Shown here: piece by piece, positions 1 to 45,160 of the stretch | Layout: each line of letters opens with the position of its first letter | How positions within the stretch are numbered: position 1 is the first letter of the stretch | Assembly (NCBI GenBank): GCA_016932495.1 | Contig: JAFGCR010000016.1 | Location: 1 to 45,160 of the forward strand | DNA from: Candidatus Peregrinibacteria bacterium | GTDB taxonomy: Bacteria > Patescibacteriota > Gracilibacteria > UM-FILTER-43-11 | Direction of reading: 5' to 3' | DNA: 45,160 bases | Position numbers and translations under genes: made by a program | Notes under the pieces: generated by a model | What the model was told of the DNA's origin: nothing | The model's database searches: none | The model's input: the letters and a program-made list of their open reading frames with translations, nothing else

Positions 1-209
1 GGAAAGGCTTTTCGGATCCCATCGGCATAAAGCGCCTCTACTTTCTTATCCACTTCCGTTACAAAATCATGCGGCCCTTTAAGCTCGATCTGGCTTTGTT
101 TTAACTGTCCGAAGTTTTCTTTTAAAATCACCCCGCCTTTTCGGGCGAGTTTTTTGGCGAATTGCAGGTAATCATCAAACATGATTTTGAAGGTAACGGA
201 TGTTTTCAT
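1..209 (-). CDS. Inositol monophosphatase family protein, N-terminal part (runs off window)
   Basis: The minus-strand frame opens with ATG at 209-207 and stays open to the window edge, giving the first 69 residues. They contain the family hallmark KGPHDFVTEVDKKVE preceded by a helix LQFAKKLARKGGVILKENF, which matches the N-terminus of inositol monophosphatase/SuhB-like Mg-dependent phosphatases (known consensus: KgpnDlVTeaD). The metal-binding E-x(n)-DxxD core and C-terminus lie outside the window, so substrate (inositol phosphate, fructose bisphosphate or PAP) cannot be decided. An alternative start is the internal Met at residue 10 (MFDDYLQF). No Shine-Dalgarno is visible. The next gene on this side is the divergent tRNA at 329. 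Confidence 0.8.
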   Translation of the reverse strand, partial: MKTSVTFKIMFDDYLQFAKKLARKGGVILKENFGQLKQSQIELKGPHDFVTEVDKKVEALYADGIRKAF

Positions 210-328
210 TATACAAAGAATATCGGGCAATAACCACTTTAGTTATTCTTGAAATAGGCGCAAAACTAATATAAGCTAACGTCGGTTCGGGACTTATTTT
301 ATCGTCCTGGATTGCTATTTTAAAACAT

Positions 329-404
329 GGGCCTGTAGCTCAGTGGTTAGAGCAGTGCGCTCATAACGCATTGGTCCCTGGTTCAAGTCCAGGCAGGCCC
401 ACCA
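329..404 (+). tRNA. tRNA with CAT anticodon (tRNA-Ile2 or elongator Met)
   Basis: A complete cloverleaf is visible: acceptor GGGCCTG (329-335) pairs with CAGGCCC (394-400), discriminator A at 401, and CCA encoded at 402-404. The D arm is GCTC/GAGC. The anticodon stem GTGCG/CGCAT encloses loop CTCATAA with anticodon CAT at 362-364. The T arm CCTGG/CCAGG has loop TTCAAGT. The body resembles bacterial tRNA-Ile2, whose CAT is modified to lysidine by TilS, more than elongator Met; it is not an initiator because the acceptor starts with a G-C pair. Deciding Ile2 versus Met needs a profile score. Confidence 0.96.
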
Positions 405-440
405 TTCGACTCGCTTTGCTCGCTCATGGTGTTCCACCAT
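401..440 (+). repeat. Palindromic sequence directly after the tRNA
   Basis: Two overlapping hairpins follow the tRNA 3' end: outer arms ACCAT/ATGGT (401-430) around a GC-rich core of GACTCGC/GCGAGC-type words, and the perfect 6-bp palindrome ATGGTG-TTC-CACCAT (426-440). There is no strong T-run, so this is a weak terminator at best; it looks like a REP-type unit. Confidence 0.4.
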
Positions 441-472
441 TAAAAAACATATCCGACTGCGTTCAGGAAGCC

Positions 473-1780
473 TTACGCCGGCTTGGTGATATGGGTAACC
501 GGCATTTTTTTGAAATCCGTTGAACTCCAAATTCGGCCATGAGTCCCATTGCCCGGGGAGCTGGCGGTTCGCGCGATTAAATTATCGCGGTCTGCCCAGC
601 CCAGAAAGATGACGCTATGGTTCCCGTAAGCATCTTGCGCATTTTTATTGTTGATATACAGATGGTCCCCCGGACTCAGTCGCGCTAAAAGTTCCGGGCC
701 GGCATGCTCATCTTTACAATCACTGCCTTCATATTTGGTTGTATCAGAGTTATAAATAATAAGCCGTTTTTTTGGAGAAAATCCGGCACGACGGTAGACC
801 TTATCCACCCAGTCCCAGCAGTTTTTTCCGACAATCTTTTTTTCAATGAATTCGTCAACCGCCTTCAGAATCCGCTGGGGCCCCGCGAGTACTTCACGGC
901 CTTTCAGCGTCTGGCCCGCGGTGTCGATAGGGACGACGAAGGCAATATCGGTTTTATTTTTTTTAATGTAATCTTCAAAAGAAATAGGATTTGTATTTCT
1001 TCCGCTTCGGTAGGGGTCTAAGACATACCATTGTCCATCTGTTCCTTTAAAGCCAGCCGCCCGGTGATCGTATTTCGTACCCCCGTAAGTGATGATATCA
1101 CAGACGGTTTTGCCTGTTGCGTTTAACTGATCTGTGAAATCTTTTGGTAAAACACCGCTAATGGTGTCATTTTTGCGTAAGGAATAGTAATACTGCTGTA
1201 CATCATCCGCATTGCCGGTCGGGATGACGTCTTTAAGGTCAAATTTACCGGCGGCCGCGCCTTCACGTACCCGCTGAATATCACGTTTTGTATGATCTGG
1301 ACTGATGGACTGGAATATTTTCCCGGGGCACAGCATTTCCAGATTCTTTTTAGCGGTTAATGAACAAAGAGTGGTTCCATTTCTATCTACCTCAACTGGA
1401 TGAGATTGTATTTTAGCAGGGTCAAAACGAGGTCTTTCACCGATTTCGATCTCCCCCATCAGTTCATCCAATTTCACTTTTGTTTCCGGTTTCTCCGGCC
1501 TTTTTTCAGGCGGCGTTTTTTCTTTACCCTTTTTATCTTTATCTTTTTTCTCGTCCAGCCCCGGTAATTTTAAATCCGCGAAGTTATCCAGCCAGCCTGT
1601 GAGCGGGGCCATCAGCGGGGCTAAGTATTTCTTATTCAGTCCGCCGACCATTTCGCTGAATTTCCCCCATAGTTTTGTAAGCATTGAGATGGATTTATCC
1701 AGCCCTTTTTTCATAACATCCAGCCCTTTTGTAAAGTCGAGGGAGGGTGCGGATGATGGTTTTTTAGATAAATCGGACAT
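473..1780 (-). CDS. Uncharacterised protein with two cysteine-peptidase-like modules
   Basis: 435 residues, no signal peptide. Residues about 1-65 form an amphipathic segment, followed by a Lys/Glu/Pro-rich linker (about 70-105). A first module (about 130-285) shows a Cys in LCSLTAKKNLEML and a later HRAAGF...GQWYVLDPY, the Cys-His-Asp order of papain-like or transglutaminase-like folds. A second module (about 310-435) has NCWDWVDKVYRRAGF and then SPGDHLYI...GNHSVIFLGW, the Cys...His arrangement of NlpC/P60 or CHAP-like enzymes. I infer a double papain-like fold protein, perhaps acting on cell wall or protein; neither module is assigned to a named family with certainty. An extended -10 promoter lies just upstream. 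Confidence 0.8.
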   Translation of the reverse strand: MSDLSKKPSSAPSLDFTKGLDVMKKGLDKSISMLTKLWGKFSEMVGGLNKKYLAPLMAPLTGWLDNFADLKLPGLDEKKDKDKKGKEKTPPEKRPEKPETKVKLDELMGEIEIGERPRFDPAKIQSHPVEVDRNGTTLCSLTAKKNLEMLCPGKIFQSISPDHTKRDIQRVREGAAAGKFDLKDVIPTGNADDVQQYYYSLRKNDTISGVLPKDFTDQLNATGKTVCDIITYGGTKYDHRAAGFKGTDGQWYVLDPYRSGRNTNPISFEDYIKKNKTDIAFVVPIDTAGQTLKGREVLAGPQRILKAVDEFIEKKIVGKNCWDWVDKVYRRAGFSPKKRLIIYNSDTTKYEGSDCKDEHAGPELLARLSPGDHLYINNKNAQDAYGNHSVIFLGWADRDNLIARTASSPGNGTHGRIWSSTDFKKMPVTHITKPA

Positions 1781-1803
1781 AGAAAGTTCAAAAATATCAT
1801 TAT

Positions 1804-1812
1804 ATTATACCA
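1804..1812 (-). promoter_or_regulatory. Extended -10 promoter of the 473-1780 gene
   Basis: On the minus strand TATAAT (1809-1804) is preceded by TGG, the extended -10 form TGnTATAAT; it sits 23 bases upstream of the ATG at 1780. No good -35 is seen at the usual distance. Confidence 0.5.
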
Positions 1813-1840
1813 TCTTTCACCCTAAAAAGCCATCCCTAAA

Positions 1841-1911
1841 TAACAGCAAGAGCAATAGTTAATAGTGTAGTAGTTTATACTCTTGCTATTGCTACTAACT
1901 CCTAACTCTTA
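1841..1911. repeat. Intergenic word repeat, AGCAATAG/AGCAAGAG family, copy 1
   Basis: The words AGCAAGAG and AGCAATAG on the left reappear as reverse complement (CTCTTGCTATTGCT) on the right, followed by tandem TAACTCC words. The reverse complement of this tract closely matches the tract at 12988-13070, and a third copy is at 19788-19857. Confidence 0.75.
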
Positions 1912-1931
1912 TTATTTATTTTGCAATTATT

Positions 1932-2759
1932 TTAATCATCAGGAGGATCACCCCCGTTGTCATAATAAATGATTTCCGAAGTCGTATCATTTATGAAGGC
2001 ATGTAAGGGTGGAACATCTTTTGAATCAATACGCCACGCCTTGGTAAAACTTCCTGAATTCAGATGATAATATCCAAATTCAAGTTCATAACACCCATTC
2101 AAAGCCCTTTGTTTTTCATAAGGTGTCAGGTAAACATCATTATTGATTTCATTATTGAATAGATCTATTACATCTTCCTTGCTCATAGACGGCCGATTAT
2201 CAAGGTCTAATTCAATGATCTCATTACCATGTATACCTGAAGGATATAATATTGCGTATTCATTAAAACGGTATTCCAGTTCTTCATAAAAAAGCTTTAA
2301 GCCATTTACAAATTGGTCACAAGATACTTCAGTGCCCTTAAGCGGCCCCACCATTTCTCTCAAATGGCAATTATTAAAATTTCTGTATTCCAGTTCATTA
2401 TCATTAAATAAGTTCGCCATGGTACCTATCTCTTTTTCATCAGGACCAGTAACAGATTGTGTATAACGGCCATCAGCGCAATAAACAAAGTGATTTGAAG
2501 CCAGGCCCGTCTCTAAATAATTGAGCGTACGGTCCAGAATAACGGCCAGCTCCGCCCGGTTGATGTTTTTTGAAGGCCCGAAGGTGCCATCGTCATAGCC
2601 GGTGACAATTCCGTTTGCCGCGAGGTTGTTGACCGCATTGCTGTACCAGACGTCATCAGGCACATCGGAAAAACGTCCGGCCAATGCACCAATCGCAAAT
2701 GCGGCCGGAATCAGGCCGATAGAAATGCCTACTATAAAAGTGATGATAAATTTTTTCAT
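1932..2759 (-). CDS. Secreted protein with one S-layer homology (SLH) domain
   Basis: 275 residues. A signal peptide is clear (MKK, then a hydrophobic run, cleavage near AFA about residue 22). Residues about 30-75 are a complete SLH domain: FSDVPDDVWYSNAVNNLAANG, then GYDDGTFGPSKNINRAELAVIL. SLH domains bind secondary cell-wall polymers. The remaining 200 residues (about 90-275) are acidic, carry four Cys (possible disulphides) and match nothing I recognise. The gene starts 30 bases downstream of rplI and is probably cotranscribed with it, which is odd for a surface protein. Function beyond surface attachment is unknown. Confidence 0.85.
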   Translation of the reverse strand: MKKFIITFIVGISIGLIPAAFAIGALAGRFSDVPDDVWYSNAVNNLAANGIVTGYDDGTFGPSKNINRAELAVILDRTLNYLETGLASNHFVYCADGRYTQSVTGPDEKEIGTMANLFNDNELEYRNFNNCHLREMVGPLKGTEVSCDQFVNGLKLFYEELEYRFNEYAILYPSGIHGNEIIELDLDNRPSMSKEDVIDLFNNEINNDVYLTPYEKQRALNGCYELEFGYYHLNSGSFTKAWRIDSKDVPPLHAFINDTTSEIIYYDNGGDPPDD

Positions 2760-2789
2760 AGTCTGCTTATTATTAATTGTCGCCGTTGT

Positions 2790-3233
2790 TTACTCCGATT
2801 CGACCATCACTTTTACCTTCGCTTCAATATCCTCCGTAAGCTGAAGTTTAACGGTGTGCTCGCCGAGAGTCTTTAAGTGGTCATCCATTTTTACCATTTC
2901 TTTTTTCACTTCCACTTTCGCCTGTTCGGCCAGCGCGTCAGCGATGTCCTTTTCTTTAATGGAGCCATACAGTTTTTCACCGCGGGCCTTCTTTTTAAAG
3001 GTGAGTGTGACGCTCTTGAGTTTGTCGGCTACTTCTTTGGCGTTTTCAAGCAGGGCTTCCACTTTTTCGACCCGCTGGGCTTTCAGGGTCTCAGCCCGTT
3101 TGATCTCGGCTTCTGTGGCGGGCAAAGCGAGTTTCTGAGGAAAAAGGAAATTGCGGGCAAACCCGGGTTTTACTTTAACGACATCATGTTCATTTCCCAG
3201 TTTAGGGACTCGTTTTTTGAGAACAACTTGCAT
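2790..3233 (-). CDS. rplI: Large ribosomal subunit protein bL9
   Basis: 147 residues, the usual length for bL9. The N-terminal domain MQVVLKKRVPKLGNEHDVV...VKPGFARNFLFPQ is canonical (23S rRNA binding), followed by the long connecting helix (about 40-75) and the C-terminal domain with LYGSIKEKDIADAL. It binds near the L1 stalk base of the 50S subunit. bL9 is reported absent from several CPR lineages, so its presence is mildly informative for lineage. It is not next to rpsF/rpsR as in many bacteria; the neighbours are an SLH protein downstream and an OppA-like gene cluster upstream, separated by a word repeat. Confidence 0.97.
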   Translation of the reverse strand: MQVVLKKRVPKLGNEHDVVKVKPGFARNFLFPQKLALPATEAEIKRAETLKAQRVEKVEALLENAKEVADKLKSVTLTFKKKARGEKLYGSIKEKDIADALAEQAKVEVKKEMVKMDDHLKTLGEHTVKLQLTEDIEAKVKVMVESE

Positions 3234-3250
3234 AATAGCTGGATTACAGA

Positions 3251-3333
3251 TTAAAAATTGAAAATTGAAGATTAAATTAAATAGGGAAACAGATCCAAAA
3301 TGAATTTTTAATTTTCAATCTTTAATTTTTAAT
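3251..3333. repeat. Intergenic word repeat, AAATTGAAGATT family, copy 1
   Basis: Tandem AAAATTGAAAATTGAAGATT words on the left and TTTTTAATTTTCAATC words on the right form an AT-rich inverted repeat between the OppA-like gene and rplI. The same word family recurs at 34440-34512. Confidence 0.75.
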
Positions 3334-3340
3334 AGCGAAG

Positions 3341-5464
3341 CTAAAATTGTTTGATCAGCCAGGCGGCAAAAGTCAAAGGATTGACCCCATCCTTCAGCTG
3401 GCGGTCAACCCGGCCGTACCATTCCGCGATGCGGGCAAACCGGTCGCTGGCTGTGGCCAGATTTTCAAAGGAGGCGTTCTGGATCTTGTCGGAAAGGGCG
3501 AAGTAGTAAGTGGGGCTGTAAAGGAAGATGGCAGGGACCTCCTGGCTGATGATCTCCTGAATGTCGTTCAGGGTCTTTTTGCGGTCTTCATCGTCCAGCT
3601 CCAGACGGGCTTTATCCAGCAGGCTGTCGACCACGAAGTTTTTGAATTGAGAGAGGTTATAACCCCCTTCTTTGGCCTGACTGCTGTGCCAGTAGGGATA
3701 AGCGTCGAGATTATAACCCAGGTTCTGCCCAAAAATCAACAAGTCGTAATCTCTCTTAAAAAGGGCCTCCTGAAACGCGCTGTTTTCGAGCACGTCGATT
3801 TTAAGGCCGATGCCGATCTTGCGCCATTGCTGTTTTAAGATTTCGGCCACTTTTGTGTAGGTCTCCGGTTTGTCGGGGGCGATCAGGTGTAAAATAAGCT
3901 TTTCGCCTTTCGTGTTTTCCCGGAAGGGGAGGACTTCCGCGACCTCGTTTTCCTGTTTCGCCACTTCCCGCTCCTGTTCAATAAACTCTTCGGCCGTTCC
4001 CTGGGTAACGGTGATGGAATCGATCAGGTTTTTTTCTTCATTAAAATCAATCGCGTAAACATCGAAGATATTGTCTCCTTTTTTCAGATTGCCGAACTCA
4101 AAACTTGCCACGTAACTCCATCCCGGGTCCCCGGGGACGAATTTTTTAAGTTCATAATCATTCACTATGATCGCTTTTGTTTTTTCCGGAGTGATTCCGG
4201 CCACCGTTACTTTTTTATCCGTGGTCTTCCAGTCATTCCCGCCATTCGGGCTGGTGATGAATTCCGGCTCTTTGGTCTCGCTGCCGGTATTTTCTTTGTC
4301 GGTTTCGTCTTCTTTCGCGTTTTCCTCAGGTACTTCCTCAGTTTCATCGGCTTCAGGTTGTTTGTCCGGCAATTTCCACTCAGTGTCAAAAAGCGCCCCA
4401 TTGGCTTTATTCACGTTATACTGGTAGACCCAGTTGCTTTGATCGATTTCCAGAAGCGGGGTATCGATGATCTGGTTCTGGCCGATTTCCTGGACAAGCG
4501 ATTTTTTATCCGTGCCAAGCTGGAGAGCCAGGCGTACTTTATTGTTTTTCAGTTGTGGGGATTGGGTGTTGATAAAAACAGCTACATACTGCGGCAGGTA
4601 GTAACGGGTCAGGGCCAGCCGGCCGCGATCCCGTATTTTATCCACATATTCTTCAGGCACGTTCCGGATAGCGTCGAATTCACCCTGCCGCTTGATCAGG
4701 TCTTTGTATTCCGGAAAGATGCGGATCTGAATGGTGGAAATATTAGATTCTTCCCCATAATAATCATCAAACGCTTCCAGGGTCACTTCTACGAAATCAT
4801 CCATGGAGGCCAGTGACATGAACCGGTATGGCCCCGTGCCGATAGGATATTGGTTAAAGGGCGCCTGTTCCAGTGTTTCTACGGGCAAATGGCCCAGGAT
4901 ATGGGCAGGAAGAAGACCTGTTATCGTTTTGACCAGGAAAAAAGAATCAGGATTTTCCAGGAGGAATTCCACGGTCCGGTCATCCACCTGGGAGACTTTC
5001 ATTCCGCTGAAGTCATTGTAATTAAGGATGACTCCGTTAAAGCTGGGGTGGTTGATGACTGTATTATAAGTGAACATGACATCCCTACTGGTCACGGGGG
5101 TGCCGTCATGCCATTTAGCCCCCTCTTTCAGGACGAAGGTGTATTTCTTGCCATTATCGGAAATCGTGTAATCCGCCAGGTCCGGAACGACCTCGCGGGT
5201 CTTAGGGTCGTATTTGGTCAGACCTGAAAAGACCAGCTGGGTCAGGTCATGGGTCAGGCTGCCGTAGTGCACGTAAAGGGGATTGATCAGCTCCACTTTG
5301 CCGACGGCGCCTTCCACGTAAACCCCTCCTTTGACGGGAGTGATTTCGGAATACTCATTATAAAAAGCATAACCGATCTGGGTGCCGGTAATCAGTACGA
5401 CCGACGCCAAAAAGACAACGATGATTTTTTCGAGCTGGTTAAGCCGGCTGAAACGTTTGCGCAT
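3341..5464 (-). CDS. Membrane-anchored OppA/DppA-like peptide-binding protein with inserted domain
   Basis: 707 residues from ATG at 5464 (an in-frame TTG at 5479 overlapping secG is the alternative). A single membrane segment (about residues 15-35) anchors an extracellular family-5 solute-binding protein: GLTKYDPKT...VPDLADYTISDNGKKYTFVLKEGAKWHDGTPVTSRDVMFTYN is canonical, and the fold resumes with LILHLIAPDKPETYTKVAEILKQQWRKIGI...DYDLLIFGQN. Between them, about residues 370-510, sits an Asp/Glu-rich low-complexity linker plus an Ig/Big-like beta domain, which ordinary OppA proteins lack. No ABC permease or ATPase lies nearby, so peptide import is inferred only from family. It sits 7 bases after the secG stop. 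Confidence 0.9.
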   Translation of the reverse strand: MRKRFSRLNQLEKIIVVFLASVVLITGTQIGYAFYNEYSEITPVKGGVYVEGAVGKVELINPLYVHYGSLTHDLTQLVFSGLTKYDPKTREVVPDLADYTISDNGKKYTFVLKEGAKWHDGTPVTSRDVMFTYNTVINHPSFNGVILNYNDFSGMKVSQVDDRTVEFLLENPDSFFLVKTITGLLPAHILGHLPVETLEQAPFNQYPIGTGPYRFMSLASMDDFVEVTLEAFDDYYGEESNISTIQIRIFPEYKDLIKRQGEFDAIRNVPEEYVDKIRDRGRLALTRYYLPQYVAVFINTQSPQLKNNKVRLALQLGTDKKSLVQEIGQNQIIDTPLLEIDQSNWVYQYNVNKANGALFDTEWKLPDKQPEADETEEVPEENAKEDETDKENTGSETKEPEFITSPNGGNDWKTTDKKVTVAGITPEKTKAIIVNDYELKKFVPGDPGWSYVASFEFGNLKKGDNIFDVYAIDFNEEKNLIDSITVTQGTAEEFIEQEREVAKQENEVAEVLPFRENTKGEKLILHLIAPDKPETYTKVAEILKQQWRKIGIGLKIDVLENSAFQEALFKRDYDLLIFGQNLGYNLDAYPYWHSSQAKEGGYNLSQFKNFVVDSLLDKARLELDDEDRKKTLNDIQEIISQEVPAIFLYSPTYYFALSDKIQNASFENLATASDRFARIAEWYGRVDRQLKDGVNPLTFAAWLIKQF

Positions 5465-5471
5465 TTTGAGT

Positions 5472-5684
5472 TTAGACAAATACGAAAAGCAGGGCGTTCA
5501 GTAAAAACAGTGCAGCCAGCAAGATGGTCGCACGGAAAATCACTTTTTCAGGGCCGCGGCGGGTAGCCTGGAAGCTCTGCGCTCCCCAGCTGGCCGTGAA
5601 GCCCTCGTCTTTCCCCTGAACAAGGATGATGAGGCTCAGCAGGATCGAGATGATCACCTGAGTTACCATAAGAACTTTTTCCAT
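5472..5684 (-). CDS. secG: Preprotein translocase subunit SecG
   Basis: 70 residues from ATG at 5684; a longer frame to 5723 adds an unlikely N-terminus. Two transmembrane helices (VTQVIISILLSLIILVQG and the C-terminal LLAALFLLNALLFVFV) flank a cytoplasmic loop with GxxxxWGAQSFQATRRGPEKVI, equivalent to the GlxxxxG...F.s.rG.e..L motif of SecG. SecG joins SecY and SecE in the translocon. Upstream on this strand a possible TTGAAT/TAAACT promoter is present; downstream the membrane-anchored OppA-like protein follows within 7 bases, so the pair is likely one transcript. Confidence 0.88.
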   Translation of the reverse strand: MEKVLMVTQVIISILLSLIILVQGKDEGFTASWGAQSFQATRRGPEKVIFRATILLAALFLLNALLFVFV

Positions 5685-5713
5685 GACATCAATATAATAA
5701 ATTAAGCAGGGGG

Positions 5714-5742
5714 AGTTTAGCACAACTGCCTTTCGGATTCAA
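5714..5742 (-). promoter_or_regulatory. Possible sigma70-type promoter for secG and the OppA-like gene
   Basis: On the minus strand TTGAAT (5742-5737), 17-base spacer, TAAACT (5719-5714). Four of six matches in each box; about 30 bases upstream of the secG ATG. Confidence 0.4.
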
Positions 5743-5758
5743 TGATAAATCCATTATA

Positions 5759-5786
5759 TTGACAAATACAAATAAATCATTATAAT
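5759..5786 (+). promoter_or_regulatory. Consensus sigma70-type promoter for the small ORF and comF
   Basis: TTGACA (5759-5764), 16-base spacer, TATAAT (5781-5786): both boxes match the consensus at every base. Predicted start of transcription is near 5793, leaving a leader of about 18 bases before the ATG at 5811. Confidence 0.8.
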
Positions 5787-5810
5787 TTAATCCAAAATTA
5801 ACAGCCCCCC

Positions 5811-5978
5811 ATGGATAGAGAAAATTACCATCCTTATAGCAGTGAAGAGTTAGAAGAAACGATGGCGGCCGGCGGCGATCTCTTCCGGGAAGACGAAGAG
5901 GGTGAGAAAAAAAAGCCGGCGCTTAGGCTTGTGAAAGACACCCGCGCCGAACTCAAAAAAGAAAAGGAAGCCCAATAA
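5811..5978 (+). CDS. Small acidic/basic hypothetical protein (55 residues)
   Basis: ATG at 5811 to TAA at 5978 encodes MDRENYHPYSSEELEETMAA, then a GGDLFREDEEGEKKK stretch and a Lys/Glu-rich helical tail ending EKEAQ. It is strongly charged and has no signal peptide or membrane segment. It directly follows a consensus promoter and ends 20 bases before comF, so it is likely the first gene of a two-gene transcript. I recognise no family. Support comes from the promoter position and the open frame with protein-like composition; homologue conservation would settle it. Confidence 0.6.
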   Translation: MDRENYHPYSSEELEETMAAGGDLFREDEEGEKKKPALRLVKDTRAELKKEKEAQ

Positions 5979-5998
5979 CTGTAATCATCAACCGTGGA

Positions 5999-6778
5999 AT
6001 GAGGCTCCTCACATTAATCCTCAACACCTTATTCCCTCCCGTCTGTGTTTCCTGCAAGAAGGAGGGGGATTTTTTGTGTATCGATTGCATCAGGGATTTC
6101 AGCAAAAGGAAGATCAGGCCCTATTATACTGAGTACGAAGATCCTGACATCCATTATCTGGACGGGGTGATCTACGGACTGGATTACGCCAGAAATCCCC
6201 AGATCAAAGTAGCGGTTAAGCAGTTTAAATACCGGTTTACCAAGGAGCTGGCTGATGTTTTTGCTGATTTGATCGCTGAAAGAATGGGGGAGCTTGCTAT
6301 GACTAAAGGCCGTCAGATGATCCTGATACCGGTTCCGCTCCATAAAAAAAGGCTGAACGAGCGGGGGTTTAATCAGGCAGAAGTGATCGCGAGTGCCGTG
6401 ACAGACCGGTTGCCGCAGGTAAGAGTTCTCCCTCTTTTGGAACGCGTCCGTTACACCAGTCAGCAGGCGAAGCTGGATAAGAAAGGCAGGCATGAAAATC
6501 TGGAGGGGGCTTTTATTATGAATAAAAAATGTGTTCAAGGCTTATCTCGCGCATGGGGCCCCTATTTGGTAAATAGGGGGGTAAGAAAAAAAGGGGAAAA
6601 AGAAAATTTAATAAAAGAAAAAGCAGAAAAAAAGAAAATACCCCTGTATTTCCTGGTCGACGACGTGTTTACCACAGGAGCCACGCTGGAAAACTGCGCC
6701 CGGGTGTTAAAAGAAAACGGGTTTCAGAAAGTTTACGGCCTGGTGGTAGCGAGGGCTTTGAAAAATGACAAATTTTAA
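5999..6778 (+). CDS. comFC: ComF family phosphoribosyltransferase-like competence protein
   Basis: 259 residues. An N-terminal Cys motif (CVSCKKEGDFLCIDC, residues about 16-30) forms the zinc ribbon typical of ComF, followed by the phosphoribosyltransferase fold with IPVPLHKKRLNERGFNQAE and the PRPP-binding loop FLVDDVFTTGATLENC (about 218-233). ComF works with the ComFA helicase in import of transforming DNA. Oddity: between NLEGAFIMN and PLYFLVDD there are about 40 extra residues, Lys-rich, whose DNA contains a perfect 9-bp palindrome (6559-6579). The last codons (LKNDKF) are written in the word repeat that continues downstream. Together with PilT it suggests natural competence. Confidence 0.9.
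   Translation: MRLLTLILNTLFPPVCVSCKKEGDFLCIDCIRDFSKRKIRPYYTEYEDPDIHYLDGVIYGLDYARNPQIKVAVKQFKYRFTKELADVFADLIAERMGELAMTKGRQMILIPVPLHKKRLNERGFNQAEVIASAVTDRLPQVRVLPLLERVRYTSQQAKLDKKGRHENLEGAFIMNKKCVQGLSRAWGPYLVNRGVRKKGEKENLIKEKAEKKKIPLYFLVDDVFTTGATLENCARVLKENGFQKVYGLVVARALKNDKF
6559..6579. repeat. Perfect 9-bp palindrome inside comFC
   Basis: CCCCTATTT (6559-6567), loop GGT, AAATAGGGG (6571-6579). It lies in the non-conserved Lys-rich insertion of the ComF protein and resembles a REP-type mobile hairpin captured in frame. Confidence 0.7.
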
Positions 6779-6898
6779 ATGAAAAATTTTAAATTTTAAT
6801 CTAAGGAATCAAAAATTGTAATTTGTCATTTGTAATTTAAAATTTAAAATTTTATAAAATTGTTGTATCGTTACGTCGTTATATCGTTATTTCGTTTA
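6764..6898. repeat. Intergenic word repeats, ATGACAAATTTTAAA and CGTTAT families
   Basis: AATGACAAATTTTAAA-type words (from the last codons of comFC) face TTTGTCATTTGTAATTTAAA words on the right; a second tract (6861-6898) repeats TCGTTAT/ATCGTTA words without a visible partner. The word families recur at 31042-31110 and 12315-12407/37300-37375. Confidence 0.7.
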
Positions 6899-6907
6899 TA
6901 AAAAACT

Positions 6908-8209
6908 ATGATCAAATTCGCTGTTATTTCTTTCCCCGGCACCAATTGTGAGGAAGAAAATGTCCGTGTTTTTAAACGGAACGGAATGGACGCGGAAACG
7001 GTTTTATGGAACGATCCCGGCATGCTGGATAAAACCCGTCTGGATGAATTCGACGGCTATTGTCTGGCGGGCGGGTTCAGTTACGAGGACCGCAGCCGCA
7101 GCGGTATTATCGCGGCCCAGAATCCGATCATGGACATCATTAAAGAAGAGGCGGCGAAAGGGAAAGTGGTCATCGGCATCTGCAACGGTGCTCAGATGGT
7201 GGTCGAACGGGGGCTGATCCCCGGTTTTAATAATTACGATTTATCGGCCGGTTTGGCCTGGAATGAGATGGTCAAAGGCGGAGAAGTGATCGACACGGGT
7301 TTCCGCAACTCATGGAGCTACCTTAAAAACGTGGCGCCTGAAAACCGCTCTGCCTTTAATCATTTTGAAGGTCTCCTCCACATTCCTTATGCCCATGGGG
7401 AAGGCCGGTTTGTTTTTAAAGACCCTGAGGTGCTGAAGGCTTTGAAAGAAAACAATCAGATCCTTTTCCAGTATTGTGATGAAAAGGGTAAGGTCAGCAC
7501 CGAATTTCCCATCACGCCCAATGGGGCGACGGAGGCGATTGCCGGCCTCTGCAATCCGGCAGGCAACGTGCTGGCCATCATGCCTCATCCGGAACGTGAC
7601 CCCAATGGAAACGGCAACCAGATCTTTCAGTCGGTTAAAAAATGGATTGAGAACCGTTCTAAAATCGATTACAAAAGTCTCGGAGAACACCATACCAAAG
7701 AAGATGTGCGGGAATTTGAACCCGTGGATATCGAATTTTTTGTCCGCCTGATCATTGTGGACAATGCGGAACGGACCGTGGAATACACTCTGCACCAGAA
7801 AGGATTTGATATCGAATTGAAGCGGTATGCCTACTGGGCAGCAAGAGTGAAGGCTGGAATGGATAAGAAAGAGGCGGCGCTTAAGATTCTGCAATCCGGA
7901 GAGTTAGCCAATTTTAATAAAGAATGGGTCATCGTCCGCATTGAAGACCAGTTTTATTCGTATAACAAAGAAAAAGGCCTCCAGCCGGTTGATTTTAAAC
8001 TGGAAAATTTTTTCGTGGCTTGTGATCAGAAAAATTTTGTCGGCGACAGCAAAAAACAGGCCATTAATCTTCATGCGGGGGAGTGTGTGGAAGATCTGGG
8101 GTACGGGGTTTTATGGGAAGTAAAAAAGACGGATGACAAGGGGTTATATGCAATCATCCGAACAAAAATTTTGTACAACCCGAATTCCATGTATATTTTG
8201 AAGAACTAA
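6908..8209 (+). CDS. purQ: Phosphoribosylformylglycinamidine synthase subunit PurQ with extra C-terminal domain
   Basis: 433 residues; typical PurQ has about 220-260. Residues 1-245 are a class I glutamine amidotransferase: FPGTNCEEE, nucleophile Cys92 in GICNGAQMVVERG, and the His227-Glu229 pair in IMPHPERDPNG. It releases ammonia from glutamine for FGAM synthesis in purine biosynthesis. Residues about 258-433 are an additional domain beginning VDIEFFVRLIIVDNAERTVEYTL; its first 40 residues faintly recall PurS (D-x-x-x-x-TVE-x-x-L-x-x-x-GFD), the rest is unfamiliar. No purL or purS lies in this window. Alternative: the extension is a lineage-specific regulatory domain. Confidence 0.88.
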   Translation: MIKFAVISFPGTNCEEENVRVFKRNGMDAETVLWNDPGMLDKTRLDEFDGYCLAGGFSYEDRSRSGIIAAQNPIMDIIKEEAAKGKVVIGICNGAQMVVERGLIPGFNNYDLSAGLAWNEMVKGGEVIDTGFRNSWSYLKNVAPENRSAFNHFEGLLHIPYAHGEGRFVFKDPEVLKALKENNQILFQYCDEKGKVSTEFPITPNGATEAIAGLCNPAGNVLAIMPHPERDPNGNGNQIFQSVKKWIENRSKIDYKSLGEHHTKEDVREFEPVDIEFFVRLIIVDNAERTVEYTLHQKGFDIELKRYAYWAARVKAGMDKKEAALKILQSGELANFNKEWVIVRIEDQFYSYNKEKGLQPVDFKLENFFVACDQKNFVGDSKKQAINLHAGECVEDLGYGVLWEVKKTDDKGLYAIIRTKILYNPNSMYILKN

Positions 8210-8211
8210 TT

Positions 8212-8280
8212 TCCGATGTCCGATTTCCGATGTCCGATGAAATTTCATTGGACACTGGACATTGGACACTGGACATCGAA
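8212..8280. repeat. Intergenic word repeat, CCGATGTCCGAT/GGACATTGGACACT family
   Basis: TCCGATGTCCGATTTCCGAT words on the left face GGACACTGGACATTGGACAC words and GGACATCG on the right; CGATGTCC and GGACATCG are reverse complements. It fills the purQ-proB gap. A related word tract (ATTGGTCATTGGGAATTGGA) is at 24726-24756. Confidence 0.75.
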
Positions 8281-8283
8281 ATT

Positions 8284-9360
8284 ATGAAATACAAACGAAT
8301 CGTCATCAAAGTCGGCACCAATGTGATCACTCAGGAAAACGGTTTTTTGAATGAGCCGGTTTTAACGGAATTAGTCCGCCAGATCGCTCATCTTAAAAAA
8401 GGGGGTATGGAAGTGGTTTTGGTCTCCTCCGGTGCCATGGGCGCGGGCCGTCCGCTCGTCCGGCTGAGAGAAAAATGCAATCGGGTGCTGGAACGGCAGA
8501 TCCTGGCTTCCGTGGGGCAGACACGGCTGATGAATACCTACGACCGCCTGCTCCAGAAACACGGGTTTTTGTGTGCCCAGGTGCTGGCTACGAAAGAGGA
8601 TTTCCGGGACCGCCGGCATTATCTTAATATGAAGAGTTGTTTAGAAGGTCTGCTTCAGGACGAGATTCTTCCGATCGTGAATGAGAACGATGTGATTTCG
8701 GTCAGCGAACTCATGTTTACGGATAACGATGAATTAGCTGGTCTGCTTTCGGCGATGCTGAGCGTGGATGCCCTGATCATACTCAGTACTGTCGATGGAG
8801 TGATGGACCGCGACCCGAAAGAAAAGGGCGCGAAAGTCATTCCAGTCGTCGAACCGAAACAGAAAAACATCCACGCCGGCATCACTTCTGAAAAATCATT
8901 ATTCGGCCGCGGGGGGATGCTCACCAAATACCGGATCGCGGAGCGCATGTCAAAAATCGGGATCACTACCCATATTGTAAACGGCACTTTAAAAAATATT
9001 CTTCCGGATATTCTCAGTAAAAAACCAATCGGCACCGTCTTTTTGCCCGCCAAAAAGGTATCGGGTATGAAAAAATGGATTGCTCATGCAGAAGGGCAGG
9101 AGAAGGGGGTCGCCATTGTTAATAAGTGCGCTGAAGAAGTTTTGATAGCAAAAGACAAGGCCGCCAGTTTACTCCCGGTCGGGATTATTAAGGTCACAGG
9201 CGATTTTGAAAAAGGGGATATTATCCGTGTTGAAAATGAAAAAGGGGAACGTGTAGCGTTAGGTGTAGCGCAGTACAACTCCCGGAAAGCCAAGGAATTT
9301 ATCGGTAAAAGCGGGAAAAAGCCGCTCATCCATTATGATTATTTATTTATAATTAATTAA
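8284..9360 (+). CDS. proB: Glutamate 5-kinase
   Basis: 358 residues from ATG at 8284, where the conserved MKYKRIVIKVGTNVIT begins; the upstream open frame is word-repeat translation. The amino acid kinase domain (about 1-240) shows VSSGAMGAG, the NENDVIS motif and the FTDNDELAGLLSAML substrate/nucleotide segment. A C-terminal PUA domain follows (about 275-350: LLPVGIIKVTGDFEKGDIIRV). It phosphorylates glutamate, the first step of proline synthesis. proC and proA follow on the same strand, giving a complete three-step pathway in proB-proC-proA order. A full proline pathway is uncommon in strongly reduced CPR genomes. Confidence 0.96.
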   Translation: MKYKRIVIKVGTNVITQENGFLNEPVLTELVRQIAHLKKGGMEVVLVSSGAMGAGRPLVRLREKCNRVLERQILASVGQTRLMNTYDRLLQKHGFLCAQVLATKEDFRDRRHYLNMKSCLEGLLQDEILPIVNENDVISVSELMFTDNDELAGLLSAMLSVDALIILSTVDGVMDRDPKEKGAKVIPVVEPKQKNIHAGITSEKSLFGRGGMLTKYRIAERMSKIGITTHIVNGTLKNILPDILSKKPIGTVFLPAKKVSGMKKWIAHAEGQEKGVAIVNKCAEEVLIAKDKAASLLPVGIIKVTGDFEKGDIIRVENEKGERVALGVAQYNSRKAKEFIGKSGKKPLIHYDYLFIIN

Positions 9361-9430
9361 GTGTAAGTGCAAGTGGCAAGTGCAATCCCAGATTAGAAAA
9401 TCCTTGCACTTGCACTGATCCTTTGCACTA
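9361..9430. repeat. Intergenic word repeat, AAGTGCAAGTGC family
   Basis: GTAAGTGCAAGTGGCAAGTGCAA-type words at left face CTTGCACTTGCACT and TTTGCACT at right, forming an imperfect hairpin between proB and proC. Single copy of this word family in the window. Confidence 0.8.
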
Positions 9431-9438
9431 TAAAAAAT

Positions 9439-10230
9439 ATGAACTACAGAATCGGCATCATCGGCGCCGGGAATATGGGGAGCACCTTTTACAGGGGGCT
9501 TTCCAAAAATTTCCCCAAAGAAGCCTTGTTTATCTGCGACCGGAATGAGCAGAAATTTATCGGCCTGAAAGCGATCCATTTTACCACCGTCCCTAAAGAG
9601 CTGGCCGTCAAAACAGGTATCGTCATCCTGGCCGTGAAACCCCAGGCTTTTGATGAGCTGATGAAGGAAATGGGGGATAGCCTGAAAGATAAATTGGTCG
9701 TTTCTATCATGGCGGGGATTTCCATAAAGAAGATCAGAGAAAAGACAGGTTCGGATCGCATTGTCCGCTCAATGCCCAGCCTCCCTACCCAAGTAGGAAG
9801 CGGTATAATCGGATGGATCGCCACGGATCCTGTGACAGATGAAGAAAAAGAAATGATTCAGACTATTTTTTCCACGATGGGATACGCTACGGAATTGGCG
9901 GATGAAAAAATGGTCGATGCCATCACGGTCATCGGGGCGTGCGGACCGGCTTATTTTTATTATCTGGCCGAACTTCTGACGGAAAAAGCCAGAAAATTCG
10001 GTTTTTCAGAAAAAGAAGCACGGAAGATCTCAGAAGTGGCTTTTTCCGGCAGTGCTAAACTTTTGGAAAATAACGACAAGACCGCAAAAGAATGGAAAGA
10101 AGCCTGTACGTCTAAAGGGGGAGTGACCGAAGCGATGCTTAACTATTTTGATAACCATGATTTTGCCATCATTTTTAATGACGCTCTCGATACTGGCCTG
10201 AAACGCTGTTCAGAACTTAACGATCAATAA
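9439..10230 (+). CDS. proC: Pyrroline-5-carboxylate reductase
   Basis: 263 residues. The N-terminal Rossmann fold begins RIGIIGAGNMGSTFYRGL (GxGxMG), with VILAVKPQ at about residue 60. The C-terminal dimer domain has GPAYFYYLAELL and the family signature region CTSKGGVTEAMLNYF. It reduces pyrroline-5-carboxylate to proline with NAD(P)H. The stop codon TAA (10228-10230) is immediately followed by the proA ATG, so the two are translationally coupled. It is separated from proB by a word-repeat hairpin. Confidence 0.96.
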   Translation: MNYRIGIIGAGNMGSTFYRGLSKNFPKEALFICDRNEQKFIGLKAIHFTTVPKELAVKTGIVILAVKPQAFDELMKEMGDSLKDKLVVSIMAGISIKKIREKTGSDRIVRSMPSLPTQVGSGIIGWIATDPVTDEEKEMIQTIFSTMGYATELADEKMVDAITVIGACGPAYFYYLAELLTEKARKFGFSEKEARKISEVAFSGSAKLLENNDKTAKEWKEACTSKGGVTEAMLNYFDNHDFAIIFNDALDTGLKRCSELNDQ

Positions 10231-11484
10231 ATGTCTGATTTAACTAAAAATTTAAAGAAGGTCAGAACGGCCAGCCGTACGCTCGTTGATCTTTCCGATG
10301 ATATGATCCGGAAGGTCCTTTTTGACCTGGCTGACACATTAGTGGCGGAAGGGGATTCGATTTTAGCGGAAAATCAGAAAGATCTGGATAAGATGGATGA
10401 AAATGACCCCAAATACGACCGCCTGAAACTGATGCCGGAACGGCTGGAGGGTATTGCCGCTGATATGAGAAATGTCGCAAAACTGGAGTATCCCGTCGGT
10501 AAAGTGCTGGAGGAACGGACACTTGAAAACGGTCTGAAACTTTCTAAAATCACCGTGCCGCTTGGGGTCATCGGGATTATTTATGAAGCCCGGCCTAATG
10601 TGACGTTCGACGTGTTTTCACTTTGTTTTAAATCGGGTAACGCCTGTGTCTTAAAAGGCGGAAGTGACGCGGAATTCTCGAACACAAAAATTGTTCAACT
10701 GATTCAATCGGTTCTTAAAAAACATGAGCTCGATCCGAACATCATCTATCTGGCGCCGAGCGACCGTGAAGCGGTGAAAGCAATCCTCACGGCCCATGAT
10801 TTCATCGATGTCATCATCCCCCGCGGTAGCGGAAAACTGATCCGGTTTGTACGGGAGAACGCCAGGATCCCGGTCATCGAGACCGGCGCCGGTATTGTAC
10901 ACACGTATTTTGATGAAACGGCGGATCTGGAAATGGGGAAAAAAGTCATCTTAAACGCTAAAACCAGACGCCCCAGCGTTTGTAACGCGCTGGATACGCT
11001 CATTATCCATCAGAGCCGTTTATCCGGTTTGCCGGAACTTGTCGCGCCGCTTCTGGAGCATAAGGTCGAACTGTTTGCAGATGAAAAAGCTTTTGGTCAG
11101 CTGAAAGGGAATTATGATGACAGTTTACTTAACCAGGCTCAGCCGGAAGATTTTGGCAAAGAATTCTTATCTCTCAGAATGTCGGTTAAAACCGTCGGAA
11201 GCTTGGATGAAGCCATCGAACATATTACCGCATACAGCTCCAAACACAGCGAAGCCATTCTTTCTGAAAATCCCGATAACATCGAAACCTTTCTTCGCCA
11301 TGTCGACGCGGCCTGCGTGTACGCCAACACCTCCACCGCCTTTACTGACGGCGCTCAGTTCGGCATGGGAGCGGAGATCGGCATCAGCACCCAAAAACTC
11401 CATGCCCGCGGACCAATGGCACTGAAGGAACTCACGAGTTATAAGTGGGTGGTGAGGGGTGAAGGACAAATTCGCCCTGCTTAA
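10231..11484 (+). CDS. proA: Glutamate-5-semialdehyde dehydrogenase (gamma-glutamyl phosphate reductase)
   Basis: 417 residues, full family length. Aldehyde dehydrogenase fold with [20 protein letters not shown] (about 105-125), [12 protein letters not shown], the [11 protein letters not shown] segment and the catalytic Cys in [14 protein letters not shown] (about residue 252). It reduces glutamyl phosphate, the product of ProB, to glutamate semialdehyde, which cyclises and is used by ProC. The start codon abuts the proC stop with no gap. The C-terminal [20 protein letters not shown] is canonical, so the gene is intact. Confidence 0.97.
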
Positions 11485-11582
11485 AAACTCGAAATACGAA
11501 TGCCGAAATACGAAAAATATCTAATTTTCTAAATTCGAATTTAGCACATCTTCGGATTTCGAAGATTTGAATTTCGGATTTA
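11484..11582. repeat. Intergenic word repeat, CGAAATACGAA family, copy 1
   Basis: Tandem CGAAATACGAATGCCGAAAT words face TTCGGATTTCGAAGATTTG words at right. The tract fills the whole proA-trmH gap; the same family fills the rseP-dnaA gap at 29217-29347. Confidence 0.75.
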
Positions 11583-11591
11583 AACAGCAGT

Positions 11592-12065
11592 ATGAGAAAA
11601 GACGTTTATGTACTCTTGAATAATATTAGATCTCTCCACAACGTGGGGTCTATTTTCCGTACCGCAGATGGTGCCGGGGTGAAGAAAATATTCCTGTGCG
11701 GCCAAACCGGTTATCCGCCCCGCGAAGAAATCACTAAGACCGCAATCGGGGCGGAAGAAACGGTGCCGTGGGAATACTGGATCGACGCCAAGGAATGCAT
11801 TAAAAAACTTTGTCATTCCGACCAAGGCGGAGGAATGAACAAAAAAAGTATTCAACTTGTGGCGCTTGAGCAGACCAAAAAATCCATCGATTACCGAAAA
11901 TTCAAATCCAAATACCCAATCTGCCTGGTGCTTGGCCACGAGATCGACGGGGTAGAACATGGGATTCTGGATTTATGCGACGAGGCGATCGAAATCCCCA
12001 TGCACGGCAAAAAACAATCCCTCAACGTCTCCGTGGCATTCGGGATTGCTGTCTATTCGCTCTGA
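11592..12065 (+). CDS. TrmH/SpoU-family RNA 2'-O-methyltransferase
   Basis: 157 residues, the short SPOUT form. Conserved motifs: VLLNNIRSLHNVGSIFRTADGAGV (motif 1, N-x4-NVG-x2-RTA), ICLVLGHEIDGV (motif 2) and EIPMHGKKQSLNVSVAFGIAVY (motif 3, knot with S-x-NVS). SAM-dependent 2'-O-ribose methylation of tRNA or rRNA is inferred from the family; the target is unknown. An unusual loop, LCHSDQGGGMNKK, is encoded by a palindromic REP-like sequence at 11814-11837, just before LVALEQTKKS. The gene ends in TGA and overlaps the convergent chorismate mutase by 13 bases. Confidence 0.92.
   Translation: MRKDVYVLLNNIRSLHNVGSIFRTADGAGVKKIFLCGQTGYPPREEITKTAIGAEETVPWEYWIDAKECIKKLCHSDQGGGMNKKSIQLVALEQTKKSIDYRKFKSKYPICLVLGHEIDGVEHGILDLCDEAIEIPMHGKKQSLNVSVAFGIAVYSL
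11814..11837. repeat. REP-like palindrome inside the trmH coding region
   Basis: CATTCC (11814-11819) and GGAATG (11832-11837) are the arms around a GACC..GG-rich core. The unit is in frame and encodes HSDQGGGM in the methyltransferase. Its form is like the widespread intergenic CATTCC...GGAATG hairpins of bacteria. Confidence 0.65.
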
Positions 12066-12307
12066 ATCCGCCGGCTTTCAATAAACACGTGGCTGTACAG
12101 GTGGTTGATGAATTCCGGATCCAGCCCGTGCTGAGCGGCGAAGATTTTTAGATTATCCCGCAATTCCTTTTCCCTTTTTTCATCCTGGATAGGCAGCTGG
12201 TTTTGCCTTTTGAGCTCTGCGATCTGTTTCACCAACTTCATCCGTTCAGCCAGGAGTTTGACGATTTTTTGGTCGATGTGGTCGATTTGTTGGCGAAAAT
12301 CTTTCAT
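12053..12307 (-). CDS. Chorismate mutase, AroQ type
   Basis: 84 residues, all-helical AroQ fold. Residues 1-45 read FRQQIDHIDQKIVKLLAERMKLVKQIAELK, matching the R-x-x-I-D-x-I-D-x-x-l-v-x-L-l-x-x-R family pattern with the two active-site Arg (5 and about 22) and Lys; a second helix has DEKREKELRDNL. It converts chorismate to prephenate for Phe/Tyr synthesis. It is a stand-alone mutase, not fused to DAHP synthase or prephenate dehydratase, and no other aromatic genes are near, so its metabolic role here is uncertain. Its 3' end overlaps trmH by 13 bases tail to tail. Confidence 0.85.
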   Translation of the reverse strand: MKDFRQQIDHIDQKIVKLLAERMKLVKQIAELKRQNQLPIQDEKREKELRDNLKIFAAQHGLDPEFINHLYSHVFIESRRIQSE

Positions 12308-12314
12308 GATTAAT

Positions 12315-12407
12315 AATGTAACGATATGACGAGATAACGATATGACAAAAAAGAAAGGATTTCAATAAAACCGTCTTGTCATTTCATCATATCGTCATAT
12401 CGTTTTA
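12315..12407. repeat. Intergenic word repeat, ACGATATGAC family, copy 1
   Basis: AACGATATGACGAGATAACGATATGAC words at left face GTCATTTCATCATATCGTCATATCG words at right. It occupies the gap between divergent chorismate mutase and the coiled-coil gene. Related words are at 37300-37375 and 6861-6898. Confidence 0.8.
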
Positions 12408-12473
12408 AGAATAATTTGATTTAAAACAGAAAAAGTGTTAAAATCGGGACTAAGTTTGCTTAAAAAAATCACT

Positions 12474-12986
12474 ATGGAAGACACACAAAATCCTCAGGGC
12501 AATCAATCCGCCAATCCCCCTGCCGATCAGGGCGCTCAGCCGCCAAAAGACCAGAAAGACCTGAGCGGGATCATGGAAGAAAATGTGGACATCAGCTCCC
12601 TGGTAGCCAATGCCGGCAACAAAGAAGAGCAGGAAAAATTCATCACCAGCGTTAAAGTCCCTGAGCATCCGAACACGAAATTTGACGAATCCAAATTTTT
12701 ACAGCTCCTCGCAGGGTCCATTTCACTCACCGCCAATGAAAAGAAACGGATCGTCGAAGCGATTCCTCAGCTCTCCCAGTTCCAGATCGATGAGCTGATG
12801 AAGATCTTCACCGAAGAGCAGCAGAAATTCAGTGAACTGGAGAAGAAACACGCGGACCAGGTGGCGGAGCTGGAAAAACAGCACAAAGAATCCTGGCAGG
12901 ACTTAGAGGCAAAGGCTGAGGAGGAAAAGAAAAAGGGAGAAGAGGAGCAGCAGGCGGAGGATATTAAAAAATCACTGGGACTTTAA
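12474..12986 (+). CDS. Hypothetical coiled-coil protein
   Basis: 170 residues from ATG at 12474 (MEDTQNPQGNQSANPP); a longer frame from 12435 has an implausible N-terminus. A Gln/Pro-rich N-terminus (about 1-40) is followed by a predicted helical domain (about 60-120, with FLQLLAGSISLTANEKKRIVEAIPQLSQFQIDEL) and a Glu/Lys-rich coiled coil to the C-terminus (about 120-165). No signal peptide or membrane segment. The middle resembles small acidic helical proteins common in CPR genomes, but I cannot name a family. It is convergent with clpC across a word repeat. Confidence 0.75.
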   Translation: MEDTQNPQGNQSANPPADQGAQPPKDQKDLSGIMEENVDISSLVANAGNKEEQEKFITSVKVPEHPNTKFDESKFLQLLAGSISLTANEKKRIVEAIPQLSQFQIDELMKIFTEEQQKFSELEKKHADQVAELEKQHKESWQDLEAKAEEEKKKGEEEQQAEDIKKSLGL

Positions 12987-12987
12987 A

Positions 12988-13070
12988 ACAGCAATAGTTT
13001 AGGAGTTAGTAGCAATAGCAAGAGTATGACCTACTATACTACTAACTATTGCTTTTGCTCTTGCTGTATT
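12988..13070. repeat. Intergenic word repeat, AGCAATAG/AGCAAGAG family, copy 2
   Basis: CAGCAATAG, TTAGTAGCAATAGCAAGAG at left and ACTATTGC, TTTGCTCTTGCTG at right. The whole tract is close to the reverse complement of 1841-1911. It lies between two convergent genes and could serve as a two-way terminator. Confidence 0.75.
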
Positions 13071-15712
13071 TAAGACACATTCGCCAGTTTCTTTTTGTTA
13101 CCCGTTTTCACTTTTAATTCCACCTTCATAAAAGTGAGCTCTTCTTTATCTTTCAGACGGCCGATTTTGATGGTGTCGCCGGTTTTGAATTCGCCGGCCA
13201 GGATCTTTTCCGCCACAGGGTCTTCAATGAGGTCCTGGATCTTACGGCGCACCGGACGGGCCCCGTATTGGGGATTGTAACTGAGTTTAGCCAGCAGTTC
13301 CACCGCTTCATCGGTTATATCGATGGTGATGTTTTTTTCTTTCAGGCGTTTATCCAGTTCGGTCAGCTGGAGGCGGACAATAGCCTGGATCGCTTCACTC
13401 GCCAAAGGCTGAAATACGATCACCTTATCCACACGGTTAAGGAATTCAGGCCGGAAATGGTTTTTCAGTTCTTTCAGCACCTGTTCTTTTTTCTCATTGA
13501 AGTCATCTTCCGCCCGTTTGCGCTCATCCACTTCCAGCGCGAAACCGATCTTGGCAGCCTCCTGGGTCAGCTGTTTGGCCCCCAGGTTACTGGTCATGAT
13601 GATGATGGTGTTGGTGAAGTCGACCCGCTTCCCTTTCGCGTCGGTCAGATAACCGTCTTCCAATACTTGTAGCAGGATATTGAAGAATTCCGGATGGGCT
13701 TTTTCGATCTCATCAAACAGCACCACGCTGTACGGTTTCCGGCGGACCGCTTCGGTGAGCTGTCCTCCTTCCTCGTACCCCACGTAGCCGGCGGTGGCGC
13801 CCACCAGGCGGGATACGTTGTGCTTTTCCATGAACTCACTCATGTCGATTTTAATGAAAGAATCCGGATTGTTGTACACCTCGCGCGCGAGCGTCCGCAC
13901 CAGTTCGGTTTTCCCTACGCCGGTCGGCCCGAGGAAGATAAAAGAGCCGATGGGCTTATTGGGCGTCGCGATCCCTACGCGGGACCGGCGGATGGCTTTT
14001 GAGATTTCTCCCACCGCCTCATTCTGGCCGATGATGAATTTTTTAAGGGTGCCTTCCAGGTCGGCCAGTTTTTTGGATTCATCTTTTACCAGTTTGGCCA
14101 CAGGGATGCCCGTGATCTTGCCGATGGTCTTGGCGATGTCGTTTTCATCGATTTTGACGCGTTTTCGCTGCCCCTGGCTCTCTTCCTTGATTTTTTCGAT
14201 TTTTTTGAGGACAGCTTCCTTTTTCTCTTTCAGCTTGGAGGCTTTTTCATATTCCTGCGCGTACACTTCTTTTTCGATCTGTTTTTCGATTTTGACGATC
14301 TTTTCCTTTTCATCGCGGATGAGCGGAGTGTTGTACTGGCTGCGCGCTCCCATCAAAGCCGCGGTCTCATCCACCACATCGATAGCCTTATCCGGCAGAA
14401 AGCGGTCGGTGATATAGCGCTTGGACAGTTTGACTGCTGCCCGGATGGCTTCATCGGAAATAGACAGGTTATGGAATTTTTCATAACTTGGGCGGAGCCC
14501 CTGCATGATCTGTATGCAGTCTTCGATGCTGGGTTCTTCGATGAGGATGGGCTGGAAGCGGCGTTCGAGGGCTTTGTCTTTTTCCACCTGCTTCCGGTAT
14601 TCGTCGATGGTGGTCGCGCCCACGATCTGCATATTCCCACGGGAAAGGGCGGGCTTAAGCAGGTTCGCGGCGTCTAAACTGCCCTCGGCCGAACCCGTGC
14701 CCGATAACGTATGAATCTCGTCGATGAACAGGATGATGTCATTGTCCGCTTTCGCGGCTTCGTCGATGATGCTTTTCATGCGCTCCTCAAATTCCCCGCG
14801 GTACTTGGTGCCGGCGATCACGTTGCTTAAAGAAAGGGAGAGGATATGCTTGTTAAGTAGGCTGTCCGGCACGTTTTCTTCCACAATGGCCTGGGCCAGC
14901 CCTTCGGCAATAGCGGTTTTACCCACGCCGGGGTCTCCGATGATGACCGGATTGTTTTTGGTCTTGCGGTTTAAAATATGGATGACGCGTTCGATTTCCT
15001 TCTTCCGGCCGATGATGGGGTCGATTTCCCCCTTGGCGAATTTTTCAGTCAGGTCATCGGTAAAATAATCCAGAGCCGGCGTTTTAGAACGTTTGCCGGC
15101 TTTAGGGGGCTGTTCCGAGGCGCCGAACGGACTGTCTTTATGCTGAAAAGCGTCTGAATAATCCGCGCCGGGGCCGCCGGGGTTGAACATTACCCCCTGA
15201 AGTCCCTGCAGGAATTTATCGAGAGATGTGTTGACCTGCTGCATATCCTTTTTGCGCGCGCTGGCCATCTGCTCGAACATCTCTTCGATCTGTTTTTTGA
15301 AATCCTCAGGGTTCACGTGCATGTTCTCCAGAATGACCGTGGCCGCGCACTTGCCCTGGGCGACCATGGCATATAAAAGGTGCTCGGTGCCTACAAAAGG
15401 ATGAGCGAATTTATGGGCCACCCGTACTGCGTCTTCAATGATCTTAGTGAGGTAAGAAGACAGGCCGTGCTGGACCTGCTTGGCTTCCGGCTCCTGGTTC
15501 GAGGCGGAGCTTAAGATCATCCGCACGTTTTCGAGTGAAACCCCGGCACCGGTCAGGATGGAAAAAGCGAGAGAGCGGGGGTTGCTGAGTAAGCCGATAA
15601 GTAAATGTTCACTGCCGATATAAGGCAGGCTTTGCTTGCGGGATTCTTCTTCCGCAATGCTGAGCGCCTGTTTGGCGTTAGGGGTGAAGCGATCAAAAGG
15701 AGACATAGGCAT
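13070..15712 (-). CDS. clpC: ATP-dependent Clp protease ATP-binding subunit ClpC
   Basis: 880 residues. Double Clp N-domain (about 1-150: [15 protein letters not shown]...SEHLLIGLL and [10 protein letters not shown]), first AAA+ module with Walker [11 protein letters not shown] and [12 protein letters not shown], a middle region with a UVR motif ([19 protein letters not shown]), second AAA+ module with [11 protein letters not shown] and [12 protein letters not shown], and the D2-small domain ending near residue 860. The UVR motif marks ClpC rather than ClpB. It unfolds substrates for ClpP; adaptor McsB/MecA genes are not seen here. No CIRCE or CtsR-like operator was found upstream. An alternative start is the second Met (15706). 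Confidence 0.97.
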
Positions 15713-15833
15713 GGTTTCGGATTTTAGGGGTTAATTCAGAAACAAAAAATGCAATACAAGAAAGTGTATAATATTAACATTTTCCGACCAGTGTCAGAAA
15801 GAATTTTTTCGGATGCATTGTATTTTTATTTTT

Positions 15834-15857
15834 CATCCTGAGCGAAGTCGAAGGATG
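15834..15857. repeat. REP-like hairpin upstream of clpC
   Basis: Arms CATCCT (15834-15839) and AGGATG (15852-15857) enclose GAGCGAAGTCGA. This form of palindrome is widespread in intergenic DNA of many bacteria. It lies in the gap between clpC and fmt, both on the minus strand. Confidence 0.7.
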
Positions 15858-15899
15858 TACAAATTAATTATACAAAAAACCCGAAAAAAAGCAAAGCTT

Positions 15900-16832
15900 T
15901 TATCCTAATTTAGAGTTGATGAAATGAGGATAACCTTTTACAAAAGCGTACATCTTTTGTGGTGTCTTGCCTTCCATTTGGACTTCATCCGGCACAATGG
16001 AGCCTTTTTTCGTGCCGATAAAGATCAGATGGTCTTTTTCAATCACTTTGCCGGGTTCCACTTCATACGCATCGGCTTGTCCGGATAAGATTTTAAGCCG
16101 CTTGCCGTTCCAGAAGGTGAAAGTGCCCGGCCAGCCCGCGTACGCCCGCATTTTGGCGTGAATGGTCTTCGCGTCCTCGTTCCAGTCGATCTCCCCGTCG
16201 GATTTCCGGATTTTTTCGCAGTAAGTGGCTTGTGCATCAGCCTGCGGTTCCGGTTCGATATCTCCGCTGGCGATCGTGTACAGGAGGTCCGGCATTTCAT
16301 AGGCTGTCAAATTGGCCAGCCGGTCAGTGAGAGACAAAACATCGTCCTCCTTTTTAATATCCAGATCGAACTGTTTATAAACTGGTCCCGCGTCCATTTC
16401 TTTTACCATTTTCATCACACTTAACCCCGTCACATCGTCCGATTCCAAAAGGGCCTGCTGGACCGGGGAGGCGCCGCGGTATTTGGGCAGGAGTGATGCA
16501 TGGGCGTTGATGCATCCGTATTTGGGAATATCCAGAAGTTTTTTGCTTAAAATCTGACCATAGGCGTATAGCACGATCATATCCGGCCGGATCTCACGGA
16601 TTTTTGCCGCACTTTCTTCCGAATTAATATTATCTGGCTGATAACTCTCAATCCCCAGCATTAGACTTTCAACTTTAATGGGGGAGGGGGTGAGCTGCAT
16701 CCTGCGTCCGGCCGGCCGGTCTGCCTGGGTGATCACGAGTTTTACGTCAAACCGGTCATCCCGCGCGAGTTTCCCGAGAAGGGGAATGCCGATGCCGGCA
16801 GTGCCGATGAATATCAATGAGATTTTTTTCAT
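15900..16832 (-). CDS. fmt: Methionyl-tRNA formyltransferase
   Basis: 310 residues from ATG at 16832 (MKKISLIFIGTAGIGIPLLGKL); the 12 upstream in-frame residues lie in a word-repeat tract. The formyltransferase domain holds the catalytic-loop signature CINAHASLLPKYRGASPVQQALL (about 105-127) with VLYAYGQILSKKLL before it and the Asp of MVKEMDAGPVY. The C-terminal tRNA-binding domain (about 205-310: KIRKSDGEIDWNEDAKTIHAKMRAY...PGTFTFW) is present. It formylates initiator Met-tRNA with 10-formyl-THF. The usual partner def is not adjacent. Confidence 0.95.
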   Translation of the reverse strand: MKKISLIFIGTAGIGIPLLGKLARDDRFDVKLVITQADRPAGRRMQLTPSPIKVESLMLGIESYQPDNINSEESAAKIREIRPDMIVLYAYGQILSKKLLDIPKYGCINAHASLLPKYRGASPVQQALLESDDVTGLSVMKMVKEMDAGPVYKQFDLDIKKEDDVLSLTDRLANLTAYEMPDLLYTIASGDIEPEPQADAQATYCEKIRKSDGEIDWNEDAKTIHAKMRAYAGWPGTFTFWNGKRLKILSGQADAYEVEPGKVIEKDHLIFIGTKKGSIVPDEVQMEGKTPQKMYAFVKGYPHFINSKLG

Positions 16833-16845
16833 ACCGTCAGTATAA

Positions 16846-16882
16846 AACGCAATAACGTGATAGCGCAATAACGTAATAAAAA
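16846..16882. repeat. Intergenic word repeat, CGCAATAACGT (one-sided)
   Basis: Direct repeats of CGCAATAACGT(G/A)ATA upstream of fmt, without a visible reverse-complement partner. Confidence 0.6.
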
Positions 16883-16900
16883 TGATTTTTTATCTCTAAT

Positions 16901-16933
16901 AAAAAAATACCCCACCGTCGTTCAGTAGGGTAT
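16901..16933 (-). terminator. Intrinsic terminator of the large SLH gene
   Basis: Read on the minus strand: ATACCC(T)AC ... GT(G)GGGTAT hairpin (16933-16907) followed by a run of seven T. It begins 24 bases after the SLH gene stop codon. Confidence 0.85.
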
Positions 16934-16956
16934 TTAGTAAAAGATTTATAAGGTTT

Positions 16957-18651
16957 TTATTGACTGGAAAGATACTGATAGATAGCTATGGCCACTTCTT
17001 CACGAGTGAGTTCATTTCCCGGCATCAGATAAGAGTCGCGATTTGGAAACAGGTTGTATTTTTGAGCTGTGCCGGCATAGGGGGCGAACCACACATCTCC
17101 TGATACATCTTCGTAAGAGTAATAAAGATTGGTTTGCAGCCCGAAGGCAAGGGTTAGCATTTTTAAGAATTCAGCAGTATTGACTGTATTTGCAGGTCTA
17201 AAGGATCCATCAGAATAACCATTGATTATATATCTTTCAGCAGCGGTCATGACATATTTTGTATACCATTCTCCTTCTATTACATCCGAAAATCGCCCAT
17301 TGTTTTTCAAGTCTTTCACTTCAATACCGGCGGACAAGAGAAGGAATTTAGCTGCTTCAGCACGATTGACAGGTCGATATCCCTTAAATTCACCATCCGG
17401 ATAACCACCGATTATCCCTTTATCATAGAGGTCAGCTGCCGCCTGACCAGCGAGAGAGTTTATCGTGGTGTCTGAGAACGGGTTATCACTTGATGTCCTT
17501 ACTTCTTCTTCATAGCCTGCGGGGGGTTCCGGCTGGCTTGTCGGGATTGAAGGTTTCTTTTCCTGTGTTTCTTCAGGATCTTCGTCGATTTTTGATTTCA
17601 CAAAAACCTTTATCACATTAGATTCGGTTGTAACGACAGGTTCACTATTAACATAAATCGTTTCTTTTGCACTCACATTTCCTTCTCCTGTACTTGTGGC
17701 TGTGCATTTTAATTCCTCTGATGAGATTTCTCTGCAATCAAGGATTGTCTTATCCCAGCTCCATTTAGAGCTGCTATAATCAATTGTATAATTTGTATCA
17801 GTCTTGTGGGTAAAAAGGACTTCATCATTAACTCCAAGATTCAATACTCCATAACTTGAAGCCTGTGGGTCAGAATTGATTTTGAATGTATGGAAAAGTT
17901 CCTCTTTGGTTCCGGTTTTGATTTTTAAGGGTTCACTTCTTTGTATATAGAGGTAATTACCCGGATACATTTCCCGCGCAATAGATGCATAACAGGTATA
18001 TTCTGTATTTTCTGATAATGGAGTGATCAGTAATTCATTATTGGAGCTGATGTGATGAGGATGCATGTGATAGGCAGTAGAATCATCATCTCCGTTTTTA
18101 CAATAGGCAAAATAATAATCCTTAGGTCCGGTAATGTACTCTTTCGTCCATAGCTTAATGGAATCTTCATAAGCTTCCCATTTTGTTATTTTTACTTTTT
18201 CTTCATAGATATAGCTGGAATCATCCCCTGAAAAAATACATTGATCACCCTCTTTAAAATAGCCATTTTCACATGAAAAAGTATATTTTTTTATTCGTTC
18301 ATTGTTTTCAATCTTATCGTAACAAGTTGAAGCAATGGCATGTGCAGGGATTTCAGTGCAGGGTTGGATTGCTTTCACACATTCATCCCCAAGGCGTGCG
18401 TAGTCTGAATAGCAGGTAAATTGATAACGCTCGACCCTAACGCCGTCTATAATCCAGTCCTGACAGCTCGTTGGCATTGAATTTTCTGGAGGTAGGGTAC
18501 AGGGTTGTCTGAAATCAATACATTCGCCTTCATAGAGTACCATTGGCTCCTCACATGAAATTTCCTCCTGAGCTTTTGTAAAATAAAGATAAGAAGGTAT
18601 AGCTAATGCGATCAGTAATGCCATTAATAATAGTTTTTTATGAGTTTGCAT
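16957..18651 (-). CDS. Large secreted protein with Cys-rich modules and three SLH domains
   Basis: 564 residues. Signal peptide (about 1-27: KKLLLMALLIALAIPSYLYF). Residues about 32-145 hold three similar Cys-rich units of the pattern C-x(n)-GE/GD-x-C, e.g. LYEGECIDFRQPC, LGDECVKAIQPC, FKEGDQCIF, likely disulphide bonded. A beta-rich middle (about 150-360) follows with fibronectin-like character, then a Pro/Glu linker. Three SLH domains fill about 390-564 (FSDTTINSLAGQAAADLYDKG, GYPDGEFKGYRPVNRAEAAKFL; FSDVIEGEWYTKYV; EDVSGDVWFAPYAG). The protein is expected on the cell surface attached through SLH. It has its own promoter and terminator, so it is monocistronic. Ligand unknown. Confidence 0.9.
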   Translation of the reverse strand: MQTHKKLLLMALLIALAIPSYLYFTKAQEEISCEEPMVLYEGECIDFRQPCTLPPENSMPTSCQDWIIDGVRVERYQFTCYSDYARLGDECVKAIQPCTEIPAHAIASTCYDKIENNERIKKYTFSCENGYFKEGDQCIFSGDDSSYIYEEKVKITKWEAYEDSIKLWTKEYITGPKDYYFAYCKNGDDDSTAYHMHPHHISSNNELLITPLSENTEYTCYASIAREMYPGNYLYIQRSEPLKIKTGTKEELFHTFKINSDPQASSYGVLNLGVNDEVLFTHKTDTNYTIDYSSSKWSWDKTILDCREISSEELKCTATSTGEGNVSAKETIYVNSEPVVTTESNVIKVFVKSKIDEDPEETQEKKPSIPTSQPEPPAGYEEEVRTSSDNPFSDTTINSLAGQAAADLYDKGIIGGYPDGEFKGYRPVNRAEAAKFLLLSAGIEVKDLKNNGRFSDVIEGEWYTKYVMTAAERYIINGYSDGSFRPANTVNTAEFLKMLTLAFGLQTNLYYSYEDVSGDVWFAPYAGTAQKYNLFPNRDSYLMPGNELTREEVAIAIYQYLSSQ

Positions 18652-18690
18652 AGAATTGAGAGTTAGATTCGTATTTTTATTTAATATATT

Positions 18691-18719
18691 ATTATAACAT
18701 TTTTATTTAGATAAAACAA
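18691..18719 (-). promoter_or_regulatory. Sigma70-type promoter of the large SLH gene
   Basis: On the minus strand TTGTTT (18719-18714), 17-base spacer, TATAAT (18696-18691), about 40 bases upstream of the ATG at 18651. Confidence 0.65.
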
Positions 18720-18833
18720 CTTTTTTATAACCCCAAAACACTAAACCTTTTCTGACCACCCCAAATCCTTGTCATCCGAGAGGAATTTCGTTATTTTAAC
18801 CTCCAAACTTAAATATAAATCAAATAAAATAAA

Positions 18834-19796
18834 ATGGAGCTCGATCCAAAAGAAATCGAAAAAATCGATACCCTCCTTCAAAAAAGCAGGCGGATCCTGA
18901 TCATTCCCCATAAGGCTCCCGACGGGGACACGATCGGCGCGTCTTTGGCGTTTTACCAGATCCTCCGCCAGATGGGGAAGGCGCCGGCAATCACCTGCAT
19001 GGATCCGGCGGCGGATGTATTTAATTTTCTGCCCAATATCGAGGCGTTCCAAAAGGGGGAGCCGCGCCTGGATTACGATGCGTACCTGGTCCTAGACGCG
19101 GGCGCTACGCACTTGACCGGTTTTCATGAAAGCCATCCGGAACTTTTTGATAAGACCCTGGAGGTCATCAATATCGACCATCACCAGTCGAACGATTGTT
19201 ACGGCAAATACAATGTAGTGGTGAGCGACGCGGCCTCTGCCACCATGGTGCTTTACGAATTATTTACTGCTCTGAATTATCCTATCGACCGCCTTACAGC
19301 CACCTGCCTGCTGACCGGCATCTACACGGATACCGGCAGCTTTATGCATTCCAATACCTCCGCGGAAGTATTAAGGGTCTCCGCCCGCCTGCTGGCTAAA
19401 GGGGCAGACCTGCGCGGGATCTCCAAAGAGATATTCAATACCACCAAAGTCTCCACCATGCGTTTATGGGGTCGGGTGATGAAAAACATCCACCAGAACG
19501 ACGAAGGGGTGACCATGTCGGTAGTGATGGAAAAGGATTTCGCCGACACCGGCGCGGATTATTCCGAGATGACCGGCGTGGTGGATTACATCAATTCCGT
19601 GCCGGATGCCAAATACAGTGTGATCCTGACGGAAAAGGAGGGGAAAGTGAAAGGATCACTCAGAACTCTGAAAGAAGAAGTGGATGTGGCAGATATTGCT
19701 TCAGCTTACGGGGGCGGCGGGCACACCAAAGCGGCCGGATTCACCATGCCCGGCCAGCTCAAAAAGGAGGTACGGTGGAAAGTGGTACAGCAATAG
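18834..19796 (+). CDS. nrnA: DHH-family phosphoesterase, NrnA-like
   Basis: 320 residues. DHH domain motifs appear in order: IIPHKAPDGDTIGASLA (H-x-x-PDGD), VLDAGATHLTG, NIDHHQSND (the DHH motif, about residue 117), TGIYTDTGSF; the DHHA1 domain ends with the GGGGHTKAAGFTM signature. Family members are Mn-dependent and degrade nanoRNA or short DNA oligomers, and often dephosphorylate pAp. In Bacillus NrnA replaces Orn. The last codons and stop (CAG CAA TAG) belong to the following word repeat, so the C-terminus may have been reshaped. Confidence 0.93.
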   Translation: MELDPKEIEKIDTLLQKSRRILIIPHKAPDGDTIGASLAFYQILRQMGKAPAITCMDPAADVFNFLPNIEAFQKGEPRLDYDAYLVLDAGATHLTGFHESHPELFDKTLEVINIDHHQSNDCYGKYNVVVSDAASATMVLYELFTALNYPIDRLTATCLLTGIYTDTGSFMHSNTSAEVLRVSARLLAKGADLRGISKEIFNTTKVSTMRLWGRVMKNIHQNDEGVTMSVVMEKDFADTGADYSEMTGVVDYINSVPDAKYSVILTEKEGKVKGSLRTLKEEVDVADIASAYGGGGHTKAAGFTMPGQLKKEVRWKVVQQ

Positions 19797-19857
19797 TGAG
19801 TAGTTAGTAGTGAGTAGTAACTCTTGCTATTGCTATTAACTCCTACACAATTGCTAT
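19788..19857. repeat. Intergenic word repeat, AGCAATAG family, copy 3
   Basis: CAGCAATAG(TGAGTAGTTAGTAG) at left faces CTCTTGCTATTGCTATTAA and TTGCTATTTA at right. The tract provides the TAG stop codons of both convergent genes, nrnA (CAGCAATAG) and the TrmB-type regulator (AAATAG on the minus strand). Confidence 0.75.
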
Positions 19858-20615
19858 TTAGAATGTTCCCAGCAAAAATCAAACACGGCCCTTAGGGAGT
19901 TGGCAAAGGCCTCGCTTTCCAGGATTACCCCGAACATATCATCCGGATCATAGGAGAAGAAAGAGATCTTGTTTCCGTAAATGTTGATACCGGTTTCAAG
20001 GGGTAGCTTGTCCTTGGGGGCAAAGCGCGCTTCGCGCAGAAACTTTTTATCATCCTTACGCGCTTTGGCATTCTCCTTATTCTCCGGAGCCAGCACGTAG
20101 GCAAAATTTCCCCTGTCTATACGGCGGGGGACAAAAGTGTGTTCCATATACTGCTTAATGGCAGGCGGCATCTTCTCGATATTCTCAAAGGACCGGATGG
20201 TGTTTTCTTCGGTGATCGTGTCTTCGTAAGCCCGGATCACCCCATTCAGCCCGTCATACACACGCATGTGAGGAATAGTCAGTTGATGAGTCTGGAAACT
20301 TTTGACCTCCGCTAAAATGCTGGTGAGCCGTTCGTTAAGGCGGTCGAGCTTTTCCCGCTGGGTCACCAACAGGTTTTCCAGGCAGTCTTCCGGGTTTTCC
20401 ACATAAAAAGCCGTAATGCCCCACTTCATGGTTTTGACGACCAGTCCCATCTTGGCCAGCTTCATCAAAGACTTATAAACCGTGGTACGGTTCATATCCA
20501 TTTTTTTGGCGATCATGCTGGCCGGCTGTACCCCCTGTGTTTTAAGCAGCGTCAGGAATATTTCGGGCTCCTTGTCTTTTAGCCCCAGATCTTTTAAAAC
20601 TTGAATGATGTCCAT
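19854..20615 (-). CDS. TrmB-family transcriptional regulator
   Basis: 253 residues. A winged helix-turn-helix (about 1-70: LKDLGLKDKEPEIFLTLLKTQGVQPASMIAKKMDMNRTTVYKSLMKLAKMGLV) matches the TrmB N-terminal domain. A coiled coil follows (about 88-108, REKLDRLNERLTSILAEV) and then a phospholipase-D-like effector fold (about 115-253: IPHMRVYDGLNGVIRAYEDTI). Many CPR and archaeal genomes carry such regulators; the ligand and target genes are unknown. The upstream region has AT-rich TATAAT sequences within a partly symmetric GTTGAACTAT / ATGTTGTGAA segment at 20617-20642 that could be its own operator. Confidence 0.87.
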   Translation of the reverse strand: MDIIQVLKDLGLKDKEPEIFLTLLKTQGVQPASMIAKKMDMNRTTVYKSLMKLAKMGLVVKTMKWGITAFYVENPEDCLENLLVTQREKLDRLNERLTSILAEVKSFQTHQLTIPHMRVYDGLNGVIRAYEDTITEENTIRSFENIEKMPPAIKQYMEHTFVPRRIDRGNFAYVLAPENKENAKARKDDKKFLREARFAPKDKLPLETGINIYGNKISFFSYDPDDMFGVILESEAFANSLRAVFDFCWEHSK

Positions 20616-20704
20616 AGTTGAACTATATTATATGTTGTGAATTAGTAAGAACACCTATATTTTAGCTTATATTAAAGGCAAAATCAAGATTTTGTTATAG
20701 AGAA

Positions 20705-20733
20705 TTGACAATTCAGCTTTTTTTGTTTAATAT
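20705..20733 (+). promoter_or_regulatory. Sigma70-type promoter of a candidate small RNA/leader
   Basis: TTGACA (20705-20710), 17-base spacer, TAATAT (20728-20733); TATAAG overlaps at 20731. Confidence 0.6.
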
Positions 20734-20739
20734 AAGGTC

Positions 20740-20857
20740 CGTTGATAACTTCGGAGTCAATCAGGCACGCATCCTCAAAGAAATCAACACATGCATAGCG
20801 GGAGGGCAACTTTATTAGGTTAAGGGGGGGTGGTAACTCGTTATCACCTCCCTTTTC
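20740..20857 (+). ncRNA. Candidate small RNA or transcription-attenuated leader
   Basis: The stretch lies between a good promoter and a strong terminator and has no convincing ORF. I recognise no known RNA family (not SRP, tmRNA, 6S or T-box by eye). It could be an independent RNA of about 115 bases or a 5' leader of the gene at 20921 with attenuation at the hairpin. Confidence 0.4.
20824..20857 (+). terminator. Strong intrinsic terminator in the divergent gap
   Basis: GGGGGGTGGTAA, loop CTCG, TTATCACCTCCC: a 12-bp stem with two G-T pairs, followed by TTTT. No annotated gene ends upstream of it on this strand. Confidence 0.75.
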
Positions 20858-20920
20858 CTAACTTCGCCCGTTCCGTCTTAAAATAAATCTAAAAAATAAA
20901 CATAATTAATCTGGTCGATT

Positions 20921-21667
20921 ATGTCTCCTTTTAATATCCATAAAACCATCAGGCACGATGAGCTTATCGAACGGCTTCAGATAGATGCCCGCATGCTTTT
21001 TTATGACCATATGATGTACGACATCAACGATTCGCTCACTTCTATTCTGGCGCTGTGCGATATCGAAGCTAAAAAATCCGTTCCGCGCATCAAAGAATAT
21101 ATTTCGCGTATCAATGATTCCCTTCAGAACACAAAAAACTATCATACCAGTTTTACAGGCGAAAAACGGTTCAACATAACACTGGTCATCAAAAATATCA
21201 TCCGCGTCCTTGAGGAAAACTATAAGCAGGTCCAGCTGATGCCTTTTGTTTCAGAGATCAAAGCCCCCTGCAGTGGTGACCAGTCCCTCTTCGAGCAGAT
21301 TCTTTTATGCCTGCTCGTCGACATATGTGAGCGCGAAGGCAACGAATCCGCGATTATGATCGAACTCAAGCAAAAGGAACAGAACGCCACGCTCACCCTG
21401 TTTAAAGACGATTTCACATTTTCAAAAGAGTGCCGGGCGCGGGTCGATAAATTCACAGCTGAATCTGATTTTAAGGGGCGGATAAGGACCAGTTCCACTA
21501 AAAATGGGACCGAAGTGGTCATCCAGATCCCGCTTCAGTTTAAAACGGTCCGGATTGAAAAACCGCCGGTCAAAAAAGGGTTTTTCCCCAAGAAGGAATC
21601 TGCCGTTAAACATTCCCGTTTATTCAATTGGGATGACATCGATATAACCCCGGATATCGCGTATTAA
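20921..21667 (+). CDS. Histidine-kinase-like protein without sensor domain
   Basis: 248 residues, soluble. Residues about 20-75 look like a HisKA-type dimerisation helix pair (FYDHMMYDINDSLTSILAL...IKEYISRINDSL), where DHMMYDINDSLTSI resembles the H-box H-E/D-x-x-x-PLT; the candidate His is in DHMM. Residues about 85-180 resemble a degenerate HATPase_c domain (GDQSLFEQILLCLLVDICERE as N-box like, then KNGTEVVIQIPL at the end). The G-boxes are poor, so ATP binding is doubtful. No transmembrane, PAS or receiver partner is present. Its stop overlaps the convergent VTT gene stop in the palindrome TTAA. Function unassigned. Confidence 0.75.
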   Translation: MSPFNIHKTIRHDELIERLQIDARMLFYDHMMYDINDSLTSILALCDIEAKKSVPRIKEYISRINDSLQNTKNYHTSFTGEKRFNITLVIKNIIRVLEENYKQVQLMPFVSEIKAPCSGDQSLFEQILLCLLVDICEREGNESAIMIELKQKEQNATLTLFKDDFTFSKECRARVDKFTAESDFKGRIRTSSTKNGTEVVIQIPLQFKTVRIEKPPVKKGFFPKKESAVKHSRLFNWDDIDITPDIAY

Positions 21668-22221
21668 ACGATTCCCTGGAATAATAATACAATATAAAGC
21701 GCGCCCAGGATCCGGACGATACGGGCGCTTATTGTAAATGCAATAAATTCCCAGGGTTTCACCCGGAACACGCCGGCAAGCAGGCAGACCGTTACATAAG
21801 GTACAGGAGTGAGGGCGCCCAGAGACATGGTGATCCGGCGGTACCGTATAAAGACCCGCCGCCATTTTTTATATTTTTTAGGTGAGGCATAATGAAGCAC
21901 TCCGTATTCACCGAAAAAATAACCCATTGAATAAACCAGCAGGCTGGCAGTGGCACTGCCCAAAACCGCCATATAGACCACCGTAGCCGGCTTGATGCCA
22001 GCGAGCAGTCCGCCGATCACCGGCACTTCCGGCCCCAACGGCCCGCCGATCGTATCCACAATAAACCCTGCTACAAAAAGCGCGATGGAGCCGTATAACT
22101 GGATCTCGGTATAAAATTCCGCTTTCAGGTCTTCGTAAAACAGAATGGTGTACGCGAAAAGCGCCAGAATGCAGGCCAGGACCAGGTAGCCGATAATGCG
22201 GATGATCTTCCGTTTGGTCAT
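21664..22221 (-). CDS. VTT-domain (DedA/SNARE-associated) membrane protein
   Basis: 185 residues with about five hydrophobic segments. The VTT domain core reads VAGFIVDTIGGPLGPEVPVIGGLLAGIKPATVVYMAVLGSATASLLVYSMGYFFGEYG, then RYRRITMSLGALTPVPYVTVCLLAGVFRVKPWEFI: the P-E-V-P/G..G and conserved R-x(n)-P-x-P motifs fit the YqaA/DedA group. Such proteins act as lipid scramblases or undecaprenyl-phosphate/phospholipid flippases in other bacteria; the substrate here is not known. The stop overlaps that of the convergent gene in TTAA. Confidence 0.85.
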   Translation of the reverse strand: MTKRKIIRIIGYLVLACILALFAYTILFYEDLKAEFYTEIQLYGSIALFVAGFIVDTIGGPLGPEVPVIGGLLAGIKPATVVYMAVLGSATASLLVYSMGYFFGEYGVLHYASPKKYKKWRRVFIRYRRITMSLGALTPVPYVTVCLLAGVFRVKPWEFIAFTISARIVRILGALYIVLLFQGIV

Positions 22222-22271
22222 TTTGTGTTTGTTCGGGGGTATTGTAGCACGAAATTTGGATTTAAGTATAA

Positions 22272-22437
22272 CTGGGCACCCAAACGGGGTCCCCGGAAAA
22301 TGCGAGACTGGTCCTGAACTTGTTTCAGGAGGTTATTTTCTGGGGCTGGGGTCCCAAAGCGAACGCATGCTGAAGAAGAGGCGACATAGTTTACGAAGGC
22401 GTATTCGTAAGCAAAAGTTCGTTTTGGGGTGGTGCCC
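22272..22437. repeat. Nested palindromic element downstream of tRNA-Leu
   Basis: Several hairpins are nested: TGGGCACC (22272 on) with GGTGCCCA of the tRNA 3' end; CCCCGGAAAAT with ATTTTCTGGGG; the perfect TCCTGAA-CTTGT-TTCAGGA; CCCAAAGCGAAC with GTTCGTTTTGGGG; and TTACGAA-GGCGTA-TTCGTAA. It occupies the 3' flank of tRNA-Leu on the minus strand and looks like a composite of REP units. Confidence 0.65.
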
Positions 22438-22520
22438 AGGAGAGGACTTGAACCTCCACGGCCGAAAAGTTGGCCACAAGCCCCTCAAGCTTGCGTGTCT
22501 ACCAGTTCCACCACCTGGGC
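22430..22520 (-). tRNA. tRNA-Leu(GAG)
   Basis: On the minus strand: acceptor GCCCAGG (22520-22514) pairs with CCTGGGC (22440-22434), discriminator A, CCA encoded (22432-22430). Anticodon loop TTGAGGG gives GAG. A long variable arm (TGGCCAACTTTTCGGCCG type) marks class II, and the T arm is GGAGG-TTCAAGT-CCTCT. All parts are present. Confidence 0.96.
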
Positions 22521-22570
22521 ATACCGATTTGCCAACGAATTATAACGAACCATTACTTCTGTATCAAGAT

Positions 22571-24841
<2,271 letters not shown>

Positions 24842-24849
24842 TTAAGAGA

Positions 24850-25914
24850 ATGGACTTCAACAGCCTGATGGCCGAAGTGTTAAAAACCGGCGCCCCCGAT
24901 CTTCATCTCCATGTGGGGCAGTACCCGATTATCCGGCTGAAAACCGGCAGTATTGCCGCGCTGAACACCTATCCGATTTTAAGTAAGGAAGATGTCGAAG
25001 CGGTGATCAATAAGATCGCTAATGAGGAGCAGCGGAAAGCTTTTGAGGAAAAGCACGAATTTGACTTTTCTTTCAGTTTTGACACCCTGGGGCGTTTCCG
25101 CGTGAACATCTACCAGGAACGTTTCGGGCCGGCGGTCGCCTTCCGTATCATCGCCCAGAAAATCCCGACGCTGACCGATCTTGGGCTGGGGTCTGCCGTG
25201 GAACGCATGATCAATTTTCCTTATGGGCTGATCCTGGTGACCGGACCGACCGGCAGCGGGAAATCCACCAGCCTGGCCGCGATGATCGAGTATATCAATG
25301 AACACCGCAGTGCTCATGTCATCACGATTGAAGATCCGATCGAATATGTTTATAAAAGTAAAAACTGTCTGATTACCCAGCGGGAGGTCAGTGTGCACAC
25401 TCACAGTTTTGCCAATGCCATCCGTTCCGCCCTCCGTCAGGACCCGGATGTGGTGCTGGTAGGGGAAATGCGTGACCTGGAGACCATCGCCGCCGCCCTG
25501 ACTTTAGCGGAAACCGGTCATTTGGTCTTTTCCACCCTCCATACGCAGGATGCCCCCCAGACCATCGATCGTATTATCGATGTCTTCCCATCTGAACAGC
25601 AGCAGCAGATCCGCACTCAGCTAGGAAGCACGCTTAAAGGAGTCGTTTCTCAGGTGCTGGTTCCGCGGGCGAATGGAGAGGGGCGTGTCGCCGCGCGGGA
25701 GATCATGATCACGAACGACGGGATCCGGAACTGTATTGTGCAGGGGCAGACCAACCAGATCTACTCCATGATCCAGATCGGGGCCAGTGACGGGATGATT
25801 TTAATGGATGAATCCCTGGAAAATCTGGCGCGGGAAGGTATTATCACCAAAGAGGCCGCTCTTTCAAAAGCTGCCGATTTTGAAAGCCTTAGCAATAAAT
25901 TAGACGATATCTAA
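24850..25914 (+). CDS. pilT: Type IV pilus retraction ATPase PilT
   Basis: 354 residues from ATG at 24850 (MDFNSLMAEVLKTGAPDLHLHVG); upstream in-frame residues are word repeat. The N-terminal PAS-like domain is followed by the secretion ATPase core: Walker A GPTGSGKST (about 133-141), Asp box ITIEDPIEYVY, the PilT signature AIRSALRQDPDVVLVGEMRDLETI and the His box HLVFSTLHT. The C-terminal AIRNLIRE-like motif is not obvious. It retracts type IV pili for twitching and DNA uptake; no pilB, pilC or pilin gene is here. The following gene starts at the base after its stop. Confidence 0.93.
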   Translation: MDFNSLMAEVLKTGAPDLHLHVGQYPIIRLKTGSIAALNTYPILSKEDVEAVINKIANEEQRKAFEEKHEFDFSFSFDTLGRFRVNIYQERFGPAVAFRIIAQKIPTLTDLGLGSAVERMINFPYGLILVTGPTGSGKSTSLAAMIEYINEHRSAHVITIEDPIEYVYKSKNCLITQREVSVHTHSFANAIRSALRQDPDVVLVGEMRDLETIAAALTLAETGHLVFSTLHTQDAPQTIDRIIDVFPSEQQQQIRTQLGSTLKGVVSQVLVPRANGEGRVAAREIMITNDGIRNCIVQGQTNQIYSMIQIGASDGMILMDESLENLAREGIITKEAALSKAADFESLSNKLDDI

Positions 25915-26502
25915 ATGGAAAAAGAGCCTTTGCCATCAGAGGGGAACCCGCAGGGCCGTGAACTGGCGGCTGTGAGCTATTTATGGATTTTCAGCGTCAT
26001 GGTCCTTCTGGCCAAGCGTGACAATGTATTCATCCAGCATCATGCCCGCCGTGGATTTGTTTTATTTTTGATTTCGGTTTTCCTGTGGGCCTTTCCCTTT
26101 CTGCATTACGGGGAGTTCGCCGTTCTGATCCTGGCGATGTACGGGTTTGTGACCGCGGCGCTGGGCAATGAAAACCCCACCCCCATCCTTTCGGAGATCG
26201 CGGACGGCACGCTCCGGTTCCACCACCTTAAACATTACTGGCATCACGGCAAGCATGGGGTGATCCGGATGGTCAAAACTGACCATGTCACACCGGCGCT
26301 TCAGAAAGAAATCCATGAACAGGAGAAAGAGTTAAAAACACAGGAAAGCCTTCTGGATAAAGAAAAGCAAATGATGAATATGGAGGAAAAAAAGCTCTCA
26401 TCGCTTTATAACCGGGTGAATGAGGATGAAAACAGGATCCGGCATCTTGAAGATGAGGTGCATGCTTTAGAGAGTGAAGTTGATAAGGTGAAAAACCAAT
26501 AA
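25915..26502 (+). CDS. DUF4870-like membrane protein with C-terminal coiled coil
   Basis: 195 residues. Residues about 15-90 resemble DUF4870: ELAAVSYLWIFSVMVLLAKRDNVFIQHHARRGFVLFLISVFLW followed by a second hydrophobic hairpin; the family pattern is SYlw..pl...k.s.fv.fHa.QGl.LFl. Residues about 135-195 form a Glu/Lys-rich coiled coil (KEIHEQEKELKTQESLLDKEKQMM), which ordinary DUF4870 proteins lack. ATG directly abuts the pilT stop, so the two are cotranscribed and probably coupled; a link with pilus retraction at the membrane is an inference from position only. Confidence 0.75.
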   Translation: MEKEPLPSEGNPQGRELAAVSYLWIFSVMVLLAKRDNVFIQHHARRGFVLFLISVFLWAFPFLHYGEFAVLILAMYGFVTAALGNENPTPILSEIADGTLRFHHLKHYWHHGKHGVIRMVKTDHVTPALQKEIHEQEKELKTQESLLDKEKQMMNMEEKKLSSLYNRVNEDENRIRHLEDEVHALESEVDKVKNQ

Positions 26503-26512
26503 TCCAGTGTCT

Positions 26513-26581
26513 TAGTTTTAGTTGTAGCGGCTGGGATGGTTTTTTATATTTATCATTTCAAAGTCCAGCAGCCACAACTAA
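26513..26581. repeat. Imperfect inverted repeat between the DUF4870-like gene and pyrH
   Basis: TTTAGTTGTAGC(G)GCTGG (left) and CCAGCAGCCACAACTAAA (right) pair with mismatches around a T-rich loop of about 30 bases containing TTTTTT. It may terminate the pilT transcript. Confidence 0.55.
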
Positions 26582-26594
26582 ACCCACACCCTTC

Positions 26595-26623
26595 TTGACC
26601 CTGACAAAGATACACGATAATAT
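26595..26623 (+). promoter_or_regulatory. Sigma70-type promoter of the pyrH cluster
   Basis: TTGACC (26595-26600), 17-base spacer, TAATAT (26618-26623), about 25 bases upstream of the pyrH ATG. Confidence 0.55.
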
Positions 26624-26647
26624 GACCTAGAAAAATAATGAAGACCA

Positions 26648-27352
26648 ATGAAATACAAACGCATCATGCTCAAAATATCCGGAGAGGTGCTGGGAGACAA
26701 AAGGGGAGAAGGGATCGATCCGGAAGCTTTAAATAAAATCGCCAAAGAGATCGTCAAAGTCAGCAAGGCAGGCATCGAAGTGGCGATTGTTTGCGGAGGG
26801 GGGAATATCTGGCGGTACCGCGACACGAAAAAGGCTGGTATCGAACGCACCACATCCGATTACATGGGCATGATGGCCACCATTATGAACGGCGTCGCTC
26901 TTCAGAGCGCGGTTGAGAAACTGGGCGTGTACTGCCGGGTTGCCACGTCGCTCGACCTCCCTCAGATCGCCGAACCTTACATCCGCCGCCGGGCGGTCCG
27001 CCATCTGGAAAAGAAACGGGTGGTCATCTGCGCGGGGGGTACGGGGAATCCTTACTTTACTACCGACACGGCTGCGGCATTGCGGGCTAAAGAGCTAGAC
27101 TGCGACGTGCTTTTAAAGGCCACAAAAGTGGATGGGGTCTACGACGCGGATCCGGAAAAGGTGAAGAACGCTAAAAAATACGACACGCTCACTTTCCAGA
27201 AAGCGATTCAGGAAAACCTCCAAATCATGGACCAGACGGCCTTCTCGCTTTGCCGGGAGAGCAACATAAAGATCCTGGTCTTCAATATGCACAAAAAGGA
27301 TGCGATCCTGGAGGCCGCTAAGGGCAAGAAGATCGGCACACTCGTTTGCTAA
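26648..27352 (+). CDS. pyrH: UMP kinase
   Basis: 234 residues, normal length. Bacterial hexameric UMP kinase motifs are present: YKRIMLKISGEVLG, IVCGGGNIWRYRD, DYMGMMATIMNGVALQ, VICAGGTGNPYFTTDTAAALRAKELDCDVLLKATKVDGVYDADP and the C-terminal HKKDAILEAAKGKKIGTLV. It phosphorylates UMP to UDP. Followed by frr (ribosome recycling), an order conserved in bacteria (rpsB-tsf-pyrH-frr), but rpsB and tsf are absent here. The pyrB and pyrC genes of UMP synthesis are elsewhere in the window. Confidence 0.97.
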   Translation: MKYKRIMLKISGEVLGDKRGEGIDPEALNKIAKEIVKVSKAGIEVAIVCGGGNIWRYRDTKKAGIERTTSDYMGMMATIMNGVALQSAVEKLGVYCRVATSLDLPQIAEPYIRRRAVRHLEKKRVVICAGGTGNPYFTTDTAAALRAKELDCDVLLKATKVDGVYDADPEKVKNAKKYDTLTFQKAIQENLQIMDQTAFSLCRESNIKILVFNMHKKDAILEAAKGKKIGTLVC

Positions 27353-27435
27353 GTTTTTAATTTTTAGTTTTTAGTTTTTATTGAAGTTCCCAAGAGAACT
27401 ATTAAAAATTAAAAATTACTAATTAAAAATTAAAA
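27353..27435. repeat. Intergenic word repeat, TTTTTAGTTTTTA family
   Basis: AATTTTTAGTTTTTAGTTTT words at left face ATTAAAAATTAAAAATTACT words at right around GTTCCCAAGAGAAC. Fills the pyrH-frr gap. Confidence 0.75.
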
Positions 27436-27439
27436 TATC

Positions 27440-27985
27440 ATGCCTCAACAAATTCTCAATGAATTGAATGAAAAATGCCAGGACGCCCTGGAGCATCTGC
27501 ATCAGGATTATGCCAAGATCCAGACCGGCCGGGCCAATACCGCGCTGGTGGAAAATGTGATGGTCGACAGTTACGGGGCCAAGGTCCCCTTGAAGGGGGT
27601 GGCCACCATTTCGATTCCGGAACCCAAACAGATCGCCATCCAGCCGTTTAACCGGGATCAGCTGCAGAGCATCGAAAAAGCATTGCTGGAAGCGGATCTG
27701 GGCCTGACTCCCCAGAACGACGGTTCCTTCATCCGCCTGAACCTGCCGCCGCTGACGGAAGAACGGCGCAGGGAACTGGTCAAACTCGTCCACAAATACG
27801 CGGAGGATTCCCGCATTTCCATCCGGAACGCCCGCCACGAAGCGCTTGGACAGCTGAAGGAAATGGAAATCGGCGAAGATGAACTGAAAGGGAAAGAAAA
27901 AAACGTTCAGGAAAAAGTGGATGAATTCAATAAAAAAGTGGAAGAGGCGGCAAAAAAGAAGGAGCAGGATGTGATGACTGTATAA
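27440..27985 (+). CDS. frr: Ribosome recycling factor
   Basis: 181 residues, standard RRF length. The two-domain signature is complete: KIQTGRANTALVENVMVDSYGAKVPLKGVATISIPEPKQIAIQPFNRDQLQSIEKAL (hinge and domain II) and LPPLTEERRRELVKLVHKYAEDSRISIRNAR (domain I). It splits post-termination ribosomes with EF-G. Same strand as pyrH with an 87-base gap filled by a word repeat; a second word-repeat region with a three-hairpin structure follows before rseP. Confidence 0.98.
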   Translation: MPQQILNELNEKCQDALEHLHQDYAKIQTGRANTALVENVMVDSYGAKVPLKGVATISIPEPKQIAIQPFNRDQLQSIEKALLEADLGLTPQNDGSFIRLNLPPLTEERRRELVKLVHKYAEDSRISIRNARHEALGQLKEMEIGEDELKGKEKNVQEKVDEFNKKVEEAAKKKEQDVMTV

Positions 27986-27993
27986 TATATAAA

Positions 27994-28095
27994 GGACTCA
28001 GGAAACGAAAATCTGAAGGCGCGGATAACAATCCGCGCCGGCGCGATTGATTAATCGCGCCTTCAGAATCCTGTGTTCTGAGTTCTGTGTCCTAA
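27994..28095. repeat. Composite structured intergenic repeat, GGACTCAGGA family, copy 1
   Basis: Outer words AGGACTCAGGA and TCCTGTGTTCTGAGTTCTGTGTCCT enclose a three-way junction (28013-28066): stem CTGAAGGCGCG/CGCGCCTTCAG with inner hairpins GCGCGGAT-AACA-ATCCGCGC and GGCGCGATT-GATT-AATCGCGCC (the inner arms compete with the outer stem). The outer word family recurs at 40078-40149. Confidence 0.8.
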
Positions 28096-28104
28096 AAATT
28101 AATT

Positions 28105-29217
28105 ATGATAATAGTTGCCATTCTCGCCTTCATCATCATCTTCTCAATCCTCGTTCTGGTTCACGAATGGGGGCATTTTACCATGGCCCGCCGGGCAGGT
28201 ATTAAAGTGGAGGAGTTCGGCATCGGTATGCCGCCGCGCGCCAAGACCCTTTTCAAAGATAAAAAGGGCACGGTCTATTCTTTAAACTGGGTGCCATTCG
28301 GCGGTTTTGTCCGCCTGTTCGGAGAAGACAGTGTGGATCCAAAAATCTTAAAAGATAAAAAAAGTTTTGCCAGCAAAAGCATCGCTCAGCGGACATCCGT
28401 CATCGTGGCGGGCGTTTTTATGAATTTTGTGCTGGCCTGGGTGCTGATCACCATCGGTTTTATGGTGGGGATGAAACCGTTTCTGGTGACTCAGGAAGAT
28501 GTGCAGAGAGGGATTGAATCCGGCATTGTCGAGGCGCAGACCATTTTATATGTCCATGAAGTGGAAGAAGGGATGCCCCTTTCCGCGACCGGTCTCAGGG
28601 CGGGGGATTACATCCTGTCGGTCAACGGCGTGGAGGTGACGGAAAATATGGATTTAAGTCAGGTCATCAAGCCCAACGCGCTGGCCACCATCCTATATAT
28701 AAGAAATAGCCTGGAGAAGACCCTGGAAGTCAGGGCGGACGAAGCAGGTAAGGTGGGCATGACCATTTCAACAGAAAATTATGTGCGGGAGGTAAAGGAA
28801 GTGCGCTATCCGTTTTATCAGGCGCCGGTCAAAGCGGTGCAGGAGATCGGCCGATTATCCGTCCTCACAGTGAAGATGATCGGTACAGTAGTGGTCAGTG
28901 TGGTGGCCAGGTTCAAGGTGCCCGAAGGGGTGGCCGGGCCGGTGGGCATCGCCAAGCTCACCCATACCTTTACCCAGCAGGGCTTTATGGCGCTGGTCCA
29001 GTTCACCGCTTTACTTTCCATTTCCCTGGGGGTCATCAATATCATGCCGTTTCCCGCGCTGGATGGCGGCCGTTTCCTGTTCATCATCTTCGAGGTCATC
29101 ACCCGCCGCCGCGCCAACGCCAAGATGGAGGCCGTGGTCCACACCGTCGGCTTCGCGCTTTTAATGCTCCTCATCCTGTTTATCACTTGGAATGATATTG
29201 TGAATCTTTTTCAGTAA
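28105..29217 (+). CDS. rseP: Site-2 protease (RseP/RIP metalloprotease)
   Basis: 370 residues. The zinc site HEWGH is at residues 20-24 in the first membrane segment, and the second metal/active motif NIMPFPALDGGR lies near residue 315-326 in a later segment. One PDZ domain spans about 150-225 (AGDYILSVNGVEVTENMDL). About four membrane segments. Intramembrane cleavage of anti-sigma factors or membrane proteins (RseP, RasP, MmpA) is known for the family; no anti-sigma gene is here. It lies after pyrH-frr, similar to the common order with cdsA and dxr between, which are missing. Confidence 0.95.
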   Translation: MIIVAILAFIIIFSILVLVHEWGHFTMARRAGIKVEEFGIGMPPRAKTLFKDKKGTVYSLNWVPFGGFVRLFGEDSVDPKILKDKKSFASKSIAQRTSVIVAGVFMNFVLAWVLITIGFMVGMKPFLVTQEDVQRGIESGIVEAQTILYVHEVEEGMPLSATGLRAGDYILSVNGVEVTENMDLSQVIKPNALATILYIRNSLEKTLEVRADEAGKVGMTISTENYVREVKEVRYPFYQAPVKAVQEIGRLSVLTVKMIGTVVVSVVARFKVPEGVAGPVGIAKLTHTFTQQGFMALVQFTALLSISLGVINIMPFPALDGGRFLFIIFEVITRRRANAKMEAVVHTVGFALLMLLILFITWNDIVNLFQ

Positions 29218-29347
29218 ATCCGAAATCCGAAGCACGAAATCCGAAATAATACTGAATGTCCGAAACCCGAATGTACAAAACGTTTGAGACATTTGACATT
29301 TGAATTTAGAATTTGTTTCGTATTTCGGATTTCGATATTCGGATTTT
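29217..29347. repeat. Intergenic word repeat, CCGAAATCCGAA family, copy 2
   Basis: ATCCGAAATCCGAAGCACGAAATCCGAAA-type words at left; TTTCGTATTTCGGATTTCGATATTCGGAT at right; ACATTTGACATTTGAATTT words in the middle. It is the largest word repeat in the window and shares words with 11484-11582. Confidence 0.8.
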
Positions 29348-29627
29348 TGGTAATCGGATAAGGTTTTAAAAAAGTCCGCAATCTCTTTTTGAAATAAGCC
29401 GATGGCTTGGATAAGCGGTTTTTTTTACCTCTCATATTTTACCACCACGTCATCTGAATTCCGTCAACGGAACTGACTTGAAAAATGAAAAAGACCCTTT
29501 AATATTAAAAGCCCAAAACGATAGTGAATTTGTTTTCCGGAATATAAAAAGTAAAAAAAATCCCGACGGCTTTCTGTGCCGTCCTCCGGTTTTTAATGTC
29601 CTGTGTTTTTTTAATCTTTTTCTTTCT
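29348..29627. other. Remaining rseP-dnaA intergenic region
   Basis: This is part of a 410-base gap. It contains a T8 run after the small hairpin GCTT-GGAT-AAGC (29405-29426), possibly the rseP terminator, then AT-rich DNA and a hairpin GACGGC/GCCGTC (29565-29583) 45 bases before the dnaA ATG. A 50-codon in-frame extension of dnaA crosses it but has no conserved residues. No cluster of DnaA boxes is visible, so I do not call an origin. Confidence 0.5.
29395..29426 (+). terminator. Possible intrinsic terminator after rseP
   Basis: AAGCC-GAT-GGCTT and overlapping GCTT-GGAT-AAGC stems precede CGG and a run of eight T (29419-29426). The stem is short, so moderate support only. Confidence 0.45.
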
Positions 29628-31040
29628 ATGAACCTAAAAGATCTATGGCTCGCCATCATCAGAGATCTGGAAAAAGACATCAATCGCGCGAATGTGATCA
29701 CCTGGTTTAAAAACACAGCCCTTCTTTCATCTGAGGATGGCCTTTTGACGATTGGCCTCCCTTTACCGGTTTTTTTGAACTGGCACGCGCAGAATTATGC
29801 CGGCAAAACATTAAAAGCGGCCCAGGACCATGATCCGTCCGTAAAACAGATCGCTTACGAAGTCGATCTTACTTTATCCGAAAGTGACCCGCGGGTCATC
29901 GACCTCTTAAGCCATTTCCCCGAAAAAGAATCCCGCAAACTTCCCAATAAACAGGAGATGAAACTGAAGGGGGGAGTGGTCTCCAAAATGTTCAATCCGC
30001 GCTATTCGCTGGACACCTTCGTGGTGGCGCCCGAAAACCGGCTGGCCCACGCCGCCTCCATGACGGTCTCCAAATATCCGGGCCAGAATTACAATCCGCT
30101 CTTTATTTACGGGGGGGTGGGGTTGGGGAAGACCCATCTGCTCCAGTCGATCGGCCGAGAGGTTTTAAGGAACGACCCCAATAAAGTCGTGGTCTACACC
30201 ACCACCGAAGATTTCACCAATGAGCTGATCAGCGGGATCAAGTCGGGAAATATGAACAAGTTCCGCAACAAATACCGTAAAGTCGATGTGTTCATCATCG
30301 ACGACATCCAGTTCATCGCGAACAAAGACCGCACGCAGGAAGAGTTTTTCCACACCTTCAACACCCTTTATGAGGCCGGCAAGCAGGTGGTCATCAGTTC
30401 CGACCGGCCGCCCCATGAGCTCACCCTCCTTTCCGACCGTCTGGTCTCCCGTTTTGAGTCCGGGATGAGCGTGGATGTGAAGATGCCGGATTACGAAAGC
30501 CGGCTTGTCATCCTTAAAAACAAATGTCAGGAAGCTCAGGTGTTTATTAATGACCAGGTCCTGGAATTCATCGCGTTCAATATCGACAACTCTGTGCGCG
30601 CCCTGATCGGCGTGCTCAATCAGGTGATTGCCGAATACGAACTGGAACACACCGCCCCTACCATTAAATCGGTTTCAGAGATCATCAAACGTTCCAAAAA
30701 AGAAGTAAAGATGGTTGGGTTCATCAAAGACGATCCCACCCCCCGCCAGGCCGTCACCATGGATCAGCTCACGGATTATGTTTCCGAATACTACACCATC
30801 CCCAAAAGTGAGGTGCTGGGAGAATCCCGCAATAAGGAAGTCCTCATCCCGCGCCAGCTGATCATGTATCTGGCCAAGACCAGGCTCAGGATGTCACTGG
30901 CCAAGATCGGCCAGTCACTCGGCAACCGGAACCACACCACCGTGATGCACGCCATTTCCAAAGTACAGAACCTTTTAAAAAACGACCGCCAGCTCCTTTA
31001 CGATACCAACGCGATCATAAAAGAAGCCGGCATCCACTAA
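29628..31040 (+). CDS. dnaA: Chromosomal replication initiator DnaA
   Basis: 470 residues from ATG at 29628 (MNLKDLWLAIIRDLEKDINRANVITWFKNT, domain I). Domain III AAA+ core has Walker A GGVGLGKTHLLQ (about 163-174), FIIDDIQFIANKDRTQEEFFHTFNTL, sensor I ISSDRPPHEL and the Arg finger RLVSRFESG. Domain IV ends with the DnaA signature SLGNRNHTTVMHAISKV for DNA binding. It opens oriC. It has no dnaN or recF neighbour and no local DnaA boxes, so it appears displaced from the origin. Confidence 0.97.
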   Translation: MNLKDLWLAIIRDLEKDINRANVITWFKNTALLSSEDGLLTIGLPLPVFLNWHAQNYAGKTLKAAQDHDPSVKQIAYEVDLTLSESDPRVIDLLSHFPEKESRKLPNKQEMKLKGGVVSKMFNPRYSLDTFVVAPENRLAHAASMTVSKYPGQNYNPLFIYGGVGLGKTHLLQSIGREVLRNDPNKVVVYTTTEDFTNELISGIKSGNMNKFRNKYRKVDVFIIDDIQFIANKDRTQEEFFHTFNTLYEAGKQVVISSDRPPHELTLLSDRLVSRFESGMSVDVKMPDYESRLVILKNKCQEAQVFINDQVLEFIAFNIDNSVRALIGVLNQVIAEYELEHTAPTIKSVSEIIKRSKKEVKMVGFIKDDPTPRQAVTMDQLTDYVSEYYTIPKSEVLGESRNKEVLIPRQLIMYLAKTRLRMSLAKIGQSLGNRNHTTVMHAISKVQNLLKNDRQLLYDTNAIIKEAGIH

Positions 31041-31041
31041 T

Positions 31042-31110
31042 TACATTTAACATGTGACATTTAACATTTGACAAGGATCTAAAAAGTCAAATGTCAATTG
31101 TCAAATGTCA
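31042..31110. repeat. Intergenic word repeat, ACATTTGACAATT family
   Basis: TTACATTTAACATGTGACATTTAACATTTGACA words at left face GTCAAATGTCAATTGTCAAATGTCA words at right, after dnaA. Related to the word at 6764-6858. Confidence 0.8.
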
Positions 31111-31132
31111 GGTGTTTTCATTTTTTGCATAT

Positions 31133-31165
31133 AAAAACGCCCACGAACGAGATCGTTCATGGGCG
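31133..31165 (-). terminator. Intrinsic terminator of the zinc-ribbon gene
   Basis: On the minus strand CGCCCATGAACGA-TCT-CGTTCGTGGGCG (one mismatch, 31165-31139) is followed by TTTTTATAT. It starts 18 bases after the stop codon of the gene at 31183. Confidence 0.88.
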
Positions 31166-31182
31166 CAGATATGGATAAGAGC

Positions 31183-31521
31183 TTAACGGCAAAACGTTTC
31201 GATAAAGCTGCCGGAAAAATTGGCCAGCTCTTCTCTTATCATCTTTATTTCTTCGGCGGTCACGGGCTCATCCACGCATTGGTCATGAATGATCTGGGAA
31301 GACTGGTTGTGGAACATGGCTTCTTCCGCCACGGTTTTTTCAATGTGGGCGGAAAGGGTCATCTCGGTTTTACAGCGGTCGCAGACCACATCAAACATGC
31401 AGTCATCACCGATGATATCCGTGATCTCGATGTTGTGGGGAAGGATCTTTGAGCCACATTCAGGGCAATCCAGCGACTGGGAAATCTGAGAAACGATTTC
31501 ATGGATATCGTGATGGTTCAT
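31183..31521 (-). CDS. Small zinc-ribbon protein of unknown function
   Basis: 112 residues from ATG at 31521 (MNHHDIHEIVSQISQSL); the longer frame to 31581 is less likely. Two CxxC pairs, CPECGS (about residue 19) and CDRCKT (about 47), spaced 28 residues apart, should bind one Zn2+. The rest is acidic and helical (VTAEEIKMIREELANFSGSFIETF). No family recognised; similar small ribbon proteins in CPR genomes are unassigned. It ends at a strong terminator and is downstream of a MITE-like element and pyrC on the same strand. Confidence 0.75.
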   Translation of the reverse strand: MNHHDIHEIVSQISQSLDCPECGSKILPHNIEITDIIGDDCMFDVVCDRCKTEMTLSAHIEKTVAEEAMFHNQSSQIIHDQCVDEPVTAEEIKMIREELANFSGSFIETFCR

Positions 31522-31615
31522 TTGTTTTTTGTTTTTCGATATAAATCCTACAATTATAGCAGACTTAAGAGGGAAAATCAAGGCTTAGACCCCCTCTCTC
31601 CGCAAAGCGGAGATG

Positions 31616-31644
31616 CTCCCCCTCGCTTGAGGGGGAGATTTTTT
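31616..31644 (+). terminator. Rightward terminator hairpin in the MITE-like element
   Basis: CTCCCCCTC-GCTT-GAGGGGGAG stem of 9 bp followed by ATTTTTTG. Confidence 0.6.
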
Positions 31645-31665
31645 GCAGTAAATCAATCTAACTAC

Positions 31666-31693
31666 AAAAATCTCCCCCTTGGATAAGGGGGAG
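31666..31693 (-). terminator. Leftward terminator of the pyrC transcript in the MITE-like element
   Basis: On the minus strand CTCCCCCTT-ATCC-AAGGGGGAG followed by ATTTTTG, 25 bases after the pyrC stop. Confidence 0.75.
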
Positions 31694-31717
31694 TCGACAC
31701 GAAGTGACGGAGGGGGT

Positions 31718-32992
31718 CTAAGCCTTATACACCTCTCCTTCAAACACCGTCATCACGGGCCAGCCCTTTAACATCATCCCGTCAAACGGAGTGTTTTTGC
31801 CCTTAGAGACCATGTCTTCCTGACTGACCTTTTTCTCCAGATCCAGATCAATGATGGTTAAATCGGCCGGCGCGCCGGTCCGGATGCGGCCGCTTTCCAG
31901 TTTAGCCAGTCTGGCGGGGTTGAAAGTGATTAGTTTTATTACATCCATCAGCTTCATTCCCTGTTTGTGATAAAGTTCATTCAGAGTTGTGGGGATGAGA
32001 AGTTCCACTTCGGAAAAACCGAATGCCGCCTGTTTGATGTCCGTATCCTTCTCTTCCATGCTGTGTGGGGCGTGGTCCGTGACAATCGCATCCACCGTTC
32101 CGTCTTTAATCCCTTCGATAACAGCCTGCCGGTCCGCTTCGGTGCGAAGCGGGGGATTGACTTTGGCCAGACCCCCTTTAGTAAGCACCAGATCTTCTGT
32201 CAGCGAAAAATGATGAGGGGTGGCGTCGCAGGTGATCAGATCCGTTTCCTTTTTAGCCTGGCGGATGAGTTCAATGGATTCTTTGGCGCTCAGGTGGGTA
32301 AAATGGGCGCGCGCTCCGGTTTTTTTGGCGAGGCGTATGCCGCGTTCTACTGCCTTGTATTCTTTTTCATTCGGCTGGCCGGGAACACCTAGTTGCTGAC
32401 TGATTTTTCCCTCATTCACTACGCCGTCCGGCGCGATACTGTGCATCTCAGGGTGAGTCATCAGCGTCAGACCAAGGCCTTTAGCTTTGGCGTATGCTTT
32501 TTCTAAAAGCGCTTCATCATCAATATCAAATCCATCGTCGGTGATAAACCATACCGAGAGGTCGGGGTAAGCTTCCAGTTCAGCAAGCATTTCCCCTTTA
32601 AGCCCTTTGCTGATGGCGGCGACCACATGCACATGCACTTTAGCGCTCTGGCGGATAAGTTCCAGGTATTCCTTTATCCGTTCCGCGCAGTCCAGTTTGG
32701 GCTGGGTGTTGGGCATAGTAAAAACCGTCGTCACGCCGCCGTGCAGCGCGGCCGCCGTTCCCGTTTCAATGGTTTCCTTATACGCCTGTTCCAGATCCCT
32801 TAAATGGACATGCAGGTCGATGACTCCGGGGATCACCAGTTTTCCGCCGGCATCCACCGCCTCGGCGTCCAGTGACGGAGTGACTGGGTCGATCTCATAG
32901 ATCTTTCCGTCCTCAATAAGAATATCGGCCACCTGATCGCATCCGCTTTCCGGGTCCAGTAGCCGGCCGTTTTTGATTAAAAGTTTACTCAT
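31718..32992 (-). CDS. pyrC: Dihydroorotase
   Basis: 424 residues, type I dihydroorotase of the amidohydrolase superfamily. Metal motif DLHVHLRD is at residues 59-66 (His61, His63), followed by the TAAALHGGVTTVFTMPNTQP segment. Later come FTHLSAKESIELI (His ligand), TCDATPHHFSLTED (His) and the catalytic Asp in AIVTDHAPHS. It cyclises carbamoyl aspartate to dihydroorotate. pyrB follows upstream on the same strand, so steps two and three of UMP synthesis sit together, split by a word repeat. Stop codon is within the inverted repeat of the MITE-like element. Confidence 0.96.
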   Translation of the reverse strand: MSKLLIKNGRLLDPESGCDQVADILIEDGKIYEIDPVTPSLDAEAVDAGGKLVIPGVIDLHVHLRDLEQAYKETIETGTAAALHGGVTTVFTMPNTQPKLDCAERIKEYLELIRQSAKVHVHVVAAISKGLKGEMLAELEAYPDLSVWFITDDGFDIDDEALLEKAYAKAKGLGLTLMTHPEMHSIAPDGVVNEGKISQQLGVPGQPNEKEYKAVERGIRLAKKTGARAHFTHLSAKESIELIRQAKKETDLITCDATPHHFSLTEDLVLTKGGLAKVNPPLRTEADRQAVIEGIKDGTVDAIVTDHAPHSMEEKDTDIKQAAFGFSEVELLIPTTLNELYHKQGMKLMDVIKLITFNPARLAKLESGRIRTGAPADLTIIDLDLEKKVSQEDMVSKGKNTPFDGMMLKGWPVMTVFEGEVYKA

Positions 32993-32996
32993 ATAG

Positions 32997-33053
32997 CGTC
33001 TCGTGTCTCGGGTCTTGTGTCTCGCGAGTCACGAGTCACTAGGCACGAGACAC
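32997..33053. repeat. Intergenic word repeat, GTCTCGTGTCTCG family
   Basis: GCGTCTCGTGTCTCGGGTCTTGTGTCTCG at left, CGAGTCACGAGTCACTAGGCACGAGACAC at right. It fills the pyrB-pyrC gap. Same word family as 24806-24840. Confidence 0.85.
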
Positions 33054-33056
33054 TTA

Positions 33057-33971
33057 TTATTTATTATAGTTATTCCACAGCGTTTTTAAAAGCGCCATGC
33101 GCATATAGATGCCGTTTTCAGACTGACGGAAGTAGGCGGCCTGTTCCATCCCATCCACTTCCATGGTGATCTCGTCCACGCGGGGGAGGGGGTGCATGAC
33201 GCGCATGCTCGGTTTCCCCAGCCGTACGACATCCGATGTGAGGATATAAGAGCCTTTTAAAAAGTAGTATTCCTCCAGGTTCTCAAACCGTTCCTGCTGG
33301 ATGCGGGTCATATAAAGGATATCCATTTCCGGCACGTGCTTATTCAGTTCGCTGTCTTCGATGTATTCGATTCCCTTTTCTTCCAGCATGTCCAGATAGA
33401 AATTCGGGATCTTGAGCTGGGTGGGGCTGATGAAGATGATCTTTTTAACATCGTAAAGCGCCAGCAGGTAAAGGAGCGAGTGGACCGTCCGGCCGAACTT
33501 GAGGTCGCCCACGAATCCGATGGTCTTCCCGTCGATGCCGCCGCATTCCCGCTGGATGGTGTACATGTCCAGGAGCGCCTGGGTAGGATGCTGATTCGCT
33601 CCGTCTCCTCCGTTTAAGAATGGTTTATCTGTGTGCTGGATGGCTTCCGCCGCCGAGCCTTCCTTGGGGTGCCGCATCACCAGAATATCGGCGTATTTTT
33701 CGATCACACGGATGGTGTCGTTCAGCGCTTCCCCTTTTTTCATGGAAGTCGAGCTGGCATTGGCCACGGTGATGAGGCGGCCTCCCAGCCGGTGCACCGC
33801 CGATTCAAAGCTCAGGCGGGTGCGGGTGCTGGGCTCAAAAAAGAGGGACGCCACGATCACCCCGTCCAGGTCTTTGGTGCGCTGGGTACGCAGATTCTCC
33901 GCTTCTTTGATAAAAAAATCGACTTCCTCTCGGGTGAGGTCAGCCGACGTCGTGAGTTGAGTTCGGTTCAT
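33057..33971 (-). CDS. pyrB: Aspartate carbamoyltransferase catalytic subunit
   Basis: 304 residues, normal catalytic-chain length. Carbamoyl phosphate site FFEPSTRTRLSFE (about 47-59), KKGEALNDTIRV, the 80s-type loop, GGDGANQHPTQALLDMYTI (about 124-142) and the 230-240 loop region with MHPLPRVDEI (about 260-270) are all present. It condenses carbamoyl phosphate with aspartate. No pyrI regulatory chain and no carbamoyl-phosphate synthetase appear in the window. Upstream of it is a non-coding gap of 113 bases with the terminator of the gene at 34085. Confidence 0.97.
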   Translation of the reverse strand: MNRTQLTTSADLTREEVDFFIKEAENLRTQRTKDLDGVIVASLFFEPSTRTRLSFESAVHRLGGRLITVANASSTSMKKGEALNDTIRVIEKYADILVMRHPKEGSAAEAIQHTDKPFLNGGDGANQHPTQALLDMYTIQRECGGIDGKTIGFVGDLKFGRTVHSLLYLLALYDVKKIIFISPTQLKIPNFYLDMLEEKGIEYIEDSELNKHVPEMDILYMTRIQQERFENLEEYYFLKGSYILTSDVVRLGKPSMRVMHPLPRVDEITMEVDGMEQAAYFRQSENGIYMRMALLKTLWNNYNK

Positions 33972-34030
33972 GATTTTTTGATTAATTTTCGATGGATATT
34001 GTAGGTTTTTTCGGTGATAAAGTAAACCAC

Positions 34031-34068
34031 AAAAAAATGACCCGCTCTGTAAGACAGGCCATTTTTTG
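34031..34068 (-). terminator. Terminator between the 34085 gene and pyrB
   Basis: AAAAAAATG(A)CC at left pairs with GGCCATTTTTT at right; read leftward the stem is followed by a T-run (complement of A 34031-34037). Confidence 0.65.
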
Positions 34069-34084
34069 AGTCGATTTCAGATGA

Positions 34085-34324
34085 TTAGCTTTCAGCGGAT
34101 TCATCAGCTGGTTTTAAAGAATTCAGAAAGCCGTCAAAAACCATCCGGCCTTCCCGGATAAAGTTTTCCACCATGGCCCGTTCAGCGTCATCAAGTGCTT
34201 TTAATTCAAGAACTCCCCGTTTAAACTGCTCAGCAGCTTCCACAAAATCGTCCAGCAGGTCTTCTAAAGGCCGTTCCGCTTCAGGGGCGGTTGGGGTATT
34301 GGATTCTTCAGAGGGTGTAGGCAT
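34085..34324 (-). CDS. Small acidic hypothetical protein
   Basis: 79 residues. A disordered acidic N-terminus (PTPSEESNTPTAPEAERP) is followed by a helical part (about 20-70: LEDLLDDFVEAAEQFKRGVLELKALDDAERAMVENFIREGRMVFDGFL). No membrane segment, no Cys. I recognise no family. A candidate TTGACA/TATATC promoter lies upstream and a terminator-like hairpin downstream, so it is probably a single-gene unit. Divergent neighbour of obgE. Confidence 0.65.
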   Translation of the reverse strand: MPTPSEESNTPTAPEAERPLEDLLDDFVEAAEQFKRGVLELKALDDAERAMVENFIREGRMVFDGFLNSLKPADESAES

Positions 34325-34360
34325 AATTATTAGGTTATGATGTTAAAAAATGGATGACAT

Positions 34361-34387
34361 GATATAATCTAATTTGCCAGATGTCAA
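34361..34387 (-). promoter_or_regulatory. Possible promoter of the 34085 gene
   Basis: On the minus strand TTGACA (34387-34382), 15-base spacer, TATATC (34366-34361), about 35 bases before the ATG. Perfect -35, weaker -10. Confidence 0.45.
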
Positions 34388-34439
34388 ATTTTTATCCGTT
34401 TTGTTTGATTTCTTGGGTGATACAGGGTTAAATACTATC

Positions 34440-34512
34440 GTATTGAAAATTGAAGATTGAAACGCTTCGCTATTGAAAATGAATCTTCAATTTTTAATCT
34501 TCAATCTTCAAT
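34440..34512. repeat. Intergenic word repeat, AAATTGAAGATT family, copy 2
   Basis: GTATTGAAAATTGAAGATTGAAACG words at left face GAATCTTCAATTTTTAATCTTCAATCTTCAAT at right, directly before the obgE ATG at 34521. Shares words with 3251-3333. Confidence 0.85.
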
Positions 34513-34517
34513 AATAA

Positions 34518-35799
<1,282 letters not shown>

Positions 35800-35801
<2 letters not shown>

Positions 35802-35830
35802 AAAGACCCCACCGCCGGTTGGCGATGGGG
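35800..35830 (-). terminator. Intrinsic terminator of the small zinc-binding gene
   Basis: On the minus strand CCCCATCGCC-AACC-GGCGGTGGGG (one mismatch, 35830-35807) followed by TCTTTTT. It is ten bases downstream of the gene at 35840, back to back with the obgE stop. Confidence 0.85.
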
Positions 35831-35839
35831 GGTGACTTG

Positions 35840-36028
35840 CTAATGGACCAGCGGAATCCGCTTGCGCACCCGCTTGCATTTTTCACAGAATTGGATCCGG
35901 AACCGGACGATACAAGGCGCTTCTCCGGCGCCCGCTATATCTTCCTTGCGGATCTCGCTGATGAACGTATGCTCGCAGTCACACTGTTTTTCCGCCAGCA
36001 TCTGGTCAGGGGGGTTCCCAAACAGCAT
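35840..36028 (-). CDS. Small CxC/CxxC zinc-binding protein with strong ribosome binding site
   Basis: 62 residues from ATG at 36028. A perfect AGGAGG (36039-36034) lies five bases upstream of this ATG, which decides the start over an in-frame GTG two codons earlier; such a clear Shine-Dalgarno is rare in this window. Cys motifs: CDCEHTF (about 16-20) and CEKCKR (about 48-53), enough for one zinc ribbon. Lys/Arg-rich C-terminus RVRKRIPLVH suggests nucleic acid contact. Its own terminator follows. Competing plus-strand frames over the same bases lack these signals. No family recognised; translation or transcription accessory role is a guess. Confidence 0.7.
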   Translation of the reverse strand: MLFGNPPDQMLAEKQCDCEHTFISEIRKEDIAGAGEAPCIVRFRIQFCEKCKRVRKRIPLVH

Positions 36029-36182
36029 ATTCACCTCCTATTGTTTCAGGCCAGCCACTTATCCTGGATATCAGGATCTTAACCAGCCAAATGTGGCAAG
36101 TCAGCAGATAAATTATCCTCCGTTGGTATTATTTGTCAAAAAAAGCGGTCAAAAAGAGATAAAGTTTCTGAGGACATAGGAC

Positions 36183-37298
36183 TTATTCCCCATTCCCCTT
36201 AAGCCACCGCTCCGGGTTTTCGCTGTACACCTTTTTCAGGATGTCCGAATCCAGATTCAGGCCGTTTAATACTTTCGTTTCCTCATCCCAGCGGTTATAG
36301 GAATTCATCTTTTCCAGCTTGGTCTTACAGAAGTCTCCGCTTTTAGGTTCGCAGTCTTCGTAGATCTGCCGATTGGTCTCCGCGATGCCTTTGTAGTAGT
36401 CATTTACCGGTTCACAGGTAAACCGCTTTTTTTCCAGTAAGTCGCGGTAGCACTGGATGGTGGCCTCCATAAATGCCTCGTCTTTTTTATCCGCGTCGGT
36501 GATGACCATATCAGTGCCGAAAAGGACGCGGTCGGGATACTGATGAAAGAATTCACGGTATTTTTCGATATTCCCGCTGATCCGCCGAAAGCCCGCGGCA
36601 AAGAACTGGGGCGAGCCGAAACTGATGTCGGTGTACAGATTGGGGTAAGTATCGAACATCTTCTTCACCTCATCGATCTCGATGCTCGAGACCATGTAAT
36701 GGGGAACGTCGATGACCAGATCCGGGAATTCCTGCAGAATGTTTTCCAGTTCTTTTCCGTATTTTTTAAGGTTGATGTGATAGAGGATGGGCAGATGGTT
36801 ACGCTCGGCGTAGGCGTACACGGGTTTCATGCGCGCGGTGTCGAGCGGAAGCTTAAAGATATCGTAATAATAAGAATGACCGTTGTAGAGTTTTAAACCC
36901 TTTCCCCCACGTTCGTGGCAATCCTGAAACAGCTGGAGCGCATTGCTGTCCATGGGGCTGACGGTGCAGAGGGGGATGAAATGGTCGGGATACGTTTCGG
37001 CGATTTTCAGGATCTCATCCATATTCTCCTCGTGACGGGTGAAAGAGGGACTGCCGTTTAAAGTCAGCGTTTCCCACGGGGAGGGGAGTAATACTGTTTT
37101 ATCAATACCAGTTCGCTCCATCACGTTTTTCAGTTCCTCGGCTTTTTTAAGGTTCTGGATGTGCTCATGCACGTCAATAATCGCGGAGCCTGAATACGCC
37201 CGATTGGTGAATAGAAAGAAAAGCAGGGCAGCCAAAAGCAGGACGACGAGCCCGAAAAGATGGGGGAAGTAGCGATGCTGTCGGATCTTTTTTAACAT
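36183..37298 (-). CDS. Membrane-anchored amidohydrolase (amidohydrolase_2 family)
   Basis: 371 residues from ATG at 37298 (MLKKIRQHRYF). One N-terminal membrane helix (about 12-32: LFGLVVLLLAALLFFLF) then an extracellular TIM-barrel hydrolase: IIDVHEHIQ (H-x-H, about 43-46), ILYHINLKK and VIDVPHYMV His ligands, and FGTDMVITD with the catalytic Asp. This is the layout of amidohydrolase_2 (aminocarboxymuconate-semialdehyde decarboxylase-like) enzymes, which are normally cytoplasmic, so the surface anchor is unusual. A Cys-containing C-terminal part (CEPVNDYY...CEPKSGDFC) may form disulphides. Substrate unknown. Confidence 0.85.
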   Translation of the reverse strand: MLKKIRQHRYFPHLFGLVVLLLAALLFFLFTNRAYSGSAIIDVHEHIQNLKKAEELKNVMERTGIDKTVLLPSPWETLTLNGSPSFTRHEENMDEILKIAETYPDHFIPLCTVSPMDSNALQLFQDCHERGGKGLKLYNGHSYYYDIFKLPLDTARMKPVYAYAERNHLPILYHINLKKYGKELENILQEFPDLVIDVPHYMVSSIEIDEVKKMFDTYPNLYTDISFGSPQFFAAGFRRISGNIEKYREFFHQYPDRVLFGTDMVITDADKKDEAFMEATIQCYRDLLEKKRFTCEPVNDYYKGIAETNRQIYEDCEPKSGDFCKTKLEKMNSYNRWDEETKVLNGLNLDSDILKKVYSENPERWLKGNGE

Positions 37299-37299
37299 A

Positions 37300-37375
37300 A
37301 TACAACGAAATGACAATATGACGTTATGACAAAAATTTCAATGTCATTTCGTCACTTCGTCATTTCGTAGTATAA
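37300..37375. repeat. Intergenic word repeat, ACGAAATGACAATATGAC family, copy 2
   Basis: ACGAAATGACAATATGACGTTATGAC words at left face AATGTCATTTCGTCACTTCGTCATTTCGT words at right, between divergent genes. Related to 12315-12407. Confidence 0.85.
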
Positions 37376-37439
37376 ATTAAATTGCACCTACCCCTCAATT
37401 TTGCTACATTGAATACGATAAAATTTAAACCAAAATATT

Positions 37440-37958
37440 ATGAAACTCGGACGATACATCGTAGGGCTGATAAGCGGCCTGACTTTCGGAATGCTGTTTG
37501 CCCCTAAAAAAGGCGAAGAGCTCCGCAAAGAGCTTGTTAAAAGCAGTTCAAAATCCGGCACGGATGGCTTAAGGACACTGGGCGAGGCGTTTAAGAGCGC
37601 GGGCGAAGAAGCGTGGGGGGAGTTAAAAGGCCTGTCGGAACATGAACAGGTCACGGCGTTTTTAGAGCTCTCGCAGGAAAAAATACGTTCTTTTCTGGAT
37701 GCGGCCGAAGAAAAAGGGTATGATATTGCCTCCCAGGTCCAGGAAAAGTTTGAAGATTTCGCGGAACTGGCTAAAGAAAAGGCGGGGGAAGTGAAAAATA
37801 AAGCCGTATCCGTTGAAAAGAAAGTGGCTAAAAAGGCAGTGGCCGCTAAAGAAAATATCGGTTTTGCCAAACGCAAGCTCTCTCCCAAAAAAAAGACGGC
37901 TAAGCGGAAGAAGACCCGCAAAGCGACGAAGAAAACTAAAAAAAGTCTTAAGTCATAA
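37440..37958 (+). CDS. YtxH-like protein with Lys-rich tail
   Basis: 172 residues. Residues 1-35 match the YtxH pattern: GRYIVGLISGLTFGMLFAPKKGEELRKEL (a short hydrophobic segment then APKKGEE-L-R). A helical middle (about 40-130) with repeated Glu/Lys/Ala heptads follows, and the tail (about 145-172) is nearly pure Lys/Arg/Thr (KKKTAKRKKTRKATKKTKKS), similar to histone H1-like or DNA/RNA-binding tails. YtxH proteins are small membrane-associated general stress proteins in Bacillus. The last codons (SLKS, stop) are part of the following word repeat. Confidence 0.8.
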   Translation: MKLGRYIVGLISGLTFGMLFAPKKGEELRKELVKSSSKSGTDGLRTLGEAFKSAGEEAWGELKGLSEHEQVTAFLELSQEKIRSFLDAAEEKGYDIASQVQEKFEDFAELAKEKAGEVKNKAVSVEKKVAKKAVAAKENIGFAKRKLSPKKKTAKRKKTRKATKKTKKSLKS

Positions 37959-38014
37959 GCTATAAGCCTGCCCTAAGAGCGCAGCTTAAGACTTACGACT
38001 TACCGTTTAAGACT
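37943..38014. repeat. Intergenic word repeat, CTTAAGTCATAAGC family
   Basis: AGTCTTAAGTCATAAGCTATAAGC at left (including the last codons and stop of the YtxH-like gene) faces GCTTAAGACTTACGACTTACCGTTTAAGACT at right. Confidence 0.8.
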
Positions 38015-38051
38015 AAAATTAATTATTTATTAATCTTAATTCTCGATAATC

Positions 38052-40073
38052 ATGATCACCTTATACCTTTCTTTAGTTATAGGAGTTTTAAGCCTTGCGT
38101 ACGCGGGCTACAACACGTACCGGGTAATGAAAGAGGACAGCGGGACTCCCAAAATGCAGGAGATCTCCAAGGCCATCCAGGAGGGGGCTATGGCTTATAT
38201 GAACCGGCAGTTCAAGACCATCGCGGTCTTTGCGGTTATTTTGTTCGGCATTTTAAGCTGGGCTCTGGAGCTTAATATCGGCATTGCCTTTCTTTTCGGA
38301 GCGCTGCTTTCCGCCGTTGCCGGTTATACGGGGATGAACGTGTCTGTCCGCGCTAATGTGCGCACCGCCGCCGCGGCCAAAAAAGGCTTAAGCCAGGCGC
38401 TGACCGTTGCCTTTCAGGGCGGTTCGGTGAACGGACTCGCAGTGGTCGGCTTATCGCTGGCGGGTGTGAGCGGGCTTTTCCTTTTTTTCCATTATATGGG
38501 GATCGAATCCATGGAGATCCCGCATCTTCTCATCGGTTTCGGGTTTGGCGCTTCACTCATCTCCCTGTTCGCCCGTGTGGGCGGAGGGATCTATACCAAA
38601 GCGGCGGATGTGGGTGCGGATCTGGTAGGGAAGGTGGAGGCCGGCATTCCGGAAGACGACCCGCGGAATCCCGCAACGATCGCCGATAATGTAGGGGATA
38701 ATGTCGGCGACTGCGCCGGCATGGGGGCGGATCTGTTTGAAACGTACGCCGTGACCCTGATCGCCGCTATGATTTTAGCGGTGGCGGAAGGATTTTCGAT
38801 GACATTTATCTTTTATCCACTCGTTTTGGGGGCAGTAGCCGTGGTCGCCACGATTATCGGTTCGAATTTTATTAAAACTAAGAAAAAGACCGGCATCATG
38901 GCCGCGCTTTATAAAGGGATGGCCGTGACGCAGGTCTTATCGCTCATCGGTTTTTACATCGCTACGATGGTGATGATCCCGTCAAGCGCCAATCCGATGG
39001 GCTTGTTCCTGACCACATTTGTGGGCGCCGCGGTGACCGTGCTTCTGATCATTATTACCGAATACTATACGGCCACCAAATACCGCCCGGTCCGTGAAAC
39101 CGCCAAGGCGTCCGAAACCGGTGCCGGCACCAATATCATCATCGGCCTGTCCATGGGGATGGAAAGCACCTTCTTTCCGCTTTTAGTGATCGTGGCCGCT
39201 ATGATGACCGCTTTCTACTTTGGCGGACTATACGGCATTGCGATCGCCGCGGTGTCTATGCTCTCCACCACGGGTATGATCATTGCGATGGATTCTTATG
39301 GTCCCATTACCGATAACGCCGGCGGGATCGCAGAGATGTCCCATCTGGACGCCAAGGTCCGCAAAGTGACCGACGCGCTGGACGCGGTCGGCAACACCAC
39401 CAAGGCCGTGACCAAAGGCTACGCCATCGGTTCCGCGGCGCTGGCCGCCCTGGTCCTTTTTCAGGATTACAACGGGGCATTGCTTCAGTCCGGCAAACGC
39501 CTGATCTTTGACCTGACCGACCATCAGGTATTGGTCGGCTTGTTCATCGGCGCGCTGATCCCGTTCCTTTTTTCATCGGTCACCATGAAAGCGGTGGGCC
39601 GAACGGCTCATTCAGTGGTAGAAGAGGTCCGCCGCCAGTTTAAAGAGATCAAGGGGATCATGGAAGGAAAAGGAAAGCCTGAATACAAGAAATGTGTGGA
39701 TATCGTAACCAAAGCCGCGCTTCTGGAAATGATCGTTCCGGCGCTCATCGCTGTCCTTTCCCCGGTGCTGGTCGGCTTTATTCTCGGTCCTAAGTCTCTC
39801 GGCGGGATGCTGATCGGCGTGATTGCTTCCGGTTTGCTGTTGGCTATCTCTATGTGTAACGGGGGCGCTACCTGGGACAACGCCAAAAAATACATCGAAG
39901 ACGGCCATTATGGTGGCAAAGGGTCCGAAGCCCATAAGGCCGCGGTGGTGGGCGATACGGTCGGCGACCCTTACAAAGACACGTCCGGCCCGGCCCTGAA
40001 CGCGCTGATCAAGGTGATCAATATGATCGCCCTTCTGATCGCTCCGCTGATCGCGGCATGGAGTTTGTTATAA
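38052..40073 (+). CDS. hppA: Membrane-bound proton-translocating pyrophosphatase, K+-independent type
   Basis: 673 residues with about 15-16 membrane segments. Conserved PPi-binding motifs: [45 protein letters not shown] (about 193-237), [10 protein letters not shown], and [18 protein letters not shown] near the C-terminus. The K+-dependence determinant reads GNTTKA: Lys (instead of Ala) at this place is known to mark K+-independent enzymes, which pump H+. It hydrolyses PPi made in biosynthesis to build a membrane potential. It follows a word repeat and is followed by another; no linked transport genes. Confidence 0.96.
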
Positions 40074-40077
40074 TAAT

Positions 40078-40149
40078 TAGGACTCAGAAAACAGGACACA
40101 GGATACAGCCAAATCCAGCTGAGTTCTGTGTTCTTAGTCCTGTGTCCTT
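40078..40149. repeat. Intergenic word repeat, GGACTCAGAAAACAGGACACAGGA family, copy 2
   Basis: GGACTCAGAAAACAGGACACAGGATACAG at left faces CTGAGTTCTGTGTTCTTAGTCCTGTGTCC at right, between the convergent hppA and DUF1858 genes. Shares words with 27994-28095. Confidence 0.85.
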
Positions 40150-40369
40150 ACAATGTTTTCAGCTTCTCCACCAGTTCCTCTATTTTTTTACCCGTTATTC
40201 CATGGGCCGTACAGGCTTCACGCACGGTTTCCATAGATTCGACGCTCCGGTTCTCTGAAAGCAGGCCATACTCAAATAGGAGGTCTTTGGCATGGGGTTT
40301 GATCTCAAGAACCTGGCGGAGAGTCATGTCTGGGTGCAGTTCAGGCATGATGGTTGGGTTAGGGTTCAT
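40148..40369 (-). CDS. DUF1858-like small protein
   Basis: 73 residues (or 66 from the internal Met, MPELHPDMT). The DUF1858 pattern is clear: PDMTLRQVLEIKPHAKDLLFEYGL...SMETVREACTAHGITGKKIEELVEKL (family: i.p.mtv.eil...P....lf...G..C.gC....tl.eaa...gid.eel...L). The Cys pair after the G of most members is missing (ENRSVES), leaving a single Cys in REACTAHG, so a metal or redox role is unlikely for this copy. Function of the family is unknown. Confidence 0.75.
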   Translation of the reverse strand: MNPNPTIMPELHPDMTLRQVLEIKPHAKDLLFEYGLLSENRSVESMETVREACTAHGITGKKIEELVEKLKTL

Positions 40370-40388
40370 TTCTATTGTATCAAAATTT

Positions 40389-40416
40389 TTGACAAAAAAA
40401 CAAGATTAAGTATAAT
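40389..40416 (+). promoter_or_regulatory. Consensus promoter of the methyltransferase-like gene
   Basis: TTGACA (40389-40394), 16-base spacer, TATAAT (40411-40416). Both boxes are perfect. Predicted leader before the ATG at 40431 is only about 8 bases. Confidence 0.8.
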
Positions 40417-40430
40417 CATTTCCTAGATTT

Positions 40431-41411
40431 ATGAAACCGTTAGAAGATTATTTTAATGATAGGCCGATTCAGTCTGATGTCGACGCTCTTTCAGACCCGA
40501 AGCTTGATTTTGAGGCAGACCGCACGGAAGTGAATGAGTTGGTGATGAACCTAGCCATCAAATATCTGGCGGCTTATCTGGAAGTGGCGCCTGCGGATAT
40601 CGCGGTCATGCGCGGGAAGATCCATCGGGCCATTGCCCGGAGAAAATCCTCTCAAGCCAACCCTTTGATTGTTCAGCAGTACGGGGTGGATATGGCGGGG
40701 GAGGGAAGTGATGATTTTCCTGTCAGGTGCCTGGCGGACAGCCGGCAGACCGCGGCGATTTTTAAAGAGATCGCCTTTGCGGACCGTTTTAAGGCTAATG
40801 GCCGTTTTGTGGGGGTGGACTGGGGGTCGGGGACCGGTATTTTAACACTGGCGATGGCCATCGCGGCCCGGCGCCAAAGGATCAGTGAACGGCTTTCGAT
40901 CGGCGTGGACCTGCGTGAGCGGGCCGTCCGGCATTCCAGGCGGGTGCTGAAATTCGCTTTGGATTCCAATGAAACGCAGATTATTTGCAGTAATATCCTG
41001 AAATCCAGAATCCTTCCGGATTTGCTGAAAAAGCACCCGCTTCATTTCTGGGTCAGCGAAACGATTTCCCGCACCACGCCACCGATTGATTTTGAGAGGC
41101 GCGATTTCGGATTTACCCCCAGGGAGATCATGTACCGCGATAAATACGAGGCCAGCGATGATCCTTTCCCTGAATTCCTGGGGCAGACCATGAATGCCAT
41201 GCCTGATTTTCTCGGCCGGGTCAGAAGGGGCGAGATCGCCATGTTTCCTGATATCGCAAACCGGCTTTATTACCCCCATAAAGAACATTCCCTGCTGACC
41301 CTTAAAACCGGTTTAAAAACCGCCTTAAGGCTGGAAGACGTCGGGAGGGAATTCAAAGACTACGAAGATTTAGGGGAAAGCTGGAAACGATGGAGGGCTA
41401 AACGGTCTTAA
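40431..41411 (+). CDS. Putative SAM-dependent methyltransferase
   Basis: 326 residues. Residues about 124-150 show the Rossmann motif I of class I methyltransferases, FVGVDWGSGTGILTLAMAIA, followed by motif II-like LSIGVDLRERAVRHSRR (acidic residue after beta2) and a motif IV-like region HFWVSETISRTTPP. The N-terminal 110 residues are helical and acidic; the C-terminal part is basic. No substrate or subfamily is recognisable. It has its own consensus promoter and its stop overlaps the convergent membrane protein stop in the palindrome TTAA. Confidence 0.75.
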   Translation: MKPLEDYFNDRPIQSDVDALSDPKLDFEADRTEVNELVMNLAIKYLAAYLEVAPADIAVMRGKIHRAIARRKSSQANPLIVQQYGVDMAGEGSDDFPVRCLADSRQTAAIFKEIAFADRFKANGRFVGVDWGSGTGILTLAMAIAARRQRISERLSIGVDLRERAVRHSRRVLKFALDSNETQIICSNILKSRILPDLLKKHPLHFWVSETISRTTPPIDFERRDFGFTPREIMYRDKYEASDDPFPEFLGQTMNAMPDFLGRVRRGEIAMFPDIANRLYYPHKEHSLLTLKTGLKTALRLEDVGREFKDYEDLGESWKRWRAKRS

Positions 41412-41905
41412 TTCAGCTGGTCGATGGCTTCATTGACCCCTAATTTAAGGAAGGTCTTAAAGATTTCCGGATCCAGGCTGTAAACAATGGCAAAGGAGGT
41501 GATAATGATGATGACGGAAAGCCATTTGGTATAACGGCCGCGGGTTTTGGTAAAAAGGACGATGGCCAGGATGGCCATGAGCGCCGGCGCGACCACTTTG
41601 ATGTCACCAAGAGGGACCTGATACCCTTTTACATATTCTTCCGACTTTTCCAGAAAGTCCGCCACATTGAAGCTGATGTTTTTAAAAATAAAGATGATCT
41701 CCAGAACATAGACCGCCAAAAGTCCCCGGGAGGCCCACTTGGTCGATTCACCTTCCGTCCGGTAGACTTCGTAAATAACCGTGGGCAGTAAACCGAACAT
41801 GGTGAGGAGGGGCATCTGATAGTTAATGCCCGCAAGAATGCCGATAAGAGCAATGATACTGAGGACTATGCAGATCGTTCCGGCGTTTTTAAAAGGTTTT
41901 GCCAT
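41408..41905 (-). CDS. Small multi-spanning membrane protein of unknown function
   Basis: 165 residues from ATG at 41905 (MAKPFKNAGTICIVLSIIALIGI). Five hydrophobic segments (about 10-28, 32-48, 55-75, 105-120, 125-142). A longer frame starts at 41977, overlapping the rimO stop as ATGA, but its 24 extra residues (MRPCQKRLNLLYF...) look non-native, so I prefer the later start. No charged motifs or family seen. Probably cotranscribed with rimO; no functional link apparent. Confidence 0.7.
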   Translation of the reverse strand: MAKPFKNAGTICIVLSIIALIGILAGINYQMPLLTMFGLLPTVIYEVYRTEGESTKWASRGLLAVYVLEIIFIFKNISFNVADFLEKSEEYVKGYQVPLGDIKVVAPALMAILAIVLFTKTRGRYTKWLSVIIIITSFAIVYSLDPEIFKTFLKLGVNEAIDQLN

Positions 41906-41973
41906 TTGGAAGGGGGTAAAGATTGGAAGACGCTGTTTAAAATATAACAAATTCAGTCTTTTTTGGCACGGTC

Positions 41974-43284
41974 TCATTCAGCATGCCCCCATAGATCATA
42001 GGGGTCGGCCTTCGTGATCCTGACCGTGTGGAATTGGTTCAGCGCAAGGGGCTTTTCGGACCGGATGCAGACCACGCCGTCGATTTCCGGCGCGAATCGC
42101 ATAGTGCGGCCATTATAACATTTTTTATCAGGGTCATATTGTTCAATAAGCGCTCTTTGGGTCTGGCCCGCCAGGGCTCTGTTTTTCCGGAATGAGATTT
42201 CCTGCTGAAGGAGCATGGCCTTTTTCCTCCGTTCCTTTTTAACACGCTCAGGGATCTGTCCCTTCAGCGAATAGGCGTCCGTTCCTTTTTCTCTTGAATA
42301 CTCAAAAACACCCACATGGTCAAAATGGATGGTCTTTAAAAAAGTCATCAAGTTTTTGAAATGCCGGTCCGTTTCCCCGGGGAATCCGACGATCAGGCTG
42401 GTCCTTAGGGTGATGTCCGGAATGGCTTCTCGGATACGGCTGATGACCTGGAGTGTGCGGGCTATGTCATAAGGGCGGCGCATGGCTTTAAGAATGTCAG
42501 GATCTCCGTGCTGAAGGGGGATATCAAGGTACTTGGCGATTTTCGGGGAATTTTTGATAACAGAAAGGAGTTCTTTATCCAGCCGTTCAGGATAAACATA
42601 AAGCACCCGTACCCAGAAATCACCTTTCAGAGCGGTTATTTTTTTCAGAAGGCCGGCAAGCTTTTTCTTTTTATACAGATCGGCCCCATAATAACCGCAG
42701 TCCTGCGCGATTAAGATGATTTCCTTCACGCCGAGTTTTATAAGGGATTTTATTTCGTCAAGAATGGATTTTTCGGGCCGGCTCCGGTATTTACCTTTCA
42801 GTTTCGGGATCAGGCAGAAACGACAGGCATTGTTGCATCCCTCCGCGATCTTTACATAAGCGTAAGAAGGGGGAGTGATAAGCCATTTGCCGGGCATATC
42901 TACATAGTGAGCGGGTTCAGGGCTGACGGCATAGATCTTCTTTCCGTCAGCCACTTCGTTGAGAATAAGGGAGATCTCCGGATAATGGAAACCGCTCACG
43001 ACCGCGTAAAGATGCGGATATTTTTTAAATATATCTTTTTTGAGGAGGCTGGTGAGACAGCCCGTCAAAATCACTTTTCTGCCCTTCAGGGCCGCCAGTT
43101 TTTCATACGCTTCGTCACGGGCTTTCCCTAAAAAGGCGCAGGTATTAAGCAGAACAATATCAGCCTTATCAACGTCTGTCAGGCGGATGTTTTCAGGGAA
43201 TTCGGCCAGCAGGCTTTCCGTGTCCGCTATGTTTTTGGGACAGCCAAGGGTGATGACGCCGACATTGATCTGTTTTTTCCGCAT
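41974..43284 (-). CDS. rimO: Ribosomal protein uS12 (Asp) methylthiotransferase RimO
   Basis: 436 residues. N-terminal UPF0004 domain with GVITLGCPKNIADTE and LLNTCAFLGKARDEA (first Fe-S cluster Cys, including LTGCLTS), radical-SAM domain with CNNACRFCLIPKLKGKYRSRP (CxxxCxxC, about 152-159), and C-terminal TRAM domain (about 370-436). The GCPKN...E start and CRFCLIP separate RimO from MiaB (GCqmN). It adds a methylthio group to Asp of uS12. It ends with TGA. Its upstream gap faces the repeat-array gene at 43420. Confidence 0.93.
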   Translation of the reverse strand: MRKKQINVGVITLGCPKNIADTESLLAEFPENIRLTDVDKADIVLLNTCAFLGKARDEAYEKLAALKGRKVILTGCLTSLLKKDIFKKYPHLYAVVSGFHYPEISLILNEVADGKKIYAVSPEPAHYVDMPGKWLITPPSYAYVKIAEGCNNACRFCLIPKLKGKYRSRPEKSILDEIKSLIKLGVKEIILIAQDCGYYGADLYKKKKLAGLLKKITALKGDFWVRVLYVYPERLDKELLSVIKNSPKIAKYLDIPLQHGDPDILKAMRRPYDIARTLQVISRIREAIPDITLRTSLIVGFPGETDRHFKNLMTFLKTIHFDHVGVFEYSREKGTDAYSLKGQIPERVKKERRKKAMLLQQEISFRKNRALAGQTQRALIEQYDPDKKCYNGRTMRFAPEIDGVVCIRSEKPLALNQFHTVRITKADPYDLWGHAE

Positions 43285-43371
43285 ATGCGCAGTATAGCAG
43301 ATTGGATTTGTGCAGACATCCGGAAAAATTTCCAGAATAGTTAATCAGATTTTCTGTTTATAGATGATGTT

Positions 43372-43399
43372 TTGACAAATAAAAGATTTTCATTAAAAT
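43372..43399 (+). promoter_or_regulatory. Sigma70-type promoter of the helix-turn-helix repeat gene
   Basis: TTGACA (43372-43377), 16-base spacer, TAAAAT (43394-43399; five of six). The ATG at 43420 would have a leader of about 14 bases. Same spacing as the promoters at 5759 and 40389. Confidence 0.7.
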
Positions 43400-43419
43400 A
43401 ATAAACCTGTATCCCAAAT

Positions 43420-45160
43420 ATGGTAAATCCATCTTATCAATCAGAGGTTTCAGAAATACGATTTCTAATTGGGGCCGCCAACACGCAGGAGCTAAGAAAT
43501 CAGGTTAGGACTAGAATTGCGGAATTAATTACAAACACCTCTGCTCTACTTTCTAAATTGGCGGAAGATTTGGGCTTTGATTTGGTAAAAAGCGGGAGGA
43601 GAAGGATAACACGATTGATGCTTGAAGAAGAATTAGAGAGGAGGTTTCCGCCCCTAAGAAATCCACAAGAAGATGAATTGCCTGTTCCAATTGAATTTGA
43701 AAAAAGGAATGAGATATTTTTACCACCTGAAACCCAAGAACCCAGAAGCGGAGAAAGCGAATTTGTACCACCCCGTGTTTTTCCTCGAACACGTTTGGCA
43801 ATTGAAGTATTGGAAAGAATGGGGTTGGATTTGAGTAATTGCATTTTTATGGAAGGTATTAATGTGCCAAATATGATGCGGACATTAAGCTATCGTGCCA
43901 TTGTAATAACTGAAATTCAAAAAGCTATCCTGGTTTGTGATGAAGAAAGAAATAAAACCTTTATTATCTATGAAAGTGAAAATATTGAGCGATACTATCG
44001 ATTGCGAAAAAATGAATTAAAGGATTTAAGTAGCCAGGGCATAGTAGCTGATTTAATTTGGTGCGAGCCTGAAAAATGGCAAGCAAGACTTGAAGATTTG
44101 CTGAGAAGCCGACCTGAACATATACAACCAGAAGAACCCCCAGAAGAAGTACCGGACGCTCCTGAGGGATGGATGACGAACTCTGCTCTTGCGCGGGAAA
44201 TAGGAGTAACCCACAGAGTAGTCAAAAGAATGGCGAAAGAGTATCGTGAAGAGCACCCAGAATGGTTTGTAAGATATAGGTTTGGGACAGGCAGAGGTCG
44301 TGGGTCATATGAACACTTTTCACCCGAATTATGTGACATTATTCGTGCAAGGATCAATGAATACGAAATAGCCCCCGAAGGCTGGATGACGAATAGCGCT
44401 TTGGTAAATGAATTGGAGGTAAGTGATACTTTGACTAAAAAAATAGCAAATAAATACCATGAAACGAATCCTGAATGGTCTGCAAGATATAGATTGAGGA
44501 CTGGTAAAAGTTACGAGGCATTTGTACATTACTCACCTGAATTATGTGACATTATTCGTGCAAGGATCAATGAATACGAAACAGCCCCCGAAGGCTGGAT
44601 GACGAATAGCGCTTTGGCAAATGAATTGGAGGTAAGTTATACTTTGACTAAAAAAATAGCAAATAAATACCGTCAAACCAATTCTGAATGGTTTAGGGAA
44701 TATAAGCATAAAATGGGTCACATTCGTGAGCATTATTCCCCTGAGCTATGCAATATAATTCGTGCAAGGATCAATGAATACGAAACAGCCCCCGAAGGCT
44801 GGCTGACGAATAGCACTTTGGCAAAAGGACTTGATGTCGATTGGACAACTATTCAAAAGTTGATACAACCTTATCGGCAAACCCATCCGCAATGGTTCGT
44901 AGTCTATAATATTAATGAACATTTTTCACCCGAATTATGTGACATCATTCGTACAAAAATAAATGAATACGAAACAGCCCCCGAAGGCTGGCTGACGAAT
45001 GGGGGGCTGGCTGATGAATTGAACGTGGCCAATGACACTACTAAAAGAAGGGCTGAAGTATATCGCAAAGAATATCCGGAATGGTTTAGGGAATATAAGA
45101 CTACTGGTAAAAAAGGAGGTGTAGTCCGTGAACATTTTTCACCCGAATTATGTGACATCA
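43420..45160 (+). CDS. Large protein with tandem helix-turn-helix-like repeats (3' end outside window)
   Basis: The frame from ATG at 43420 is open for 580 codons to the window end. Residues 1-110 are charged with a Pro/Glu-rich linker. About 110-235 form a folded domain (RAIVITEIQKAILVCDEERN, then KTFIIYESENIERYY and LIWCEPEKW) that I cannot assign. From residue 247 come five repeats of 71, 71, 68, 63 and at least 61 residues. Each has APEGW(M/L)TN, a helix LANEL-V, a variable second helix ending KYRQ-like, PEWF-Y, and HFSPELCDIIRARINEYE. The unit resembles a helix-turn-helix DNA-binding domain. Codons AGA, AGG and ATA are frequent, unlike the neighbours, so horizontal origin is possible. 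A DNA-binding array is an inference. Confidence 0.85.
   Translation, partial: MVNPSYQSEVSEIRFLIGAANTQELRNQVRTRIAELITNTSALLSKLAEDLGFDLVKSGRRRITRLMLEEELERRFPPLRNPQEDELPVPIEFEKRNEIFLPPETQEPRSGESEFVPPRVFPRTRLAIEVLERMGLDLSNCIFMEGINVPNMMRTLSYRAIVITEIQKAILVCDEERNKTFIIYESENIERYYRLRKNELKDLSSQGIVADLIWCEPEKWQARLEDLLRSRPEHIQPEEPPEEVPDAPEGWMTNSALAREIGVTHRVVKRMAKEYREEHPEWFVRYRFGTGRGRGSYEHFSPELCDIIRARINEYEIAPEGWMTNSALVNELEVSDTLTKKIANKYHETNPEWSARYRLRTGKSYEAFVHYSPELCDIIRARINEYETAPEGWMTNSALANELEVSYTLTKKIANKYRQTNSEWFREYKHKMGHIREHYSPELCNIIRARINEYETAPEGWLTNSTLAKGLDVDWTTIQKLIQPYRQTHPQWFVVYNINEHFSPELCDIIRTKINEYETAPEGWLTNGGLADELNVANDTTKRRAEVYRKEYPEWFREYKTTGKKGGVVREHFSPELCDI
44158..44370 (+). repeat. Array repeat 1 (71 codons)
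   Basis: Starts APEGWMTNSALAREIGV, putative recognition helix THRVVKRMAKEYRE, ends HFSPELCDIIRARINEYEI. It is the most divergent copy at DNA level in its first third. Confidence 0.85.
44371..44583 (+). repeat. Array repeat 2 (71 codons)
   Basis: APEGWMTNSALVNELEV, helix SDTLTKKIANKYHE, ends HYSPELCDIIRARINEYET. The first 100 bases are almost identical to repeat 3. Confidence 0.9.
44584..44787 (+). repeat. Array repeat 3 (68 codons)
   Basis: APEGWMTNSALANELEV, helix SYTLTKKIANKYRQ, ends HYSPELCNIIRARINEYET; the middle segment is three residues shorter than in repeat 2. Confidence 0.9.
44788..44976 (+). repeat. Array repeat 4 (63 codons)
   Basis: APEGWLTNSTLAKGLDV, helix DWTTIQKLIQPYRQ, short connector YNIN, ends HFSPELCDIIRTKINEYET. 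Confidence 0.9.
44977..45160 (+). repeat. Array repeat 5 (runs off window)
   Basis: APEGWLTNGGLADELNV, helix ANDTTKRRAEVYRK, connector with KTTGKKGG, ends at HFSPELCDI at the window edge; further repeats are likely. Confidence 0.85.

Follow-up and report, generated by a model that had tools for sequence, protein, structure and literature searches.

A predicted tandem winged helix-turn-helix array protein of Patescibacteria, proposed to bind DNA, with a constant N-terminal domain and exchanged repeat arrays

The array-protein gene and its contigs

We report the computational analysis of a gene at the end of a contig of a Candidatus Peregrinibacteria bacterium, whose genome comprises 1.175 Mb in 50 contigs. 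The DNA that was analysed, referred to here as the window (45,160 nucleotides), is the whole of one of these contigs, C30. It ends within a plus-strand open reading frame that begins with an ATG, extends for 580 codons and is still open at the contig edge, as the original prediction, made from the sequence alone, had stated. The same prediction assigned the gene its own promoter, and a putative sigma-70-like promoter does indeed precede the start codon (Table 1).

Table 1. Features of the array-protein gene in the window
Feature	Position	Strand	Evidence or remark
Sigma-70-like promoter, TTGACA-16-TAAAAT	43372-43399	+	consensus match at 11/12 positions; putative
Array-protein gene	43420..45160	+	3' end continues in contig C39 (L020 7277-7020, minus strand)
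Constant N-terminal domain, residues 91-230, alpha/beta, orphan fold	43690..44109	+	model pLDDT ~95, profile search
Unit 1, predicted MerR/RacA-like winged HTH, 71 aa	44158..44370	+	joined translation, AlphaFold model, unit alignment
Unit 2, 71 aa	44371..44583	+	joined translation, AlphaFold model, unit alignment
Unit 3, 68 aa	44584..44787	+	joined translation, AlphaFold model, unit alignment
Unit 4, 63 aa	44788..44976	+	joined translation, unit alignment
Unit 5, cut at contig end; 71 aa once completed from C39	44977..45160	+	33-base overlap, joined translation

Elsewhere in this genome, EGW units are found only at the end of contig C39, on the minus strand and in frame, and a comparison of contig ends revealed that C30 and C39 share an exact 33-base overlap. 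Joining the two contigs adds the rest of unit 5, a sixth unit and then a stop codon, some 85 codons past the end of the window, and gives a protein of about 655 amino acids with six units. Since both contigs break off within a repeat, where copies may have been collapsed, these values are minima; the proposed extension to a stop codon was achieved, and the accompanying repeat count is a lower bound. With a stop codon only one unit further on, the giant protein that had been envisaged is not supported. The size of 655 residues is plausible, as a relative encoded on a single contig, in a genome that recodes TGA (G046), has 698 residues and six units. Synteny argues neither for nor against the join, because the two proteins used to check it, RimO and a 180-amino-acid protein, sit on separate contigs in G009, G012 and G015, and the latter was not found in G001. 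Directly past the stop codon of the gene, and in the opposite orientation to it, C39 carries a cluster of tRNA-Thr, tRNA-Pro and tRNA-Pro (L020 6640-6942).

The gene has a GC3 of 0.333, versus 0.56-0.70 for seven other genes on the contig, and this atypical composition points to horizontal acquisition. No copy was found in G001 (88% complete), the other available genome from this genus. Homology between G001 and the window stops near position 43341, and the G001 contig ends soon after this point, so that absence from the exact site is not proven. Similar short stretches occur in the last 130 bases of L196 (the end of contig C7 of G001), at L020 5065-5106 on C39 and at 22282-22305 of the window, and are possibly copies of a small dispersed repeat.

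Predicted structure of the units and of the N-terminal domain

The five consecutive units of 63-71 residues that had been described for the window are all present, the fifth being completed from C39. Every unit opens with EGW[ML]TN, and those of the window run from AP-EGW[ML]TN to SPELCDII...NEYE. With a profile built partly from the window's own units, the units of this genome are matched at E-values of 7.5e-36 to 8.9e-27, and their tandem pattern is far beyond chance.

An AlphaFold model covering three units, calculated from an alignment of three sequences and having a mean pLDDT of 75 (moderate), predicts for each unit a short strand, the helix NSALAREI, a turn, the helix HRVVKRMAKEYREE, a wing strand and the helix SPELCDIIRARINEYE. 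This strand-HTH-wing-helix topology, a feature of the MerR-superfamily winged HTH, is predicted in all three of the modelled units. The best Foldseek match of a unit is the RacA DNA-binding domain, with a probability of 0.85-0.92 and an E-value of 0.3-0.6, which is not significant; the DNA-binding domains of RdfS excisionase, MerR-type proteins, BldC and Par rank below it, and none of these is significant singly. Together they are consistent with a winged HTH unit. In Pfam, the window protein matches OST-HTH weakly (1.9e-5) and HTH_29 (4.1e-5) and has no match to HA (PF03457), and among its relatives HTH_3 is matched in G046 (9e-6) and MerR_1 in G437 (E 4.7e-4, just below the Pfam cut-off). 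The model, the fold matches and the Pfam matches to HTH_3, HTH_29 and MerR_1 lend support to the helix-turn-helix units of the original prediction, and the predicted fold of each unit is a winged helix-turn-helix of the MerR/RacA/excisionase kind.

When the six units are compared, a single column, at the start of the second (recognition) helix, has six different residues (H, D, Y, W, N and F), and the linker DNA between the units is nearly identical. Over whole units the median pN/pS in this array is 0.44, and diversifying selection is thus not shown for the window array.

The N-terminal part had been left unassigned, and it has no match in Pfam. Within it lies a domain (Table 1) for which a model made from a 41-sequence alignment reaches a pLDDT near 95 across most of its length, and which has no match in PDB sequences, PDB folds or viral predicted structures either. 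Three of its residues are near-invariant in the 46 sequences compared, namely R154 (45/46), Y158 (46/46) and K197 (45/46), and from this conservation they are a possible active site or phosphate-binding site. Pfam finds neither a nuclease motif in the domain nor one of any other known enzyme. One protein with this domain, in G240 (L086 1085-3214, minus strand), has a weak match to OmpR-type Trans_reg_C at its C-terminal end (E 0.0063).

Distribution, array exchange and variation among relatives

Profile searches place the N-terminal domain in 36 of 353 genomes of the class and in five more among 380 genomes drawn from the phylum; a contig search with the whole protein gave no match and closer alignment gave 12 loci. 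The named records with the domain are from Peribacteria, Peregrinibacteria, Uhrbacteria and Microgenomates, with one bin labelled delta proteobacterium, so the view that the protein is special to one lineage was too narrow. The gene occurs in more than one copy in G308, G484 and G038. It is also kept in G046 (L022) and G080 (L078), both of which read TGA as a residue, and the family therefore crosses a genetic-code boundary within the class. No match was found in the viral contig, phage and plasmid collections searched, and an origin from such elements was rejected on that basis. Neighbouring genes were tabulated, as had been proposed, and none is conserved: the 40-odd homologues adjoin unrelated housekeeping genes, and the sole recurring type of neighbour is ABC proteins, in eight genomes. 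These neighbourhoods tie the gene to no operon, defence island or partner that would bear out the suggested defence, competence or chromosome-organising role. PADLOC, which covers known anti-phage defence proteins, returned a single weak match of 75 residues (E 0.0014) rather than one over most of the protein.

At the C-terminus nearly all relatives carry a tandem array, and the type of array differs between relatives. By their motifs we distinguish EGW, IYG, YF, HA, VLVW, LLGG, WYF and HTH11 arrays, plus a few that are unclassified, so that at least eight unrelated types are joined to one N-terminal domain. The HTH11 arrays match HTH_11 in Pfam at 5.6e-16, and the HA arrays, found behind this domain in two relatives (G191 and G246), match PF03457 at 1.8e-52. 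The exchange is visible between close relatives. In G046 and G080 the N-terminal parts are 69% identical over 282 residues and the arrays have no similarity, and in G244 and G246 they are 71% identical over 274 residues and the arrays (VLVW and HA, respectively) have no significant similarity. The sharing is moreover crossed, with a VLVW array common to G188 and G244 and an HA array common to G191 and G246. A tree of 46 N-terminal domains, in which the key branches are well supported, requires at least 16 changes of array type and places EGW arrays in three separate positions. The N-terminal domain is retained, and the repeats behind it are replaced by types unrelated to them.

This exchange, and the distribution, bear on whether the protein might regulate host transcription or organise the chromosome, with an array that would occupy one long fixed site or many sites on the cell's own chromosome and an N-terminal domain that senses or multimerises. 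Folds of the MerR, RacA, BldC and Par types are characteristic of regulators and segregation factors, and the weak Trans_reg_C match in G240, an N-terminal domain devoid of known enzyme motifs and a stand-alone gene with its own putative promoter would all fit such a role. For a protein acting on conserved host genes, however, the patchy presence in the class, the failure to find the gene in the sister genome, the atypical composition and the frequent replacement of the whole array would be odd, and we regard this explanation as rather unlikely.

The same arrays are found on other proteins. An SF2 helicase precedes EGW-like units in G017, IYG units in G026 and G255, and YF units in G253 and G034; Pfam was run on the helicase proteins of G017, G026, G253 and G255. 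The Patescibacteria helicases with C-terminal YF, IYG or EGW-like arrays (L167, L164, L171, L175 and L024) are of the SF2, ResIII/RadD/HsdR-like kind. In G007 and G253 there are proteins made of an array and little else. Several proteins of G010 (L172 and L173) have another N-terminal part followed by YF repeats, and one of them also carries HTH_26-like repeats (FGS.KFRRADFPPFGKG..). As these arrays follow SF2 helicases, array types that lack a Pfam match may be linked to nucleic-acid binding by association; for the IYG, YF, VLVW and LLGG repeats no DNA-binding fold is recognised, and they are called DNA-binding by association only. DNA binding by the protein itself is strongly suggested.

The helicases, as replication or restriction partners, also enter a reading in which the protein is a mobile-element component or decoy, whose repeats would recognise the termini or the origin of an element yet to be described. 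The array types shared with SF2 helicases, the horizontal movement of the gene and the predicted RacA/excisionase-like fold would agree with this, but conserved neighbours are generally absent and phages, plasmids and viral contigs yield no match, which leaves it only a slight probability.

The position of the variation among units is clearest in G484, where two adjacent genes (L177, on contig C19, 4561-7674 and 7842-9773, both on the plus strand) encode the same N-terminal domain followed by near-identical winged-HTH units, 12 in one protein and at least five in the other. Among the 15 units that can be compared, 27 of 57 columns are invariant, and most of the variation is contained in columns 16-17, where the recognition helix begins in the HTH_11 register, and in columns 37-44, the most variable of these (37, 39, 41 and 44) lying in the wing. 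At the most variable columns pN/pS is 1.8, versus 0.55 elsewhere; this value is biased upward, because the columns were picked by their variability, and only their location is independent evidence. A less biased hint of diversification may come from the HA arrays, where the closest pairs of units differ at far more nonsynonymous than synonymous sites (11 versus 1 and 13 versus 1 in G191), these counts being small. The G484 units appear to follow a pattern like that of the TALE RVDs, and the pattern is weaker in the window array. The proposal that the protein reads DNA unit by unit, in the manner of TAL effectors, gains support from relatives whose units vary mainly at the recognition-helix start and wing. 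Sequence specificity of the array is suggested by the location of this variation.

These data also weigh on the possibility that the arrays bind RNA or protein, the helix-turn-helix units serving as a scaffold. Some repeat types (IYG and YF) have no Pfam match, and OST-HTH/LOTUS, to which the window protein is weakly matched, is an RNA-linked winged HTH. Against this, HTH_11, HA and MerR-type arrays share the same N-terminal domain, helicases bear the same arrays and the variation falls at canonical DNA-contact positions; we consider RNA or protein binding improbable.

Comparison with known systems and proposed role

TALE repeats are two-helix units of 33-35 amino acids. The near-identical tandem units of G484, in which a few hypervariable positions are expected to face the DNA, recall TAL effectors and the TALE-like proteins (BurrH/BAT, MOrTL and STAR), but the units described here are predicted winged HTH domains of about 63-73 amino acids, the N-terminal domain is unrelated, the whole type of array is swapped and no code is known. 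KRAB zinc-finger proteins consist of a constant N-terminal domain and variable arrays of DNA-binding units. Our family resembles them in joining a constant N-terminal domain to variable arrays, predicted here to be of DNA-binding type, and differs in being bacterial, in lacking zinc fingers and in using several unrelated types of array. Because repeat length and fold differ, the family belongs to neither group. The HA arrays of bacterial SF2 helicases are likewise tandem C-terminal units, and two relatives have true HA arrays, but the units of the window are not HA and the window protein has no helicase. The DNA-binding domains of MerR, RacA, BldC and excisionases work as single domains in oligomers; they share the predicted topology of one unit and are its best fold matches, whereas here six units lie in one chain, and no solved structure is matched significantly by sequence.

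Tandem-repeat DNA-binding proteins are already known, and what is new here is that unrelated types of array are exchanged on a single prokaryotic domain. The main texts of a systematic screen for DNA-binding tandem repeats (PMC11417379) and of a TALE-inspired screen (PMC5472282) mention neither these bacteria nor HTH repeats. In the open-access literature on Gracilibacteria, Patescibacteria and Peribacteria, coverage of which is incomplete, we found no description of such HTH proteins or repeats.

The array, its predicted fold, the swapping of arrays, the variation at DNA-contact positions in one relative, the atypical composition and the patchy distribution were all shown computationally. The explanation that we favour, with moderate confidence, is that the gene stands alone, has spread horizontally and encodes a modular DNA-binding protein whose constant domain acts as an effector or recruiter. 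The tail would be a tandem winged helix-turn-helix array whose units would each use the recognition helix and the wing to contact a few base pairs and would together read an extended DNA site. Residues 91-230 would then be the effector or recruiting part, brought to the DNA by the array, and what this domain does once bound we can only infer. The gene family would move horizontally among Patescibacteria, with the array exchanged as a cassette and the N-terminal domain kept. Its likeliest use, proposed tentatively, would be to bind and silence or mark foreign or mobile DNA, much as vertebrate KRAB zinc-finger proteins do. A bolder and, in our judgement, doubtful proposal is that the family is a prokaryotic counterpart of those proteins, with an effector of new fold and exchanged, unrelated families of DNA-reading repeats engaged in an arms race with mobile DNA, and that at least one array type, the winged HTH with its hypervariable residue pair and wing, has a readable and programmable code. 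The pair of genes in G484 is the best system in which to test for a code.

Natural modular readers of DNA, such as zinc fingers and TALEs, are few and valuable. Here, ultra-small bacteria have one unstudied domain that comes with at least eight kinds of array, some of them clearly of a DNA-binding type, and the conserved domain, which has no recognised fold, gains a lead to its function. Two questions thereby become open to test: whether arrays of winged HTH units are readable and reprogrammable in the way that TALEs are, and how Patescibacteria, with their small genomes, control foreign DNA or their own.
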